Positions 1 through 64,000 of a DNA stretch of 64,000 bases are shown one piece after another. Source of the DNA: Parasphaerochaeta coccoides DSM 17374 (lineage in GTDB: Bacteria; Spirochaetota; Spirochaetia; Sphaerochaetales; Sphaerochaetaceae); assembly GCF_000208385.1 (NCBI RefSeq), contig NC_015436.1, positions 992,001 to 1,056,000 of the forward strand. Reading direction: 5' to 3'. Made by a program: the position numbers and the translations under genes. The notes beneath the pieces are model-generated. The model saw nothing but the letters and a program-made list of their open reading frames with translations, ran no database searches and had not been told where the DNA came from. Numbering within the stretch: the first letter of the stretch is position 1; each line of letters opens with the position of its first letter.

Positions 1-2
1 TG

Positions 3-992
3 TACAATACCTACGACAAGCAGGTACAAGGCATGGTGGCGCAGGAAGCCGGAGCAGGCGACGCAGGAGTACTGACTCCCTTTGATGACCCCCGCTACCC
101 TGCGGAAATACGGAATGTCGGCATTACTCTCACCACTGACCAGAATCCCCGTCACAATGCAATTGACGCTTACCAAGGAGCGGTGAACGCTGTCGTCGAG
201 GCGTGGTGCAATACTGTCGTCACGGGAGCGCGGCCTGTCGCCTTGAGTGACTGCCTTTGCTACGGAAATCCGGAAAAACCGAATCACATGAGGCAGTTTG
301 CAGACGGTGCCAAAGGAGTCGCCGACTCATCACGCTTTCTTGAGGTTCCGGTCATTGCCGGAAATGTTTCCCTATACAATGAATCATCGAAGGGAGACAG
401 GAACGAGATGCGAGCCATTCCTCCCAGCCCCATGATTGCCATGGTCGGCAAACTGGAGAACGCGGCAGTCGCCCTCTCTCCGGCTTTCACAGGAAGCGGG
501 AACACGCTCCTTATGATAGGCGAAAGAAAAGATGAATGCGGAGGCAGCATCTGGTATTCCCTTCATGACGAGCTGGGCGCACGGATTCCTGAACCTGACC
601 TGTCGGAAATAAAAGCAGCGGGACTGACGCTCTGCGACCTGACAGCCGAGGGAAGGATTCTGTCTGCCCATGATATTTCTGAAGGAGGCATCGCCGCCGC
701 CTTGTCAGAACAGGCGATTGCCAGCGGATATGGGCTTGAAGTCATCATTCCTGGTTCCCTCCAGGTTGAAAGGCTGCTTTTTTCCGAGAGCTTCGGCTTT
801 GTCATGGAGACAGCACCGGAAGAAACGGAAGTAGTGGTGAAAAGATTCAAGGAAGCAGGCGTATCATGCGTAGAAATCGGACGAACGACGGACAGGACGG
901 ATGCCAGGATTAGGCTAAATTCCGTCGTTGATATCCCGGTAAGCCAGGCGGCACACACCTATGCCACCGGCCTGACTGCCCATATAAGATAG
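3..992 (+). CDS. purL: Phosphoribosylformylglycinamidine synthase II, C-terminal part (5' end outside window)
   Basis: This is the catalytic FGAM synthase subunit, which makes FGAM from FGAR, ATP and ammonia in step 4 of purine synthesis. The reading frame is open from the window edge, so the N-terminal half is missing; about 329 residues remain. The first residues, YDKQVQG, match the conserved YDxQVQGNT region of small PurL proteins. Later landmarks are DCLCYGNPEKP, the GNVSLYNES ATP-site motif and HDISEGGIAAALSE near the C terminus. The gene ends 18 bp before purM and is the first visible member of the purine operon. A small PurL needs separate PurQ and PurS partners, which fits the downstream purQ. 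Codon use resembles its neighbours. Confidence 0.96.
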   Translation, partial: YNTYDKQVQGMVAQEAGAGDAGVLTPFDDPRYPAEIRNVGITLTTDQNPRHNAIDAYQGAVNAVVEAWCNTVVTGARPVALSDCLCYGNPEKPNHMRQFADGAKGVADSSRFLEVPVIAGNVSLYNESSKGDRNEMRAIPPSPMIAMVGKLENAAVALSPAFTGSGNTLLMIGERKDECGGSIWYSLHDELGARIPEPDLSEIKAAGLTLCDLTAEGRILSAHDISEGGIAAALSEQAIASGYGLEVIIPGSLQVERLLFSESFGFVMETAPEETEVVVKRFKEAGVSCVEIGRTTDRTDARIRLNSVVDIPVSQAAHTYATGLTAHIR

Positions 993-1010
993 TGGGAGGA
1001 GAACAATACC

Positions 1011-2126
1011 ATGAAAGATGACAGTGCAGATGATAATGTACGGGAGACAAGCTACAAGGATGCCGGAGTCAACATCGATGCGGGGAACCAGGCTGTAGAA
1101 AGAATCAAGGAGCATGTTGCCTTAACCTTCACACCTGCGGTTCTGAGGGGTTTGGGAAGTTTCGCCTCCTTCTTTGACATCAAGGATATACTCAAGATTT
1201 ACGCTAATCCTGTCATGGTGCAGAGTGCCGATGGTGTCGGAACAAAGATCGCGATTGCCGAGATGGCTCATGATTTCTCCACCATTGGGGAAGACCTTGT
1301 CAGTGCCTGTGCCAACGACATTGTTGTCCATGGCGCCCGACCTTATACTTTCCTTGACTATATCGCCAATGATACGCTGGATCCCCGGATAGTCGAGGAA
1401 CTGGTCGCAGGCATGGCACGTGCCTGTAAACGCGATGGCATAGCCTTGGTCGGCGGTGAGACGGCTGAGATGCCCGGAACATACACCCGCGGCTCCCATG
1501 ACCTTGTGGGTCTGATTACAGGCTTCGTTGACAGGAAAATGATTGTGGACGGCTCATCCGTCAAGCCAGGGGACATCCTCCTGGGCATCGGGTCCACAGG
1601 GTTGCATACCAACGGATATTCGCTGGCTCGCAAGGTTTTGTTCCAGCAGGCGCAGATGTCACTGGATGATCCAGTCCCCGTCCGTCGTCCCGGCGATTCT
1701 GATACCCTCAAGGGTGCGCTTCTTGCCATCCACACCAGCTATGTCAATCCTATCCTCGGACTTCTTGAGGCAGGCTCTCCCTTCAAGGCACTTGCGCACA
1801 TCACTGGCGGCGGCCTGCTGGAAAATGTTCCCCGTGTCCTGCCGACAGGCGTGCATGCCGTCTTTGATCCCTCTACATGGGTACGTCCTGGAATATTCGA
1901 TGTCATCAGGGAGAAAGGGAATGTGCCTCTCCTTGACATGTACCGTACCTTCAACATGGGCATCGGCCTCGTAATTGCGGTCGCTCCTCATGAAGCGGCC
2001 TCGGTGTCCGCCGACTTGAAGAAAGTCCTTCCCTCCCTTCCTGTTGCGCCTATCGGTCAGATAGCGGAAGGAGAAGGCTCTACCATAATTCTGGGAGTGA
2101 CCACCCGAAGGGAGACCACGGCATGA
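1011..2126 (+). CDS. purM: Phosphoribosylformylglycinamidine cyclo-ligase (AIR synthetase)
   Basis: The enzyme closes the imidazole ring, converting FGAM to AIR with ATP (step 5). It is 371 residues, slightly longer than usual because of an acidic N-terminal extension of about 15 residues before the family start SYKDAGVNIDAGNQ. Family motifs follow in order: SADGVGTKIAIA (substrate and ATP loop), CANDIVVHGARPYTFLDY, GGETAEMPG and the HITGGGLLENVPR helix. The start is supported by GGGAGGAG upstream. The stop overlaps the purQ start in an ATGA, which implies coupled translation. Confidence 0.97.
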   Translation: MKDDSADDNVRETSYKDAGVNIDAGNQAVERIKEHVALTFTPAVLRGLGSFASFFDIKDILKIYANPVMVQSADGVGTKIAIAEMAHDFSTIGEDLVSACANDIVVHGARPYTFLDYIANDTLDPRIVEELVAGMARACKRDGIALVGGETAEMPGTYTRGSHDLVGLITGFVDRKMIVDGSSVKPGDILLGIGSTGLHTNGYSLARKVLFQQAQMSLDDPVPVRRPGDSDTLKGALLAIHTSYVNPILGLLEAGSPFKALAHITGGGLLENVPRVLPTGVHAVFDPSTWVRPGIFDVIREKGNVPLLDMYRTFNMGIGLVIAVAPHEAASVSADLKKVLPSLPVAPIGQIAEGEGSTIILGVTTRRETTA

Positions 2127-3502
2127 CACAAGGTGATGCAAAAGCAAAGCCCCTGTACCGCATTGCGGTCATTGAGTTTCCAGGAACCAACTGTGAGCGC
2201 GAGACAGCCCTGGCAATCCGCCGCGCCGGCATGGAGCCGGAGATATTCAGGTGGAACCGTCCGCAGGACTGCCTGGACGCCTTTGACGCCTTCATCGTTC
2301 CCGGTGGCTTCTCCTATGAGGATCGGAGCCGTTCAGGAATCATAGCCGCCCTGGACACCCTCCTTGACGGACTGAAAAAGCAGAATGCCATGGGCAAACC
2401 AATTTTGGGCATTTGTAACGGAGCCCAAATACTTGTGGAAAGCGGCATAGTCCCCGGACTGTCCGGGTGGCAGACGGGCGCCGCCCTTGCCCCCAACAAG
2501 CAGATTGTTGATGGCATCGTGGTGGGAACCGGTTTCTACAATGACTGGGTTCATGTGAAGCACACCGTGGATGGCACTGTCCCGGAACGAAACGCATTTT
2601 CATTGGCTATTGCTGACGGGAGTTTGATGAGGATTCCCGCCGCCCATGCCGAAGGACGATTCGTCATTGACGACTACCTTCTTTCATGGCTTGAGAGGAA
2701 TGGCGTTGCCATGTTCCGCTATGCAGACAGCAATGGAACGGTGAATCCTCATTTCCCCGTCAATCCGAATGGAGCAACATCCAACCTTGCCGCCCTGGGA
2801 AACATTGCCGGAACCGCGCTTGCCATCATGCCCCATCCTGAACGCACGCCGGAGGGGGACAGTATTTTCATTTCCCTGAAAAACTGGCTCGACGCAAACT
2901 CTATAGACAAAAGTTCTACAAAGGGACAAAAGAGCCTGCCGAAAGTTCCACAGGACATCATGGAGCGGCTGGTCTCTCCTCTGACATATACTTCCCTGCC
3001 ATACCATATCCGTCAGGAGGGCATCCAGGAGAAAGAGCTGGTCATAGGTACGGTCATCACTGACAACGCGGCTGTCTCCGTGGAACAGGCACTGGAAAGA
3101 GCGGGCATACCAGTCAAGGTCAGCCGTGCCGTCCGCTGGACGCTGGAGGCTTCCCCGTCCATGCCCCGGAAAGATTTTGACGCCTTGGTCGCCAAAGCCA
3201 TGGCATCCGGCCAGCTTTACAATTCCAATAAGGAGTTCCCTGTAGACTTCTCTCCTTCCCCGAAAGGACTGACCATTGTGGTGACACCGCGCGAGGGTGA
3301 GGATTTTACCGGCCTCCATGCCCGCCACGCGCTTTCCACATGGTTCGGAATTGAAGGCTTCACCGCCATCACAAGCAGTGTTCTGTGGACACTGGAGCCT
3401 ACATCATCCGATCCGGAGCAAGGACGGCGTGCCATAGACGCGGCATTGGCGTCAAATATTTTTGCGAACCCCTATAGCCAGAGGACGTATGCATATGCCT
3501 GA
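2123..3502 (+). CDS. purQ: FGAM synthase glutaminase subunit PurQ with two C-terminal PurS-like domains
   Basis: Residues 12-260 are a class I glutamine amidotransferase that supplies ammonia to PurL. The nucleophile is Cys98 in LGICNGAQ, and His238/Glu240 in MPHPERTPEG complete the triad. The protein is 459 residues, against about 225-260 for ordinary PurQ. The extra 200 residues look like two PurS repeats: residues about 305-372 and 383-459 each run strand-helix-strand-helix, with a shared V-W-TLE core (VRWTLE, VLWTLE). The second ends IFANPYSQRTYAY, like the LLANPVIEDY tail of PurS. No free purS is visible between purL and purC. The domain reading is my own alignment by eye; the PurQ assignment is secure. 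Confidence 0.93.
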   Translation: MTQGDAKAKPLYRIAVIEFPGTNCERETALAIRRAGMEPEIFRWNRPQDCLDAFDAFIVPGGFSYEDRSRSGIIAALDTLLDGLKKQNAMGKPILGICNGAQILVESGIVPGLSGWQTGAALAPNKQIVDGIVVGTGFYNDWVHVKHTVDGTVPERNAFSLAIADGSLMRIPAAHAEGRFVIDDYLLSWLERNGVAMFRYADSNGTVNPHFPVNPNGATSNLAALGNIAGTALAIMPHPERTPEGDSIFISLKNWLDANSIDKSSTKGQKSLPKVPQDIMERLVSPLTYTSLPYHIRQEGIQEKELVIGTVITDNAAVSVEQALERAGIPVKVSRAVRWTLEASPSMPRKDFDALVAKAMASGQLYNSNKEFPVDFSPSPKGLTIVVTPREGEDFTGLHARHALSTWFGIEGFTAITSSVLWTLEPTSSDPEQGRRAIDAALASNIFANPYSQRTYAYA

Positions 3503-4505
3503 TACTTATGAAAAGTATAAAGAAAAAATCCTGCGCCACATAGACTGGACGTTGACCGAAACCAACCTTCCCTATCCGAACAGGAAAGTCGGCAAAGTGC
3601 GGGACCGCTATGATTTAGGCAATGGTCGTCTGCTTTTTGTGACTACCGACCGCCAGAGTGCCTTTGACAGAGTTCTCGCTTCAATCCCTTTCAAGGGACA
3701 AGTCCTCAATATGGTCAGCGCATGGTGGTTCGCACGTACCAAAGATATCATAGGAAACCATCTGCTTTCTACTCCCGACCCCTGCGTCACCATATCCCGT
3801 GCCTGTACGGTTCTGCCCATTGAATTTGTAGTCCGGGGATACATCACCGGCAGCACTGATACCTCTCTGTGGACGCACTACAAAAAGGGGGAAAGGACAT
3901 ACTGCGGCGTGAATTTCCCTGACGGATTGAAAAAGAACCAGAAGCTGGAACAGCCAGTGATTACGCCTACCACCAAGGAAGATGCCCATGACAGGCCGAT
4001 TAGCCCCGCCGAAATCATAGAAGAAGGCTGGCTAAGTCAGAATGACTGGGACGAAGCATCCGCCGCCGCCCTTGCCCTGTTCCGCTTTGGCACGGAAGAA
4101 GCCGCCAAGAAGGGACTCATCCTCGTGGATACCAAGTATGAGTTCGGTCGTGATGCCGACGGTATCCTCCGGCTCATCGATGAAATACATACCCCGGACT
4201 CATCCCGCTACTGGTTGGGAGACAGCTATGAAAATCGTTTTGCCACGGGACATGAACCGGAAAACATAGACAAGGAGTTTCTCAGGCTTTGGTTCACCAA
4301 GGTCTGCGACCCCTACAAGGATGAAGTACTGCCCCCTGCGCCAATGGATTTGGTCGCCGAGCTTTCCACCCGCTACATCCGGCTCTATGAGATGATTACG
4401 GGAGAGAAGTTCATTTTCCCTGATGAAGACAGCATGAAGGAAAGTCCCTATGAACGGCTGACGCGGAACTTGAGCGCAGCATTGGAAGTCAAACGGGAAG
4501 CGTGA
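3495..4505 (+). CDS. purC: SAICAR synthase
   Basis: The enzyme joins CAIR and aspartate using ATP to give SAICAR (step 8). It is 336 residues, the longer form resembling yeast Ade1 rather than the 240-residue E. coli type. Visible motifs are GKVRDRYDLG at the N terminus, VVRGYITGSTDTSLWTHY, the ATP-site LVDTKYEFG and the DEIHTPDSSRYW metal/substrate loop. Of the candidate starts, the ATG at 3495 is preferred: AGAGGA ends 9 bp before it, whereas the ATG at 3489 would leave only 3 bp. The first 8 bp overlap the end of purQ. Confidence 0.96.
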   Translation: MPDTYEKYKEKILRHIDWTLTETNLPYPNRKVGKVRDRYDLGNGRLLFVTTDRQSAFDRVLASIPFKGQVLNMVSAWWFARTKDIIGNHLLSTPDPCVTISRACTVLPIEFVVRGYITGSTDTSLWTHYKKGERTYCGVNFPDGLKKNQKLEQPVITPTTKEDAHDRPISPAEIIEEGWLSQNDWDEASAAALALFRFGTEEAAKKGLILVDTKYEFGRDADGILRLIDEIHTPDSSRYWLGDSYENRFATGHEPENIDKEFLRLWFTKVCDPYKDEVLPPAPMDLVAELSTRYIRLYEMITGEKFIFPDEDSMKESPYERLTRNLSAALEVKREA

Positions 4506-4554
4506 CAGCTTTGGAAACTGATCCAAGGCTCCTTGAAAAGATTGGAGGAAGCAC

Positions 4555-5031
4555 ATGGCTGAAATAGTCATCATCATGGGTTCGGAATCCGACCGCCCCC
4601 ATGCGGAAAAAATAAGTACGGCACTGAAAGCAGAAGGCTATGCAAAGCCTGTCGGGATACATGTGGCATCCGCTCACAAACAACCAAGGGATGTTCTGAA
4701 AGTCCTTGAGAAAAACGCAGGACGGAAGGTTGTCTACATCACTATTGCGGGACGTTCCAATGCCCTGAGCGGATTCGTAGCGGGTAACTGCGACGCTCCG
4801 GTAATCGCCTGTCCTCCCTTCTCTGACAAACTCGATATGCTGGTGAACATCAACTCCACCCTCCAGATGCCCAGCCGTGTACCGGTGCTTACCGTACTTG
4901 ACCCTGCCAACGCCGCCTTGGGAGCCATGCGCATCATTGCGCTGGATGACCTCGATGAACAAAAAAAGCGGGATAGACAGGACGGACAGGTCAAGCAAAA
5001 GTCATGCGAGGAAACCTCATGTGCGGAATAG
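4555..5031 (+). CDS. purE: Class II PurE, AIR carboxylase (CO2-dependent)
   Basis: PurE forms CAIR. The 158-residue protein has the family glycine loop GSESDRPHAEK and SAHKQP. The signature is AGRSNALSG followed by PVIACPP and LQMPSRVPVLTVLDPANAAL. The AGRSN...CPP pattern is that of the animal PAICS AIR carboxylase and the Treponema denticola enzyme, which use CO2 directly. Ordinary bacterial N5-CAIR mutases have AGGAAHLPG. No purK lies in the operon, as expected for class II. The last residues overlap the purF start. Confidence 0.93.
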   Translation: MAEIVIIMGSESDRPHAEKISTALKAEGYAKPVGIHVASAHKQPRDVLKVLEKNAGRKVVYITIAGRSNALSGFVAGNCDAPVIACPPFSDKLDMLVNINSTLQMPSRVPVLTVLDPANAALGAMRIIALDDLDEQKKRDRQDGQVKQKSCEETSCAE

Positions 5032-6488
5032 TCGGCATGTTCAGCAATCACGATGTGGCGGCAGAGCTGTATGACAGCCTGATCCAACTCCAGCATCGCG
5101 GCCAGGATTCCGCCGGAATCTTGACCAGCGACTCCCAGCTTCATGCCAAGCGAGGCACAGGGTTGGTCAGGGACATCTTCCAGGATGAGGACATGGAAAA
5201 GCTGACCGGCGACATAGGCATCGGTCATACCCGTTATCCTACCAGCGGAACCCGCCAAGGTTTTGATGAAGTCCAGCCTTTCACCACCAGCGTTCCCTTC
5301 GGCATGGCACTGGTCCATAACGGCAACATAGTCAACTATGCACAGCTTCGCGATGAAATCATCATCCGTCGCAACCGCTATCTCAACACTCACAGCGACA
5401 GCGAGATGCTTCTCCAGCTCTTTGCGGATTCCCTCCAGCGTGCCATGATTCGTTCACGGGGACACAGCAACCCCACGGGCAAGATAGAATCTGATGAAGA
5501 TTTCTTTTCCCTCATACGACTGGCCGTCGCAGACATCTTTTCACTTGCCAAAGGCTCAATCTCCGCGCTCTCCGTCATAAACGGCAAAGGAATCGTGGCG
5601 ATGCGCGACCCGTATGGCGTGCGCCCTCTGGTGATGGGAGAACGGGTCTCCGCCGAAGGCAAGTCTGAATATATTTTTGCCAGCGAAGATACCATGTTCT
5701 ATATGCTCGGTTTCACGCTGGTGCGCGATGTCCTGCCAGGTGAAGTAATCTACGTAAGCATGGACGGAATTCTCCATAGCGCCATCATTGAGGAAAAACC
5801 ATTCTGTCCCTGCATTTTTGAATATGTCTATTTTGCCCGTCCTGATGCCATGCTGAACAATGTCAGCGTCTACCGTGCCCGGCTGAGGATGGGTCAAAAT
5901 CTGGGACAAGAATGGATCAGAACCTTTGGTGATGTCCGTCCTGATGTCATTATTCCCGCCCCATCTACAGCGAATACCATGGCGCTTGCCATGGCGCGGG
6001 AACTTGGCGTGAACTATTCGGAAGGTCTGTACAAGAACCCCTTCATCGGGCGAACTTTCATCATGCCTTCTCAAGCAATGCGCAGGCAGTCTGTCCGCTA
6101 CAAGCTGTCGCCGCAACGCATAGAAATACGCAACAAGAATGTGCTGATAGTCGATGACAGCATTGTGCGCGGTACGACGAGCAAGGAAATCGTGTCAATG
6201 ATTCGAGACTTCGGTGCCAACCAAGTATGGTTTGCCAGCGCTTGCCCTCCTGTGGTCAGTCCCTGTCATTATGGCGTAGACATTCCAACCGCAGAGGAAT
6301 TGATAGCAAACAGGCAAACCCAAGAAGAAGTTCGGAACTTCCTGGGCGTCGAAAAGCTACTCTATCTATCCATTGAAGCTCTAATCGAAGCAGTCACACG
6401 CAAAGGCAGGCACAATATGAGCAGTCCTTGCCATGTCTGTTTGGGAGGCCCACATTTCATTTCAGGAGAAAAAGATGGAATTGCATAA
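5019..6488 (+). CDS. purF: Amidophosphoribosyltransferase, Fe-S type by cysteine pattern
   Basis: PurF catalyses the first committed step, PRPP plus glutamine to phosphoribosylamine. With the start at 5019 the protein is 489 residues and begins MCGIVG, so Cys2 becomes the N-terminal nucleophile after Met removal. GAGGAA lies 5-7 bp before this ATG; the upstream in-frame ATG at 5004 lacks a site and would add MRGNL. The PRPP motif is VLIVDDSIVRGTTS. Cys265, Cys416, Cys471 and Cys474 line up with the four [4Fe-4S] ligands of the Bacillus enzyme, with the same 55- and 3-residue spacing at the end. That class normally has a cleaved propeptide, which is absent or minimal here. It overlaps purE by 13 bp. 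Confidence 0.96.
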   Translation: MCGIVGMFSNHDVAAELYDSLIQLQHRGQDSAGILTSDSQLHAKRGTGLVRDIFQDEDMEKLTGDIGIGHTRYPTSGTRQGFDEVQPFTTSVPFGMALVHNGNIVNYAQLRDEIIIRRNRYLNTHSDSEMLLQLFADSLQRAMIRSRGHSNPTGKIESDEDFFSLIRLAVADIFSLAKGSISALSVINGKGIVAMRDPYGVRPLVMGERVSAEGKSEYIFASEDTMFYMLGFTLVRDVLPGEVIYVSMDGILHSAIIEEKPFCPCIFEYVYFARPDAMLNNVSVYRARLRMGQNLGQEWIRTFGDVRPDVIIPAPSTANTMALAMARELGVNYSEGLYKNPFIGRTFIMPSQAMRRQSVRYKLSPQRIEIRNKNVLIVDDSIVRGTTSKEIVSMIRDFGANQVWFASACPPVVSPCHYGVDIPTAEELIANRQTQEEVRNFLGVEKLLYLSIEALIEAVTRKGRHNMSSPCHVCLGGPHFISGEKDGIA

Positions 6489-8451
6489 CATCATTGTCGT
6501 CGGCTCCGGGGCCCGCGAACATGCCATTGCCCTTGCCATATACCGTTCCTTGGAAAAAAAACGGAATGGAAAGCTTCATTGTTTCGGCAGCACCTACAAT
6601 CCCGGAATCGGCAGGCTTTGCTCCGCCATAGGCGGCTCATATGCGGCTGGCGTCATCACCGACGGGCAAGCTGTCCTCTCATTCGCCCGCTCCATCGAAG
6701 CAACCATGGCTGTAATCGGCCCTGAAGCTCCTCTGGAGACGCGGGTGGCGGATGTCCTGCGTCGGGCAGGCATCCCGACTTTCGGCCCCGGCGCGTCATG
6801 CGCTCGCATTGAGACCAGCAAGTCCTTTGCCAGAGAATTTCTGTCAGTCCGCCTCCCCCAGCATTCCCCCCGACATTACGTCGTCTCGTCGCTTGATGAA
6901 GCCCGTGCCGCCATGGAGGAGCTGGATGGTTTCTTCGTCGTCAAGGCGGATGGTCTGGCCGGCGGCAAGGGAGTGAAGGTGTCCCAAGAGCATCTCCACG
7001 GCATTGACGAGGCATTGGATTTCTGCGCCCAGCTGTTGAAGAACTCCGGACGACCTTTCGTCATAGAAGAAAAGCTTTACGGAGAGGAATTTTCCCTGAT
7101 GAGCATTACGGACGGAGAAACCTGCTATCACCTGCCCGCCATCCAGGATCACAAGAGGGCGTATGACGGAGATACAGGGCCTAATACCGGAGGCATGGGT
7201 AGCTACAGTTGCGCTGATGGTTCGCTTCCCTTCCTCTCCCCCGACGACATTGCCCATGCCCGCGCATGCAACGAAGTTGTCATGACCCAGCTGGGAGAAG
7301 TTTGCGGGGAACCATACAGGGGAGTTTTGTATGGTGGTTTCATGGCTGTCAGCGATGGTGTGAAGATCATCGAATACAACGCTCGTTTCGGAGACCCGGA
7401 AGCACTGAACCTGCTGACACTTCTCCAGAGTGACGCGGTGGAACTCTTTCATGCCGCCGCCACGGGACGCCTGAAAAACATTGCCCCTCCTGTCTTTGCT
7501 CCCCTGTCTTCAGTCTGTCTCTACGCCGTCCCTTCTCTCTACCCCATAGCCAGTGAAAAAGGACGCACCATCTCCATAGGAGACATGGATGACGATGTGA
7601 CGCTTTTCCTTGGTTCGATTGATGAGACAAGCGACGGCTCGCTCGTCACAGCAGGCAGTCGTACCGCCGCAGTCACAGCCCTTGCTCCCCACCTCCAGGA
7701 CGCCCGTGAGAAAGCAATCTATAATTTAGGAAAAATCGAAGGTCCCCTCCGCCACCGCAGTGACATTGGAACGGAAGCCTTGCTGGAGAAACGCATCAGG
7801 CACATGAATTTGTTACGGCGTCCAATCCGGCTGGGAATCCTCGGCTCCACCCGTGGCACTGATCTCAAGGCATTGTATTCTTTCATTGAGGACGGCAGCC
7901 TCAACGCTGAGGTCACGGTCGTCGTATCAGACAAAAAAAACTCTGGTATCCTGGAACTCGCCCGTTCCCACGGCACTCCTGCTCATGCTGTCAGCGCCAA
8001 GGGACTGACCCGACAGGAGCATGAGAAGGCCATTTCACTCATCATGGAGGAAGCCGGAGCAGACATCATCATTCTCATCGGTTACATGCGGATAGTGACC
8101 CGCTGCTTCTGCGAAAGCTGGAAGGACAGATTGCTCAATGTCCACCCCTCGCTTCTCCCTGATTTCGCAGGAGGCATGGATACCGACGTGCATGAGGAAG
8201 TCTTACGACGTTACCAGCGCACCGGCAATGACCAGACGGGGTGTACTGTCCATCTTGTCACCCCTGCCGTTGACGGAGGTCCCATCGTACTCCAGAAGAA
8301 ATACTCTATCAAGCCATCTGACACTCCGACGACTCTCAAGGCGGCAATCCAGAAACTGGAAGGTGAAGCATTGAAAGAAGCCATCACCTATTTCCACAGG
8401 ACAGGAGGCTCCGACTGGGACGGTGCTCAGCACACGGGTATCAACCGCTGA
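6475..8451 (+). CDS. purD-purN: Fused GAR synthetase - GAR transformylase (PurD-PurN)
   Basis: The 658-residue protein carries two pathway steps. Residues 1-445 are PurD (ligation of phosphoribosylamine and glycine): VVGSGAREHA at the N terminus, an ATP-grasp with VKADGLAGGKGV, and DHKRAYDGDTGPNTGGMG. Residues about 451-655 are PurN (10-formyl-THF transfer to GAR): LGILGSTRGTDL, then catalytic Asn555 and His557 in NVHPSLLPDFAGG and Asp600 in PAVDGGPIV. The linker is only a few residues. AGGAGAA precedes the ATG at 6475; an upstream in-frame ATG at 6433 lies inside purF and lacks one. PurM, which separates the two domains in animal GART, is a separate gene here. Confidence 0.95.
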   Translation: MELHNIIVVGSGAREHAIALAIYRSLEKKRNGKLHCFGSTYNPGIGRLCSAIGGSYAAGVITDGQAVLSFARSIEATMAVIGPEAPLETRVADVLRRAGIPTFGPGASCARIETSKSFAREFLSVRLPQHSPRHYVVSSLDEARAAMEELDGFFVVKADGLAGGKGVKVSQEHLHGIDEALDFCAQLLKNSGRPFVIEEKLYGEEFSLMSITDGETCYHLPAIQDHKRAYDGDTGPNTGGMGSYSCADGSLPFLSPDDIAHARACNEVVMTQLGEVCGEPYRGVLYGGFMAVSDGVKIIEYNARFGDPEALNLLTLLQSDAVELFHAAATGRLKNIAPPVFAPLSSVCLYAVPSLYPIASEKGRTISIGDMDDDVTLFLGSIDETSDGSLVTAGSRTAAVTALAPHLQDAREKAIYNLGKIEGPLRHRSDIGTEALLEKRIRHMNLLRRPIRLGILGSTRGTDLKALYSFIEDGSLNAEVTVVVSDKKNSGILELARSHGTPAHAVSAKGLTRQEHEKAISLIMEEAGADIIILIGYMRIVTRCFCESWKDRLLNVHPSLLPDFAGGMDTDVHEEVLRRYQRTGNDQTGCTVHLVTPAVDGGPIVLQKKYSIKPSDTPTTLKAAIQKLEGEALKEAITYFHRTGGSDWDGAQHTGINR

Positions 8452-8455
8452 TACC
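8437..8455. repeat. Perfect inverted repeat containing both stop codons of convergent genes
   Basis: GGTATCA-ACCGC-TGATACC is a perfect 7-bp inverted repeat. The TGA in the right arm is the stop of purDN on the plus strand, and the TCA in the left arm is the stop of the outer-membrane protein gene on the minus strand. It has no U-tract on either side, so it is not a classical intrinsic terminator. Confidence 0.8.
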
Positions 8456-9538
8456 AATGCCCACGGAAATGTAACGCGACCGCTGGTAAAAGAAATTGAG
8501 CAGAGGGAAGCGTCCGTCATGATAGAATGCTTCCAAGCGCAGGACACGTCCCGGAATCACGGCCTCAGGAATTTCAAACCCTACTCCAAGGGAGAACTCG
8601 AATTCCCATGGATTGTCGGAATCATACCCACCGACCTGATGCTTTGTCTGCCCATCCTGATGAGCCTGGACATCCGCGGCAATGATGAAGGACGATGAAG
8701 CGACAGGGATACGAAATTCCAATCCGCCATTCAACCTCCATGCTTTGTAGGAAGACGCATAAGAATCAGGACGATAGATTCCTTCCTGTTCGGAAGTCTT
8801 TTGGGCTTGAGTCTTGTCTCCGCCACTGGGAACCTGTGTATGTTCCGGAACATGGACTGCTGGTCGTAACCATGACGTACCCATGGGCAGTTCAGTGTCA
8901 AAATAGAGATGAAACGAGGATGAAGGGCGCACGGATATGCCGGCATACCATGAATTGTCCCGTGTATATTCTACGAAACGGCCATACGTACCAGCAGCCA
9001 GGATTGCATCATCGATGATTTCGTCTCCATAATGCCCGGAAAAATGATGCATTCCGCCACGTATGGTGACTATATCGAAGAAGTCGATTGCTCCATAAAT
9101 ACCATAAGAACCATCGAACCCCAGGACATCGCTTCCGCCGAAAAGCGAGAAAACTGAATTAAGATATCCTGAAAAGCCCGCTTCAAGCCGCACGGGACCC
9201 ATGTTCAGGCGGGCGAGGCTCACATTATCCCCCAGCTTGAGACGCATGAACATGTTTTCATCCTGCAAACTAGTACGGAAACGGACTGGTTCGTATGCGC
9301 CAGGGTTCTCCGGGGAGCTTCCATGCCGTGAGGCCATGATGTCCAGGGGGATTCCTTCCTGAACCCACATCACGCCGACACGGGTATGAGCGCCATAAGG
9401 GTCAGCCATAGCAGAAGGGAACAAGGGTGTTCCCGGAAAAAGCTTGAAAGAAATTGGCGAGGCGGCAAGCAGAGAAGAACATAATAGAACCAAAGATACC
9501 ATGACGAAAAATCGCATAGATTTCCGGTTGTTGCCCAT
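8441..9538 (-). CDS. Outer-membrane beta-barrel protein, DUF1207-like
   Basis: The product is about 365 residues with a signal peptide (basic MGNNRKSMR, hydrophobic FFVMVSLVLLCSSLL, cleavage near AAS). The mature part has alternating hydrophobic strands, many Gly and aromatic residues, and a terminal strand RSRYISVGIGISG, as in outer-membrane barrels. The LFPSAMADPYGAHTRVGV segment recalls DUF1207 proteins; this is from memory and moderate. Three ATG codons follow AGGAG directly, and the third, at 9538, has proper spacing, so it is chosen. The 3' end overlaps purDN by 11 bp. Function and any ligand are unknown. Confidence 0.75.
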   Translation of the reverse strand: MGNNRKSMRFFVMVSLVLLCSSLLAASPISFKLFPGTPLFPSAMADPYGAHTRVGVMWVQEGIPLDIMASRHGSSPENPGAYEPVRFRTSLQDENMFMRLKLGDNVSLARLNMGPVRLEAGFSGYLNSVFSLFGGSDVLGFDGSYGIYGAIDFFDIVTIRGGMHHFSGHYGDEIIDDAILAAGTYGRFVEYTRDNSWYAGISVRPSSSFHLYFDTELPMGTSWLRPAVHVPEHTQVPSGGDKTQAQKTSEQEGIYRPDSYASSYKAWRLNGGLEFRIPVASSSFIIAADVQAHQDGQTKHQVGGYDSDNPWEFEFSLGVGFEIPEAVIPGRVLRLEAFYHDGRFPLLNFFYQRSRYISVGIGISG

Positions 9539-9567
9539 CATCATCTCCTAATAATAAAGCTTATATC

Positions 9568-9581
9568 CCGGTCGAAACCGG
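9568..9581. terminator. Stem-loop between ridA and the outer-membrane protein gene
   Basis: CCGGT-CGAA-ACCGG is a perfect 5-bp stem that reads with a UUCG loop on the minus strand. It starts 2 bp after the ridA stop and has no U-tract. It may be a weak terminator or an RNA-processing stop that lets transcription continue into the barrel gene. Confidence 0.45.
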
Positions 9582-9583
9582 AT

Positions 9584-9979
9584 TCAGATGTTGACCGCTA
9601 CCACCTCGATTTCTACAAGGGCGTCCTTGGGAAGCCGGGCGACCTGAACGGCGGAACGGGCAGGATACGAGCCTTCAGTGAAGAAGGTCGCGTAAACAGC
9701 GTTCACAGCCGCGAAATCATCCATATCCTTCAGAAACACAGTTGCCTTGATTACCTTATCCAGCGATGTGCCGGATTCCTCAAGCACCGCCTTCACATTG
9801 AGAAGGCACTGCCTTGTCTGCTCCTCAATGGTGGCGGGAATCTCTCCTGTCGCTGGATTGAGTCCGAGCTGACCGGAAGTGAAAGTCAGATGCCCGAAAG
9901 ATATCCCTTGGGAATATGGTCCGATAGCAGAGGGTGCTTGCGATGTCTGTATGGTTTTCTTTTCGTGTCTGTGAATCAT
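9584..9979 (-). CDS. ridA: RidA/YjgF-family enamine/imine deaminase
   Basis: RidA proteins are small cytosolic trimers that hydrolyse reactive enamines released by PLP enzymes. From the chosen ATG at 9979 the protein is 131 residues, the family length. The motifs are APSAIGPYSQGI, FTSGQLGLNP, the conserved Arg in PARSAVQVARLP and the terminal VEIEVVAV. The open frame continues 21 codons upstream, but that part lacks family similarity. A purine-rich AAAGGTGG lies 14 bp before the ATG. A TTGACA (10009-10014) and TATTAG (9988-9993), 15 bp apart, could be its promoter. Confidence 0.93.
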   Translation of the reverse strand: MIHRHEKKTIQTSQAPSAIGPYSQGISFGHLTFTSGQLGLNPATGEIPATIEEQTRQCLLNVKAVLEESGTSLDKVIKATVFLKDMDDFAAVNAVYATFFTEGSYPARSAVQVARLPKDALVEIEVVAVNI

Positions 9980-10069
9980 AGGGTCATCTAATACCACCTT
10001 TTCTTGTTTGTCAATCGTACAGCCTTCCGTGAGTGAAACCATGAATAGGACTGAAATTACTCTCCAGTA

Positions 10070-10097
10070 TTGCTTGTTCGCAAAAGCCCTGTATAAT
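10070..10097 (+). promoter_or_regulatory. Sigma-70 promoter abutting the GH105 gene start
   Basis: TTGCTT (10070-10075), 16 bp, TATAAT (10092-10097). The predicted transcription start falls at about 10104-10106, on the second ATG of the gene (10105), which suggests a leaderless transcript. No Shine-Dalgarno sequence precedes either ATG. Confidence 0.6.
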
Positions 10098-10098
10098 C

Positions 10099-12309
10099 AT
10101 GAATATGGGATATTATTTTTCAGCCTCAGAAAGCATATATGCGAAAAGTAACAGGGACATCCTGCCGACACTGGAAATCATAGCGCGAAGATACATCGCG
10201 AACAATCCTCCCTATCCGTACACGGTGCGTCCATACCAGAAGTCAGGTATCATGAGAGGAAAGGATTACCGGTATCACGCTGACTTCATGGAACTTTTCC
10301 CGGAGTCCTTGCCCGGCATGTCTGCATTCGTATGGGGTACATTCATATCTCCTGTCGATACTACGCTCAAATTCACTCTCATTCCCTATGGCCCCGCAGT
10401 GGTTTACCTCAATGGCCAAGAAATAGCCCGGACAGATATTTTTTCAGAACGTGACGCAGGAACCGAAGTCCCCGTCAACGTGGCGATGAAAACAGGAAAG
10501 AACCATCTGATTATCAAATTCACCTGCACCCCAGCTGGTTTCGGAGGCGAATTTGGCACATGGCTGGGCAAACTGGATTATTATTTCCTCAAGCCTTTGC
10601 CTGACTGCCATGATGAAGAAGGGGTTGTCTATTGCCGACCGTTTCCCGACACGGATCGGGAAGCAATTGGAATTTCTTATCTTGATACCCATGAAATCGA
10701 CTGGCTGCCCCGGCGTACATGGAAAGCAGAAGACGTGGAGAAAGGGCAATTCGGCCGCATCTTCGGTCATAGACCCGGATTGTCCGCCGTCGCGCGTACT
10801 ATCGGGAATTTCTCTTCAGCAGGAGACGGGGATTATATATTCTCAGGGACGCATAATGGTTCATTGTCCATCCGCGTAGGTCGCGACCTGGTTTTTGAAA
10901 AAGGAGGAACAGGGGACTTTTCATTCTCCTGCCGGATTCCGACCGGTCGCTATCCCATCATCATTGCCCAGACCTGCACAGATTCAACGTGGGGCTTCTC
11001 CCTTGTCGTAAAGGAAGTCATACAGAAAAAAGACTATCAGGTTTCCGTAGAGTTTGAAAATCCTTTGGTCAGGGTAGAAAAAACTTCCGCTCAGCCATGG
11101 ATTTTCTGCGGCCCCTTCAAAGCTGGTCATGAAAGCGGCATGAACATCGATGTGAATCCTGACCAGCTATGGTCATCTTCTGACGGCCTTTCCTATTGGC
11201 GGCTCGACTATCCTGACGGATGGATTCGTCAGTATAATGAGAATCCCCTTTTCGGCCACTGGAACTATCCTTTGGGCGTAACATTATACGGATTGCTTGA
11301 AACTGCCCGCGTCCTTGGAGACTGTCCATCGGGACAGGAGCTGGGGAATTATGTTCAGGCTCACGTGCGAGCTTCCGTCTCTAATTTCCCCTATGCCATG
11401 TGGGACAAGGAACAGTTCGGTGGCGCGACAGGCGTCCACCACCTGCTCACAAGCATCGACAGCCTTGATGATTGCGGTTCCTTCGGCTCCCTCATGTTGG
11501 AAGCGGCAAAAGATTGTGACATTGGTTCGGGATACAAGGAAATCGCCGCTTACGTCGCGCACCACATCCTCCATGAACAGAGTCGACTGGAAGACGGCAT
11601 CTTCTTCCGCAAGGATTTGATGCATCATTTTCATAATGACACCATGTGGGCGGACGATCTGTACATGAGCATTCCTTTTCTCTGCCGTTACGCCGCGCTT
11701 TCCGGCGATGCTTCCCTATTGGATGATGCAGCATCCCAGTTCATCGGTTTCCGGAAATTATTATATGACCCCGTCCGCCGCCTGATGAACCATGTCTATG
11801 ACTTCAGGAGAAATATGGCGACCGGAGTTGCCTGGGGTCGCGGTAATGGATGGACCATTTTTTCTCTGGCGGAATTGCTGGAAGTGATTCCCAGGGAGCA
11901 TGACATGCGGCCTGAACTGCTGGATTTTTTCCGGAACTTTGCGGATGGACTCTTGGCTATGCAGGACAGTGACGGGATGTGGCACCAAGTGCTTGACGTA
12001 AGGGAATCCTATCCTGAGACATCATGCACCGCCATGTTCATCTATGCGTTCTCCCGTGGCATCCGCAATGGCTGGCTGGAGGAACCCCTGAAATTCCGCT
12101 GTGCATGTGAACTGGCGTGGACCGCTTTGCAGAAAACATCCATCGATTATCATGGCAACATCCACGGAGTATGCAGAGGTTCGGAATTTTCATTCACTCC
12201 ACGCTATTACGCGGAAGAACTCCTCCCCCGTCTTAATGATACTCATGGCATAGGCATCGTATTGCTGGCGGGAGTCGAGATGAAGAAATTACGCCGTCAT
12301 TACATGTAA
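10099..12309 (+). CDS. GH105-type unsaturated glycuronyl hydrolase with N-terminal beta domains
   Basis: The C-terminal half (about residues 370-736) is an (alpha/alpha)6 barrel of the YteR/RhiN family, which removes the unsaturated uronic acid left by polysaccharide lyases. Its landmarks are MWADDLYMSIPFL with Asp519/Asp520, WGRGNGW at 579-585 and DGMWHQVLD followed by ETSCTAMF. The first 370 residues look like beta-rich domains: residues 55-165 resemble a galactose-binding sandwich (VVYLNGQEIAR). There is no signal peptide, so it probably works in the cytoplasm on imported oligosaccharides. Starts at 10099 or 10105 are both possible. It faces a carbohydrate ABC transporter, a plausible source of substrate. 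GH88 would be the alternative family. Confidence 0.85.
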   Translation: MNMGYYFSASESIYAKSNRDILPTLEIIARRYIANNPPYPYTVRPYQKSGIMRGKDYRYHADFMELFPESLPGMSAFVWGTFISPVDTTLKFTLIPYGPAVVYLNGQEIARTDIFSERDAGTEVPVNVAMKTGKNHLIIKFTCTPAGFGGEFGTWLGKLDYYFLKPLPDCHDEEGVVYCRPFPDTDREAIGISYLDTHEIDWLPRRTWKAEDVEKGQFGRIFGHRPGLSAVARTIGNFSSAGDGDYIFSGTHNGSLSIRVGRDLVFEKGGTGDFSFSCRIPTGRYPIIIAQTCTDSTWGFSLVVKEVIQKKDYQVSVEFENPLVRVEKTSAQPWIFCGPFKAGHESGMNIDVNPDQLWSSSDGLSYWRLDYPDGWIRQYNENPLFGHWNYPLGVTLYGLLETARVLGDCPSGQELGNYVQAHVRASVSNFPYAMWDKEQFGGATGVHHLLTSIDSLDDCGSFGSLMLEAAKDCDIGSGYKEIAAYVAHHILHEQSRLEDGIFFRKDLMHHFHNDTMWADDLYMSIPFLCRYAALSGDASLLDDAASQFIGFRKLLYDPVRRLMNHVYDFRRNMATGVAWGRGNGWTIFSLAELLEVIPREHDMRPELLDFFRNFADGLLAMQDSDGMWHQVLDVRESYPETSCTAMFIYAFSRGIRNGWLEEPLKFRCACELAWTALQKTSIDYHGNIHGVCRGSEFSFTPRYYAEELLPRLNDTHGIGIVLLAGVEMKKLRRHYM

Positions 12310-12347
12310 TCCTGCCTCGGACATCCGGGGCTATTGTCTCCGCATGA

Positions 12348-12370
12348 TTGCCAATTGCTAACAATGGCAA
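12348..12370. terminator. Stem-loop between convergent genes
   Basis: TTGCCAATTG-CTAA-CAATGGCAA forms a 9-bp stem with a single bulged A, between the GH105 gene and the permease gene. It lacks a clear U-run on either strand, so it could act as a bidirectional 3'-end structure rather than a strong terminator. Confidence 0.45.
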
Positions 12371-12377
12371 GGGAACC

Positions 12378-13235
12378 TTAACCTTTGATTCCGGTCGTCA
12401 CCATGCCTTCGACGATATATTTCTGGAAGATGATGAAAACAAGCACGACAGGAATCAGCGACAACGTACCCATGGAAAAGATTGCCGGCCAGTCAGTGGA
12501 TGATTGAGGGTCGCTGAACATCCGCAACGCAAGCGATACGGTAAACTGTCGCGGCCTGTTCAGATACAGCAACGGTCCCAGGAAATCATCCCATCTCCAG
12601 TAGAAGCTGAAAATCACCGCCGTAATCAAGGACGGCTTAATCAAGGGAAAAACCACATATGAGAATATCATTGGCCTGTTGCATCCGTCTATCTTGGCCG
12701 CATTGTCCAGCTCCATCGGTATCTGGCGGATGAACTGCACCATGAGAAAGATGAAGAACCCTACGCCTCCGAAATGCGGGACGATGAGAGGAAGGAAGGT
12801 GTTGACCCACCCTATCCTATGGAAGATGATGAACTGCGGAACCATGACGACCTGATAAGGAAGCATCAGCGTCACGAACATGCAGGCGTACCAGAAAGAC
12901 CGGCCTTTGAAGGGGATGCGGGCAAAACCATAGGCAACAATGGCGGACGACATCACAGCCCCGAAGGTAGCGACCACCGTATAGAACAGTGAGTTCTTGA
13001 AAAACGTACCGAAAGTGATGGCATTGTTGAATTTCCATCCCCTCACATAATTGTCCCATCTCAAGGATTGAGGGATCAAGGATGAATTGCCAAAAATCTC
13101 AGCGCTTGTCTTGAATGAATTTGAAATCATCCACAGGATGGGATACAACATGATGAAACCCAAGAGGATGACGACGGCGTGGAAGATAAATTTCTCCGTG
13201 TTGACCTTTATGATTCTTTTTGTGTGAGCATCCAT
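12378..13235 (-). CDS. Carbohydrate ABC transporter permease, MalG type
   Basis: Inner-membrane permease of a CUT1-type sugar importer, 285 residues with six predicted membrane segments. The cytoplasmic EAA loop is visible as LDNAAKIDGCNRPMIFSYVV followed by FPLIKP, and contacts the ATPase. The ATG at 13235 follows AAAGGAGGGG with ideal spacing; the longer frame to 13259 would run into the upstream permease gene. It overlaps that gene by a few bases. No ATPase gene lies in the cluster, so a shared MsmX/MalK-like ATPase from elsewhere is likely. Confidence 0.93.
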   Translation of the reverse strand: MDAHTKRIIKVNTEKFIFHAVVILLGFIMLYPILWMISNSFKTSAEIFGNSSLIPQSLRWDNYVRGWKFNNAITFGTFFKNSLFYTVVATFGAVMSSAIVAYGFARIPFKGRSFWYACMFVTLMLPYQVVMVPQFIIFHRIGWVNTFLPLIVPHFGGVGFFIFLMVQFIRQIPMELDNAAKIDGCNRPMIFSYVVFPLIKPSLITAVIFSFYWRWDDFLGPLLYLNRPRQFTVSLALRMFSDPQSSTDWPAIFSMGTLSLIPVVLVFIIFQKYIVEGMVTTGIKG

Positions 13236-13236
13236 C

Positions 13237-14193
13237 TTATTTCCCCTCCTTTGTCTCATAGAACACCCAGTTGTCGGAAGTCTTGAAAATGATGGCGGTC
13301 ATGACGCCGATAATCAGAACCAGAATCCAGGCCATGGCACTGCTGTAACCCATTTCATAATACTTGAAGGCTCTTTGGTACAGGTACAGGGCATAGACCA
13401 GCGTACTGTTGAGGGGATCGCCCATGCCCCCGGATACAACGAAAGCCTGTGTGAAGACGGTGAAGCCGTTAATCAGCTGCATGATCAGATTGAAGAAAAT
13501 GACGGGAGTCATCTGGGGAAGCGTAATATGTACGAATCTTTTCACCCGTCCCGCGCCGTCAATTTCCGCCGCTTCATAATAGTCCTTGGGAACCTGCCGC
13601 AACCCCGCAAGGAAGATGAGCATGGAGGAACCGAACTGCCATACCGCCAGGATAATCAATGTCCAGATGGCTGTGTCAGGATTTCCTATCCATGATGTGG
13701 AAGCCGGGATGCCTATGGCATTGAGAAACGCATTGATTGCCCCATCCGCCATGAAAAGACGCCGCCACATGACAGCAATCGCAATGCTTCCTCCTACAAT
13801 AGAGGGAAGGTAATAAATCATCTGATAGAAACGTATCGCCCGTGTACCGCGATTGAAAAGCATCGCGACAAAAAATGCAAAGACCAGGCGTAACGGCACA
13901 GATACAAAGGCGTAGAAAAAAGTGACCTTCAAGGACTGCCAGAACAATGTATCGCTGGACATGCGCTTGAAGTTGGCCAGTCCGTTGAACACGGGGGAAG
14001 CCAAGATATCATATTGCGTAAAGGAATAGTATAATGAAAAAAGAATCGGTATCACGGAAAATGCAAGGAAGCCAATCAACCACGGGCTTATGAATGCATA
14101 TCCTGAAACGCTCGTCATCAGCCGCGCCCGTCTTGCTCCACGTGTCAGAGGTAGTGATGCATTCGACAGTGCGCCAGATTGTTTTTTCCCCAT
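13237..14193 (-). CDS. Carbohydrate ABC transporter permease, MalF type
   Basis: The partner permease of the importer has 318 residues and six membrane segments after a basic cytoplasmic N terminus. The EAA loop is EAAEIDGAGRVKRFVHITLP. GGGAGGGG sits before the ATG. It lies between the binding-protein gene and the MalG-type gene, the usual order binding protein-permease-permease. Substrate specificity cannot be read from the sequence; the neighbouring GH105 enzyme suggests pectin-derived or other uronate-containing oligosaccharides. Confidence 0.93.
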   Translation of the reverse strand: MGKKQSGALSNASLPLTRGARRARLMTSVSGYAFISPWLIGFLAFSVIPILFSLYYSFTQYDILASPVFNGLANFKRMSSDTLFWQSLKVTFFYAFVSVPLRLVFAFFVAMLFNRGTRAIRFYQMIYYLPSIVGGSIAIAVMWRRLFMADGAINAFLNAIGIPASTSWIGNPDTAIWTLIILAVWQFGSSMLIFLAGLRQVPKDYYEAAEIDGAGRVKRFVHITLPQMTPVIFFNLIMQLINGFTVFTQAFVVSGGMGDPLNSTLVYALYLYQRAFKYYEMGYSSAMAWILVLIIGVMTAIIFKTSDNWVFYETKEGK

Positions 14194-14221
14194 GAGCTTA
14201 CCCCTCCCGACATTCGTGACT

Positions 14222-14260
14222 TAAAAAAACTATGGATACCTGGAATCAGGCATCCATAGT
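14222..14260 (-). terminator. Attenuator-type terminator between binding-protein and permease genes
   Basis: On the minus strand CTATGGATGCCTG-ATT-CCAGGTATCCATAG forms a long stem with one mismatch, followed by TTTTTTT. It lies directly after the binding-protein stop. Partial read-through would give more binding protein than permease, a common arrangement in such operons. Confidence 0.88.
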
Positions 14261-14283
14261 CAATTGGTGAAGAAACCTACATG

Positions 14284-15573
14284 TTACCTGGCAAGGATTG
14301 CATTCGCATCCGCCATAATCTTAGCAACACCTGCATCCACACTAACTCTCTTGCCCAGAATCTCCTGGGTGACATCGCGGAACAACTTCAAGACTTCTCC
14401 GGCAGGCGCAGGATCCGGGGGATCAATGGCGCTGGAATGCTGGGATGCCTTGGAAATGAACGCAAAGATTTGCTTGTTCACAGGATCGACGACCTGACTC
14501 ATTGCGTCACGCACATCGTCCGGGATGGGAACTCCACGCTCACCGAGCAACACGGTATTGTTGAGCTCAATATCATTGAGGAAGAAGTTCAAGAAGCGTG
14601 CTGCTTCATCCGGATTCGATGCAGAGACAGGAATGGAGAAGAACATGGAAGGTTTCAAGAACGTACCCGGCCTCTGTGAACCATCTATGCGGGGCATCAG
14701 GGCTATCTCAACAGGGCGACCTGCGGCAGCCTGTTCAGCCACGACTTGGTTGCTCCAACCATAAGTAACCCATGACGTTCTCTTGGCAAATTCGCCTTCA
14801 TCAGGAGAAACGGTAACGAACGCAATTTCAGGGCTGACCAAAGCGCCGGCATCAAGCAGGCGAAGCTGTACCGCAAAAAACTCGCGGAGTACCGTGGTGT
14901 CCGTGAAACCAAGACTCTTGCCGTCAGGCGCAAAGAACGGGTTGCCTGTCTGCCGAATCAGGTTGTCAAATCCAACCTTCGGATCCGTGGTGAAGAACGG
15001 GAGGGTCTTCACGCCAGTCTTCCTATAGACCTCCAGTGAGATGCGTTCAAAATCAGCCAGCGTCCATGTCGTATCGTCAAAGCTGATACCTATCTGGTCA
15101 AGGAGTGCCTTGTCATAGATGACACATACGGCGTTGGATCCCAGGCTGATGCCATACAGTTTTCCACCGACCCTGCCACCGGACAGGTTGGCGTCTGCCA
15201 CCTTGCTCAGGTTGATGACTCCGGAATTTACATAAGGAGTCAAATCCTTGAGTTGGTTGCGTGTGACCCATTGAAGCATGTACGCATAATCATGCTGCAT
15301 CAGGTCAGGAAGATTTCCAGCCGCCGCCTGGGTGTTCATCTTATCCCAATATCCTGCCCACCCTGTGGTTTCTGGTTCAATAGTCACTTTCGGATTTGCT
15401 GCCGTGTATGCGTCAATGGCAGCATATGTCTTGGCATCACGTGTTGGGTTTCCCCACCACGCCAGGCGCATGGTAGTTTGCGCAGCACTCTCCCGTGCTC
15501 CTTGGGCAAATACAAATGCTGGAACCAGCAATAGTACTACTACCAAAGAAATTACAATGCGAGCTTTCCTCAT
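14284..15573 (-). CDS. Extracellular sugar-binding protein (family 1)
   Basis: Periplasmic solute-binding protein of 429 residues. The signal peptide is MRKARIVISLVVVLLLVPAF with cleavage likely after VFA, giving a QGARES mature end; there is no lipobox Cys. The body shows the family-1 pattern AAAGNLPDLMQHDY and a hinge region GGKLYGISLG. A strong GGAGGTGA precedes the ATG. Upstream lies a 480-bp intergenic region shared with trpB. It belongs with the two permeases; the ligand is unknown. Confidence 0.93.
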   Translation of the reverse strand: MRKARIVISLVVVLLLVPAFVFAQGARESAAQTTMRLAWWGNPTRDAKTYAAIDAYTAANPKVTIEPETTGWAGYWDKMNTQAAAGNLPDLMQHDYAYMLQWVTRNQLKDLTPYVNSGVINLSKVADANLSGGRVGGKLYGISLGSNAVCVIYDKALLDQIGISFDDTTWTLADFERISLEVYRKTGVKTLPFFTTDPKVGFDNLIRQTGNPFFAPDGKSLGFTDTTVLREFFAVQLRLLDAGALVSPEIAFVTVSPDEGEFAKRTSWVTYGWSNQVVAEQAAAGRPVEIALMPRIDGSQRPGTFLKPSMFFSIPVSASNPDEAARFLNFFLNDIELNNTVLLGERGVPIPDDVRDAMSQVVDPVNKQIFAFISKASQHSSAIDPPDPAPAGEVLKLFRDVTQEILGKRVSVDAGVAKIMADANAILAR

Positions 15574-15781
15574 TTGTCACCTCCGTTTTTAAACATCTCC
15601 AGCCTCATGCTGGATGACAGTTTTCCAGTTGTCAACAACATTATTCTTTCGGGTTGAATTATGACGAAATTGTGCATTTTTTTGATAAAATATTCCTATA
15701 ATCAATCTTTTAACAAAATTGCTGAAACGAAACACAAAAACAAAAATCGTCTTCTAACATATTTTAATTTGTGAAGATACA

Positions 15782-15793
15782 TGTGATTTCACA
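15782..15793. promoter_or_regulatory. Short dyad, possible operator
   Basis: TGTGA-TT-TCACA has perfect 5-bp arms. The half sites resemble CRP/FNR-family boxes, but the spacer of 2 bp is too short for classical CRP (6 bp). It lies about 210 bp upstream of the binding-protein gene and 125 bp upstream of the trpB -35. Its regulator is unknown. Confidence 0.25.
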
Positions 15794-15917
15794 CATCATC
15801 CTTGTTTTTCCCGGAATAGTTTTTCTGTAGTAGCCATTAGTATGATTTATCCATTTTTTTATTTGTATGATACCTGTCAAAATTCATATGAAATTTTCAT
15901 CTACATGGGATTGCTAC

Positions 15918-15947
15918 TTGACAATATGTTTCTATGTACAGTAACGT
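15918..15947 (+). promoter_or_regulatory. Candidate trpB promoter
   Basis: A perfect TTGACA (15918-15923) is followed after 18 bp by TAACGT (15942-15947), a weak -10. The leader would be about 100 nt. I see no T-box or Trp-codon-rich leader peptide in it. Confidence 0.45.
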
Positions 15948-16054
15948 AAGTCCATCACATGACAAATCCGCACAGAGTTCAGCACAGGGTGATGAGGCGC
16001 GTACTCGCGGGCAACATGAGGATTTACAGTAAAACAAAATAGAGGAGTCATACA

Positions 16055-17299
16055 ATGTCAGCAAAAAATTTGGTCACGGGAGGCATCTCCACGGAAGGAT
16101 TACCACGGGAAGATGGTTTTTTCGGTGAGTTCGGCGGTTCATACATCCCTCCCCGGCTTCAGGACGTGATGGATGAAGTGACACGCACCTACAAAAAAAT
16201 CGCTGCTGATCCCGCGTTCATTGCTGAATTCAACGACCTGCTTATCCATTATGCTGGACGTCCCTCTCCCGTATATCACGCGAAAAGACTGTCCGAACAT
16301 GCGGGAGGCGCCCAGATATATCTCAAGCGCGAAGACCTGAATCATACCGGAGCCCATAAGATTAACCACTGCATAGGAGAAGCATTGCTCGCCCGCAAGA
16401 TGGGTAAGAAAAAAGTCATTGCGGAAACTGGCGCGGGACAGCACGGAGTCGCCCTTGCCACGGCCGCCGCCCTGATGGGACTGGAATGCGACATCTATAT
16501 GGGCGCCATAGATGTAGCCAAGGAAGCTCCCAATGTCAGCAGAATGAAAATCTTGGGAGCCCGTGTCATAGAAGTTACACGAGGGACGCAATCGTTGAAA
16601 GACGCCGTTGATGCCGCCTTTGAAGTCTATCTCGATGATCCTGAGACCCAGCTTTATTGCATAGGTTCGGCGGTCGGCCCACATCCTTTCCCCATGATTG
16701 TCCGTGACTTCCAGAGCATCATTGGAAGGGAAGCACGTGGACAGTTCATGGAGATGACTGGTCATCTGCCCGACGTCGTCACCGCATGCGTCGGCGGTGG
16801 CTCGAACGCCATAGGAATCTTCAGCGGTTTCCTTGAAGATACGGACGTGGAACTTCATGGCGTCGAACCCGCTGGAAAAGGACTGGAAACTGGCAGGCAT
16901 GCCGCGACCATGACCAAGGGTTCTGTCGGCGTACTCCACGGTTTCAAGAGCTACATCCTCCAAGATTCGCAAGGAGAACCTCTACCTGTGTATTCCATTG
17001 CCAGCGGACTGGATTATCCGGGAGTCGGTCCTCAGCATAGTTATCTCAAGACAATCGGACGGGTGCGGTATGAAACCGCAACTGATGCGGAAGCTGTTCA
17101 TGCCTTCTATGCTTTGAGCCGTCTGGAAGGCATCATCCCTGCCCTGGAATCATCCCACGCAGTAGCCTATGCTCTCCGTCATGCCAAGGAACTGGGAAAA
17201 GACAAGAGAATATTGGTGAATCTTTCCGGACGGGGAGACAAGGACATAGACTTCATTATGGAACATTACCCTTATGAGGGAGATGTACCGTCATTATGA
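16055..17299 (+). CDS. trpB: Tryptophan synthase beta chain, orphan
   Basis: PLP enzyme joining indole and serine to give tryptophan. It is 414 residues of the TrpB1 type: [12 protein letters not shown] at the N terminus, [17 protein letters not shown] with the PLP lysine Lys102, the ETGAGQHG loop and the phosphate-binding [16 protein letters not shown] precedes the ATG. No trpA or other trp gene flanks it; downstream is an unrelated minus-strand gene. Without TrpA nearby it may salvage external indole, or trpA may lie elsewhere in the genome. Confidence 0.95.
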
Positions 17300-17345
17300 T
17301 GGGGAGCGGAGTGAATAAACAAATCTGGTGAAACCGAAGTCATGA

Positions 17346-17373
17346 TTCCCGGTGATTTGGAGAGCATCGGGAA
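17346..17373 (+). terminator. Stem-loop downstream of trpB
   Basis: TTCCCGGTG and CATCGGGAA pair over 9 bp (one G-U) around an 10-nt loop, about 47 bp after the trpB stop and before the convergent NYN gene. There is no U-tract, so termination by this element is uncertain. Confidence 0.35.
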
Positions 17374-17397
17374 CATGAATGTCTACGACTCGACTTG

Positions 17398-18195
17398 TCA
17401 GCTTACGGAAACACCACCTGTCAGCTTTCGGATTTCAGGGTGTCCCTTGTCGCCTTTTCTGCGTTCGATGATGCGTTTTTTTTCGAACTCTCCCAGGAGA
17501 TTGCCCCATGTCTTGTATGAGCTGCGTCCGATGATTCGGCTCTTATCCATCTGATGGCACCGGGATCCGATGAGACTGACGTACTGCCATGCATCCGGCT
17601 CAATCGTCTCCAATATTTTTTCCATGATGCCATAGACAATAGCATCGTTCGTCGGTCCCTTCGGCTCATCTTTCTTCGCCTCGACCTTTCCTGCATTCCT
17701 TCCGCCAGTGTTTTTTTCCTGAACTCCCGTGAGAAAATCCTCCAGGAGCAGGATTTCATCACAGCAATTGTTGAAGATGGGCTTCGATGCCACCGACTCC
17801 TTGGTAACGAGATAGACTTCCTTGCCATATTTGCGGAGCATTTCCATGATGACTGTGAAATCAGAATCCGATGTGATGAAGACATAGCGGTCGATGGATG
17901 GCGTATTCGTAATGATTGTCTCCAAGGCTTCGAGTGATATGATGAGGTCGGCTCGGTTCTTATAGGCTGATGTAATCGGCGGTGTGTCGCGGATGATGAA
18001 ATTATATTCTGCCAGTTTTCGTTCCAGTTTCTTGATGGCAGAGCTGTTGCCGCATGCCATTTTAGTAACGAATATGTTTTCTTCGTCATCCTCCGCATTG
18101 TGTTTCAATGTCAGTTCGTCAAACAGGTTCTTTACATCCAGATTGGCCGGAATATTCTCCAAGTCAATATAGACGGCATTGTTCTTTCTTTTCAT
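17398..18195 (-). CDS. NYN-domain protein with C-terminal OST-HTH-like domain
   Basis: Predicted PIN-like ribonuclease of 265 residues. The N-terminal NYN domain shows the acidic centre: Asp11 and Asn14 in YIDLENI, Asp83 in NRADLIISLEAL, and Asp110/Asp112 in TSDSDFTVIM, followed by RKYGKEVYLV. After a Lys/Glu-rich linker (about 155-180) the C terminus (185-262) resembles an OST-HTH/LOTUS winged helix, a putative RNA-binding module. GAGAGG precedes the ATG at 18195. It is monocistronic, convergent with trpB. Its RNA target is unknown. Confidence 0.85.
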   Translation of the reverse strand: MKRKNNAVYIDLENIPANLDVKNLFDELTLKHNAEDDEENIFVTKMACGNSSAIKKLERKLAEYNFIIRDTPPITSAYKNRADLIISLEALETIITNTPSIDRYVFITSDSDFTVIMEMLRKYGKEVYLVTKESVASKPIFNNCCDEILLLEDFLTGVQEKNTGGRNAGKVEAKKDEPKGPTNDAIVYGIMEKILETIEPDAWQYVSLIGSRCHQMDKSRIIGRSSYKTWGNLLGEFEKKRIIERRKGDKGHPEIRKLTGGVSVS

Positions 18196-18431
18196 GACGC
18201 ACCTCTCGCTCCCCCACTGTACCATATATCCTCAACCAGCGCATCAATCAGCTATGACGGGTCTATGAATCGTCGCCAATATCCCGACTGTACAGGAGCT
18301 TATATAGTCTTCATTACTGAGACGATGCGAAAGAAAGAGCATTAAGCGTTCCGCGATGCCGTCAGAAGGTCTTTCGAGGGGCGCGAAAGACCCATATTCC
18401 ATAACCACCATACATTATCAGGCGGACTTCG

Positions 18432-18890
18432 CTAACGGGAATTATACTCCCGAACCTGGCTGGGCAATGTAACCAGATTGATGAAGCACATGAGTCCCAA
18501 AACCAAAAAACACATTATGCTCAAAGCAAAATTATCAAACGAGCGGATACCCAGATATCCTGTGGCGGTAAGCAGGAAATAGAGGAGCCATGTCTTCTTT
18601 TCCAGGTATATTTTGTGTCCGCCGACCCACCACAATGAAAATAAAAGAAAATACGCTACGCCAAGAGACTTTACGTTTGTATTCTGTGGCGAAGGCTGTA
18701 GGACTTCGGATGGAGAAGCTTCCACATAAACAATTTTTTCTATGATTTGTGGAGGAGCTTGCCTTTCAACCACCTTAACGATGACTTCCGGCTCTTTTTT
18801 TGCCTGTGTTTGCACTGCCGAAACGCGAGTTCCGCAATATTTGCAATGCTCATCGACAAACTCACGCGCTCCACAATTAGGACATATCAT
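18432..18890 (-). CDS. Zinc-ribbon plus TM2-like membrane protein
   Basis: A 152-residue protein. It begins MICPNCGA and carries a zinc ribbon with Cys3, Cys6, Cys16 and Cys19, then a Pro/Glu/Val-rich linker. The C-terminal half has two or three membrane segments with WWVGGHKIYLEKKTW, resembling the TM2 motif (GxHxFYLG). The start at 18890 was chosen because the ribbon begins there and GGAG lies upstream; it overlaps the previous gene by 14 bp. It is the last gene of a three-gene operon with a small membrane protein and an SPFH protein. The function is unknown; the context suggests membrane-domain organisation or stress. Confidence 0.75.
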   Translation of the reverse strand: MICPNCGAREFVDEHCKYCGTRVSAVQTQAKKEPEVIVKVVERQAPPQIIEKIVYVEASPSEVLQPSPQNTNVKSLGVAYFLLFSLWWVGGHKIYLEKKTWLLYFLLTATGYLGIRSFDNFALSIMCFLVLGLMCFINLVTLPSQVREYNSR

Positions 18891-19266
18891 CTCTGACACT
18901 CTCCTGACTATCTCTTTTTCCAACAAACAGAGTCACGGTGGCAACAGCAAAATAAAAAATTGATACCCCAGTATGTACCACGGAGTAAGCTCCAAATCCG
19001 GCCAATCCCCAAAGAATCTGAATCATGAACTGGAGAATAAAGTAAGCTACCGTCCCCCAGTGCAGGAATACAAAGAAACCCGCCTTGTATTTTCGTGCAA
19101 AGATGAAATCGAACACTCCCACCAAAATCAAGATGCCTATATCAAAAGCCAATGCCCCGATATGAAAGGGAATCAGGAAATATATTGAGAGAACATAACA
19201 GAAAAAAACAGTGATTACGGAAATGATTGCCATGAAAACTAAAAAAAGTCCTTTCTTATCGCTCAT
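18877..19266 (-). CDS. Small four-helix membrane protein
   Basis: A 129-residue hydrophobic protein with about four membrane segments (roughly 8-30, 37-57, 63-85 and 92-113) and a charged C terminus. I do not recognise a family. It overlaps the SPFH gene by ATGA and the zinc-ribbon/TM2 gene by 14 bp, so the three are almost certainly co-translated and work together, perhaps like the membrane partners of Bacillus YdjG-YdjH-YdjI. Confidence 0.7.
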   Translation of the reverse strand: MSDKKGLFLVFMAIISVITVFFCYVLSIYFLIPFHIGALAFDIGILILVGVFDFIFARKYKAGFFVFLHWGTVAYFILQFMIQILWGLAGFGAYSVVHTGVSIFYFAVATVTLFVGKRDSQESVRDDMS

Positions 19267-20339
19267 GCCTCACCTCTCAGTTCATTCCCACAGTAGCTGC
19301 AAAACTTAGCTCCTATAGCCACGTTTTCTCCACATTTCTCACATTTCTGCGAACGCAATGATTTTCCGCAATCACTACAGAACTTTGCATCAGGCAGATT
19401 TATTGCCTTGCAGAATGGGCATTCTGACTTTTTGCCTTCCACAGATGCCGGAGACGGCAGAACCTCATTCTTCCCCATGGCCTGCCCCATACCCATGCCA
19501 GCGGCAAAACCAACTCCTGAAGACGCAAAGATGCCTGCCACTCCTGACTCATTGCCTGCTGCTGTCTCGTAGACATCATAGCTACGTTTCATTGCATACT
19601 GTTGACCATAAGCGCCTATCTTGAGCATCTCGTTGATTTCCGCAAAATCTTCATCGGGGAAATTGATGGACTTAATGAAAAAACTAGTGACGTTAAGTCC
19701 GTATTTTTCCATTTCCTGTGTTATACCTAAACGGACATCAGTGCTGATGGTTTCCATTTCCGTGGAAATTTCCAATGCTGACACTTGTCGTTTGATGATG
19801 GTGTTTGCAATGCTCGTCTTCAATTTCAGTTCAATCAAGCCTTTGTAGAAGCCAATGACCCTGTCCATCCTGACCCAGCTGTCCTGTGGAAGCTCTCCAA
19901 TGACCTCCCTGAAAAAGGTTTGAAAGTCCTCAATCTTCAGCCCCATCTGTCCGAACGCTCGTACCCGTAGTTGCGTCTTATATTTCGGATCAATGACCTT
20001 TATTGGATCGCTTGTCCCCCATGCAACATCCAGCTTTTTGGTAATATTCACAAAATAAATTTCAGCCGGAAAAGGAGATGTCCGCGAAAACCCAAACACT
20101 CGCCTTTTTTCAAAGATTGAGGAAACAAGTTTTCTCAACAATGGCAGATTATCAGAATTCAAAGAATACGAACCAGCACGGAAGCAATCATATATTTTGC
20201 CGTTTTTCACGACAATCGCCCCTTGGCCCTCCCCCACTACAAGTTGAGAACCGATAAGGACATCTTCTGTCACCGGATAACGATAAATAACCCAATTACC
20301 ATTGGCAAGACCATCAAACTTCACGATTTCCAGCTTCAT
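19263..20339 (-). CDS. SPFH/band-7 protein with two C-terminal zinc ribbons (YdjI-like)
   Basis: A 358-residue protein. Residues about 25-245 form an SPFH domain (GEGQGAIVVKNGKIYDCFRAG; EMEKYGLNVTSFFIKSINFP), followed by a Gly/Ala/Met-rich hinge (GVGFAAGMGMGQAMG). Two CxxC-CxxC ribbons end the protein: CPFCKAINLPDAKFCSDCG and CEKCGENVAIGAKFCSYCG. There is no N-terminal membrane anchor. This architecture matches the YdjI-like 'virion core protein' SPFH family, which in Bacillus is linked to the phage-shock protein PspA. It is first in the operon with two membrane proteins. Confidence 0.85.
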   Translation of the reverse strand: MKLEIVKFDGLANGNWVIYRYPVTEDVLIGSQLVVGEGQGAIVVKNGKIYDCFRAGSYSLNSDNLPLLRKLVSSIFEKRRVFGFSRTSPFPAEIYFVNITKKLDVAWGTSDPIKVIDPKYKTQLRVRAFGQMGLKIEDFQTFFREVIGELPQDSWVRMDRVIGFYKGLIELKLKTSIANTIIKRQVSALEISTEMETISTDVRLGITQEMEKYGLNVTSFFIKSINFPDEDFAEINEMLKIGAYGQQYAMKRSYDVYETAAGNESGVAGIFASSGVGFAAGMGMGQAMGKNEVLPSPASVEGKKSECPFCKAINLPDAKFCSDCGKSLRSQKCEKCGENVAIGAKFCSYCGNELRGEA

Positions 20340-20724
20340 GTCACTCTCCTCTCCCTGTAGCTGTGTACCGGCGGCGTACCCATGGTGTCCGTGAGTTCCC
20401 CCTCAATCATACTTCCTGACGAATGAAGCATACCTACTTCTCATACGACTTTCAACAAAAAAAGCCTGAATTTTCCACCGCGCAAGTCATGTTCATTAAA
20501 CGTTGAACAAACTCTTGGGAGAAATACAAAGTTTTTCCTTGAGTGTCACTTTTTCGGGGATGATTTCTCTTTGGCTTGTCTTTTTTTTCCTTTTTTTCGT
20601 GATGTTTTTCTTATGTCCGACAATTGATTTTTAAGCCCCGACATGTCACAATGATGTGGTTTTTGTGGTCATGTCCGGCCGCAAAATATTTCAAAAAGAT
20701 TTTCACATGCAAGGAGTTAATCTC
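20340..20724. other. Divergent intergenic region, SPFH operon / ackA
   Basis: This 385-bp region with long T and C/T tracts contains no gene I can support. Its ackA-proximal end has a candidate promoter and a GACATG...CATGTC inverted pair (20640-20645 and 20670-20675) around the predicted transcription start. I found no clear promoter for the SPFH operon. Confidence 0.5.
20624..20652 (+). promoter_or_regulatory. Candidate ackA promoter
   Basis: TTGATT (20624-20629), 17 bp, CACAAT (20647-20652). The predicted start lies at about 20659, between the arms of a GACATG/CATGTC dyad, which could be an operator. Confidence 0.4.
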
Positions 20725-22059
20725 ATGGTAATTCTCACCTTGAACTGCGGTAGTTCATCAGCCAAGTATCAGGTCTATGACTGGGACGCCAAGGATGTCC
20801 TGGCTGTCGGAGTCGTAGAAAGAATCGGTCTGGAATATTCCACTATTGAACATCAGGCTCTTGGCAAGGATGAGTACAAGACTCAGTTTTCCTCACCTAC
20901 CCACAAGGAAGCCATTGAGTTGATAATCTCGATTCTCCAAGACAAGCAGTACGGCGTCATCGACGATATTTCCAAGATTGGTGCGGTAGGCCACCGTGTC
21001 CTGCACGGCGGTGAGAAATTCAAGAAATCCACCCTTGTCACGGATGAAATACTCAAAAGTTTGAAAGAACTCGTCACTTTGGGACCTCTCCATATGCCCG
21101 CGAATATCATGGGTATAGAAGCCGCACGCAAGGTCATGCCGAACGTCCCCCATGCAATCGTCATGGATACCGCCTGGCACCAGACCATGCCGCCTGCCTC
21201 CTATATGTACGCGGTTCCCTATGAATGGTATGAAAAGTACAATGTGCGTCGCTACGGTTTCCATGGAACAAGTTTCCTCTATACGGCAAAAAGAGCCTCC
21301 GTCCTGCTGGGCAAGGCACCCAGGGATACCAATGTAATCATCTGCCACATAGGCAACGGCGCGTCAATCTGCGCTGTAAAGAATGGAATCTGTGTCGATA
21401 CATCAATGGGACTCACTCCTCTTGAGGGACTGGTCATGGGAAGTCGTTCCGGTGACCTCGACCCCGCCATCCTCCCCTACATCATGAACCTGACTGGCGT
21501 CACATCACAAGAAATCGATACCCTTCTGAACAAGAAAAGCGGTCTCATAGGTCTTTGCGGACGGAGCGACCGGCGTGATGTCCAGGCCGCCGCGCAAGCC
21601 GGTGATGCCAAAGCACAACTCGGCGTCGATTTGGAATGCCACCGCCTCAAGAAGTACATAGGAGCCTATATGGCGGAAATCGGCAAGGTCGATGCCATCG
21701 TCTTCACCGCCGGAGTCGGCGAGATGGGCGGACATATCCGCTGGTGTTCCTGCTCCGGCTTGGAGAACCTGGGAGTCAAACTGGACAAGAAGAAAAACGA
21801 GATTGCCCATTGCCGGAATGCCGAGTTTGAAATCAGTACCGATGACTCCCCTGTTAAAGTTTTCGTCATCCCCACCGATGAAGAACTTGTCATGACAGAA
21901 GATGCCTATGCTCTCATGGCCGGTACATATGATGTCCACACCAATTTCCACTATTCATTTGAGGACAAGACTTATGTCAACAAGGCGCGTGCCCGTGGTT
22001 TTGCCAAGAATCTTGAGACGCGCCCCGAACTGAAGGATATACTCGCTTCTCCGAGATGA
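20725..22059 (+). CDS. ackA: Acetate kinase
   Basis: The enzyme interconverts acetyl phosphate plus ADP and acetate plus ATP, the ATP-yielding end of acetate fermentation. It is 444 residues, about 40 longer than most; the excess is partly a C-terminal tail ([18 protein letters not shown]). Motifs are [11 protein letters not shown] at the N terminus, [26 protein letters not shown] and [21 protein letters not shown] 8 bp before the ATG at 20725 fixes the start. No pta is adjacent. A terminator follows. Confidence 0.96.
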
Positions 22060-22085
22060 CCCCAGGCAAGGATTAGGCAAAGGGA

Positions 22086-22124
22086 ATGGCCGTGCAGTCT
22101 TTTCAGGCTGTACGGCTATTTTTT
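22086..22124 (+). terminator. Intrinsic terminator of ackA
   Basis: ATGGCCGTGCAG pairs with CTGTACGGCTAT (12 bp including two G-U) and is followed by TTTTTT. Confidence 0.9.
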
Positions 22125-22130
22125 AGTGAT

Positions 22131-22688
22131 TTATGCCCGATAGATGAGTGAAGCAGCCAGTTGAGTCGCTTTCTCACTACCCATGAGGGCTGTCACAATG
22201 GCCAACGCAAAGTCTATGGCGGTTCCGGCTCCACGCGAAGTGATGACCTTACCATCAGTCAGAACAGCCTGTGTCCCGAACGCCACTGACGGAGCCTGAT
22301 TCTCCGTACCCGGATAGCCTACGGCCTTATGTCCGTCAAGATAGCCATGAGCGCCAAGGACATACGCTGGAGAAGCGCAGATTGCCGCCAGATAGCCGCC
22401 CGCCGCACGCGTTGCGTCAAGCAAAGCAATGACATCGGCACTGGCAGCCAGATTCCTCGCTCCTGGCATGCCGCCGGGCAGCACTACGGCGTCACAGGCT
22501 ATCTCCCTTGCTTCAGCCAAAGTCATGTCACATTGCACTGTCAGTCCATTAGTGCCGACTACTGAAACACCATCAAGCCCTGCCACAATGACCCTGACGC
22601 CAGCCCGGCGCAGAATATCAATCGGTGCCACAGCTTCGATTTCCTCGAAACTTTCTGCAAGTGGTATTATGACAACTGGAATATTCAT
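22131..22688 (-). CDS. DJ-1/PfpI-family protein (YajL/ThiJ-like)
   Basis: A 185-residue single-domain protein of the DJ-1 superfamily, whose members act as glyoxalases, protein repair factors or chaperones. The nucleophile-elbow cysteine is Cys104 in LAAICASPAYVLG and the conserved acid is Glu15 in AESFEEIEAV, the same positions as in YajL and DJ-1. CAGGAGGG precedes the ATG at 22688. It follows the DAHP synthase gene by 26 bp on the same strand, so they are probably co-transcribed; a direct functional link is not evident. Confidence 0.92.
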   Translation of the reverse strand: MNIPVVIIPLAESFEEIEAVAPIDILRRAGVRVIVAGLDGVSVVGTNGLTVQCDMTLAEAREIACDAVVLPGGMPGARNLAASADVIALLDATRAAGGYLAAICASPAYVLGAHGYLDGHKAVGYPGTENQAPSVAFGTQAVLTDGKVITSRGAGTAIDFALAIVTALMGSEKATQLAASLIYRA

Positions 22689-22714
22689 GTGTCCCTCCTG
22701 AAAATTGGAAAAAC

Positions 22715-23791
22715 TCAAAAAATAGGTGCGCTCCGGCCATCCGACCGTGCATCTTTCAACATACGGTATGCCTCAGTGACAACTGTCCGTGTCTCATCCC
22801 ATCCCATACAAGGATCGGTGATGGAGATTCCGTATTCCAATGCCATGGGGTCATCTCCCAACGATTGGCACCCCGGCCGCAGGTTACTTTCAAGCATGAA
22901 TCCCCTGATGGACGTCTCGCCCCAGAGAATCTGTTCAAGAATGGAACGCAGGACTCTCTTTTGCCTGCCGGGTTTCTTATTGGAGTTGCCGTGGCTGCAA
23001 TCAATCAGAATTGAAGGATCAAGCCCCGCCTGAGTCATGAGGCGCGCGGCATTTTCCACGCTGTCTTCATAATAATTGGGACCGGTATCCCCTCCCCTGA
23101 GTATCAGATGCCCGCAGTCGTTTCCAGTAGTTCGCAGTATGACGGTATTGCCATGCTTATCAATACCAATGAAGCTGGCGGGACTGGCGGCAGAACGTAT
23201 CGCATTGATTGCATTCGTCAAATCACCGCTGGTACTGTTCTTGAATCCGACGGCCACGGAAAGACCGCTTGCCAAGGTGCGATGCGTCTGGCTTTCGGAT
23301 GTCCTGGCGCCTATGGACGACCAACTGATCAATTCGTCTATGTACTGGGGGACAATGGGGTCAAGAACCTCACAGCCCACCGGCATGCCCATGCTGGTAA
23401 TCTGGAGCAAGAGCCGTCTGGCCACGGTGAGACCTTTCTCAATGTCATAGCTGCCGTCCATGTCGGGATCAAGCACAAGCCCCTTCCATCCCAGGACAGT
23501 CCGAGGCTTCTCGAAATACGTGCGCATAACAATGTAGAACTCATCTTCCACTTCCTGAGCAAGCTCCTTCAAAAGCGCAGCGTACTCAAGTGCGGCCTTC
23601 TCATCGTGAATGGAACACGGACCGATTACAGCAAGCAACCGACGGTCGCGCCCCCGGATGATGTCATTGACTGTCCTCCGGGAACGGGAGACTTCTTCGG
23701 CAAGCTGTTCGGTCACAGGATAATCACGAACCAGTCCGGACGGTGGAACAAGCGAGTCTATCCGTTGGATGCGTATGTCACTGTTGTTCAT
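22715..23791 (-). CDS. aroG: DAHP synthase, type I (AroG class)
   Basis: First enzyme of the shikimate pathway, condensing PEP with erythrose 4-phosphate. The 358 residues cover the E. coli AroF/G/H fold: RDYPVTEQLAEEV with the N-terminal regulatory segment, VIGPCSIHD, MRTYFEKPRT, GWKGLVLDPDMDGSYD, IGARTSESQTHR, and DCSHGNSNKKP with metal-binding His. Which aromatic amino acid inhibits it cannot be told by eye. A TGAGG site precedes the ATG. Confidence 0.96.
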   Translation of the reverse strand: MNNSDIRIQRIDSLVPPSGLVRDYPVTEQLAEEVSRSRRTVNDIIRGRDRRLLAVIGPCSIHDEKAALEYAALLKELAQEVEDEFYIVMRTYFEKPRTVLGWKGLVLDPDMDGSYDIEKGLTVARRLLLQITSMGMPVGCEVLDPIVPQYIDELISWSSIGARTSESQTHRTLASGLSVAVGFKNSTSGDLTNAINAIRSAASPASFIGIDKHGNTVILRTTGNDCGHLILRGGDTGPNYYEDSVENAARLMTQAGLDPSILIDCSHGNSNKKPGRQKRVLRSILEQILWGETSIRGFMLESNLRPGCQSLGDDPMALEYGISITDPCMGWDETRTVVTEAYRMLKDARSDGRSAPIF

Positions 23792-23811
23792 GGAAACCTC
23801 ATATGAAGTAT

Positions 23812-23840
23812 ATCATGCGGCGTACTTGCTCTACAACCAA
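23812..23840 (-). promoter_or_regulatory. Candidate promoter of aroG
   Basis: On the minus strand TTGGTT (23835-23840), 17 bp, CATGAT (23812-23817); the leader would be about 15 nt. Confidence 0.35.
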
Positions 23841-23956
23841 GGAGCATCCATCTTCTTGCCATTCTTCTCCCTGGACTTCTTCTTTCACACGACAGACTGG
23901 ATTTTTGTACATTCTTTGGTTATTTTATGGAAGACAATACCACAAGGAGCTGGCAT

Positions 23957-24802
23957 ATGAAAAACACACCCCATGTCTTTCTGGACAGGAACAATAATAT
24001 CACAGATCCCAAGCTCTTTGCCCAATTGCAACAGCAGCAACTCTGGCGCATGCAGGAGAAGGTAGCTTTGTTCAACGCATTGGGACCTGAGCATCCGGGA
24101 ACCATCGACGCAATGTTGCGTCTTGCTGATTTGAAGACACAACTCCAGGATTTCGATGAAGCCCTGACATTGACGAAAGAAGCATATGAACTTCGTTCCC
24201 GTGTATTCGGAACCAAGGACAAGGAAACACAGGAAGCTTACATCTCTCTCGCGGATGCCTATTTGAACGATGGCAACCCGGTGCAAGCCAAGAAAATCGC
24301 CCAGGAAATATTGACGAACAGCAACGCCCTCGACCTGGATGATTTCCTGATGGAACTGGATGCAAAAGAAATACTTGCTGACGCTCATCAGGACTTGAAG
24401 GAATTTTCTTCGGAAACTCGCGTCCGCCGGGAACTGGTTGCCGACATGGAACAGATATACGGTCCCAACCATCCGGATACAGTGATGTCCGTCGGGACCT
24501 TGGCAGCCAGCCTCCAAGGTAATGGACAGCCGCTTCAGGCAATTCCTCTTTATCAGAGAGTTCTGGAACAAATGAAAGCTGAGCAGGATTTCACTTCAAT
24601 GGTGGAAATCCTCATTGCCCTTTCCTTGTGTTATCAGGAGAACGGACAGAAGGATCAGGCATTGGAAAATGCCCGTGAAGCCGTTCATCTCAGCAGGAAT
24701 CTGCTGGGAGATTCAAATGAGTCCACGATGAACGCCCTGAAAAACTTGGCGGAAATATCCATGAACGGAGAATCTCCCACGCCTGCCGGCATCATGCTGT
24801 GA
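23957..24802 (+). CDS. Tetratricopeptide-repeat protein
   Basis: A 281-residue soluble protein made almost wholly of TPR helices of the kinesin-light-chain type. The repeats are about 42 residues long, with motifs such as ALGPEHPGTIDAMLRLADL and IYGPNHPDTVMSVGTLAA, and about five units between residues 30 and 270. There is no signal peptide, membrane segment or enzymatic domain. AAGGAG 7 bp before the ATG at 23957 fixes the start. It is monocistronic and probably a scaffold for protein contacts; the partner is unknown. Confidence 0.8.
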   Translation: MKNTPHVFLDRNNNITDPKLFAQLQQQQLWRMQEKVALFNALGPEHPGTIDAMLRLADLKTQLQDFDEALTLTKEAYELRSRVFGTKDKETQEAYISLADAYLNDGNPVQAKKIAQEILTNSNALDLDDFLMELDAKEILADAHQDLKEFSSETRVRRELVADMEQIYGPNHPDTVMSVGTLAASLQGNGQPLQAIPLYQRVLEQMKAEQDFTSMVEILIALSLCYQENGQKDQALENAREAVHLSRNLLGDSNESTMNALKNLAEISMNGESPTPAGIML

Positions 24803-24968
24803 GGTAGATTTATCTCATCCAAAGAAAGATGATTTCTTCAAATGAAGGGGTATATTTTTTATATTTACCTCAAAATGCCCATATGCTGTTTTAATTTTTC
24901 TGACATCATGCACAGTATATCAGTTTTTATTTACGATATCGTCAATTTTTTTCTCAATTTGTATAAAT

Positions 24969-24984
24969 ATGCATAATTTTGCAT
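24969..24984. promoter_or_regulatory. Dyad upstream of the liv promoter, ArgR-box-like
   Basis: ATGCATAATTTTGCAT is a 16-bp palindrome with one mismatch, ending 17 bp before the -35 box. Spacing and AT-rich centre resemble an ARG box (TGAATAATTATTCA type) but the half-site has GC for GA. An amino-acid-responsive regulator is a guess. Confidence 0.35.
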
Positions 24985-25001
24985 AAAAATCCTCTTGCTA
25001 A

Positions 25002-25030
25002 TTGAACATAAAAGTACTGAAAGTTATAAT
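25002..25030 (+). promoter_or_regulatory. Strong sigma-70 promoter of the liv operon
   Basis: TTGAAC (25002-25007), 17 bp, TATAAT (25025-25030). The start would be near 25037, giving a leader of about 70 nt to livK. Confidence 0.8.
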
Positions 25031-25105
25031 TCCTCAAATATTCGCGTACAATTTCCGGAAAAAATCCTTGGGGAAGGGAACGGGAATCCCGGAAAAGGAG
25101 AAGGT

Positions 25106-26251
25106 ATGAGAAAGCTTCTTACAGGTCTGCTTATAATGCTTTGTTTGTTTGCTGTCGGTTGCTCACGCAACAAAACTGACAACAAGGATTCCGATGTCAT
25201 CAAAATCGGAGTCTTTGAACCAATGACGGGAGCCAATGCCGCAGGCGGTATCATGGAGCTTGAAGGCATTCAGCTGGCCAACGAACTGTACCCCACAGTA
25301 CTTGGCAAGAAAGTTGAGCTGATTATCGTTGATAATAAGTCAGACAAGGTCGAAGCGGCCAACGCAGCAACGCGACTAGTCGAAAAAGACAAGGTCAATG
25401 TCGTCCTGGGAAGCTGGGGAAGCTCGCTCTCCATGGCAGCCGGCCCCATTGTTGAGGAAGCCGGCATCCCGGCAATCGCACTTTCAGCGACGAACCCCCT
25501 GGTCACGCTTGGCAATGACTATTATTTCCGGGTTTGTTTCATTGATCCCTTCCAGGGAACGGTCATGGCCAACTATGCCTACACCAATGTCGGAGCCCGT
25601 ACTGCGGCGATTGTACAAGAAATCTCCAACGATTATTCCGTCGGCCTTGCACAGTATTTCACAGAATCTTTCAAAAAGCTGACCGGCAATGAAAACGCCA
25701 TTCTTGGTGTCAGCAACTACACCACCGGAGACCAGGACTTCTCCGCCCAGCTCATCACTCTGAGCCAGAAAAACCCCGATGTCATCTTTGCCCCTGGCAA
25801 CTACACAGAAAGCGCACTCCTGATCAAACAGGCTCGCGAGCTAGGAATCACCATTCCTATCCTCGGTGGTGATACCTGGGAGACACCTGAATTCCTCACT
25901 GTCGGCGGCGCAGCAGTTGAAGGTTCGGTTCTCTCGACTTTCTACACTACAGAGACAGCCATGACTGAGAACTCAAAGATATTCCTTGATGCTTTCAGGG
26001 CAAAATACGGCAAGGAACCTGCATCTGTCGCTGCGCTTGGTTTTGACGGGTATCTGCTCGTCCTTGACGCAATTGAAAAAACTGGTTCCACAGACCCTAA
26101 GGTGATTCGTGATCAGATTGCCAGCACAAAGAATTTTCCAGGTGCCGCTGGAACCATCACTCTCGATGAAAACGGTGATGCCGTGAAGGATGCTGTAATC
26201 AAGGTCGTCAAAGACGGTGGTTTTGTATACAGCGCTACGGTATCCCCTTAA
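25106..26251 (+). CDS. livK: Branched-chain amino acid-binding lipoprotein
   Basis: Substrate-binding protein of the ABC importer, 381 residues. The signal sequence ends in the lipobox LFAVGC, so Cys19 is lipidated and the protein is tethered to a membrane. The mature part is a Peripla_BP_6 (Leu/Ile/Val-binding) fold with KIGVFEPMTGANAAGG, NAATRLVEKDKVNVVLGS and ALGFDGYLLVLDAIE. AAAGGAG before the ATG at 25106 sets the start. It is followed by two stem-loops and then livH. Confidence 0.95.
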   Translation: MRKLLTGLLIMLCLFAVGCSRNKTDNKDSDVIKIGVFEPMTGANAAGGIMELEGIQLANELYPTVLGKKVELIIVDNKSDKVEAANAATRLVEKDKVNVVLGSWGSSLSMAAGPIVEEAGIPAIALSATNPLVTLGNDYYFRVCFIDPFQGTVMANYAYTNVGARTAAIVQEISNDYSVGLAQYFTESFKKLTGNENAILGVSNYTTGDQDFSAQLITLSQKNPDVIFAPGNYTESALLIKQARELGITIPILGGDTWETPEFLTVGGAAVEGSVLSTFYTTETAMTENSKIFLDAFRAKYGKEPASVAALGFDGYLLVLDAIEKTGSTDPKVIRDQIASTKNFPGAAGTITLDENGDAVKDAVIKVVKDGGFVYSATVSP

Positions 26252-26274
26252 TCCTTCTCTGAGCCCAATGAATG

Positions 26275-26294
26275 GCCTGACGCCACGTTCAGGC
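26275..26294 (+). terminator. Stem-loop after livK
   Basis: GCCTGA-CGCCACGT-TCAGGC, followed by TATTTCT. Probably a leaky terminator or an RNA 3' stabiliser that keeps binding-protein mRNA abundant. Confidence 0.6.
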
Positions 26295-26311
26295 TATTTC
26301 TCCAGCCAATT

Positions 26312-26337
26312 GGAGCGGTACGATAATGTGCCGCTCC
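26312..26337 (+). terminator. Second stem-loop before livH
   Basis: GGAGCGG and CCGCTCC form a 7-bp GC-rich stem extended by an inner AC/GT pair. The U-tract is poor (CTTC). It ends 13 bp before the livH start, so it could also limit livH translation. Confidence 0.5.
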
Positions 26338-26350
26338 TTCAGGAGCCTGC

Positions 26351-27244
26351 ATGAGTTTCCACATATTTCTGCAACATCTGACCAACGGCTTATCTTTGGG
26401 AAGTCTCTATGCCCTCGTGGCAATCGGTTACACTATGGTATACGGAATCCTCCGTCTGATAAATTTTGCCCATGGCGATATCTTCATGTTGGGAGCCTAT
26501 TTCGCCTACTATGCTATTTCAGTGTTCTTCCTTCCCTGGTGGGTGGGAGCCGTCGTTGCCATCGGGTTGACTTGTGCGACAGGCCTTCTCATAGAACGCG
26601 TCGCCTACCGCCCTTTGAGGAATTCTCCCCGCATATCAGTCATGATCAGCGCTATCGGCGTTTCTTTTTTCCTGGAAAACCTCGCCACTGTTATCTTTGG
26701 GGGGAGACCCAAGGCATTCCCTGTACCAGCCGTCCTGGGCAAGTCAATCATGATTGGTAAAGTGTCAATCATGCCCGTATCCCTGATTATCCCCGTTGCG
26801 ACCCTCGTTATCCTCCTTGCCTTGATGTACGTCGTCCACAGAACCCGGACGGGCATGGCGATGCGGGCGGTTTCGCGCGACTATACGGCGGCAAAGCTGA
26901 TGGGCATAGATGTGAACCGCATCATTGCCATAACTTTTGCGACAGGTTCCATTCTTGCCGCCTTTGGAGGAATCATGTGGGGCCTCAAGTACCCTCAGCT
27001 CCAGCCTCTGATGGGCGTCATGCCCGGTATCAAATGTTTTATCGCCGCCGTCCTGGGAGGAATCGGCAACATCATGGGAGCTGTTCTGGGAGGGTTGGTC
27101 CTCGGATTGGCCGAAATATTGATTACGGCATTCCTGCCTGCCCTTTCCGGTTACCGTGATGCCATAGCATTTGTCATCCTGATAGCCATTCTCCTGCTAA
27201 AGCCGTCCGGAATCCTTGGTACGAAAGTAACGGAGAAAGTATGA
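26351..27244 (+). CDS. livH: Branched-chain amino acid ABC permease LivH
   Basis: Inner-membrane permease, 297 residues with about eight membrane segments. LRLINFAHGDIFMLGAY is the family signature near residue 40, and the EAA-like loop is RAVSRDYTAAKLMGIDVNR. CAGGAG precedes the ATG. It overlaps livM by 4 bp (ATGA). It pairs with LivM to form the channel. Confidence 0.96.
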   Translation: MSFHIFLQHLTNGLSLGSLYALVAIGYTMVYGILRLINFAHGDIFMLGAYFAYYAISVFFLPWWVGAVVAIGLTCATGLLIERVAYRPLRNSPRISVMISAIGVSFFLENLATVIFGGRPKAFPVPAVLGKSIMIGKVSIMPVSLIIPVATLVILLALMYVVHRTRTGMAMRAVSRDYTAAKLMGIDVNRIIAITFATGSILAAFGGIMWGLKYPQLQPLMGVMPGIKCFIAAVLGGIGNIMGAVLGGLVLGLAEILITAFLPALSGYRDAIAFVILIAILLLKPSGILGTKVTEKV

Positions 27245-28347
27245 AGAAAATAATGAAGCAGCATATGTCGTTCTTTTTCTCTCGGAAGAAGATACTTCCC
27301 ACAGTGGGGGCAATCGCCGTTTTCCTTGTGTTTCTCGCCATAGCTCCTTCCATCCTGGGAGCGTTCGAGCTGAGAATCTTCAACCTCTGCGGCATCTACG
27401 TCGTCCTCGCGCTCAGCATGAACCTTATCAACGGTTTCACAGGACAATTCTCGTTGGGTCACGCCGGCTTCATGGCTGTCGGAGCCTATGTTTCCGCCTT
27501 GCTGACGATGAGTCCTGCCACAAAGAGCGCTGTGTACTACCTCAAACCGATCGTACCCTTTCTGGCAACTGTTCAGGTGCCATTCACTGTTGCTCTGGTC
27601 ATGGCTGGTCTTGTCACGGCGTTGGTCGCAGCCCTCATTGGAGCTCCCGTGCTCAGGTTGAAGGATGACTACCTTGCCATTGCTACCCTCGGTTTCAGTG
27701 AGATCATCCGTGTCGTATTCACCAATCTCCAGTCCATCACCAATGGTTCTCTCGGATTGAAGAATATTCCCCGGTACACTACCATATGGTGGGCGTGGGG
27801 TACTGCCCTCTTTGTCATCGCCTTCATGGTGCTCTTGATCAAGGGAAGTTATGGCCGCGCATTCAAGGCAATCAGGGACGATGAAATCGCTGCCGAAGCG
27901 ATGGGAGTGAATCTCTTTTCCCACAAGCTCGCCGCCTTCATGATTGGAGCTTTCTTCGCTGGTGTAGGCGGTGCCCTGATGGGCAACCAATTGGGAGCCA
28001 TCGACCCCAACATGTACAAGATATCACTGACCTACAACATCCTCCTGATTGTCGTACTTGGAGGCATTGGCAGTATCACAGGCTCAGTGATCTCAGCTAT
28101 GGCTGTGACCATCCTTATGGAACTTCTTAGACCATTGGATGAAAGTATGAATGTCTTTGGTCTATTTATCATTCCGGGCATTCCCGGCATGCGCATGGTG
28201 GTATTCTCCGCCATATTGATGTCCATAATCCTTTTCTATCAACGAGGAATCATGGGAAACAAGGAATTCTCCTGGGAAGCAGTTGCCCGGACATACACAG
28301 CAATCCGTAACAAGATGCGGACACTTGGGAGGAGAAAAGCACAATGA
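27241..28347 (+). CDS. livM: Branched-chain amino acid ABC permease LivM
   Basis: Second permease, 368 residues with eight to nine membrane segments. The signatures are LSMNLINGFTGQFSLGHAGFMAVGAY and the cytoplasmic KAIRDDEIAAEAMGVNLF loop that contacts the ATPases. It overlaps livH and livG by 4 bp each, implying coupled translation. The basic N terminus (MKKIMKQHM) is cytoplasmic. Confidence 0.96.
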   Translation: MKKIMKQHMSFFFSRKKILPTVGAIAVFLVFLAIAPSILGAFELRIFNLCGIYVVLALSMNLINGFTGQFSLGHAGFMAVGAYVSALLTMSPATKSAVYYLKPIVPFLATVQVPFTVALVMAGLVTALVAALIGAPVLRLKDDYLAIATLGFSEIIRVVFTNLQSITNGSLGLKNIPRYTTIWWAWGTALFVIAFMVLLIKGSYGRAFKAIRDDEIAAEAMGVNLFSHKLAAFMIGAFFAGVGGALMGNQLGAIDPNMYKISLTYNILLIVVLGGIGSITGSVISAMAVTILMELLRPLDESMNVFGLFIIPGIPGMRMVVFSAILMSIILFYQRGIMGNKEFSWEAVARTYTAIRNKMRTLGRRKAQ

Positions 28348-29114
28348 CTGTACTCCACACACAGAATATGAGCATCTGTTTCGGCGGATTGACCGCAGTC
28401 ATGAACCTCAATCTGGCTTTGGAAGACAAGGAAATCGTTGGCCTTATCGGTCCAAATGGAGCCGGAAAAACCACGGCGTTCAACATGATTACCGGAGTAT
28501 ACGCTCCGACATCGGGAGCTGTTTTCCTCGGCGACAGAAACATCTCTGGTTTGCGGCCTGATGTTATTTCCAACCTTGGTATAGCCCGAACCTTCCAGAA
28601 CATCAGGTTGTTCCGGGATATGTCCGTGCTTGAGAATATCCTGGTCGCAGGACATCAACGGCTGAAGTCTTCTTTGTTCGCTTCGGTCGTCAGGTTACCG
28701 TCATACCATAGGGAAGAACGGCATATGTTCGAGAAAGCACGAACCCTTCTGGAAGCAGTCGGTCTGTCAGACCTGGAAGATGAAAAAGCGACGAGCCTCC
28801 CCTACGGAAAACAACGCCGCCTGGAAATAGCACGGGCACTTGCCACGGAACCGTCCATTCTCCTGCTTGATGAACCAGCAGCTGGAATGAATCCTCAAGA
28901 GTCACGGGAACTTACTGATTTCATTGGACAACTCAGAGAAAAATTCGGCCTGACTATCCTCTTGATTGAACATCACATGCAGGTTGTGATGAGAGTCTGC
29001 GAAAGAATCTATGTCTTGGATTATGGGCAAACGATAGCAGAGGGAAAGCCTGAAGAAATCCAGCGAAACGAACGAGTGATCGAGGCTTATCTGGGAGGAC
29101 AGGACAATGCTTAG
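28344..29114 (+). CDS. livG: Branched-chain amino acid ABC ATPase LivG
   Basis: Cytoplasmic ATPase, 256 residues. Walker A is GPNGAGKTT, the ABC signature is degenerate (LPYGKQRRLEIARAL, normal for LivG), Walker B is ILLLDEPAAG, and the switch His is in LLIEHHMQ. The C-terminal tail is the LivG type. It overlaps livF by 8 bp. Confidence 0.96.
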   Translation: MTVLHTQNMSICFGGLTAVMNLNLALEDKEIVGLIGPNGAGKTTAFNMITGVYAPTSGAVFLGDRNISGLRPDVISNLGIARTFQNIRLFRDMSVLENILVAGHQRLKSSLFASVVRLPSYHREERHMFEKARTLLEAVGLSDLEDEKATSLPYGKQRRLEIARALATEPSILLLDEPAAGMNPQESRELTDFIGQLREKFGLTILLIEHHMQVVMRVCERIYVLDYGQTIAEGKPEEIQRNERVIEAYLGGQDNA

Positions 29115-29811
29115 TATACGAAACCTGGATGTGCATTATGGTGGAATCCATGCCCTTCGGGGTATTTCCTTTGATGTGCCGGATGGGAAAATCGTCACTT
29201 TGATTGGAGCCAATGGCGCCGGAAAGTCCACGACACTCCATGCTATCATGGGACTACTTGATACTGTTCACGGTTCCGTGTCCTATGACGGGCAAGAAAC
29301 GATGGCCTGGACGACAAAACAACGGGTCGAAAACCGACTGATTTTGGTTCCTGAGGGGCGACGCATATTCCCCGACCTGACAGTATTCGAAAACCTGAAG
29401 CTTGGAGCATACACACGCAATGACCATGATGTCATTGAAAGAGATTATCAGAAAGTCTTCAGCCTTTTTCCTCGGTTACAGGAAAGATGCGGACAGAAGG
29501 CAGGAACTTTGTCCGGGGGCGAACAACAGATGCTGGCGGTGGGAAGAGCCTTGATGTCTTCTCCCCGTATGCTCCTGATGGATGAACCGTCCCTGGGGCT
29601 GTCTCCTCTTCTGACAGCCGAAATCATCCGCATCATCACAGAAATCAATAAGACAGGAGTGACCGTGTTGTTAGTCGAACAGAACGCCCGCGCCGCTCTG
29701 GAGATAGCAGACTTTGCCTATGTATTGGAGACAGGAGAAATTTCACGGCAGGGAACGGGCGCAGAACTACTCGCGGACAAGAGCATCATAGCCGCATACC
29801 TGGGAGATTGA
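29107..29811 (+). CDS. livF: Branched-chain amino acid ABC ATPase LivF
   Basis: The second ATPase, 234 residues. Walker A is GANGAGKSTT, the signature LSGGEQQMLAVGRAL is complete, Walker B is LLMDEPSLGLSP and the switch region is VLLVEQNARAAL. LivF and LivG form a heterodimer powering LivHM. It ends the operon and converges on an acyl-CoA ligase gene with about 90 bp between; no clear terminator was found there. Confidence 0.96.
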   Translation: MLSIRNLDVHYGGIHALRGISFDVPDGKIVTLIGANGAGKSTTLHAIMGLLDTVHGSVSYDGQETMAWTTKQRVENRLILVPEGRRIFPDLTVFENLKLGAYTRNDHDVIERDYQKVFSLFPRLQERCGQKAGTLSGGEQQMLAVGRALMSSPRMLLMDEPSLGLSPLLTAEIIRIITEINKTGVTVLLVEQNARAALEIADFAYVLETGEISRQGTGAELLADKSIIAAYLGD

Positions 29812-29900
29812 GATATAACACTCTCACAAGAGACATAAGAGCAGTTGATGGGAACCAGCAAACTCTAATGAAGTCAAAATATTCAACCGAGTTCATCGTC

Positions 29901-31709
29901 CTACGTTTCCGCTGTTTCTGGCTTCTTCGTAATCCGTCCCAGTGCATTGTACAAATAACGCTTGATTTTCTGGGTCGGAGTCCGTTCAAACGGTTCATCC
30001 TGCAAAGCCACGGAACTGATGCGACTGTATGCTCCCAACTCTTTGTTCACCGTATCCCGCAACCGCTCAAGATATTTATAAATACTTTCCTGGGTATCTT
30101 CCAAGCTCATCTGCATCTGTTTGGCATAGGACTCCATGTCCAGCTTAATCAAGGCAATGAGTCCCTTTCCTTCCGGAAGGACAAGACTTTCCTGGACAAA
30201 GTTCTGTCCATTAATCAGGGATTCAATCGATTCAGGATAGATGTTCTCGCCGCCGGAACCAAGTATCATCGTCTTGAGACGGCCACGTATGCCCAGTTTC
30301 CCTTTAGCGTTCAATACGCCAAGGTCGCCTGTACGGAAGTAGCCGTCTTCCGTGAATGCTTCGGCGTTCAACTCCGGATTCTTGTAGTATCCGACCATGA
30401 CACCAGGCCCTTTGACGTGGATTTCTCCGACACCCGTTTCCGGATTCTTGTCATCTAAGCGGACATCCAGATGGGGGACGATACGTCCGATATGGTTCAG
30501 CACATGTTGGGCAGGTCCGCATCCTGCTATGAGAGGACTGGTTTCTGTCAGCCCATAGCCAATGGCATAAGGAAATCCCGCTTTATGAAGAAATTCCTCG
30601 ACCACAGGATCAAGGGGTGCGCCACCTATTCCGAAGAATTTCAGATGACCTCCGAACGTAGTCATCAACTTGCTGCCTATGAGCCGGTAGACAAGCCGAC
30701 GGGTCAACGGGTTGTGGATAAATTTCTTAATCGGGCCTTCTTTTCCCAGCACCGGGACGACAGCAGAACGGTAGACTTTCTCAATCAGCAACGGAACACT
30801 GAACATGACATGGGGACGTATTTCTTTCAAGGCAGGCATCAGGATGCTGGCGGCAGGAGTTTTTCCCAGATAATGAATCTCCATGCCGCACATAAGAGGC
30901 AGAAGCTGGCCAGGCGTAAATTCGTAGACATGACTCAGGGGAAGGATGGATAAAATTCTCATTCCCGCTTTGAGCTTGATGAAAATATCAGTGGATACAT
31001 CAGCGTTCCATATGAGATTACGGTGGGTCAGCAACACCCCTTTTGGCGTTCCTGTCGTACCGCTCGTATAGATGAGGGAAGCAATGTCATTCTCAAGGGG
31101 AATATGTTCATCAATACGGGCTTCAATGGCTTTGTCACGTTTTGTCCGGATGATATCACGTCCGGGAGCCGCAAGAAAGTCATCTTTCTTCCGTATGGAG
31201 GGAATCACCAGCGGAGGGATGAAAAACATGTCTTCCAGACGAATCATGAAACGGGATGCGTCCGCATGGAGCCATGGCAGGCATTTCTCGACATTGCGTG
31301 CATTGACGGCAATACCTTTCGCTTCACAGTGAACCAAGATTTTCTCCACATCCTTGGCGGGAAAGTCCGGCAAAATGGGAACCGCGACCGCTCTGATACC
31401 AGTGATGCCCAGATACATCCGCATCCAGCCTGTATTGCTCTCCGATAGGATGGCAATACGGTCTCCCGGATGTATGCCTGCGGCAAGCAGTTGAGCTGAA
31501 ACGCTCCGCACATGGACCCTCAGCGCATCGTAGGTCACGCCATCATTCTGCCTGTAGGTCGTAAGGGCAAGACGACCTTTGTATTTCTTGGCGATGGTAT
31601 CCACCAACGCTTTCATGGTGAACTCCGGTACGGTTTTTTTCTTAAGCCGCTCTCCATCATATCCATGTGAAACGGAAGCCACTTCCACCTGCCAGTTAAT
31701 CTGTTCCAT
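29901..31709 (-). CDS. AMP-forming acyl-CoA synthetase (long-chain type)
   Basis: The enzyme activates a fatty acid to its acyl-adenylate and then acyl-CoA. It is 602 residues, with the P-loop-like YTSGTTGTPKG, GYGLTETSP, the YFRTGDLG region, the hinge GRLKTMILGSGGENIYPE, and the catalytic Lys near the end in TPTQKIKR. The substrate chain length cannot be read from sequence. Start chosen at 31709, after GGAG; the longer frame overlaps no other gene but lacks a site. It follows the metallohydrolase gene by 23 bp in one operon. A second paralogue lies at 49.8 kb. Confidence 0.92.
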   Translation of the reverse strand: MEQINWQVEVASVSHGYDGERLKKKTVPEFTMKALVDTIAKKYKGRLALTTYRQNDGVTYDALRVHVRSVSAQLLAAGIHPGDRIAILSESNTGWMRMYLGITGIRAVAVPILPDFPAKDVEKILVHCEAKGIAVNARNVEKCLPWLHADASRFMIRLEDMFFIPPLVIPSIRKKDDFLAAPGRDIIRTKRDKAIEARIDEHIPLENDIASLIYTSGTTGTPKGVLLTHRNLIWNADVSTDIFIKLKAGMRILSILPLSHVYEFTPGQLLPLMCGMEIHYLGKTPAASILMPALKEIRPHVMFSVPLLIEKVYRSAVVPVLGKEGPIKKFIHNPLTRRLVYRLIGSKLMTTFGGHLKFFGIGGAPLDPVVEEFLHKAGFPYAIGYGLTETSPLIAGCGPAQHVLNHIGRIVPHLDVRLDDKNPETGVGEIHVKGPGVMVGYYKNPELNAEAFTEDGYFRTGDLGVLNAKGKLGIRGRLKTMILGSGGENIYPESIESLINGQNFVQESLVLPEGKGLIALIKLDMESYAKQMQMSLEDTQESIYKYLERLRDTVNKELGAYSRISSVALQDEPFERTPTQKIKRYLYNALGRITKKPETAET

Positions 31710-31732
31710 TCTCACTCCAGTAACTGCCGCCC

Positions 31733-32647
31733 TCATAGAGGACAGGCCAGCTCATCGCTATATATCTTTCCACGCTCACATACAGTGAAGCTGGTCATGT
31801 TCCACATCTGCCCTCCAGCCTGCTCCGCAAGCAGGCCAGGGCTGTTGTTCACCACCGACAAATGGATGAAATACACCCTTCTCTCACGGGGGGCAAGATT
31901 ATTCTGCGTCGTGACAATATGTCCACTGCGCCGCAGAAAATCAAAAGCCTGAGTATTTGACAGATGCCCCCATGCTCCTTCAATCCTTTTTTGCAACCGC
32001 AGCGGATACGGTCCGCAATGGAGCATGCGCTCATCATAATTTGCCTCAAGGAACAGTACATCGGCGGACAATGCTTCTTTGGCCATATCCTCGGTCCATG
32101 CGCCCGTATCGGTCAGCACCATGAAACGGCTTCCGCGTCCATGGTCGATTATCCATCCCATGGAACCACGGCTGTCATGTGTCGTCTTGAACCCCCATAC
32201 GCTGAACTCACCGACATCGACGGTTTCCCCTTCCGATACCAGAAGTACGCTTTTCTCTGGAACCCGTAACTTTGACCAGACGACAGTTTCCCCGGCGACC
32301 GCCTCCCGTCCGACCACCAGCGGAACAGGAAGGTTCCGTGTCAAGACGCCGATTCCACATGCATGATCCGGGTGAAGGTGTGTCAGAAAAACCTTCCTGA
32401 CGGCTTCCAGGGGAACACCGACATTATCGAGACGTTTTTTCAGCTCCCTGAGAGAAAAACCACAATCGACCAGAATAGCATTTTCCCCGTCAAAGAAAAC
32501 ATACGAATTTCCCGAAGAACCACTTCCCAGGACGGCATATCTCATCATGTTCATTCTATGATAGTAGTCACAAGAGCCAGCTAAAGGAAAGCCCATTTCA
32601 TGTACTCTTTTACATTCGTGCGCAGGCATATGCTGCTTTTTGACCAT
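31733..32647 (-). CDS. Metallo-beta-lactamase-fold hydrolase, YycJ/WalJ-like
   Basis: Metal-dependent hydrolase of the YycJ/WalJ group. The family start is MRYAVLGSGSSGNSYVF and the metal site is THLHPDHACG; later motifs are VLTDTGAW and EANYDERML. In Firmicutes YycJ/WalJ acts in DNA and cell-wall housekeeping, probably as a 5'-3' exonuclease. Two starts are possible. The ATG at 32647 has GGAG 7 bp upstream and sits about 25 nt from a good promoter, giving a 304-residue protein with a 33-residue extension. The ATG at 32548 gives the family length but lacks a ribosome site. Confidence 0.88.
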   Translation of the reverse strand: MVKKQHMPAHECKRVHEMGFPLAGSCDYYHRMNMMRYAVLGSGSSGNSYVFFDGENAILVDCGFSLRELKKRLDNVGVPLEAVRKVFLTHLHPDHACGIGVLTRNLPVPLVVGREAVAGETVVWSKLRVPEKSVLLVSEGETVDVGEFSVWGFKTTHDSRGSMGWIIDHGRGSRFMVLTDTGAWTEDMAKEALSADVLFLEANYDERMLHCGPYPLRLQKRIEGAWGHLSNTQAFDFLRRSGHIVTTQNNLAPRERRVYFIHLSVVNNSPGLLAEQAGGQMWNMTSFTVCERGKIYSDELACPL

Positions 32648-32678
32648 ATCCTTTCTCCAGCACTGTTTCCTTTGAAGG

Positions 32679-32707
32679 ATAATACATATAATACACCTCA
32701 TGGACAA
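32679..32707 (-). promoter_or_regulatory. Promoter of the metallohydrolase-acyl-CoA synthetase operon
   Basis: On the minus strand TTGTCC (32702-32707), 17 bp, TATTAT (32679-32684). The predicted start at about 32672 lies 25 nt before the ATG at 32647 and supports that start. Confidence 0.6.
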
Positions 32708-32890
32708 GTTTATTCTGACAAAAACATGAGAATGTCAAAAAAAACTTTTCCTTGTCTATATCCTCCCGTCCATGGCTGCGCCGATGCGGATTCAAGAAAA
32801 TTCCACGGATAGAGAATGACTACCAGAAACGCAAAGGACAACCAAGGGAAATCAAGATACGCGCACGCCTTGCGCAAATTTGTGGCAAGC

Positions 32891-32920
32891 TTGACTACCC
32901 ATGGCTGAAACAGAGATAAT
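32891..32920 (+). promoter_or_regulatory. Promoter of asnS
   Basis: TTGACT (32891-32896), 18 bp, GATAAT (32915-32920). The leader would be about 48 nt. Confidence 0.65.
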
Positions 32921-32974
32921 GATGGGCACTTCATGGGACGCTTGTCCCTGTATTCCTCAAGGAGCTTCACTGCC

Positions 32975-34366
32975 ATGTTCGATTACACACGTATTTCCGA
33001 TTTAGTGAAAAAAGAACCTTCCGACCAGATAGTCGCAGCCCAAGGTTGGGTACGCACAAAGAGAGATGGCAAAACCGTAAGTTTCCTTGAGGTGAATGAT
33101 GGATCCTGCCTCAAAGGTCTCCAGGTCGTGATTGACCGAGCGAAAATTTCCGATGATATCCTTGCACCGGTCACGACCGGCGCATCGGTAGTCTGCCGTG
33201 GGCGCATCGTTGAGTCCGCAGGTGGAAACCAGCAGGTGGAAATGCAAGCGGAGGAGATTATCCTTGTCGGTGCCGCGCCGGTAGACACCTACCCTCTCCA
33301 GAAAAAACGCCATACCCTTGAATTTCTCCGCGAGATTGCCCATCTCCGTCCCAGAACCAACCTGATGGGCGCGGTGATGCGGGTCCGCAACACCATGGCC
33401 TATGCCGTCCACACCTTTTTCCAGGAAAGAGGCTTTGTATACGTCAATACTCCCTTGATCAGTACCGCAGATGCCGAGGGTGCTGGAGAACAGTTCCATG
33501 TCACGACCCTCGACCTTGACCATATCCCGCGCACGGCGGATGGTGCCGTCGATTACACAAAGGATTTCTTTGGCAAGATGGCCAAGCTGACGGTCAGTGG
33601 GCAGCTTGAGGGAGAGACGTATGCCATGGCTCTGAAGAACATCTATACCTTCGGACCCACCTTCCGCGCGGAAAACTCCAACACCACCCGTCATCTGGCG
33701 GAATTCTGGATGATAGAACCCGAAATGGCTTTCTGCGACCTGGAAGGCAACATGCAAATTGCCGAGGAATTCCTCACCTATGTCCTCCGGACAGTCCTGG
33801 AGAAACATGAGGATGACATGAATCTGTTCTCCCAGTTTGTTGAACCCGGACTCAAGGATACCCTGTGGCAGGTAATAGAGGCTCCTTTTGCGCATATGAC
33901 TTACACTGATGCCATCGCTGAGCTAAGCAAGAACAACAACAAATTCGAGTATCCCGTTTCCTGGGGCAGTGATATGCAGAGCGAGCATGAGCGTTTCCTC
34001 ACCGAGACAGTATGGAAAAGACCGGTCATCGTGACAGATTATCCTAAGGAAATAAAAGCCTTCTATATGAAGCTCAATGACGACGGAAAGACAGTACGGG
34101 GCATGGATGTCCTGGCTCCCCGTCTGGGAGAAATCATTGGTGGTTCCGAACGTGAAGCACGGGTGGATGTCCTTGAGGAGCGCATGAGGGAATGTAACCT
34201 TAATCCCGAAAACTACTGGTGGTATCTTGATCTGAGACGTTTCGGGACAGTTCCCCATGCTGGTTTCGGACTGGGCTTCGAGCGTGCTGTCCGTTATGTG
34301 ACTGGCATGCAGAACATCCGGGATGTCATCCCCTTCCCCCGTGCCGTGAAGTCAGCCGATTTCTGA
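32975..34366 (+). CDS. asnS: Asparaginyl-tRNA synthetase
   Basis: Class IIb aminoacyl-tRNA synthetase charging tRNA-Asn, 463 residues. The N terminus is an OB-fold anticodon-binding domain ([30 protein letters not shown]). The catalytic domain has [21 protein letters not shown] (motif 2) and [15 protein letters not shown] (motif 3), ending IPFPR. AAGGAG lies 10 bp before the ATG. It overlaps the convergent LuxR-type gene by 15 bp. Asn-type signatures separate it from AspS. Confidence 0.95.
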
Positions 34367-34909
34367 ACGTACCACCCAAGCTGCAAGCTGACTGCTAGAG
34401 GATAATCCAGTCTTACGATAGATGTTGCGGCGGTGTGCCGCAACCGTTGATTCTTTTACTCCCAACTCCCATGCAATTTCCTTACAGGTCATGCCGTTGG
34501 CGGTAAGAGAAGCTACCTGGCATTCCCTGGCACTGAGACATATGGCCTCTCCTGAAGGAGAATGGAATGAGTATCTTCCCTCTTTCGGGACGCTTTCATG
34601 AACTTCCCCTCCAATTTCAGACGTGATGACCTCCATTGAACAGTCTGCCTTGTTTCCATTGCGATCCAATAACATCCCTTTGCAGGATGCATCTGGGAAT
34701 ATCTGCTGACAGACAAAGAGTGCAAGCTGTACATCATGCGTGGACTCTCCCGTGCAGACTATCTCCCGGATGTCTTTCAGCCTTGTGTCCGGAGAAGCTT
34801 CTCGGCCGGGAAAACCTGTCTGGTTCCGATATTCAGACGTTGCCATATGGTACATCGTACCGGAATCAACATGGAGTCCGACTGATACTGCCATGATTAT
34901 TTTTTCCAT
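34352..34909 (-). CDS. LuxR-type DNA-binding protein, no recognised sensor domain
   Basis: A 185-residue putative transcription regulator. The C terminus (about 122-180) is a GerE/LuxR helix-turn-helix: LSARECQVASLTANGMTCKE followed by the recognition helix STVAAHRRNIYRKTG. The N-terminal 120 residues are unlike a receiver domain or a PAS domain that I recognise, with three or four Cys and charged loops. The ATG at 34909 is preferred over a TTG at 34918; no clear ribosome site exists. Its 3' end overlaps asnS. It is monocistronic; the signal and targets are unknown. Confidence 0.8.
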   Translation of the reverse strand: MEKIIMAVSVGLHVDSGTMYHMATSEYRNQTGFPGREASPDTRLKDIREIVCTGESTHDVQLALFVCQQIFPDASCKGMLLDRNGNKADCSMEVITSEIGGEVHESVPKEGRYSFHSPSGEAICLSARECQVASLTANGMTCKEIAWELGVKESTVAAHRRNIYRKTGLSSSSQLAAWVVRSEIG

Positions 34910-35046
34910 GATGAACAAAGAGACACGGCTTGCCAGCGTCTTGTTTCACAGAAAGTACGATGTTCCGCAATATTATTGCCTTGAATTCCACTCCCGGCAT
35001 GGCGCAAAAACTTTGCGGCATTCCCCTGTTTCGTCCGCTCCGATAA

Positions 35047-35655
35047 TCAGTTGAGCCGAACCGGTGGGACAAGGCACAAAGAAGGATGCTCCCGGAGCAA
35101 TGCGCTCAGGCGTGTGTCCAGAGCGGCTGCAAAAGATTGTATGTCCGCCGTTGTCATCCGGCGAGTGCGTTCAGCGAATATCCCCGCTTCCCGCAGGTCA
35201 GTCATCATATTACGGGAAGATAGTCTTTCGCCTACTGTCGATGCGTCATAGACACCCCCACGGTCATCAAGGACGGTAACCCCGCGTCGAGCAAGGCGGG
35301 CAGCCAATGGAACATCCCTCGTCACTGCTATCATACCGACTTCGGCATGAGACACAATATATTCGTCAGCGCTATCGGTTCCAGAGGTGACAACAATCAT
35401 CATTACAGGACTTTTAATCTGTCTCAAATCAGACTTGTCGATTCCCGGTTTATCCTCCATGATCAACTCACGAAGTACATGCGTATGGGATGCGATTGCC
35501 TCCATGACATCAGGTAATTTCCTGTCAGCGACAAATACTGCCCGAACACCGGCACGCATCGCGGCACGGAGCAGGATGACACGAAGCTGGCGAGGACAGG
35601 AATCGGCATCGACCCAAAGGGCGACCGGGACATCAAGGGATACGGAAGGAACCAT
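35047..35655 (-). CDS. DUF188/UPF0178 protein (YaiI/YqxD-like)
   Basis: A 202-residue cytosolic protein of the YaiI/YqxD family, a PIN-like fold with uncharacterised function. Signatures are VDADSCPRQLRVILLRAA at the N terminus, TSGTDSADEYIVSHA, VTRDVPLAARLARRG and DDRGGVYD, all family hallmarks. It is about 50 residues longer than the minimal family because of a C-terminal tail. TAGGA precedes the ATG. It is monocistronic with 137 bp to the LuxR-type gene. Confidence 0.9.
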   Translation of the reverse strand: MVPSVSLDVPVALWVDADSCPRQLRVILLRAAMRAGVRAVFVADRKLPDVMEAIASHTHVLRELIMEDKPGIDKSDLRQIKSPVMMIVVTSGTDSADEYIVSHAEVGMIAVTRDVPLAARLARRGVTVLDDRGGVYDASTVGERLSSRNMMTDLREAGIFAERTRRMTTADIQSFAAALDTRLSALLREHPSLCLVPPVRLN

Positions 35656-35818
35656 GGGTTCATCCTACCATATGCTGCCATTTCTGTCTTGCCATTCCGT
35701 CTCTTGTCGCCTTGCCAGATTCAACATGACAGCTTGAAAGAGAGCGACAAAAGAATTACAGTCTACCTGTACGGTTTTCCTGTACATTTTTCCCAGAAAA
35801 ACAAGGAGTCAGATTCCC

Positions 35819-37477
35819 ATGAATATTTCCCCGTTGCAAAAAGCCAGATATGAGTACAACCCGAAGCTCCCCGCCATCCTGAGAGGCAAGCTGACCAATC
35901 TCTCCCCGGTTTCCGGAGAGCCCACCTGTCCTGTCGCCGATGCCGATAAGATCAAGGAATTCTGTCCCCATACGTGCTTTCTCCCTGCGGTTTCTTTCGT
36001 AGAAGGAAAACATGAGGGATTGACCCGCGCCATGACTGTTGGCGTCATCCTTTCCGGCGGTCAAGCCCCTGGAGGACATAATGTCATCAGCGGACTTTTT
36101 GATGGCCTCAAGGCTCTCAACAAGGACAACAGGCTGATAGGTTTCAAAGGCGGTCCCAGCGGACTCATTTCTGATTCCTTCATTGAAATCACTGAAAAAT
36201 TTCTTGCGCCATACCGGAACACCGGCGGCTTTGACATCATAGGCAGCGGTCGAACCAAGTTGGAGACTGAAGACCAGTTTGACAAATGCATTGCCACCTG
36301 CCGTTCCCATGGAGTGAATGCCGTGGTCATCATAGGCGGTGATGATTCCAACACCAACGCAGCCATCCTTGCCGAATATTTCATCAGGAAGAACGCCGGT
36401 ATCCAGGTCATTGGATGTCCCAAGACCATTGATGGGGATTTGAAGAATGACAATATCGAGATTTCCTTCGGTTTCGATACCGCCACGAAAACCTACAGTG
36501 AATTGATCGGCAATCTTGAAAGGGATGCGAACAGTGCCAAGAAGTACTGGCATTTCATCAAGTTGATGGGGCGCAGCGCCAGCCACATTGCCTTGGAGTG
36601 CGCCTTGCAGACACAGCCTAACGTCACTTTGATCAGCGAGGAAATTGAAGAAAACAAGACTTCCCTCTCTGATGTCGTTGACTACATTGCCTCCGCCGTT
36701 GCCAAAAGAGCGGCGAATGGCAACAACTTCGGTATTGTCCTTATTCCTGAAGGTCTGGTTGAATTCATCCCTGAGGTCAAGGCACTGATTGGCGAGCTGA
36801 ACGACCTGCTTGCCAAGGAAGGCAATGCCTATTCCCTGCTTTCCAATGATAAAGCCCGTCAGGAATTCATTGCCAGCCATCTCAGCACGACATCAGCGAC
36901 GGCTTTCGCTTTTTTGCCAGATGGCATCCGCAAGCAGCTGTTGATGGACAGGGATCCTCATGGCAATGTCCAGGTATCCCGTATTGAAACGGAAAAACTT
37001 TTGATTGAGCTTGTAACCCAGAGACTTGCTGACTGGAAGAAAGAAGGAAAATTCTCCGGATCCTTCAATGCTCTGAACCATTTCTTCGGGTATGAAGGCC
37101 GCTGTGCGTTCCCTTCTAACTTTGACGCCGACTACTGCTACAGCCTGGGCACCAATGCCGCGCTGCTCATTGCGTGTGGTCTGACCGGATACTTGTCCTC
37201 CATCACGAACCTCTCCGCCCCCGCCGACCAGTGGAAGGCAGGCGGAATACCCGTCACCATGATGATGAACATGGAGCAACGCCACGGCGAACAAAAGCCG
37301 GTGATAAGGAAAGCCCTTGTAGACTTGAAGGACAAGCCCTTCACGTATTTTGCACAGCATCGGGACACATGGGCGGTGGAAACAGCCTACACGTACCCCG
37401 GAGCAATCCAGTATTATGGTCCGGCAGAAGTATGTGACAGACCGACGATGACCCTGCTTCTGGAGCAAGGAAAATAA
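35819..37477 (+). CDS. pfp: Pyrophosphate-dependent 6-phosphofructokinase
   Basis: The enzyme phosphorylates fructose 6-phosphate using pyrophosphate, reversibly, and is the main glycolytic PFK in many spirochaetes and plants. At 552 residues it matches the long PFP class. The phosphoryl-donor site reads GGDDSNTNA (Asp175, Asp176), where ATP-dependent PFKs have GGDGS; with Lys202 in [10 protein letters not shown] this marks PPi use. Other motifs are [11 protein letters not shown] and [15 protein letters not shown] precedes the ATG. A terminator follows. Confidence 0.94.
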
Positions 37478-37507
37478 GCGGAGTGATACAAGCGTCTTAG
37501 AATCACG

Positions 37508-37538
37508 GGGGTGTTGCAAAATCATTATGCAATGCCCC
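37508..37538 (+). terminator. Terminator of the PPi-PFK gene
   Basis: GGGGTGTTGCA pairs with TGCAATGCCCC over 11 bp with two G-U pairs; a short U-rich stretch (GTGTTTTCC) follows. Confidence 0.7.
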
Positions 37539-37633
37539 TCGTGTTTTCCGCATTGTTCATCTCACTCTTAATCATACTCTGCACTTCCGACAATGTTTTC
37601 TTCCTTCCCATCCTTCTTCTCACAAAGTCCATA

Positions 37634-37648
37634 GGACAGCGGATGTCC
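37634..37648. promoter_or_regulatory. Dyad upstream of the beta-mannosidase gene
   Basis: GGACA-GCGGA-TGTCC, perfect 5-bp arms. It lies just before a TATACT -10-like hexamer (37655-37660), so it could be an operator; the -35 is unclear. Confidence 0.3.
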
Positions 37649-37691
37649 ATGTGCTATACTTTGACAAGTACATTCCAAGGAGCGTCATATC

Positions 37692-40211
37692 ATGGAAACA
37701 CTATCGTTGTCCGGCGAATGGAGGCTGTCGCCCCTGTCTGCCATGGACACAGAAAAATATACACGATTCTTTGCAGATTCAAGCACTGACGGAAGAACAA
37801 CGACCATTCCCTGCAAGATTCCCGGAGACATCCATACGGCACTTCTCGAACGCCAACTGATTCCTAATCCTTATTATGATACCTTTGAACTGGACACCCT
37901 GTGGGTGGGAAAAACTGACTGGAAGCTCGCCAGAAAATTCCCTGTGACAGCCGACCAGCTCCAAGGCTCCGTCGCCCTGCTCAATCTCATCATGGCGGAT
38001 ACGTTCATTGAAATCAGATTGAACGGAACCCGCGCGGGAATCTGCCATAATCAATTCCGCCATTGGTCCTTTGACATTACACGCCTTCTCAAGGTTGGTG
38101 AAAACTTGGTGGAACTCATCTTCACCAGCGCGGAAAAAGTCGCCGTCCGCAAAGCGCAAAAAACAGAATACATGCATCCATATTCAGAATATCCGACCAG
38201 CAGCAAGAACCGGAACATGATCAGGAAGGCACAGTGTCACGGCGGATGGGATTGGGGGCCGAACATTCTTGCCCTCGGTATTTACGACAACATTTCCATC
38301 GACTTCATGCCTACGGGAAGGATTGAAGCAGTGACGACACAGCTTCGTCCGCAAAAAGAAAATACATGGGATGTGGAAGTTTCCATTGTCTACAGGGCGG
38401 TTCGCAAGGCACAAGTGACTGTCGCCGCACATCTTAAGGATGGCGAAGCATCACAAAGCCTGACGGTGAAACCCGGCATCCAAACCCTGCGACTGAACTT
38501 TCAGTGCCAAAACGTCGAACGCTGGTGGCCAGCCGGTCATGGCTCTCCTATCCTCTATCCCCTGATTGTGAACGTCGGAGACCAGAGCGTAGAAAAACGA
38601 ATCGGCTTCCGCACCGTGGAAATCATCCGAAAGAAAGATAAAAGCGGAGGATCCGCGATGACATTCCGCGTCAATGGCAAGGACATCTTTGCCAAAGGCG
38701 TCAACTGGATTCCTCTCGATGCCCTTCCTTCCCGACTTTCGCGCGAACGGTATGCCCAACTGCTCCAAGACTGCGTTTCGGCAAACATGAACATGATCCG
38801 ACTCTGGGGTGGAGGCATGTACGAGAAAGATGTGTTCTATGACCTCTGCGATGAAAAAGGACTCCTCATCTGGCACGACTTCATGTTCGCCTGTGCCACC
38901 TATCCCTCCGACCCCGAATTTCTCGCCGATGTGGAAGAAGAAATCCGTTACCAAGTCACCCGCCTGCATGACCATCCTTCCATTGCCCTGTGGTGCGGAA
39001 GCAACGAGAACCTGGGAGCCATCACATGGTATGAGGAGTCCCGCAAGAACCGTGACCGTTATGTCGTTGACTATGACCGTTTGACGGAAGGAGTCATCGG
39101 ACGACTCGTCAGAGAACTTGACCCGGACCGTCCCTGGTGGCCTACAAGTCCCTCCGCCGGTCCCGGCGACTGGTCGGACAACTGGCATGCGGACTCAAAG
39201 GGGGACATGCATTACTGGACAGTCTGGCATGAAGGAAAGTCATTTGACGCCTACTATGACATCCGTCCCCGTTTTGTCAGTGAATTTGGCTACCAATCAT
39301 TTCCTTCTCTTTCAACAGTCAAAACGTATGCCGCAGAGGGACAGCGGAACCTGACAAGTCCCGTGATGGAGCATCATCAGAAAAATGAACGTGGCAATGC
39401 CATCATCCTGGAAAACTTTGCCCGCTACTTCCGTTTCCCTACTTCATTCGAGAACCAACTGTATCTTTCCCAAGCACAGCAAGCCTTGGCAATCCGTACT
39501 GCGGTCGAGTACTGGCGGAGCCTGATGCCGTGGTGCATGGGTGCCTTGTATTGGCAACTCAACGACAACTGGCCTGTAGCTTCATGGTCTTCCATAGAAT
39601 ACTCAGGCAAGTGGAAACTCCTTCATTACGCCGCGGCGCGTTTCTTCGCGCCAATTACTCCAATTGCATACGTGAAGGACGGATTTCTCAAGGTATTCGT
39701 TACCAACGAGGGCGACGCCGTCATTCCGGACGCTGAAATAACAGTAAAACTCCGCCGTTTCAATGGTGAGAAAGTTCCGTCACGGATATTCAGGACGAAT
39801 CTCGGAGCAAACTCCGTCACGGAAATCTGCTCCCTGCCTCTTTCTGAACTGGTCGCAAATCCACGTGATACCTTTGCATATGTCACGCTCAGCGTTGGAC
39901 AGATATATAGGGAGACGACCGTCCTTTTCGCCTTGCCCAAGGAATGTCAGTTTGAGGAGCCCGTAATCAGCCTACAAGTCGCGGAAGTCTCCGGAGGATA
40001 TGCCATCACACTCAGGTGCAAGAACCCTGCGTTCTGGGTTTCCCTTGACGCAGAAGACATCACGGGCAGGTTCAGCGATAACTTCATTGACCTACGACCT
40101 ACGGCGCCCAGAACAATCCAGTTCACTCCCAAGGAGCCCTGTTCGCATGACCAACTCATTCGACATCTGAAGATATATGACCTGTATTCATCAGGACGGG
40201 AGAAGGCATGA
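37692..40211 (+). CDS. GH2 beta-mannosidase
   Basis: Glycoside hydrolase of 839 residues. The N terminus is a sugar-binding beta-sandwich (SGEWRLSPL; VGKTDWKLARKF), then an Ig-like domain, then a TIM barrel from about residue 325. The acid/base is Glu439 in WCGSNENLG and the nucleophile Glu531 in RFVSEFGYQSFPS; the HGGWDWGPNI segment is a GH2 mannosidase hallmark. There is no signal peptide, so it is cytoplasmic and likely cleaves imported manno-oligosaccharides. CCAAGGAG precedes the ATG. No transporter is adjacent, so substrate supply is unknown. Confidence 0.92.
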   Translation: METLSLSGEWRLSPLSAMDTEKYTRFFADSSTDGRTTTIPCKIPGDIHTALLERQLIPNPYYDTFELDTLWVGKTDWKLARKFPVTADQLQGSVALLNLIMADTFIEIRLNGTRAGICHNQFRHWSFDITRLLKVGENLVELIFTSAEKVAVRKAQKTEYMHPYSEYPTSSKNRNMIRKAQCHGGWDWGPNILALGIYDNISIDFMPTGRIEAVTTQLRPQKENTWDVEVSIVYRAVRKAQVTVAAHLKDGEASQSLTVKPGIQTLRLNFQCQNVERWWPAGHGSPILYPLIVNVGDQSVEKRIGFRTVEIIRKKDKSGGSAMTFRVNGKDIFAKGVNWIPLDALPSRLSRERYAQLLQDCVSANMNMIRLWGGGMYEKDVFYDLCDEKGLLIWHDFMFACATYPSDPEFLADVEEEIRYQVTRLHDHPSIALWCGSNENLGAITWYEESRKNRDRYVVDYDRLTEGVIGRLVRELDPDRPWWPTSPSAGPGDWSDNWHADSKGDMHYWTVWHEGKSFDAYYDIRPRFVSEFGYQSFPSLSTVKTYAAEGQRNLTSPVMEHHQKNERGNAIILENFARYFRFPTSFENQLYLSQAQQALAIRTAVEYWRSLMPWCMGALYWQLNDNWPVASWSSIEYSGKWKLLHYAAARFFAPITPIAYVKDGFLKVFVTNEGDAVIPDAEITVKLRRFNGEKVPSRIFRTNLGANSVTEICSLPLSELVANPRDTFAYVTLSVGQIYRETTVLFALPKECQFEEPVISLQVAEVSGGYAITLRCKNPAFWVSLDAEDITGRFSDNFIDLRPTAPRTIQFTPKEPCSHDQLIRHLKIYDLYSSGREKA

Positions 40212-40301
40212 AACATCTATCTTTACCAAGCCTCATCGAAAATACACTTTACAAACTTTTCTTTGTCTTGAATTTAGGATAAAGAAGGGAGGAAGGATAT
40301 T

Positions 40302-41504
40302 ATGTATAAATTTTATTGTAGATCATACCAAAGGATCCTGCAAGCAGCCTCCTATTTCATGCCATGGCGTAAGCCTGTCCTCCTTGAGGGAAAAAATAGC
40401 TTGGCGCGACTGCCCGGCTTCATTAAGTCAAAGAACGTTACCACGCTTCTCATAGTGACTGATAAAGGCATTGCATCGCTCGGTCTGATGGATGCGCTCC
40501 TGAGCGGACTGGAAAAAGAAAACCTCTCTTTTTTCGTGTACGACGGTACGGTACCGAACCCGACCATTGACAATGTAGAGGAAGCCCTCCGCATGTACCA
40601 GGATAATCACTGCGAAGCAATCATAGCCTTTGGCGGCGGTTCCCCGATGGATTGTGCAAAAGCTGTCGGGGCACGGATAGCCCGACCACGAAAGAGCATC
40701 ATGCAGATGAAAGGAGTTTTTCATGTGCGGAAAAGTCTTCCTCCTTTCTTTGCCATTCCCACTACAGCCGGGACGGGAAGTGAAGCGACTCTGGCATCTG
40801 TCATCTCGAATCCCCAGACACATGAGAAATTCCAGATTGATGACACAAGCCTGATCCCACGCTATGCAGTGCTTGACCCCCTGTTGACCGTAGGTCTTCC
40901 GGGAAACATCACGGCGACAACAGGCATGGATGCGCTGGCGCATGCGGTTGAAGCCTATATCGGGAACAGCAATACACGGGAAACGAAGATGTTGTCCAGA
41001 AAAGCAGTCAACCTTATTTTCCAGAATATTGAAAAAGCCTATGCTCAGGGAAATGACCTTGAGGCCAGGGAAAACATGCTGAAAGCATCCCACTATGCGG
41101 GTCTTGCATTCACACAGGCGTATGTCGGCTATGTCCATGCCATCGCTCATGCTTTGGGTGGAACCTATGGTATCCCTCACGGACTGGCTGTCGCGACAGT
41201 ACTTCCCCATGTGCTGGAGTTCTATGGAAAATCCGTACATCGGAGACTTGCTGAGCTGGCAGATGTCTCCGGCATAGGTTCTCCCACGGATTCTTCTGGA
41301 CAGAAAGCGGCGCAATTCATCGAAACAATCAAAAGATTGAATAAGACAATGGGCATCCCCGAAGGATTCAGCGTCATCAATCCTCAGGATATCCCTTTGA
41401 TGGCAAAGCGGGCATACGCTGAAGCAAACCCGTTCTATCCTGTTCCCCGGATACTTTCGAAACAAGAACTTGAGATGCTTTTTTCAATTGTCCGAATACA
41501 GTGA
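40302..41504 (+). CDS. Iron-containing alcohol dehydrogenase
   Basis: A 400-residue NAD(P)-dependent enzyme of the Fe-ADH (group III) family. The cofactor-binding loop is FGGGSPMDCAKAV. The metal site comprises Asp and His in TTGMDALAHAVEAY and two His in HAIAHALGGTYGIPHG. GGGAGG precedes the ATG. It is followed by an aldehyde dehydrogenase gene, with a 71-bp gap, and the pair could oxidise an alcohol to an acid or run in reverse. No acetylating aldehyde dehydrogenase domain is fused. The natural substrate is unknown. Confidence 0.93.
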   Translation: MYKFYCRSYQRILQAASYFMPWRKPVLLEGKNSLARLPGFIKSKNVTTLLIVTDKGIASLGLMDALLSGLEKENLSFFVYDGTVPNPTIDNVEEALRMYQDNHCEAIIAFGGGSPMDCAKAVGARIARPRKSIMQMKGVFHVRKSLPPFFAIPTTAGTGSEATLASVISNPQTHEKFQIDDTSLIPRYAVLDPLLTVGLPGNITATTGMDALAHAVEAYIGNSNTRETKMLSRKAVNLIFQNIEKAYAQGNDLEARENMLKASHYAGLAFTQAYVGYVHAIAHALGGTYGIPHGLAVATVLPHVLEFYGKSVHRRLAELADVSGIGSPTDSSGQKAAQFIETIKRLNKTMGIPEGFSVINPQDIPLMAKRAYAEANPFYPVPRILSKQELEMLFSIVRIQ

Positions 41505-41575
41505 TTGTGCCGTGATTATCCATGTACATTCAGGAAGCACGCAAGGAACAAGACGGTTCCCCCGGAGGAAAACCA

Positions 41576-42952
41576 ATGCGTGACATCACAAGCATGACAG
41601 GAAAACAAAAAGAGTTCTTTTTGAGTGGAAAAACGAAGGAAATCAGCTTCCGTCGCGACAAGCTCATTCTGTTGCGCAACGCAATAAAAGAACATGAAAA
41701 AGACATATATGAGGCGTTGCGTCTTGATTTAGGCAAAGCCCCCTTCGAGGCATATGTGACAGAGGTTGGAATTGTATTGGAGGAAATCACCTATGCGCTC
41801 AAGCATCTGAAACAGTGGGCAAAACCCCGGCGGGTCAGGGTTCCCCTCATGCATTTCCCGTCTTCCGGCAGCATTCACGCCGAACCATATGGTTCTGTCC
41901 TGATTATGTCACCATGGAACTATCCCTTCCAGCTAACCATCGTCCCCCTTGCCGGAGCGATAGCAGCGGGAAATTGTGCCATTATCAAGCCATCAGAGTA
42001 CGCTTTTCACACTTCTGAAATCATTGAGAAGATTATCTCGGAAATCTTTGAAGAATCATTCGTCTCCGTCATACGTGGCGGCAGGGAAGCAAACAAGTCC
42101 CTTCTCAATGAAAAGTTTGATTACATTTTCTTTACAGGAAGCCCACAGGTAGGGAAAGTCGTCATGGAATCCGCCGCACGGCACCTTGTACCCGTCACGC
42201 TGGAGCTGGGTGGGAAAAGCCCATGCATCGTGGATGAGAGCGCGGATATCAAGTTGTCCGCCAGGAGGATTATCTGGGGAAAATTCCTGAATGCAGGACA
42301 GACATGCATCGCTCCGGATTACCTTCTTGTACACAGCAGTGTAAAAAATGATTTACTCAATGAGTTGAAAGCCAGCATCACCGCTTTTTACGGCCAGGAT
42401 CCGCTATCCAGCAAGGAGTACCCCAAGATCATTTCCCAGCGTCATTTCGACCGCCTTATGAATCTAATGGAAAGCGGACGAATAATCGTGGGTGGTCGAA
42501 GCAATTCCTCGGAGCGGCGTATAGCCCCGACCATCCTTGAGGACGTAAGCTGGGACAGTCCCATCATGCAGGAGGAAATCTTCGGACCAATCCTTCCGAT
42601 ACTGGAATTCACTGATTTCCATGACACGCTGGCGACACTGTCCAGACGACCGAAACCACTCGCTTTCTATCTCTTTACCTCAAACCGGAAGAATGAAGCT
42701 CATGCAATCAGAACCGTATCATTTGGAGGCGGCTGCATCAACGATACTATGATTCATCTATCGTCTCCCAGGCTTCCATTCGGCGGCGTAGGAGAAAGCG
42801 GCATGGGACAATATCACGGAAAAACCAGCTTTGATACATTCTCTCACTATAAAAGCATCATAAAAAAATTCAATCTTTTGGACAGCAGCAGCTTGAGGTA
42901 TCCGCCATTCAAAAATCGGCTGAAACTTGCAAAAAAGTTCATGGGACGCTGA
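41576..42952 (+). CDS. Aldehyde dehydrogenase (class 3-like)
   Basis: A 458-residue NAD(P)+-dependent enzyme resembling fatty-aldehyde (class 3) dehydrogenases, which lack the N-terminal dimer arm of long ALDHs. Landmarks are MSPWNYPFQLTIVPLAGAIA, the NAD loop TGSPQVGK, the general base Glu210 in LELGGKSP and the catalytic Cys244 in NAGQTCIAPDY. The C terminus has a hydrophobic helix and basic residues (RLKLAKKFMGR). The ATG at 41576 follows GGAGGAAAA; an alternative at 41522 has no site. It is operon-linked with the Fe-ADH. Confidence 0.93.
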   Translation: MRDITSMTGKQKEFFLSGKTKEISFRRDKLILLRNAIKEHEKDIYEALRLDLGKAPFEAYVTEVGIVLEEITYALKHLKQWAKPRRVRVPLMHFPSSGSIHAEPYGSVLIMSPWNYPFQLTIVPLAGAIAAGNCAIIKPSEYAFHTSEIIEKIISEIFEESFVSVIRGGREANKSLLNEKFDYIFFTGSPQVGKVVMESAARHLVPVTLELGGKSPCIVDESADIKLSARRIIWGKFLNAGQTCIAPDYLLVHSSVKNDLLNELKASITAFYGQDPLSSKEYPKIISQRHFDRLMNLMESGRIIVGGRSNSSERRIAPTILEDVSWDSPIMQEEIFGPILPILEFTDFHDTLATLSRRPKPLAFYLFTSNRKNEAHAIRTVSFGGGCINDTMIHLSSPRLPFGGVGESGMGQYHGKTSFDTFSHYKSIIKKFNLLDSSSLRYPPFKNRLKLAKKFMGR

Positions 42953-43061
42953 GAGAAACGACGTTAAGATATCAAACAATAACAATGGGGTTGTTGCAAA
43001 AGTTCAACGTGAGTAACAATCCCTTTTTATCGTTCTGCTTTTTCCTGATGAACGAGGATAT

Positions 43062-43092
43062 AAAAAGAGGAGCTGCACATGGCAGCCCCTCC
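43062..43092 (-). terminator. Terminator of the sugar ABC transporter operon
   Basis: On the minus strand GGAGGGGCTGC-CATGT-GCAGCTCCTC is followed by TTTTT. It lies about 40 bp after the binding-protein stop, the last gene of the operon. Confidence 0.9.
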
Positions 43093-43128
43093 GATTGTTG
43101 TTTTCCTTGTACAGGAGTCAGCAACTCA

Positions 43129-44478
43129 TCACTTGTTGAAAGCAACCCATGCCTTCTGCACGTCAGAAGCGACCTGAGCAGGAGTCTTGGAACCGAGACC
43201 GATTTCCTGAAGACCTTGGTTGATTACATTGAAGACATCAGAGTGGAGGACTGCATCGACAACAGGAGTCGTACCATATTTCTGATAGAACGTAGCTCTC
43301 TTCTCGATGAACGGTTCCAGATTGTTGTCCTTGATGACCTTTGCCACATCAACGTTCAGGTTGGACGGGAAGGACGCACCTGTGGACAGGCGGTATGTCT
43401 GCACATATTCACCTTGCAAGAACTTCACTAATCTCCATGCAGCGTCTTCTCTCGCGGAGCCTGCCGGAACGTTGGCACTGATGCCGAAGCCCGTGCCGAC
43501 GACACCACTGGTCGTTCCAGAGAGTACCTCGCCGGGAAGAGCCGGGAAGATAATCATGTCAAAATCATTGGCCTGTGCCGCAGGAGTAATCAAAGCCTTG
43601 CCTGTAGAAACGTCTGTCATGAAGGAAGCGGTTGCCCAATCTCCATCAATATAGAACGCCGCGCGGCCAGTGGCGAAGTTACCGCGACCGTTGCCATAGC
43701 CGACATCAAGAGTGTTGCGGTTGAGCAGTCCGCTCTTGTACAGGTCATCGATTATTTCCAGAGATTTCACGAACCAAGGATCCTGGAAGGTAATCTTTCC
43801 AGCGGCCAAGTCGTCATACCAGGATGCCCCACCGTAACGACCAACGATCAGGGAGAACAAGCAGCTCTGCATGACCCACTGGTCTTTGTTGTCCATTCCA
43901 ATGACTTCAATTCCCTTAGGCTTGAGGACGCTCTGGATGTGCTTGAGGTCTTCATATGTCTTGGGGATGGAAAGTCCGTTGTCCTTTAGAAGCTTCGTAT
44001 TCACGAACATCATGTGGGATGATGTAATGCCGTTCGGCAGCTCGGCAAGATAGCCAGCAGTCTGGTCGGCAATAGCGGCAGGAGCATAGTCATCCAACAA
44101 TCCGTCCTTTTCCAAGAAGGGGCGCAGGTCTTTCGTCAGATGCTGGGTGTGCAGGGACGTGGAACGTCCACCCGGCCACATGTAAACAACGTCAGGCAGA
44201 TTTCCTGATGCCGCATACGCTTCCGTCTTCTGATGGAAAGGCTCGTTGAACAAATCTTCCCTGATGACATTGATGTCTGGATTTTCCTTGGAGAATACAT
44301 CCCAGACCATCTCCACCTCACGGGCACTGTTGGGCTCGGACATGTCGATGTAATTCAAGACGGTCAGGTTCGTCTTGCCGGTTGCAGAGGCATCTTCCTT
44401 TGCTCCGCGGGCAAAGCCCAGGGAAGCAACCATCAGAAGCACCAAGGCAATGGACAGCATTTTCTTTGTAATTGTCAT
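43129..44478 (-). CDS. Sugar-binding protein of the ROK-linked ABC transporter
   Basis: Periplasmic binding protein, 449 residues. The signal peptide MTITKKMLSIALVLLMVASL ends near GFA with the RGAKE mature start typical of this organism. The family-1 core reads LPDVVYMWPGGRS and FATGRAAFYIDGDW. GGAGGT precedes the ATG. A promoter and a ROK-type operator lie 100-160 bp upstream. The permease genes lie upstream of it on the same strand (44702-46542), after about 220 bp. The ligand is probably an amino sugar or its oligomer, from the neighbouring hexosaminidase. Confidence 0.92.
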   Translation of the reverse strand: MTITKKMLSIALVLLMVASLGFARGAKEDASATGKTNLTVLNYIDMSEPNSAREVEMVWDVFSKENPDINVIREDLFNEPFHQKTEAYAASGNLPDVVYMWPGGRSTSLHTQHLTKDLRPFLEKDGLLDDYAPAAIADQTAGYLAELPNGITSSHMMFVNTKLLKDNGLSIPKTYEDLKHIQSVLKPKGIEVIGMDNKDQWVMQSCLFSLIVGRYGGASWYDDLAAGKITFQDPWFVKSLEIIDDLYKSGLLNRNTLDVGYGNGRGNFATGRAAFYIDGDWATASFMTDVSTGKALITPAAQANDFDMIIFPALPGEVLSGTTSGVVGTGFGISANVPAGSAREDAAWRLVKFLQGEYVQTYRLSTGASFPSNLNVDVAKVIKDNNLEPFIEKRATFYQKYGTTPVVDAVLHSDVFNVINQGLQEIGLGSKTPAQVASDVQKAWVAFNK

Positions 44479-44585
44479 CTTTACCTCCTATGACACCAAT
44501 CAAAATCACTTTCAGGAACGTCCCATTCACGGCAACCATTCCCTTCTCTTTCCGTGATTCTCCTCAGGTTTCCTGAAGTGAATCT

Positions 44586-44608
44586 GTTTGTTCATACTGT
44601 GTACAAAC
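44586..44608. promoter_or_regulatory. ROK-type operator, copy 1
   Basis: GTTTGT-N11-ACAAAC, immediately downstream of the -10 box of the binding-protein promoter, so it would overlap the transcription start and suit a repressor. The same half-sites with identical spacing recur at 47794-47818. Confidence 0.75.
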
Positions 44609-44610
44609 TA

Positions 44611-44639
44611 ATGCTAGCACGAGTCATCCTTCCTGTCAA
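44611..44639 (-). promoter_or_regulatory. Promoter of the sugar-binding-protein gene
   Basis: On the minus strand a perfect TTGACA (44634-44639), 17 bp, TAGCAT (44611-44616). The operator starts 2 bp downstream. Confidence 0.7.
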
Positions 44640-44701
44640 ACTTTTTGAACTACAGGAAAAACTTTTTTTTCTTCCAGGATATCTACCCTTCCTTCCCTCT
44701 T

Positions 44702-45565
44702 TTATCCTTTTACGGCTCCGGCGACGACTCCCTTTGTTATTTCCTTGCGGAATATCAAATAGAAGGCAAGCATGGGTACCAGTCCTATTGTCAGCGCTGC
44801 AAACTGCTTGCCATAGTCCGTAGACAGGCTTCCGGCGAATTTCTGCACGCCGACAGGCAGGGACTTGATTGCATCCCGTGATGTCAGAATGTTGATCAGC
44901 ATAAATTCATTCCATGTCCCGGTAACGGTAAGGATAGCCGTGGTAGTCGCCACCGGCATGGCCATCGGCACAATGATCGAACGGAAGATCCGCATGTACG
45001 TCGCGCCATCTATCCTGGCGGATTCCACAAGGGCGTCCGGGATACTCTTGATGAATTCCGTTCCCAGATACACGCCCATTGGCATTCCAATACCGATATA
45101 GGGGATCAGGACGCCCAAACGAGTATCGTACAGACCTGACCAGTTAATCAGCAGGAACAGCGGAACCATGATGGATTGCAATGTCAGGAGCAGCCCGATG
45201 ACGAAGGAACCATGAAGGAATTTTGTTGCCCGATGCTGCATCTTGGCGAACGCAAAACTTGCCATCATGGAAAAAATGATGATTACGACTGTCGTTACCC
45301 CGGTGTAGATAATGCTGTTTATAATCAGTCCGGGGAACTTGCCGCGTGTCCATGCATCCACGTAGTTAATCAGCGTGGCTTCATATCCCGGCGTGCTTCC
45401 CGGCCAGTTCAACATGCTCAACTGGAATTCCTGCGTCGTCTTGAATGAATTCATCAAGAGCCAGAGGATAGGAACGATGGCAAGGGCGGTAAAGATGCCC
45501 ATGACACAGTAGGTCACTACAAGCCCTATGCGGCTGCTGATGCTTGAACGGTCATGTATGTCCAT
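44702..45565 (-). CDS. Sugar ABC transporter permease, MalG type
   Basis: Inner-membrane permease of 287 residues with six membrane segments. The EAA loop is ALVESARIDGATYMRIFRSI followed by VPMAMP. GGAGGGA precedes the ATG. It lies 2 bp after the MalF-type permease and upstream of the binding-protein gene. No ATPase gene is in the cluster, so a shared one is needed. Confidence 0.93.
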   Translation of the reverse strand: MDIHDRSSISSRIGLVVTYCVMGIFTALAIVPILWLLMNSFKTTQEFQLSMLNWPGSTPGYEATLINYVDAWTRGKFPGLIINSIIYTGVTTVVIIIFSMMASFAFAKMQHRATKFLHGSFVIGLLLTLQSIMVPLFLLINWSGLYDTRLGVLIPYIGIGMPMGVYLGTEFIKSIPDALVESARIDGATYMRIFRSIIVPMAMPVATTTAILTVTGTWNEFMLINILTSRDAIKSLPVGVQKFAGSLSTDYGKQFAALTIGLVPMLAFYLIFRKEITKGVVAGAVKG

Positions 45566-45567
45566 GG

Positions 45568-46542
45568 TTATTCTCTCCCTCCGAACTTCTTCTCGGCAAA
45601 TTGGGTGAGTCCTATCAGAATAAAGCTGATGACCACCATGACGGTCGATATTGCATTTGCCATAGGATAATTCGGCGCTCCCATGAACGCCTTCTGATAC
45701 ATATACAAGGAAAGTACGCTTGTCCTGTTGGCAGGACCTCCGGATGTCATCACGTAAATCAAATCGAAACTTTTCAACGAACCGCTGATTGCCAGGATTG
45801 CGGAGGTCACGATGACACCGCTGAGCGCCGGAAGGATGATGTGACGTAACGTCTGACCCTCAGTCGCACCGTCTATACGCGCAGCTTCAATGACAGAACT
45901 ATCAATTTTTTGCAGGTTTGCCATGAAGATGATCAGATACGTACCGGTGTACATCCAAAGGATGACGAAAAGCACCCGGAACATGGGATATGTTGATAAT
46001 GTGGCTTCATAAGCAGGATTGAAAAGTTTCCTGATGATTTCAGGGAACGCTCCGTAGGGAGAGAAGAAACTTTTCCAGAGATTGCCGATTACAACCGTCG
46101 ATATGACGCATGGCAGGTAAATCATCGTCTGGAAGAAATCTTTTCCTTTCACTAACCCACGGTAAAGGATGTACGCAAGGATGAACCCCAACGGTATCTG
46201 TCCGAACACCGATATCAGGACAATGTACATGTTGTTCTTCAAAGCGAGATAGAAATAGGGGTCATTGAACATGCGCCCATATTGGGAAAAGCCAGTCAAC
46301 CGCAGTGGATTACGGACATTGCCGAACAAGGTTCCGCCAGCGTAATTGCTCACGCTCATTAGGACGGAGAATATCGTCGGAAACGTCATGACGGCGAAAT
46401 AAATGAGGACTCCCGGTAAAACGAGAACCCAGTATGCAACCTGTTTTTCCCTTTGGGAAGATAAACTTCCCGCTCCCCCCCTCCATGAGGCCAGACTCAT
46501 CAACCTCTTGGGGGCTCCGTTTTTGTCGTTACTATCAGCCAT
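45568..46542 (-). CDS. Sugar ABC transporter permease, MalF type
   Basis: Partner permease, 324 residues, with six membrane segments after a cytoplasmic N terminus of about 30 residues. The EAA loop is VIEAARIDGATEGQTLRHI, followed by ILPALSGV. GGAGGAGAAGGAG precedes the ATG. It starts 21 bp after the ROK regulator gene, so regulator and permeases are probably one transcript, while the binding protein also has its own promoter. Confidence 0.93.
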   Translation of the reverse strand: MADSNDKNGAPKRLMSLASWRGGAGSLSSQREKQVAYWVLVLPGVLIYFAVMTFPTIFSVLMSVSNYAGGTLFGNVRNPLRLTGFSQYGRMFNDPYFYLALKNNMYIVLISVFGQIPLGFILAYILYRGLVKGKDFFQTMIYLPCVISTVVIGNLWKSFFSPYGAFPEIIRKLFNPAYEATLSTYPMFRVLFVILWMYTGTYLIIFMANLQKIDSSVIEAARIDGATEGQTLRHIILPALSGVIVTSAILAISGSLKSFDLIYVMTSGGPANRTSVLSLYMYQKAFMGAPNYPMANAISTVMVVISFILIGLTQFAEKKFGGRE

Positions 46543-46563
46543 ATACGCTCCTTCTCCTCCATC

Positions 46564-47748
46564 CTACTTCCGGTATGTCTTGGGGTTCCGTCTGGCTTGG
46601 GTCATCACGTCATCCCAATCAAAATGCGTGCGGACATCGCGCTCAGAAACCATCGGAACCGAGAAAAGCTTATGTAAGTACATCAGCGCGGCTCCTTTCG
46701 CTACTACATATTCATCATTCGCATTGAATTTCAATTCACATCCGATTTTTTCCAGGATTGCGTTGAATTGCGGCGTCAGGGAAGCCAAGTCGGCACGTAT
46801 TTTATTTTCATCGGAAAATGGCTTTCCGTGGATGAAAACGACCGAAGGATCAAAGATGGCCAGAACGGACACCAGCGAGGAAAAAAGATCCTGGAACCAG
46901 ATTTTCCACGCTTCCTCGTCATATCCTGTGCGGACAAGCAGCTCAGATGGAAGCCCTGTCTGTCCCAAGGAGTCTTTCCTCCATGACAATGAGCAGAACT
47001 CCCCTGCCGCGCTGTGCCCGCCATGATAAACCGTACCATCGATGGACAGTCCGATTCCGACTCCAATACCACTGTTGTCATGAAAATAATGGTTTCCTTC
47101 ATGGTAATCAGCAATGATGGAGATGAAATCACAAGGATTCTCCATGCGATGCTCGCTCATTTCCAGCCAAGCGGTACAGTTCGCATCGTTCTCCGTGAGA
47201 ACGGGAATCCGGTATCTCTGGCGGAAATAATCATGCACATCAAATTCCATGAGCTTGAAAGGTTCAGCGTAGGTGATGATGCCGTTCTTGCTGTCCACAA
47301 TGCCAGGGAAACCCATGCAGACGGCAAGCAATGGCCGTCCGAGTTTTTCAACCTCTGAGAGGATAATGTCCATCAGATGTGTGACAATATCATCAAAGGA
47401 CTGGATGCCTGTAATCATTCCTTTATCAGACCATGCGACACGTCCTGATATGTCCAGAAGCACGGCACGGTAATGTGAAGGTTGAATATCAAGCCCAGCG
47501 ACATATCCAAAATCATGATTCAGTCTCAGGATGATGGGACGACGGCCGCCACGGGACATGCTTTCACCTTCCTCAGCTTCATGGACAATGCCCCATTCCA
47601 TCAAAGTGGCAATGATATTGGTCACCGTCGAACGATACAGGGAAAGTTCCTTGGCAATTGAGACACGGCTGATACCGGGACTGCGCCAGATGGCCTGGGC
47701 TACAAGAGAGGTGTTGGCATTTTTCTGAAAATTATTGTTTATTCTCAT
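46564..47748 (-). CDS. ROK-family transcriptional repressor (NagC/XylR type)
   Basis: A 394-residue regulator. The N terminus (1-80) is a winged helix-turn-helix: SLVAQAIWRSPGISRVSIAK then LYRSTVTNIIATLMEWGIV. The ROK domain follows, with GLDIQPSHYRAVLLD, and NSGIGVGIGLSIDGTVYHGG then SAAGEF. The CxCG zinc motif of ROK kinases is absent, so it is probably a regulator only, with a sugar ligand. GTGAGG before the ATG at 47748 fixes the start. It heads the permease genes and likely represses itself and the transporter through GTTTGT-N11-ACAAAC. Confidence 0.92.
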   Translation of the reverse strand: MRINNNFQKNANTSLVAQAIWRSPGISRVSIAKELSLYRSTVTNIIATLMEWGIVHEAEEGESMSRGGRRPIILRLNHDFGYVAGLDIQPSHYRAVLLDISGRVAWSDKGMITGIQSFDDIVTHLMDIILSEVEKLGRPLLAVCMGFPGIVDSKNGIITYAEPFKLMEFDVHDYFRQRYRIPVLTENDANCTAWLEMSEHRMENPCDFISIIADYHEGNHYFHDNSGIGVGIGLSIDGTVYHGGHSAAGEFCSLSWRKDSLGQTGLPSELLVRTGYDEEAWKIWFQDLFSSLVSVLAIFDPSVVFIHGKPFSDENKIRADLASLTPQFNAILEKIGCELKFNANDEYVVAKGAALMYLHKLFSVPMVSERDVRTHFDWDDVMTQARRNPKTYRK

Positions 47749-47793
47749 TTCCTCACCATCATGCCACAGTTTTTCACTGCTGTCTTGAAAAAT

Positions 47794-47818
47794 AGTTTGT
47801 TTGCTCTCTGTACAAACT
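47794..47818. promoter_or_regulatory. ROK-type operator, copy 2
   Basis: AGTTTGT-N11-ACAAACT, 46 bp upstream of the ROK start codon and 1 bp after its -10. It lies in the divergent region shared with the GH20 gene, so it may control both directions. Confidence 0.75.
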
Positions 47819-47819
47819 A

Positions 47820-47848
47820 AAATTATCATTGGATAATGGTGATGTCAA
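47820..47848 (-). promoter_or_regulatory. Promoter of the ROK repressor-permease operon
   Basis: On the minus strand TTGACA (47843-47848), 17 bp, TAATTT (47820-47825); GATAAT at 15-bp spacing is an alternative -10. The promoter-operator geometry equals that of the binding-protein promoter. Confidence 0.6.
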
Positions 47849-47920
47849 CAAAAAAATAGAGAAGATTCGGACATGCCTTGTGATTGACGCAGGACTACGG
47901 GGTATGATAAGGATGCAAAT

Positions 47921-49501
47921 ATGAACACAGATAAAGATTCACGTCCCAAGGGAACGCAAGTCCCACGGATTTCACAAACGCTTGTTCCTCGCCCACTGGC
48001 AGTACAGGATGAGAATGGGGAGTTTTGTTTTACTGATGATGTTCGCATCATCCATGAAGTTGGTTTCTCTGACCAAGCAGCTTTTCTTGCCAAGGAAACA
48101 GGAATATCCCACTCCCACGTCATTCCTTGGGGAAACTATACGGCAGAACATGGGGAAAAAACCCTTATGGTCATGCTCCGTCATGAAGACGGCCTTCCTT
48201 CTGAAGGATACAATCTGGAAATTACTCCTGGGTTCATCCGGATTACAGCGTCCGAGGGGAAAGGCATGTTCTGGGGCATACAATCACTCATGCAATTATT
48301 CCTTATAAGGAATGATGAATGCGAAGACTCTGCCGTTCTCATTCCCTGCGGGACAGTTCATGATGCTCCTGCTTTTGCGTGGCGAGGCTTCATGCTGGAT
48401 TGTTGCCGTCATTTCTTCACGGTGTCGTTCATCAAGAAACTCATAGCAGCGGCCAGCAGGTTCAAGCTGAACGTCTTCCACTGGCATCTTACCGATGACC
48501 AAGGCTGGAGAATCCCCATCACAGAATATCCTGCCTTGACCGAGATAGGTTCACGACGAACGGTACTTGCGTATCAGGATGGCCGGACTTACGGCGGCTT
48601 TTATACTCACGACGAGATACGCGAGGTCGTTGAATATGCAGCCAGCCACAATATGGACGTTCTGCCGGAAATCGAGACTCCCGGACATGCTTCGGCAATC
48701 CTGGCTTCCTATCCTCACCTTGGATGTGAAGGCGTCGGCTCTTTTTCCGTGGAAGACAGGTGGGGAATCTTTGATAATGTCTTGAATGTCGGCAATGACG
48801 AGGTCTTCACCATGCTGGACTGTGTCATCAGGACCGTTGCGTCCCTTTTCCCCTTTCCTTATATCCATATAGGGGGAGATGAATGTCCCCGCGTCCAATG
48901 GAAGAACGATCCTTTATGCCATGAGAGAATCAAACAGCAAGGGTTGAAATCCGTCGATGAGTTGCAAAGCTGGAGTACCGTCCAAGTCAATTCCATCGCG
49001 GCACATCACGGCAAGAAAATCATTGGCTGGGACGAGATACTGGACGGAACGGATACCATGGGTCTCCCCTCCGATGCTGTCGTCATGTCGTGGAGGGGAC
49101 TTGAGGGCGGTATCAAGGCGAGCGATGCTGGACACAAGGTCATCATGTGTCCCACGACGCAGGGTTGCTATCTTGATTACAAGAACTATGACTCCCCGGA
49201 AGAACCGGGAAACCTTGGCATGGCGACTGTCCGTAAATCTTATGAGTTCTCTCCAACCCCCCAGGGCATGAGCGAAAATCAAAGACATCTTGTCCTTGGT
49301 GGTCAAGGCAACCTGTGGACGGAAAAGATACCATTTTCCCGGAATGCCGAATACATGCTTTTCCCACGGCTCTGTGCCCTTGCCGAATCTTTCTGGCTGG
49401 GAGACGAAAAGGATTTCGAGGACTTCGCATCACGGATGGACACAATATACAGACTTCTCGACATCATGGACCTTAGATATTATCAAGGCCCGTGGGCATA
49501 G
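47921..49501 (+). CDS. GH20 beta-N-acetylhexosaminidase, cytoplasmic
   Basis: The enzyme releases terminal GlcNAc or GalNAc by substrate-assisted catalysis. It is 526 residues: a GH20b-like N-terminal domain (about 20-150), then a TIM barrel with RGFMLDCCRHFFTVSFIKK, HWHLTDDQGWRIPI, and the catalytic pair Asp320-Glu321 in HIGGDECPR. The C-terminal active-site Trp region is LGGQGNLWTEKIP. There is no signal peptide, so it acts on imported oligosaccharides such as chitobiose. AAGGATG precedes the ATG. It diverges from the ROK gene and probably belongs to the same regulon. Confidence 0.93.
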   Translation: MNTDKDSRPKGTQVPRISQTLVPRPLAVQDENGEFCFTDDVRIIHEVGFSDQAAFLAKETGISHSHVIPWGNYTAEHGEKTLMVMLRHEDGLPSEGYNLEITPGFIRITASEGKGMFWGIQSLMQLFLIRNDECEDSAVLIPCGTVHDAPAFAWRGFMLDCCRHFFTVSFIKKLIAAASRFKLNVFHWHLTDDQGWRIPITEYPALTEIGSRRTVLAYQDGRTYGGFYTHDEIREVVEYAASHNMDVLPEIETPGHASAILASYPHLGCEGVGSFSVEDRWGIFDNVLNVGNDEVFTMLDCVIRTVASLFPFPYIHIGGDECPRVQWKNDPLCHERIKQQGLKSVDELQSWSTVQVNSIAAHHGKKIIGWDEILDGTDTMGLPSDAVVMSWRGLEGGIKASDAGHKVIMCPTTQGCYLDYKNYDSPEEPGNLGMATVRKSYEFSPTPQGMSENQRHLVLGGQGNLWTEKIPFSRNAEYMLFPRLCALAESFWLGDEKDFEDFASRMDTIYRLLDIMDLRYYQGPWA

Positions 49502-49531
49502 TTTCAGGCTGTTTCAGGCTGTTCAGACCAT
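49502..49531. repeat. Short tandem repeats between gene ends
   Basis: TTTCAGGCTG is repeated twice in tandem and followed by the diverged copies TTCAGACC and TTCAGAC. They fill the 30 bp between the GH20 and YhbY stops. No stable stem or U-tract is obvious; the role is unknown. Confidence 0.5.
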
Positions 49532-49834
49532 TCAGACAAGCTCCGGAGGAATGATGACAACTCGTTTCTGCGGATCCTTGTTCTGCCTGAACATGATGAC
49601 GGTGAAGCCAATGATCCTCACCACTTCGGCATTGGCAACGGCTGCCAATGACTCGGCAAGCTCCGCGACATCGTCCTTGTGTGCCTGGAACTTCACCTTG
49701 ACCAATTCATGGCTTGCAAGGGCTTCATCCAAAGCCCTTGCCACACGGTGGTCAGCCCCATCCTTTCCAACCATTACTACGGGCTTCAAATCATGAGCTG
49801 CTGCCCGTAGAAAATTTCGTACATTGCTTTTCAT
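49532..49834 (-). CDS. yhbY: YhbY/CRM-domain RNA-binding protein
   Basis: A 100-residue single CRM domain, family-length, binding pre-50S rRNA during ribosome assembly. It shows FLRAAAHDLKPVVMVGKDG with the conserved basic GxxG-type loop, ALASHELVKVKF, and IIGFTVIMFRQNKDP. The ATG at 49834 is preferred over the upstream frame from 49870, which lies within the preceding gene. It starts 10 bp after the acyl-CoA ligase stop and is probably co-transcribed with it. Confidence 0.9.
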   Translation of the reverse strand: MKSNVRNFLRAAAHDLKPVVMVGKDGADHRVARALDEALASHELVKVKFQAHKDDVAELAESLAAVANAEVVRIIGFTVIMFRQNKDPQKRVVIIPPELV

Positions 49835-49844
49835 GGTGAGGATT

Positions 49845-51605
49845 CTACTTGTCCTTGAACTTCTCCGCAACCAGGTAACGCTTGATTTTCTTGGTACTGC
49901 TCATTGGCATTGGTTCATCAGTGACCGTCAGACGACTGATCTTCTTGTATGGCGGGAGGTCACGGTTCACCTGAGTGATAATCTCCTGGATACGGGACTC
50001 AATGGCTTTGGCTGCCTCCGCCTCGTCAGAAAGAGCTGAAGCGACTTTCTTCCTGAAGACATCGCTTGGCAGGACAATGGCACGGATGCCCTCGCCTTTC
50101 GTCTTTGGATTGATGATGTACCCTATGATACAAATTTGCTCAATCTCGGTGAAAAGCTGGAACTTATCCTCTATCTCCTCAGGAAAGACGTTCTTTCCTC
50201 CCTCAGTGACAATCAAACTCTTTGAGCGTCCTGTCAGATAAAGATACTTGCCGGCGTCCAGATATCCAACGTCGCCGGTATTCAACCAACCATCAGGGCT
50301 GAGAACCTCGGCGGTCGCCTCCGGATTGTTATAGTAGCCCTGCATGACGACCGGTCCCTTGACCATGATTTCTCCTATGCCGTTGGCATCAGGATTCTTA
50401 ATCTTCATCTCGATTCCGGGAATCATCTTGCCAACTGAATCTTCGATATAGGCATACTGAGGGTTCAGGTTGATGATGGGGCTGGTCTCGGTGAGTCCGT
50501 ATCCTTGCACAAAGTCAATGCCTAGCTCATTGAACATTTTGAAGGTCGATGAAGGCAGCGGGCCGCCGCCACAGATGCAGACACGGTTGTTCTCCAGAGC
50601 TATTTTTTTCAGCAAGAAGCCAAACATCTTTTTCCCCGGATTGACCTTGAATACCTTTTTGATGAAGCCGGATACACCCATCAGTCCACGGATGATGCCA
50701 TACAGGACAATCCCTTTTTCCTTGATACCTGACAAAAGCCCTGACAAGAGCTTGTTGAACAGCATGGGGACACCGAGGAACATGGTGACCTTTCCGTCAC
50801 GCAACTCCTTGAACACATGGCTGATTACCAGCTTCTTACCGAATACGACAGCAGCTCCGACGCTCATCGACTCAAGGAATACTGCAAGCATCGTATACGA
50901 ATGATGAATCGGCAGGATTGCGTAGAATGTGTCAGTATGGGAAAGATTCATGTGTGCTTGGGCGAGATAACAGTCGCTTACTAAATTGTGGTTAGTGAGC
51001 ATGACACCTTTGGGAGTCCCTGTCGTACCGCTGGTGAACATGATGGCGGCAAGGTCTGCAATTTTGGTCTCCGGATATACGGGAGCCGATGAACCCGCCA
51101 AATCCAGCACATAAGGATGCGGGCTACCGGGTGTCTTCTCCAGGGAAATCCTTTCGACAAGTCCCAGGGAGCCGTCCTTGTCAATCAGATCAATACGTTC
51201 TTCATCGACAAACAGGCGGGTGGCGCCGGAAAACTTGATGAACTTCTCGATATCCACGTCATGAAGGGAATAATCAAGCGGCACAATCACAGCCCCGACA
51301 GTCGCTATAGCCAGATAAGACAATGCCCATTCCGGACTGTTCTTACCAGTCAGGGCAATTTTGTCACCAGGCTTCACCCCGGTTTCCTGAAGATACGCCG
51401 CGATGGCATCGATTTTGTCCTTCGCTTCATTATAGGTAAAAAGAATATGCTCAGGTGAGAAGGCCTCAAAGCAACGCCTGTCGGGAAACCTGTGGGCAGT
51501 AATGCGGAACATCTGGGACAAGGTAGGCCACTCCTCGGTAAAGAACTCTCCCTTGTAGTTTTGGAGAAAGTCCCACGGCGTATGATTCCATTTCTTCTTT
51601 CCCAT
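49845..51605 (-). CDS. AMP-forming acyl-CoA synthetase, second copy
   Basis: A 586-residue long-chain acyl-CoA synthetase-like enzyme, paralogous to the one at 29.9-31.7 kb. Its motifs are FTSGTTGTPKG, GYGLTETSP, WLNTGDVGYL, GRSKSLIVTEGGKNVFPEE and the catalytic Lys region SSTKKIKRY. The ATG at 51605, after GGGGAGA with 9 bp spacing, is preferred over 51611 and the unsupported longer frame. It precedes yhbY by 10 bp. Substrate unknown; no beta-oxidation genes are near, so it may serve lipid uptake and phospholipid synthesis. Confidence 0.92.
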   Translation of the reverse strand: MGKKKWNHTPWDFLQNYKGEFFTEEWPTLSQMFRITAHRFPDRRCFEAFSPEHILFTYNEAKDKIDAIAAYLQETGVKPGDKIALTGKNSPEWALSYLAIATVGAVIVPLDYSLHDVDIEKFIKFSGATRLFVDEERIDLIDKDGSLGLVERISLEKTPGSPHPYVLDLAGSSAPVYPETKIADLAAIMFTSGTTGTPKGVMLTNHNLVSDCYLAQAHMNLSHTDTFYAILPIHHSYTMLAVFLESMSVGAAVVFGKKLVISHVFKELRDGKVTMFLGVPMLFNKLLSGLLSGIKEKGIVLYGIIRGLMGVSGFIKKVFKVNPGKKMFGFLLKKIALENNRVCICGGGPLPSSTFKMFNELGIDFVQGYGLTETSPIINLNPQYAYIEDSVGKMIPGIEMKIKNPDANGIGEIMVKGPVVMQGYYNNPEATAEVLSPDGWLNTGDVGYLDAGKYLYLTGRSKSLIVTEGGKNVFPEEIEDKFQLFTEIEQICIIGYIINPKTKGEGIRAIVLPSDVFRKKVASALSDEAEAAKAIESRIQEIITQVNRDLPPYKKISRLTVTDEPMPMSSTKKIKRYLVAEKFKDK

Positions 51606-51848
51606 CTGCATGTCTCCCCGTGCTTGTTCTGCCCATGACAAGCAATGTCTTATAGCACCATTACATGATACACATTCTTTGAAAAAACTCAATGACATAA
51701 AATCAAAATATGTCAATTTGTCAGTTACAAAACCTATCCAGGCACTATCAGGTATCTGGTTCAGGTATCCACCCAGGCATCAAGTCCGGCAGAAGTCGTT
51801 GACCTTGCACTCATGTCCATATTAGAGTGGCACGGGGGAAAATCAGGC

Positions 51849-53231
51849 ATGAGTTTCACAACCTTTGAGAACGTCGTCTCCTGGCTTGACGGCCAGATGA
51901 ACCTGGAGAAGCTGACCACAGGATATACCAAACGGACGTACAGGCTGGACAGGATGCATGCCCTGCTCGACCATCTTGGACACCCGGAGGCGACTTTCAA
52001 GTCAATCCATGTTGCTGGTTCCAAGGGCAAAGGCTCTACCGCCGCTTTCATAGCCAGCGGGCTCAGCGCGCTCGGACATCGGACGGGACTCTATATGTCT
52101 CCCCACGTAAGCGATTACCGGGAAAGGTTCACACGTGCCGGACAGTTCTTCCCAGATGCTGAAATCATCGCGGCGGCAGACGCTCTCCATGAGGCGATAC
52201 AGGACTTCCACTTCTCCGACCAGTGGGGTTCGGAGGCTCCCACGACCTTTGAGCTGTATACCAGCCTGGCGTATATGTTGTTTGCGCGTAGCGGATGCTC
52301 ATGGGCGGTCATCGAGACTGGACTGGGCGGCAGGTTGGATGCCACCAACACGCTGATGCCGGAAGCGGCGGTCCTCTGCCCTATTGAACTGGAACATACA
52401 TCCATCCTGGGTTCAACCTTATCCCAGATAGCCATTGAGAAATCCAAGATTATCATGCCGGGCAGACCTGTGTTCGTTTCCTTCCAGTCACAGGAAGCCA
52501 TGGACGTATTCACGGCGGAAGCCCATGCGCAAGGAAGCGACATGACGACTCTTGCCAGGGAAACATCCTGCATCTCGGCGAAGACGACAAAAGAGGGGGA
52601 ATTGGTTGACATTACGTGGAAGGATGGACAACTGACCCGCATGCGGCTCAGCATGATGGGGGAAGTCCAGGCGGAGAATTGCGCCCTTGCCCTGCTCGTC
52701 CTTAAGAAGCTGGGACAGTACCAGGCGGGGAAGACGGAGGCGGCATTGGAGACATGCCTGCTCCCCGGACGTTTCCAAGTACTTGCAGGATGCGGCACCC
52801 CCCTTTACATCGATGGCGCGCATACCGTCAACAGTCTGACGCGTCTAATGCATTCCTTCAAGGAAATTCACGATGAAACGAAAACCACAGTCATTTATGG
52901 CGCTCTCCTGGATAAAGATCATGACCACATGACGCGCATCATCCTTGAAACAGCACATACCATCATTGTCTCGACACCCGGCCATTTCAAGAAAAGTGAT
53001 CCTGATGCGTTGTACGCGACCTTCAGGAAAAATGCGCAGGATATGGGACGGGATAGTGATATACTCCTGATTAAAGACGCACGGGACGCTTTGGAGGAAG
53101 CATTCAGGATTACGCCACAGGACGGAGCAATCCTATCATGCGGTTCCTTCTATCTTGCGGGGGACATCCGTCAGGCATATGATGGACTCATGGAAAGCAT
53201 GGAGAAAGGACGGGAGACCGCATGTCCCTGA
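51849..53231 (+). CDS. folC: Folylpolyglutamate synthase / dihydrofolate synthase
   Basis: Mur-ligase-fold enzyme adding glutamate to folates (and probably dihydropteroate). It is 460 residues from the ATG at 51849. The N-terminal P-loop is HVAGSKGKGSTAAF, and LSPHVSD-type folate motif appears as MSPHVSDYRERF; the Mur signatures continue with ETGLGGRLDATN and IELEHTSILG, and the C-terminal Rossmann domain carries YIDGAHT. GGGGGA lies upstream with long spacing; an in-frame ATG at 51813 is an alternative. Its end overlaps the rqcH-like gene by 10 bp. Confidence 0.92.
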   Translation: MSFTTFENVVSWLDGQMNLEKLTTGYTKRTYRLDRMHALLDHLGHPEATFKSIHVAGSKGKGSTAAFIASGLSALGHRTGLYMSPHVSDYRERFTRAGQFFPDAEIIAAADALHEAIQDFHFSDQWGSEAPTTFELYTSLAYMLFARSGCSWAVIETGLGGRLDATNTLMPEAAVLCPIELEHTSILGSTLSQIAIEKSKIIMPGRPVFVSFQSQEAMDVFTAEAHAQGSDMTTLARETSCISAKTTKEGELVDITWKDGQLTRMRLSMMGEVQAENCALALLVLKKLGQYQAGKTEAALETCLLPGRFQVLAGCGTPLYIDGAHTVNSLTRLMHSFKEIHDETKTTVIYGALLDKDHDHMTRIILETAHTIIVSTPGHFKKSDPDALYATFRKNAQDMGRDSDILLIKDARDALEEAFRITPQDGAILSCGSFYLAGDIRQAYDGLMESMEKGRETACP

Positions 53232-54694
53232 ACTGGCGGGAAATTGAAAAGATCCTCTCGGAGCTTGAGCTCGCAGGCTGTCGGTTCGGCAGGATGACTC
53301 AACCGACCTTCTCGTCGGTCGTCTTTGAACTATACGCCCCGGACAGAGCCATGTGGCGGCTTTTCATTGAAATAGGGAACCAAGACGCCCGCATCCATAG
53401 GTTGAGTTCGGATGCACGCCCAAAGGAAGATGAAAAAGTACGGAAGATGGGCAAGAAATTGCGTTTCGTCCAGTTCTTTCATGCCCAGCTGGAGGGAGCC
53501 ATCATAACCGCTGTCAAGCAACAGGAGGGAGACCGTCTCGTCCGCATCTCTTTCCGTGCCGGATGGGGAAACGGTTTTCTGTTCATCCGTCTGTACAGTG
53601 GCGCGGGAGCAAACATCATTGTCACAGGAGAAGACCTGATAATCAAGGATGTTTTGCTACGCAGGCCACAGCGAGGGGAGATTCCTGGAAAACTGTTTGA
53701 GTCTCCGGATTTCTCCATCCCTTCTACCAGTGAAGCAGAAAGGTTCAGTGTACGTGACTACCCTTCTTCTCAGGATTTCAACTCCTTCATTGAGGAAAGC
53801 CATGCCGGTGATGCCATCCAACAGGATGCGCTCGATATTCTCCGTTCCCGTCTGGAAGACCAGCGGGATGCCGCGCTTGCGGACATAGAATCATCCATAC
53901 GCGCCATGGAGCGCAGGAAAGCGGAGAACGAACAACATGAATCCCTCAAGCATACCGCAGATCTGCTGGCGTCACACATCTATCTTATTGGAAAAGGCGC
54001 ACAATGGGTGACGATCAAAGATTGGAGCAGGGAAGATGGACATGAGATGACCATAGCACTCGATCCGCTTGCCTCCCCTTCCGACAATGCGCAAGCATAT
54101 TATGATAAATACCGACGGACAAAAGGTGCCGCGGAACATGCGGAGCGGGAACTTGAGCAGTTGGAACGCCGGAGGAATGAAACCCTTGATTATTATACCG
54201 ACCTGCTCAGGGTGCGTGAGGAAGACCGCAGGGATACAAAGGTACGTTTGAGCCGTGCCCTGAAAAAAGAACCGGCAAAGACTCCAAAGGAAATCGAGAC
54301 AGGCATCATCCGTACCAGCGGAGGCTTCACGTTGATTGCAGGACGAAATGCACGCGAAAATGATGCGCTGCTCCGCACTGCTGTCAAAGGCAATGACTGG
54401 TGGATGCACACCAGAGATGTCCCCGGAGGATATGTCTTCATAAAAAACATACAAGGAAAAACGATTCCTTTGCCGGTTCTACTGGATGCCGCCCAGCTTT
54501 CCGTGTATTTTTCTAAAGTACGGACAGCAACTCACGCCGATGTGTACTACACCCAGGTGAAATATTTGAAAAGAGTGAAAGGCGGGAAGCTGGGATTGGT
54601 CATCCCTACCCAGGAGAAGACTATACATGTAAAGGTGGATGTTTCACGAGTCAAGGAACTGTTGCAAGGAGGAGAGGCCGATGACATTCCATGA
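53222..54694 (+). CDS. NFACT-family protein (RqcH/Fbp-like)
   Basis: Ribosome-quality-control factor of the RqcH/NEMF family, which binds stalled 50S subunits and recruits tRNA-Ala for C-terminal tailing; some members are annotated as fibronectin-binding. It is 490 residues, a compact form. NFACT-N spans about 1-200 and retains Asp104-Arg105 in EGDRLVRISF, aligned with the DR tRNA-contact motif of Bacillus RqcH. A coiled coil follows (about 215-345), then NFACT-R with GRNARENDALLRTAVKGNDW and MHTRDVPGGYVFIK. It overlaps folC by 10 bp and the next gene by 14 bp. Confidence 0.88.
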   Translation: MSLNWREIEKILSELELAGCRFGRMTQPTFSSVVFELYAPDRAMWRLFIEIGNQDARIHRLSSDARPKEDEKVRKMGKKLRFVQFFHAQLEGAIITAVKQQEGDRLVRISFRAGWGNGFLFIRLYSGAGANIIVTGEDLIIKDVLLRRPQRGEIPGKLFESPDFSIPSTSEAERFSVRDYPSSQDFNSFIEESHAGDAIQQDALDILRSRLEDQRDAALADIESSIRAMERRKAENEQHESLKHTADLLASHIYLIGKGAQWVTIKDWSREDGHEMTIALDPLASPSDNAQAYYDKYRRTKGAAEHAERELEQLERRRNETLDYYTDLLRVREEDRRDTKVRLSRALKKEPAKTPKEIETGIIRTSGGFTLIAGRNARENDALLRTAVKGNDWWMHTRDVPGGYVFIKNIQGKTIPLPVLLDAAQLSVYFSKVRTATHADVYYTQVKYLKRVKGGKLGLVIPTQEKTIHVKVDVSRVKELLQGGEADDIP

Positions 54695-55595
54695 AGCGGA
54701 ACATGCGGGAATATTCTATCCGGGGGATAAGACATCCCAGGATCTGATATTCGATGTCTCTGCCAATACGGACGTACAGAATACGGACGTGCAGGATGCC
54801 CTTTCCCGGATATCGAGCCTTTCATCGGGTTTTCCATCGGATTTCCCTGCCGTTGTCATGGTTCCTCAAGCTGCTTGGACATGGACGCTAGCCGATATTC
54901 ATGACGCATTAGGAAGTCTGTCGGCAACACCGGATTTTGAGCTGATTGTCCTCCTTGCCCCGCTCCACGCTCCCGTCATGGAAATTCATCAACCAGCCTT
55001 TGTCTTCAGCCATGGCGCCATCGGAACCCGGACGGCACAGGGCGACATTATGTTTGATATTGCAGCGCGGGGTATCTTGGAAGCACGATTCCCCCGTGAG
55101 TTCTCACTCCAGAATGTGTACTTCACTGAAGAACCGGGAGTGGAATATCTCTTTCCGGTACTGGCCAGGAAATATCCCGGCGTTCCGGTACTTCCCTTGC
55201 TAGCCGGAGATGCCGATGGTCAACGGGTTCGCGCCATGGCGGAGATGCTCAGGATCCTCAATGAAGCACGTCCACGCACGCTTTTCATCATTGCAGGCAA
55301 TCTCAGTGCCGAGGAACACCTGTCCCAAGCACTGGAACATGCCACTGTGCTTCAGGGAGCCATGGAAAATGGAGAAGCCTTGCTTCCGCTACGCGCCGCC
55401 GGAAAAATTTCCAGCGTAGCAACGCCATGGATTGAGGCTGTGCGCAGGATATTTGGCGGAAGATGGCGGTTGTTGACTGTGCGTCAGTCCGATGGGCCAC
55501 GGTTCTGCCATCTGCCAGAAACAGCTCCCGACACATCTCATTCCTCCGTCGTGTGGCATGCGGCGGAAATTCTTACTCAAGGACGTGACTCATGA
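54681..55595 (+). CDS. MEMO-like (AmmeMemoRadiSam B) protein, degenerate active site
   Basis: A 304-residue protein of the MEMO1/AmmeMemoRadiSam-B group, which is a non-haem iron dioxygenase fold of unclear bacterial role. Family traces: EAEHAGIFYPGD at the start (usual xxxGxFYP), MVPQAAWTWTL where PHAGYxYSG is expected, LLAPLHAP in place of GPNHH, and IIAGNLSAEEHLSQ where SSDLSHY is expected. The metal-binding His of PHAGY is Gln here, so activity is doubtful. GGAGGAGAGG before the ATG at 54681 fixes the start. It overlaps the genes on both sides. Confidence 0.7.
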   Translation: MTFHEAEHAGIFYPGDKTSQDLIFDVSANTDVQNTDVQDALSRISSLSSGFPSDFPAVVMVPQAAWTWTLADIHDALGSLSATPDFELIVLLAPLHAPVMEIHQPAFVFSHGAIGTRTAQGDIMFDIAARGILEARFPREFSLQNVYFTEEPGVEYLFPVLARKYPGVPVLPLLAGDADGQRVRAMAEMLRILNEARPRTLFIIAGNLSAEEHLSQALEHATVLQGAMENGEALLPLRAAGKISSVATPWIEAVRRIFGGRWRLLTVRQSDGPRFCHLPETAPDTSHSSVVWHAAEILTQGRDS

Positions 55596-57076
55596 ATCCA
55601 CGGTATCTGCCCTTCATCCAGGAAAAAGATGGCATCCCGGCCACATTCCTCCCGATTGCCCCTCTGGGGGAAAAGTTACCTACATATCTTTTCCAAGGGA
55701 AAAAACAACCCCTCTGGTATATTTCCGGTGATACCATTACCCCGATTTACTGGACAAACATAGTTCCGGCGGGAGATATGCAATGCATCTACTTCGACAG
55801 GCTTGACCTGGAAAGTTTTGAAACGCTGGCATCCTCCCGACGCTCCGAGGCTCTACGGATATTGCAGGATTTCGCCCGCGCTCTCCTGGTACTTGGCAAG
55901 GACATGGTTTCAGTTGAGAACGGCCTTCTTCCCCTCTGGAAGATGTGGATAGTATCAGGCGGAGGATTCCTTGTACTTTCCCGTACCATCAGCGAACTCA
56001 TGGCATCATCCTTGAATGATGACGGCAGGCATGAAGGATGGTATGCATGGGCGACTCCCCGCACCAATCCCGCTTTCACGCTCTGTCATCAGTTCACCCA
56101 GATGCTTTATTTCGCACTCATGGGATTCCCCCCGTTCTTTACTGCCGATACTCGTGAGGACAAGTTCCGTTTCTTCCCTGTCCCGCATGACCTCCATCAC
56201 CCGGAAATGGACAGTACGTGCGACTGGATTAACTCCATGCTGCGCCTTTCCATTCCCCGGCAACAGGACGCAGCAGGCAACAAAAACCCAGTCTCTGCTC
56301 TCTCATGGTGGCTTGAAGCCTCCCGTGATGTGACGTGGACCGTACCGGAACAAGCAGCCGTCACCGTACAGGAAGCACAGCATCGGGCTTCCACGTCTGA
56401 TGAGAAAGCACGGACTTTCTTTGCCCATCAGGTAAAACGGGCTTCTCACAGAAGATTCTGGAGGAAGCGAGGAACTGTTATCATAGCCGTGGTCATTGCC
56501 GTGGCGGCCATAAGCTGGTTTACGGCCGACCGCATCAGGACACTGAACGCTCCGCCTCAAACCGCAGGGTTGGAACCGACAGCAATCATTGCCGATTATT
56601 ATGAAGGTCAGAATGCCTTGGATATCAGCAGGCTTGAAGACAGTCTTGCAAAAGGAGTCAAGAGCCCCTTGAGCTTCGAGTTGACCAATCTCTTTGTAAC
56701 CAGCCGGATGCGTCTTGCCAATGAAAACATTGACCCTCACATGACCCCGGATGAATGGATTGCTTCCGGACGGGAACCTATTCCTGAGACCTACTATGTC
56801 TACGGAGTGACGGATCTCCGCATAGAACGGACGGGGGAGGATTCGTGGCAGGCGATCACGACTTTATATACACCCTATCAGTACGACAGCACGCAGACAT
56901 CCGACAGCGGGACATCTTCCCTTGAGACTCCGAAGGCAGTGACGACCTATGTATATGAGCAGACAACGGACTTTACCTTGGCTTTCTCGGAACGAGGATG
57001 GTGGGAAATCACATCGGTCGGCAATTCCTACATTGAACTCCGCGATGTCATTGAAATTCCCTATATTCCCAGATAA
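55592..57076 (+). CDS. Transmembrane protein, possible pseudokinase with extracytoplasmic domain
   Basis: A 494-residue protein of no family I know. Residues 1-285 are cytoplasmic, one membrane helix is at 294-311 (TVIIAVVIAVAAISWF), and 180 residues lie outside, beta-rich. The cytoplasmic part recalls a protein kinase C-lobe: ILQDFARALLVLGKDMVSVE at 90-109, a strand pair at 112-130, then YAWATPRTN at 151-159 and LYFALMGFPPF at 172-182, like the LYELLTGxPPF of kinases. HRD and DFG are not recognisable, so it would be a pseudokinase; this is inference. It overlaps the MEMO-like gene by ATGA and converges on miaA with 16 bp overlap. Confidence 0.5.
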   Translation: MNPRYLPFIQEKDGIPATFLPIAPLGEKLPTYLFQGKKQPLWYISGDTITPIYWTNIVPAGDMQCIYFDRLDLESFETLASSRRSEALRILQDFARALLVLGKDMVSVENGLLPLWKMWIVSGGGFLVLSRTISELMASSLNDDGRHEGWYAWATPRTNPAFTLCHQFTQMLYFALMGFPPFFTADTREDKFRFFPVPHDLHHPEMDSTCDWINSMLRLSIPRQQDAAGNKNPVSALSWWLEASRDVTWTVPEQAAVTVQEAQHRASTSDEKARTFFAHQVKRASHRRFWRKRGTVIIAVVIAVAAISWFTADRIRTLNAPPQTAGLEPTAIIADYYEGQNALDISRLEDSLAKGVKSPLSFELTNLFVTSRMRLANENIDPHMTPDEWIASGREPIPETYYVYGVTDLRIERTGEDSWQAITTLYTPYQYDSTQTSDSGTSSLETPKAVTTYVYEQTTDFTLAFSERGWWEITSVGNSYIELRDVIEIPYIPR

Positions 57077-57993
57077 ACGTCCACAAGATGCTTGATGCCT
57101 GTGTCATCATCAGGATGCATCCATGTGACATCAGCGAAGCTCCGGAAGAACGTGTACTGTCGTTTGGCATAGAGATGGCAATTTCTGGCAATCTGGGTTG
57201 CTATACCGGAATGTGTCATCTCCCCGCCACGCATGGCCTGGAAAAATTCCCGATACCCAATGCCTTGCATGCTCGGCCAGGAAGAAACAGCACCCATCAT
57301 GAGCAAGCGGCGCATTTCATCCTCAAGTCCTTCCTCGAACATCGCCTTGACCCGCTGGGCTATGCGTTCCTTCAAATCATCACGTTCCCTTTCCAGTCCG
57401 ATGATCAAGGGCTTCATCCCATGCCGAGGGCCATCAGGCACGGTGAAGGATGAGAGTGGCCGGCCAGTGCTTTGCCAAACCTCCAAGGCACGCAGGATGC
57501 GCTGGGTATCGGATGGATGTATGCGCACGGCACTAACAGGATCAACTTCAGCAAGCCACTGGTGACACCATGCCAGTCCTTTTTCTTCTTTGATGCCAGC
57601 TATTTCATTCCGTATCCGGGAATCGGCAGGAGGCGCTTCGCTCAGGCCATGCAAGAAATGTTTGAAGTAATACGCCGTTCCTCCGGTCAGTACGGGGATA
57701 TCTCCCTTGGATGCTATGCGGATGACTGCTTCATCCGCCATACGGACGAAGGTTCCGACAGAAAACTGTTCCCATGGCTCTGCTACGTCCAGCAATTCAT
57801 GCGGAACCAAGGATTGAAGCTGCCGGGAGGGTTTGGCGGAACCAATGTCAAGATGTCGGTATACTTGGATGGAATCAGCGTTAATCACCCCGTATCCATG
57901 ACGAAAAAGACGGGGCAGAAGTCCCGTCTTTCCTACGCCCGTGGGGCCAAAAAGAAAAATAATCCTGGAAAAATACGCAGTCTCAGTTGCCAC
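57061..57993 (-). CDS. miaA: tRNA dimethylallyltransferase
   Basis: The enzyme isopentenylates A37 of tRNAs reading U-initial codons. It is 310 residues: P-loop LFGPTGVGKTG at the N terminus, NADSIQVYRHLDIGSAKPS, LTGGTAYYFKHFLHG, and MQGIGYREFFQ near the tRNA-binding end. The start is a GTG at 57993, which overlaps the rpoZ stop by 11 bp. The 3' end overlaps the convergent pseudokinase-like gene by 16 bp. It is second gene of the rpoZ-miaA pair. Confidence 0.95.
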   Translation of the reverse strand: MATETAYFSRIIFLFGPTGVGKTGLLPRLFRHGYGVINADSIQVYRHLDIGSAKPSRQLQSLVPHELLDVAEPWEQFSVGTFVRMADEAVIRIASKGDIPVLTGGTAYYFKHFLHGLSEAPPADSRIRNEIAGIKEEKGLAWCHQWLAEVDPVSAVRIHPSDTQRILRALEVWQSTGRPLSSFTVPDGPRHGMKPLIIGLERERDDLKERIAQRVKAMFEEGLEDEMRRLLMMGAVSSWPSMQGIGYREFFQAMRGGEMTHSGIATQIARNCHLYAKRQYTFFRSFADVTWMHPDDDTGIKHLVDVYLGI

Positions 57994-58243
57994 TCTCGGC
58001 CATGGAATATTCTACTTCGTCGTCAAGAACGCGTTCCAGCGCAGCGGAGACAATCTTGTCCTTGATAATAGGCTCAAGACCTGCAATCCGTTCATGCACG
58101 GCTTGCATGCTGAGTATGGCCGCTTCCTTGATTGCGACGCATGTAGTCTCGTATATATTCCTGTACACGACAGAACCATCGTCACTGTCTTTTGTCTTCT
58201 TCTCATCTTCCATGTCTATCAATTTATCGAGGGGGATGCTCAA
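57983..58243 (-). CDS. rpoZ: RNA polymerase omega subunit
   Basis: An 86-residue protein with the spirochaetal RpoZ pattern: MSIPLDKLID at the N terminus, NIYETTCVAIKEAAILS (usual EITCxxxKRAxQL), and VSAALERVLDDEVEYSM. Omega helps assemble beta prime and binds ppGpp in some bacteria. An insert of acidic and charged residues (MEDEKKTKDSDDGSVV) separates the first two blocks. The start codon is TTG at 58243, with AAGGAG 7 bp upstream. It overlaps miaA. Confidence 0.8.
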   Translation of the reverse strand: MSIPLDKLIDMEDEKKTKDSDDGSVVYRNIYETTCVAIKEAAILSMQAVHERIAGLEPIIKDKIVSAALERVLDDEVEYSMAESGN

Positions 58244-58306
58244 GGTTTATCTCCTTATCACCGGGACTGTAGCACAGTTACCAGTCAAACAGTTAATCAG
58301 TTTACT

Positions 58307-58873
58307 TTATCTGTTCTTTTTTGTACAGTCCCGCCCATGCACATGCGCACCAAGCGTGACACCACGTGAGACATACGAAATGATGATGTCAGTAACTTCT
58401 TCCGGTGTCCTGCCCTCTGTGTCAATCACCATGTCGGCACGAGAGGCATCATTGTTGTCAATGCCATAGATACGGGCATAACGGGCACTGTCGAAAGCGT
58501 CGCGCTCACGAGTCTCCTCCAGTTTCTTTCCTGGCTCTCCGCCTTCCCTCCGGAAGATACGGCGTGCCCTTTCTTCCACGCTGGCAGTCAGATAAATCTT
58601 TACATCAGCTTCCTCAAGCATCCAGATGGCAAGGCGGGAACCGAGGACACAGTTTTCCTGAGCCATGGCAAGTGCAATCTGGCGCTCATCAAGTTCCCTG
58701 TCTATCGAGTCGTCTTTCTCCGCCATGCGGTGGAACTCCCAGAAGTCGATGCCTCTTTCCTTGGCCATGGTACGGAACGTGTAATTAATCATGGGGTATC
58801 CCAATCTTTCGGCCACCATGGTCGAGACTGTCGTGTTCCCGCATCCGCTTTTCCCTGAAATAGCTATACGCAT
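58307..58873 (-). CDS. Cytidylate-kinase-like nucleoside monophosphate kinase
   Basis: A 188-residue P-loop kinase. The N terminus is MRIAISGKSGCGNTTVSTMV, a P-loop with Asn for the usual Lys-adjacent Ser, and the LID region contains arginines (ERARRIFRREGG) and DxxRY near 130. It belongs to the compact, archaeal-type cytidylate kinase family (Cytidylate_kin2), which makes CDP and dCDP. AAGGTGGAGAGA precedes the ATG. It lies 60 bp upstream of rpoZ on the same strand. Family assignment is good; substrate is inferred. Confidence 0.8.
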   Translation of the reverse strand: MRIAISGKSGCGNTTVSTMVAERLGYPMINYTFRTMAKERGIDFWEFHRMAEKDDSIDRELDERQIALAMAQENCVLGSRLAIWMLEEADVKIYLTASVEERARRIFRREGGEPGKKLEETRERDAFDSARYARIYGIDNNDASRADMVIDTEGRTPEEVTDIIISYVSRGVTLGAHVHGRDCTKKNR

Positions 58874-58924
58874 TCTCTCTCCACCTTGCAGTCCATCATC
58901 TGCACTCCTGCCTGTGGCAGGCTC

Positions 58925-59794
58925 TCATTCGATATTGCGAATCTGTTCACGAATGTTTTCCAGACAGGCCTTCATGTCAACGACCCTCAGGTTGACATCA
59001 ACCAATTGACTCTTACTGCCGATGGTGTTGATTTCCCGGTTAATCTCCTGACAGAGGAAATCCAAACGCTTTCCCACCGGTTGGGAAGAAGCAATCAAAG
59101 ACCTGTATTCCTTCAAATGAGTCCGCAACCGGACGATTTCTTCGTTGATTGAATAGCGAACAAGCATCACGGCGACTTCTTGGAGGAATCGGTTCTCATC
59201 ATAGCCTTTTTCTCCCAGCATTTCATTAAAACGCTCGGTCAGGCTGGCACGAATCATCCTCTCCATTTCTTCGGCATACGTCTCTACTGTTTCCAGTCCT
59301 TCGGTCAGCCTTGTCCCCAGACGCTCCAAATCACGGCGGGTCGCTTCCCCTTCCCTTTCTTTGCTCCGCGAGAATTGTTCGAGAGCTTTGCCCAGGACGG
59401 CAAAGAGAGTCGGATGCCAGACTTCCACGTCAGTGTCACGGGTAGCAGTCAGTACTCCTTCCCTTTCAAGAAAATCAGCCAAAGTCGGTTCAAACGATGT
59501 TCCCGCTTCACGGGCTATGGCGGAGAAAGCGTCAGCGTACCGGGCGACCGCATCCTTGTCCACTTCAAGAGTAAGATCCTCCGAGCTTTGCCGGAGCCGG
59601 ACGGTCACTTCTATACGACCACGGCTTGAGACATCCTTGACCATGGCATCAATCTCCTGCTCGAAGGGAGCAAGGAAATAAGGGATGTTATGCACGATGT
59701 CGAGGAATCTGTTGTTATATGCTTTAATCTCCACCGAGACATGAAGGTCGTCTTCATGTAGTTCGGAGAATCCATATCCTGTCATACTTTTCAT
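58925..59794 (-). CDS. yicC: YicC-family protein (putative endoribonuclease)
   Basis: A 289-residue protein of the YicC/YloC family, recently shown to be RNA-degrading endonucleases with conserved ends. The N terminus is MKSMTGYGFSE and EIKAYNNRFLDI; the C-terminal DUF1732-like part has VGKRLDFLCQEINREINTIG and a long coiled coil. GGGAG precedes the ATG at 59794, which overlaps the murC stop in ATGA. Start in the longer frame to 59893 lies within murC and was rejected. Confidence 0.93.
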   Translation of the reverse strand: MKSMTGYGFSELHEDDLHVSVEIKAYNNRFLDIVHNIPYFLAPFEQEIDAMVKDVSSRGRIEVTVRLRQSSEDLTLEVDKDAVARYADAFSAIAREAGTSFEPTLADFLEREGVLTATRDTDVEVWHPTLFAVLGKALEQFSRSKEREGEATRRDLERLGTRLTEGLETVETYAEEMERMIRASLTERFNEMLGEKGYDENRFLQEVAVMLVRYSINEEIVRLRTHLKEYRSLIASSQPVGKRLDFLCQEINREINTIGSKSQLVDVNLRVVDMKACLENIREQIRNIE

Positions 59795-61365
59795 GATAAG
59801 CTCCCTGTCCCGCGGGCAAGCAGAACCTTCCGTGACATTTCCCTGTTGTTGCCGGCACCCATGGTAATACACAAGTCGCCGCTCATCAACCACTGCGCCA
59901 GGATTTTAATGGCCTCTCCTTCATCCGGAGCAAAAACAGGAAGACACGCTCCAGCAGAGCGTTCTCCGCTCTTACGGGAGGCAATCTTTTCGCAGAGCAT
60001 CCTGGCACCGTCGTTGTCTCTGTCAGCATCTCCCCGTGCGGACGCATAGGTTCCCTGGATGACCAGAAAATCACACTTTCCCAGTTCGCGGGCGAAATCA
60101 TCAAGGAATGCCCTGGTACGGCTTGCCGTATGAGGGCTGAATGCAACGACAAGCCGTCGCTGTGGATATTTACGCCTGAGACTGTCCAAGGAAGCACGTA
60201 TCTCCGCAGGATGATGGGCGTAGTCATCCATGAAGATAATGTCATCGGAGCTGGTAAATTCTTCCTCTGTCCGTCCCAGACATCCGGGATATCTTTGCGC
60301 ATCCCGCAGAAGCGTCCCTACTACTGTCGGCAGGACTTCATCAGTGATGAGCGCATCTTCATCAAGGTAGAGATCAGGATGAGGGCGATCCAGCACCATG
60401 AAGGCGGCGAGCAAAGAGCCTCCCACGACATCCCCTACCAGCGCACGCCCATGGAGCCGGGAGGAAAACACCCTGTCTCCGAACAGTTTCATCCGATATT
60501 CATGTCCACCGGACAGAGAAGAATTGCCGTGAGGAAGTACGTCCCGCAAGGAAAAAATCCCTCCGGAAGCAAAGCCGTAGCCATGAACCATCAGATCCGG
60601 CCTGTGACGGCGTGCATAGGCCGCAAGAGCCCGCGCTCCGGAATCGTCAGTACAACAGAGCAGGAATCCTCCGGGCTGAATGCCCAGCACGAACCGCCGG
60701 AAAGTTTTCTCCACCGCCTTATGGTCAGGAAAAAAATCAGGATGGTCAAAATCCACTGAGGTCACCAAGGCACCCCTCACACGGTAATCCAGGAAATGAT
60801 CCTTATATTCGCAGGCTTCGACGACAGCGCATTCATCACCCTGCCATGGACCACAGAGAGGCGGTTCTTTTCCAGGCAGGTCTTCCCCCATCACCCGAAC
60901 CGCCGATCCAAATACTGAGAAAAAAGGAAAAGATCGGCGTGAAGGAAGGGAAAGCAACCATGCGGCACAACCAGTCGTAGTCGTTTTCCCATGGGTTCCC
61001 GCGACCGCATACATCCGGGTGGAACGTGACAGGCAGGCAAGCATTCCAGGATATGACCAGACGGAGGGGACTTCTGACCGGGCACGCCTGAGGACAGGAC
61101 AGTTTTCATCAGTCCAGGCGGAAGAATGGACTACGATGTCGATGGAGGAAGGAAGTAAATCCGCAGAAAACCCTTTCAGAGAACTCAGTCCATGACTTTC
61201 AAGGATAGCATCGGTCATGAAGACTTCCGCCGTATCGCATCCGCATACACAAGCTCCGGCGTTTTTCATCATGATAGCGAGGGATGCCATTCCCGTTCCC
61301 TTGATGCCAATGCAGAAAACCTTCTTTCCCGCAAGCAAATCCGCCACTGTCCCACATTCTTTCAC
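59791..61365 (-). CDS. murC: UDP-N-acetylmuramate--L-alanine ligase
   Basis: Cytoplasmic peptidoglycan ligase adding L-Ala to UDP-MurNAc. At 524 residues it is longer than the usual 450-480. Motifs: GIKGTGMASLA (UDP-binding), VAGTHGKTTTTG (P-loop), EACEYKDHFLDY and DDYAHHPAEI, plus AFSPHTASRTRAF. It overlaps the outer-membrane gene upstream by 4 bp and yicC downstream by 4 bp. The long insert lies between about 150 and 185 and around 270-330. Confidence 0.95.
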   Translation of the reverse strand: MKECGTVADLLAGKKVFCIGIKGTGMASLAIMMKNAGACVCGCDTAEVFMTDAILESHGLSSLKGFSADLLPSSIDIVVHSSAWTDENCPVLRRARSEVPSVWSYPGMLACLSRSTRMYAVAGTHGKTTTTGCAAWLLSLPSRRSFPFFSVFGSAVRVMGEDLPGKEPPLCGPWQGDECAVVEACEYKDHFLDYRVRGALVTSVDFDHPDFFPDHKAVEKTFRRFVLGIQPGGFLLCCTDDSGARALAAYARRHRPDLMVHGYGFASGGIFSLRDVLPHGNSSLSGGHEYRMKLFGDRVFSSRLHGRALVGDVVGGSLLAAFMVLDRPHPDLYLDEDALITDEVLPTVVGTLLRDAQRYPGCLGRTEEEFTSSDDIIFMDDYAHHPAEIRASLDSLRRKYPQRRLVVAFSPHTASRTRAFLDDFARELGKCDFLVIQGTYASARGDADRDNDGARMLCEKIASRKSGERSAGACLPVFAPDEGEAIKILAQWLMSGDLCITMGAGNNREMSRKVLLARGTGSLS

Positions 61366-62522
61366 AGGGTGATTCCCATGGACAGGCCTATGCCTACCCC
61401 GTCACCACGCATTCCCGTCTTGCCGCTATACAGCGAGAAGGGTACTTCACAGAGCAAATCCACCGTCAGCCATTCGGCGATAAGGCTGAGCCCGAAGCTT
61501 GTGAGTATCCGGCTGGGTTCCGCCTGGAAGATTCGTCCCATGCTCGGCTTCAATTCATGATAACCGACACGCGCGTCCAACGATACACGGGGAAGCATCT
61601 GCAAACGGAGATTGATGCCCGCGGCAATGGCGCGTGATGCATCGCTGCCTATATCATGGATGTCCATGGCGGCTTCAATGACGAAAAGGTTCAACTCATA
61701 GTCACGGGAATAGCGTGGCGAGACGAATGAGATGCCCGCACTAAGAGAATCCATGAATGTACGGGGAGCGGCCGAGGAATCAAAAGGATGACCGCCCGAC
61801 AGGATGGAATCGGAGGAAACTCCCATGCGAACCCAAGAACCATCAAGGATGACTCCCGCGCCGACGGAGTAGAAATCAGTATTCTCCTTGGCGTGATAGC
61901 GGTCAAAGAAAGTCTGGATAAAATAGTCCGTCATGAAGTACGTCTCATTGACTGAAATGCGCTCCCGCACGGAACGGTTGCCTCCCCGTATGGACGCGCC
62001 AACGTACAGCCTGTTGAATTGCCATGCCAGGTCAAGCTGAATCAAGGAAATAGAATGTGCCGCAAAGGTCATGGAACCAGGATCAAGCCTTTCAAGCAAG
62101 ATATTGCGCCTTATGGTCAGGGCGGCATTGTTGCCGACAAATGCCACCATGTAATCAGCAAGGGGCTGCTGGAGGAAGGCATATGCTTTGCCTTGGGAGA
62201 GAGATGAAAACCGCATGGCATCGAAGAAGGTTCCTTGCAGGGTAAGGTTTCCTGTCGCGCCACGCGTGGCAAGGGACGCCGGATTCATCTGGGGAGATGC
62301 TGAAATGCCGGTAAGCGATGTCCCGGCGTATCCGATGGAGGCCATGCGGAAGTCCTTGAATGTAAAGAAAGAAAGATTTTCGTAGGCTTCCCCATACGCC
62401 ATGGGCGCACAGAAAAAAGCACCGGCAAGAAACACTGTCATCCACCGGAAGATTCGTGCGGAACAAATCTTCCGGACAGAAGCATCCTTTCTGTTCCTCC
62501 GGATTTTTTCCGATGGTTCCAT
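61362..62522 (-). CDS. Outer-membrane beta-barrel protein (FadL/UPF0164-like)
   Basis: A 386-residue protein. The signal sequence is long (MEPSEKIRRNRK, then IFRWMTVFLAGAFFCAPMAYG, cleavage near AYG). After it come FKDFRMASIGYAG and ISASPQMNPASLA, which recall FadL-like/UPF0164 spirochaetal barrels in which an NPA motif follows the hatch. The C terminus GDGVGIGLSMGITL is a typical last strand. AAGGGAG precedes the ATG at 62522. It is first in an operon with murC and yicC. Its ligand is unknown; the family guess is moderate. Confidence 0.75.
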   Translation of the reverse strand: MEPSEKIRRNRKDASVRKICSARIFRWMTVFLAGAFFCAPMAYGEAYENLSFFTFKDFRMASIGYAGTSLTGISASPQMNPASLATRGATGNLTLQGTFFDAMRFSSLSQGKAYAFLQQPLADYMVAFVGNNAALTIRRNILLERLDPGSMTFAAHSISLIQLDLAWQFNRLYVGASIRGGNRSVRERISVNETYFMTDYFIQTFFDRYHAKENTDFYSVGAGVILDGSWVRMGVSSDSILSGGHPFDSSAAPRTFMDSLSAGISFVSPRYSRDYELNLFVIEAAMDIHDIGSDASRAIAAGINLRLQMLPRVSLDARVGYHELKPSMGRIFQAEPSRILTSFGLSLIAEWLTVDLLCEVPFSLYSGKTGMRGDGVGIGLSMGITL

Positions 62523-62650
62523 TGACGCTCCCTTGTCTCGTCTCATGATTGGAAATCATATCAGATGCCTGCATGTGGGACAACATCCCATAGCGGGAGA
62601 TTCATGGAAAGTTCCTTGCTACGGGAGCCGAAGATTGCTACCATGACATC
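62523..62650. other. Divergent region between outer-membrane gene and murE
   Basis: 128 bp. No clear promoter hexamers or ribosome site for murE were identified. Confidence 0.4.
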
Positions 62651-64000
62651 ATGAACGCGCCGGTCAGGTTATCAGAACTCCTTGAGTTTTCCTCCCTTGC
62701 CCATACCCTGGTCTTCCTGAAGGATGGCCGGCCGTTTCCTTTGCCCGACATTGAAATCACATCAATACGACATGACAGCCGGGTCTGCGACCAAGGAAGC
62801 ATATATTGCGCTTTCCGCGGTCTGCATGAAGATGGAATTGACTTCATGGACAATGCCCTGGAGAAAGGGGCTGCGGCTGTTGTGACGGACAGACTTCCCT
62901 CTCGTCCACATGAGGGAGTCCCTTATATAGTGGTTGAGGCTCCACGGCAAGCGTATGCGTTGCTTTGCGGCTCATTCTTCGGCAATCCTGCCTCTGCCTT
63001 GAAAGTCATAGGAGTCACGGGTACTGACGGAAAAAGTACGACAATCGAATATCTGTGGCAGTTACTCCGTGGACAAGGAGTACGTGCGGGACTTCTCAGT
63101 ACCGTTTCATGGGATGATGGCAGCGGATTGGTTTCTTCGCCATACCGACAGAGTACCCCGGAAGCATGGGAACTCCATTCTTTCCTTTCTTCCTGCCGTG
63201 ACCACGGACTTTCCATTGTCATCCTGGAAACCACCAGCCATGCGTTGAGCATGGAATATGACCGGCTGGCGGGCATTGCTTTCAGCGGAGCCATCTACAC
63301 GACAATGACAAGCGAACACTTGGAATTTCATGGTTCCCTCGAACGCTATGTAGACGCGAAGCTGAACCTTGCCCGACGCCTGTTGCCGGGCTCTCCTCTG
63401 GTCATCCCCCATGACAATGCGCGCAAAGACGACATTATGAAGGCAGCTCCTCAAGCCAAGCCATTCATCACTGCCGTTCACCACGGGAAATCATCAGGAT
63501 GTTCCCGGAAAGAAGACGGCATCCTCAACGGAACCTGTATTTCCGCCACTGTCCTCGGCATGGAGCCGGAGCAACTCGCTTTCACCTTTGCCATCAACGA
63601 CAAAGAATTGACGACACTGTGGAGATTTCCCTCTCCATTTCCTTTTCTGCTATCCAATGCTTTGGAAGCGGCGGCGATGGCTCATTCCTTGATTGATATT
63701 CCACTGGAAGCCATCATTGCGCAGTTCGAGAAACTTTCCCCTGTCCGTGGCAGGGCAATTCCCGTCCCTAATTCCCTGGGCGTGACCGTGCTGATAGACT
63801 TTGCCCATACTGCTGACGCCTTTGCCCATGTGATGGAGGAAATCTCTCGTGTGCATCCTAAAGCGGACATCACGGTGGTATTCGGAGCCGCCGGGGAGCG
63901 GGACACCACGAAAAGAGCTCCCATGGGCGCACAGGCCGCCAGGTGGTGCAGCAGAATCATCATCACTGATGAGGACCCCCGGAATGAAGGATATGAGGCA
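62651..64000 (+). CDS. murE: UDP-MurNAc-tripeptide synthetase MurE, 3' end outside window
   Basis: The frame is open for 450 codons from the ATG at 62651 to the window end, so the C terminus is missing. The enzyme adds the third, diamino acid residue to UDP-MurNAc-L-Ala-D-Glu. Visible: SIRHDSRVCDQGSIYCAFRG (UDP domain), VTGTDGKSTTIEYLW (P-loop with Asp), TSEHLEFHG and LIDFAHTADAF, then ITDEDPRNEGYEA. The DPR motif is the m-DAP-binding DNPR type rather than the DNPA of lysine-adding enzymes; in spirochaetes it could accept ornithine. An upstream ATG at 62643 stops after three codons. Confidence 0.94.
   Translation, partial: MNAPVRLSELLEFSSLAHTLVFLKDGRPFPLPDIEITSIRHDSRVCDQGSIYCAFRGLHEDGIDFMDNALEKGAAAVVTDRLPSRPHEGVPYIVVEAPRQAYALLCGSFFGNPASALKVIGVTGTDGKSTTIEYLWQLLRGQGVRAGLLSTVSWDDGSGLVSSPYRQSTPEAWELHSFLSSCRDHGLSIVILETTSHALSMEYDRLAGIAFSGAIYTTMTSEHLEFHGSLERYVDAKLNLARRLLPGSPLVIPHDNARKDDIMKAAPQAKPFITAVHHGKSSGCSRKEDGILNGTCISATVLGMEPEQLAFTFAINDKELTTLWRFPSPFPFLLSNALEAAAMAHSLIDIPLEAIIAQFEKLSPVRGRAIPVPNSLGVTVLIDFAHTADAFAHVMEEISRVHPKADITVVFGAAGERDTTKRAPMGAQAARWCSRIIITDEDPRNEGYEA

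Follow-up and report, generated by a model that had tools for sequence, protein, structure and literature searches.

The rqcH gene of Parasphaerochaeta coccoides DSM 17374 is embedded in a compact run of four genes in the window (the whole stretch of 64,000 nucleotides analysed here), and this raises the question whether its neighbours, a Memo-like gene and a membrane-protein gene called p4 hereafter, take part in ribosome quality control (RQC) or are only transcribed along with it. The first-pass annotation had described overlaps between all four genes, and the open reading frame calls gave overlaps of exactly 10, 14 and 4 bp, with every gene on the plus strand. The features are the following, in window coordinates:

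51849–53231, plus strand: folC, bifunctional folylpolyglutamate/dihydrofolate synthase, first gene of the unit (TIGR01499, 326 bits)
53222–54694, plus strand: rqcH, with NFACT-N, coiled coil/M and NFACT-R but without HhH (Pfam; best solved relatives B. subtilis RqcH 7as8 and 7aqc)
53531–53536, plus strand: codons of Asp104-Arg105, the tRNA-Ala motif of RqcH (sequence and comparison with B. subtilis D97/R98, PMC8373112)
54681–55595, plus strand: memo, an rqcH-associated Memo paralogue (TIGR04336, AlphaFold2 model, superposition on MEMO1, residue table and tree)
55592–57076, plus strand: p4, membrane-anchored pseudokinase of 494 aa (AlphaFold2 model; no Pfam family)
55592–56341, plus strand: p4 residues 1–250, cytoplasmic protein-kinase-like domain without VAIK, HRD and DFG (VIA-align, motif check)
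56471–56527, plus strand: p4 residues 294–312, single transmembrane span, N-terminus predicted inside (hydropathy and charge)
56576–57067, plus strand: p4 residues 329–492, predicted extracytoplasmic alpha/beta domain, possibly NTF2-like (Foldseek, conservation)

The TIGR01499 match of the first gene agreed with its earlier assignment to folate polyglutamylation, and the identity of FolC, like that of RqcH, is secure; an additional in-frame ATG of folC lies at position 51813. Shine-Dalgarno-like sequences preceded the starts of memo (CAAGGAGGAGAGGCCG-ATG) and p4 (CAAGGACGTGACTC-ATG). The unit is bordered upstream by a divergent acyl-CoA-synthetase-like gene (49845–51716, minus strand) and downstream by a convergent miaA-like gene (57061–57993, minus strand). 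Since the genes on both flanks are on the opposite strand, folC-rqcH-memo-p4 has the appearance of a single, complete transcription unit.

Single-sequence searches of 139 Sphaerochaetaceae genomes detected rqcH in 127, p4 in 114 and memo in 88. The Memo family was collected with the sequence of the window protein itself because the Pfam Memo model alone missed it. rqcH and p4 were tabulated together for 113 genomes; in 110 of these both genes were on one contig, and all 110 had them within 1.6 kb of each other. In 20 of them the gap was 36–87 bp, leaving no space for memo. The first-pass annotation had considered that its proposal would fall if the neighbours of rqcH differed in close relatives; they were the same, except that these 20 genomes had lost memo and a few had lost p4. 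folC adjoined rqcH in most loci of the family and in several other families. The wider order acyl-CoA synthetase / folC-rqcH-memo-p4 / miaA / cmk / yicC was kept within the family too, and family-level synteny alone is therefore weak evidence. The main rival explanation remains an ancient housekeeping operon, in which folC, rqcH, memo and p4 would be only co-transcribed and translationally coupled, with neither interaction nor joint function. We consider it possible, if rather doubtful: no RQC role is known for folC, the wider order is retained inside the family and p4 or memo is sometimes missing or elsewhere, but rqcH, memo, p4 and in some cases AMMECR1 stay together in at least ten families where that order is mostly gone, and p4 recurs beside a second quality-control pair, hflKC.

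Outside the family, a p4 profile found relatives in 108 of 393 Spirochaetota genomes, and 40 p4 loci from relatives beyond Sphaerochaetaceae were examined. At 16 of these, p4 was beside rqcH, mostly with memo in between (families f2, f6, f7, f11, f16–f19 and f21); with f63 added, at least ten Spirochaetia families outside Sphaerochaetaceae kept the linkage. The outer flanking genes, folC aside, were mostly gone around these loci. An AMMECR1 gene (NCBIfam AmmeMemoSam_A, 167 bits) lay between p4 and either memo or rqcH at L142, L143, L148, L154 and L193, and next to rqcH or one gene away from it in genomes G187, G280, G387, G424, G484, G486 and G502. As AMMECR1 was inside or beside the rqcH operon in at least nine families, the original unit would resemble rqcH-memo-AMMECR1-p4, and the Sphaerochaetaceae operon would be a reduced form of it. 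Ordinary chance adjacency of rqcH and p4 was ruled out by the neighbourhood counts (110 genomes of the family and at least ten other families). The tight unit of rqcH, memo and the membrane-protein gene to which the first-pass annotation had pointed is thus strongly supported by the conserved neighbourhood, in Sphaerochaetaceae and in other families.

The RqcH protein exceeded the cut-offs of the Pfam models NFACT_N (114 bits) and NFACT-R_1 (51 bits). Its Asp-Arg motif is D104-R105; the arginine is invariant and the motif reads D/E/N-R across 19 relatives. These domains and this motif bear out the earlier description of a ribosome-rescue factor of the RqcH type, and D97/R98 have the tRNA-Ala motif role in B. 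subtilis RqcH (PMC8373112). A profile of 19 spirochaetal RqcH sequences aligned to the B. subtilis protein in two blocks and left residues ~172–267 of the latter unmatched; where the HhH domain of about 95 residues would be, the 19 sequences had a linker of 33–48 residues. As residues ~172–267 are the HhH domain in B. subtilis, the spirochaetal protein lacks it, and for this reason we call it an RqcH-like variant. NFACT-N and HhH jointly touch the tRNA in B. subtilis RqcH (PMC8012679, PMC8373112). The full-length rqcH profile gave matches of ~1.4–1.5 kb throughout Spirochaetia, including the 0.9–1.9 Mb genomes of family f5, so that loss of HhH is general in the class. No mention of this loss was found in the RqcH literature examined.

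The spirochaetal RqcH thus resembles that of B. subtilis in its NFACT-N domain with Asp-Arg, coiled coil/M and NFACT-R, and differs from it by the missing HhH domain, by sharing its operon with Memo and a membrane pseudokinase, and by the lack of a detected partner similar to RqcP/YlmH. In a search of the window genome with the Pfam S4 model only, which could miss a very divergent protein, no S4 protein of the RqcP/YlmH type was found over threshold; only two proteins exceeded the cut-off, namely a frame of 221 aa whose size suggests RpsD, and one resembling pseudouridine synthases. This is in line with a published survey in which 65% of Spirochaetota genomes had RqcH and neither RqcP nor YlmH (PMC11317155). 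It is conceivable that p4 or the Memo paralogue (alone or with AMMECR1) substitutes for the missing RqcP/YlmH and, in spirochaetes, keeps the P-site tRNA stable during RQC. The survey and the window genome leave room for such a substitute, and the soluble partners encoded closest to rqcH are Memo and AMMECR1. The substitution is nevertheless unlikely, as 20 operons keep rqcH and p4 yet have lost memo, AMMECR1 was not found in the window genome, p4 is membrane-bound, and the candidate role would fall to Memo with no demonstrated RNA-binding feature.

The Memo protein scored 45.5 bits against NCBIfam TIGR04336 (AmmeMemoSam_B; cut-off 26) and stayed below the cut-off of the Pfam Memo model. Its AlphaFold2 model (pLDDT 89) superposed on human MEMO1 with a Z of 28.5 and an rmsd of 2.7 over 263 aligned residues, which identifies the Memo fold. 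The MEMO1 pocket is formed by His49, His81, His192, Asp189 and Cys244, of which His49, His81 and Cys244 are the metal ligands (PMC9477392). In the window protein, His49 is replaced by Gln63, Cys244 by Val246 and Asp189 by Asn207, and His192 is lost; the sole pocket residue kept is His81 (His96). With Q63, H96 and V246 in place of the three ligands, the metal site is indeed degraded, as had been noticed in the first-pass annotation. The Asp189-His192 part of the pocket is altered throughout the rqcH-linked group: all 28 copies tested had Asn at the position of Asp189 and none had His192. Many other rqcH-linked copies kept His49, His81 and Cys244. Canonical copies away from rqcH mostly retained the full MEMO1 pocket, and the D-x-x-H motif was kept in 9 of 11. 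In the Memo tree, most canonical copies were separated from the rqcH-linked ones by a 100/99 branch. Strict monophyly of the rqcH-linked copies is not claimed, as the Asp-type L225 and L227 nested among them.

Many genomes had both Memo types, and the window genome had the rqcH-linked one only. The likeness to Memo/AmmeMemoRadiSam protein B (human MEMO1) thus comprises the fold, TIGR04336 and, in several families, co-operonic AMMECR1; the difference lies in the change of Asp189 to Asn and the loss of His192 in all rqcH-linked copies tested, with His49 and Cys244 also missing from the window copy. The window genome further departs from the AmmeMemoRadiSam system, in which AMMECR1 and a radical-SAM enzyme occur in the same genome: AMMECR1 was not found in it, and no AmmeMemo radical-SAM enzyme was confidently detected (best score 41.8 bits for a cut-off of 220). 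At L228, L229, L231, L232 and L241, canonical Memo formed a separate locus with AMMECR1 adjacent or close by, and in several relatives a radical-SAM gene adjoined such a locus. The window genome has none of these loci.

The p4 protein gave no usable family in Pfam, NCBIfam or PDB sequence searches, and a plasmid search with it returned no match. Its AlphaFold2 model, built with 22 sequences, had a mean pLDDT of 87.6 and a pTM of 0.66. For residues 1–250, all 50 VIA-align matches listed were protein kinases (Z 9.0–10.2, rmsd mostly 4–5 Å), so that the predicted model has a protein-kinase fold, and two distant relatives showed weak Pfam Pkinase matches over the alpha-F region (E 0.025 and 0.062). 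Counterparts of VAIK, HRD and DFG were found in none of 34 aligned relatives, 28 of which had a proline at the DFG region. A catalytic kinase was ruled out on this ground and the protein is a pseudokinase by loss of the catalytic Lys/Asp/Asp motifs; a kinase-type signal is unlikely for the same reason. The 20 residues before the span (about 294–312) contain seven K/R and no D/E, and this strong positive charge in front of a single span would place the kinase-like domain inside. The earlier description of a single-span protein with a kinase-like cytoplasmic part therefore held, by hydropathy and charge and by the predicted fold. In Foldseek, full-length CaMKII gave the best rows (E 1.6e-8), ahead of isolated kinase domains; the scores of both structural comparisons were moderate. 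Since full-length CaMKII includes the association domain, the outer domain of the model may resemble an NTF2-like association domain, which is a suggestion only. The best-kept residues of the family, W389 and G405, are in this outer domain.

A cytoplasmic degenerate kinase domain joined to one span and an outer domain is also the architecture of the EssB/YukC pseudokinase from type VIIb secretion, which has been described as a scaffold and recruiter (PMC12599244). The two differ in gene neighbourhood and in the outer part, which is predicted to be alpha/beta in p4, whereas the C-terminal segment of EssB is helical (PMC3694306). No Pfam match to the YukC/EssB sequence family was obtained for 18 p4 members at E up to 10, and EssB/YukC was not among the structural matches listed for p4, a listing that does not exclude it.

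Occurrence of the Memo-like or membrane genes without rqcH had been named in advance as evidence against a functional tie, and it was encountered in part: canonical Memo was elsewhere in many genomes, p4 was present in G426 and G476 with rqcH undetectable, and p4 was found away from rqcH beside hflK-hflC. The last arrangement concerned 12 of the 40 loci, where p4 was the next gene after hflK-hflC in the Treponema-like families f3 and f8 (L145, L151, L155, L159, L160, L161, L163, L164, L167, L169, L173 and L180), with a 4-bp overlap between hflC and p4 at L164. Six proteins encoded by the SPFH genes upstream of p4 were tested and scored far above cut-off with NCBIfam HflK or HflC. The rqcH and hflKC contexts never occurred in one locus, and another 12 of the 40 loci had neither. 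One of the f3 genomes (L168) had p4 between an AAA-ATPase_like/PDDEXK_9 gene and tgt (7200–8819 and 3976–5106).

HflK and HflC are regulators of the membrane protease FtsH. That p4 often accompanies either an RQC factor or regulators of FtsH proteolysis is the strongest functional hint obtained, and the hflKC context is new relative to the first-pass annotation. The likeness to the HflK-HflC-FtsH system stops at gene order, as p4 has no SPFH identity and is located with rqcH in the window family. The hflKC link suggests membrane scaffolding or delivery rather than stress signalling. It bears on the hypothesis of the first-pass annotation that envelope stress outside the cell is linked to ribosome rescue inside; p4 would then be an envelope-stress sensor whose outer domain detects envelope damage and whose kinase-like domain regulates RqcH. 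The single-span architecture, which resembles that of PASTA kinases and EssB, and the conserved W389 and G405 would suit a sensor; with all three catalytic motifs absent, no ligand known and a gene context indicating protein turnover, such a role seems improbable.

We tentatively favour, at somewhat less than even confidence, a spirochaete variant of RQC in which a pseudokinase bound to the membrane serves as scaffold and Memo as accessory factor. Genome context supports a shared function; the mechanism is our inference. By analogy with B. subtilis, the shortened RqcH would presumably extend nascent chains on split 50S subunits with alanine tails at the C-terminus. p4, a single-span inner-membrane pseudokinase, would offer its cytoplasmic domain as a docking scaffold, the outer domain being an anchor or sensor, and would most likely carry the RqcH complex or the tailed product to the membrane, near HflK/HflC-FtsH proteolysis. 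The Memo paralogue, its canonical pocket lost and often joined by AMMECR1 in the operons of other families, may be an accessory factor that probably binds rather than catalyses. In favour of this RQC variant we counted the rqcH-p4 proximity in all 110 genomes and the linkage in ten other families, AMMECR1 in the operon in at least nine, the kinase fold devoid of catalytic motifs, Asn for Asp189 in every linked Memo tested, RqcH without HhH, and the lack of RqcP/YlmH in the window genome; as p4 follows hflK-hflC in f3 and f8, it follows two protein quality-control systems. On the other side, we know of no interaction or phenotype for RqcH, Memo and p4, nor of an obvious RQC role for folC or AMMECR1, and gene order may outlive function. 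The loss of memo from 20 operons indicates that it is dispensable, many Spirochaetia (e.g., families f4 and f5) have rqcH without p4, and two genomes have the converse.

A dead kinase linked to both rqcH and hflKC suggests a membrane-tethered form of RQC. In its fullest form, Memo/AMMECR1 would replace RqcP/YlmH beside the HhH-less RqcH, and the pseudokinase anchor would pass tailed chains to HflKC-FtsH; this whole scheme is very unlikely to hold in every part. Memo and AMMECR1 are conserved up to humans and, to our knowledge, their molecular functions are unsettled. A conserved operon now joins them to an RQC factor, and their replacing RqcP/YlmH would, if true, be the first direct link of both to ribosome quality control. 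The operon supplies concrete candidates for that task in a lineage whose RqcH is itself shortened. The p4 family, which lacks a Pfam model and alternates between rqcH and hflKC operons, may connect the quality control of the ribosome with that of the membrane.

Minor departures were seen in single genomes. At L028 (G081:C1:288622-292101), rqcH and memo were each in two pieces and p4 was intact, which corresponds to frameshifts or sequencing errors. Genome G393 carried two full-length rqcH copies (C33:73218-74660 and C46:2676-4070), and the reduced 1.1 Mb genome G194 of family f3 had lost rqcH, p4 and AMMECR1 altogether.
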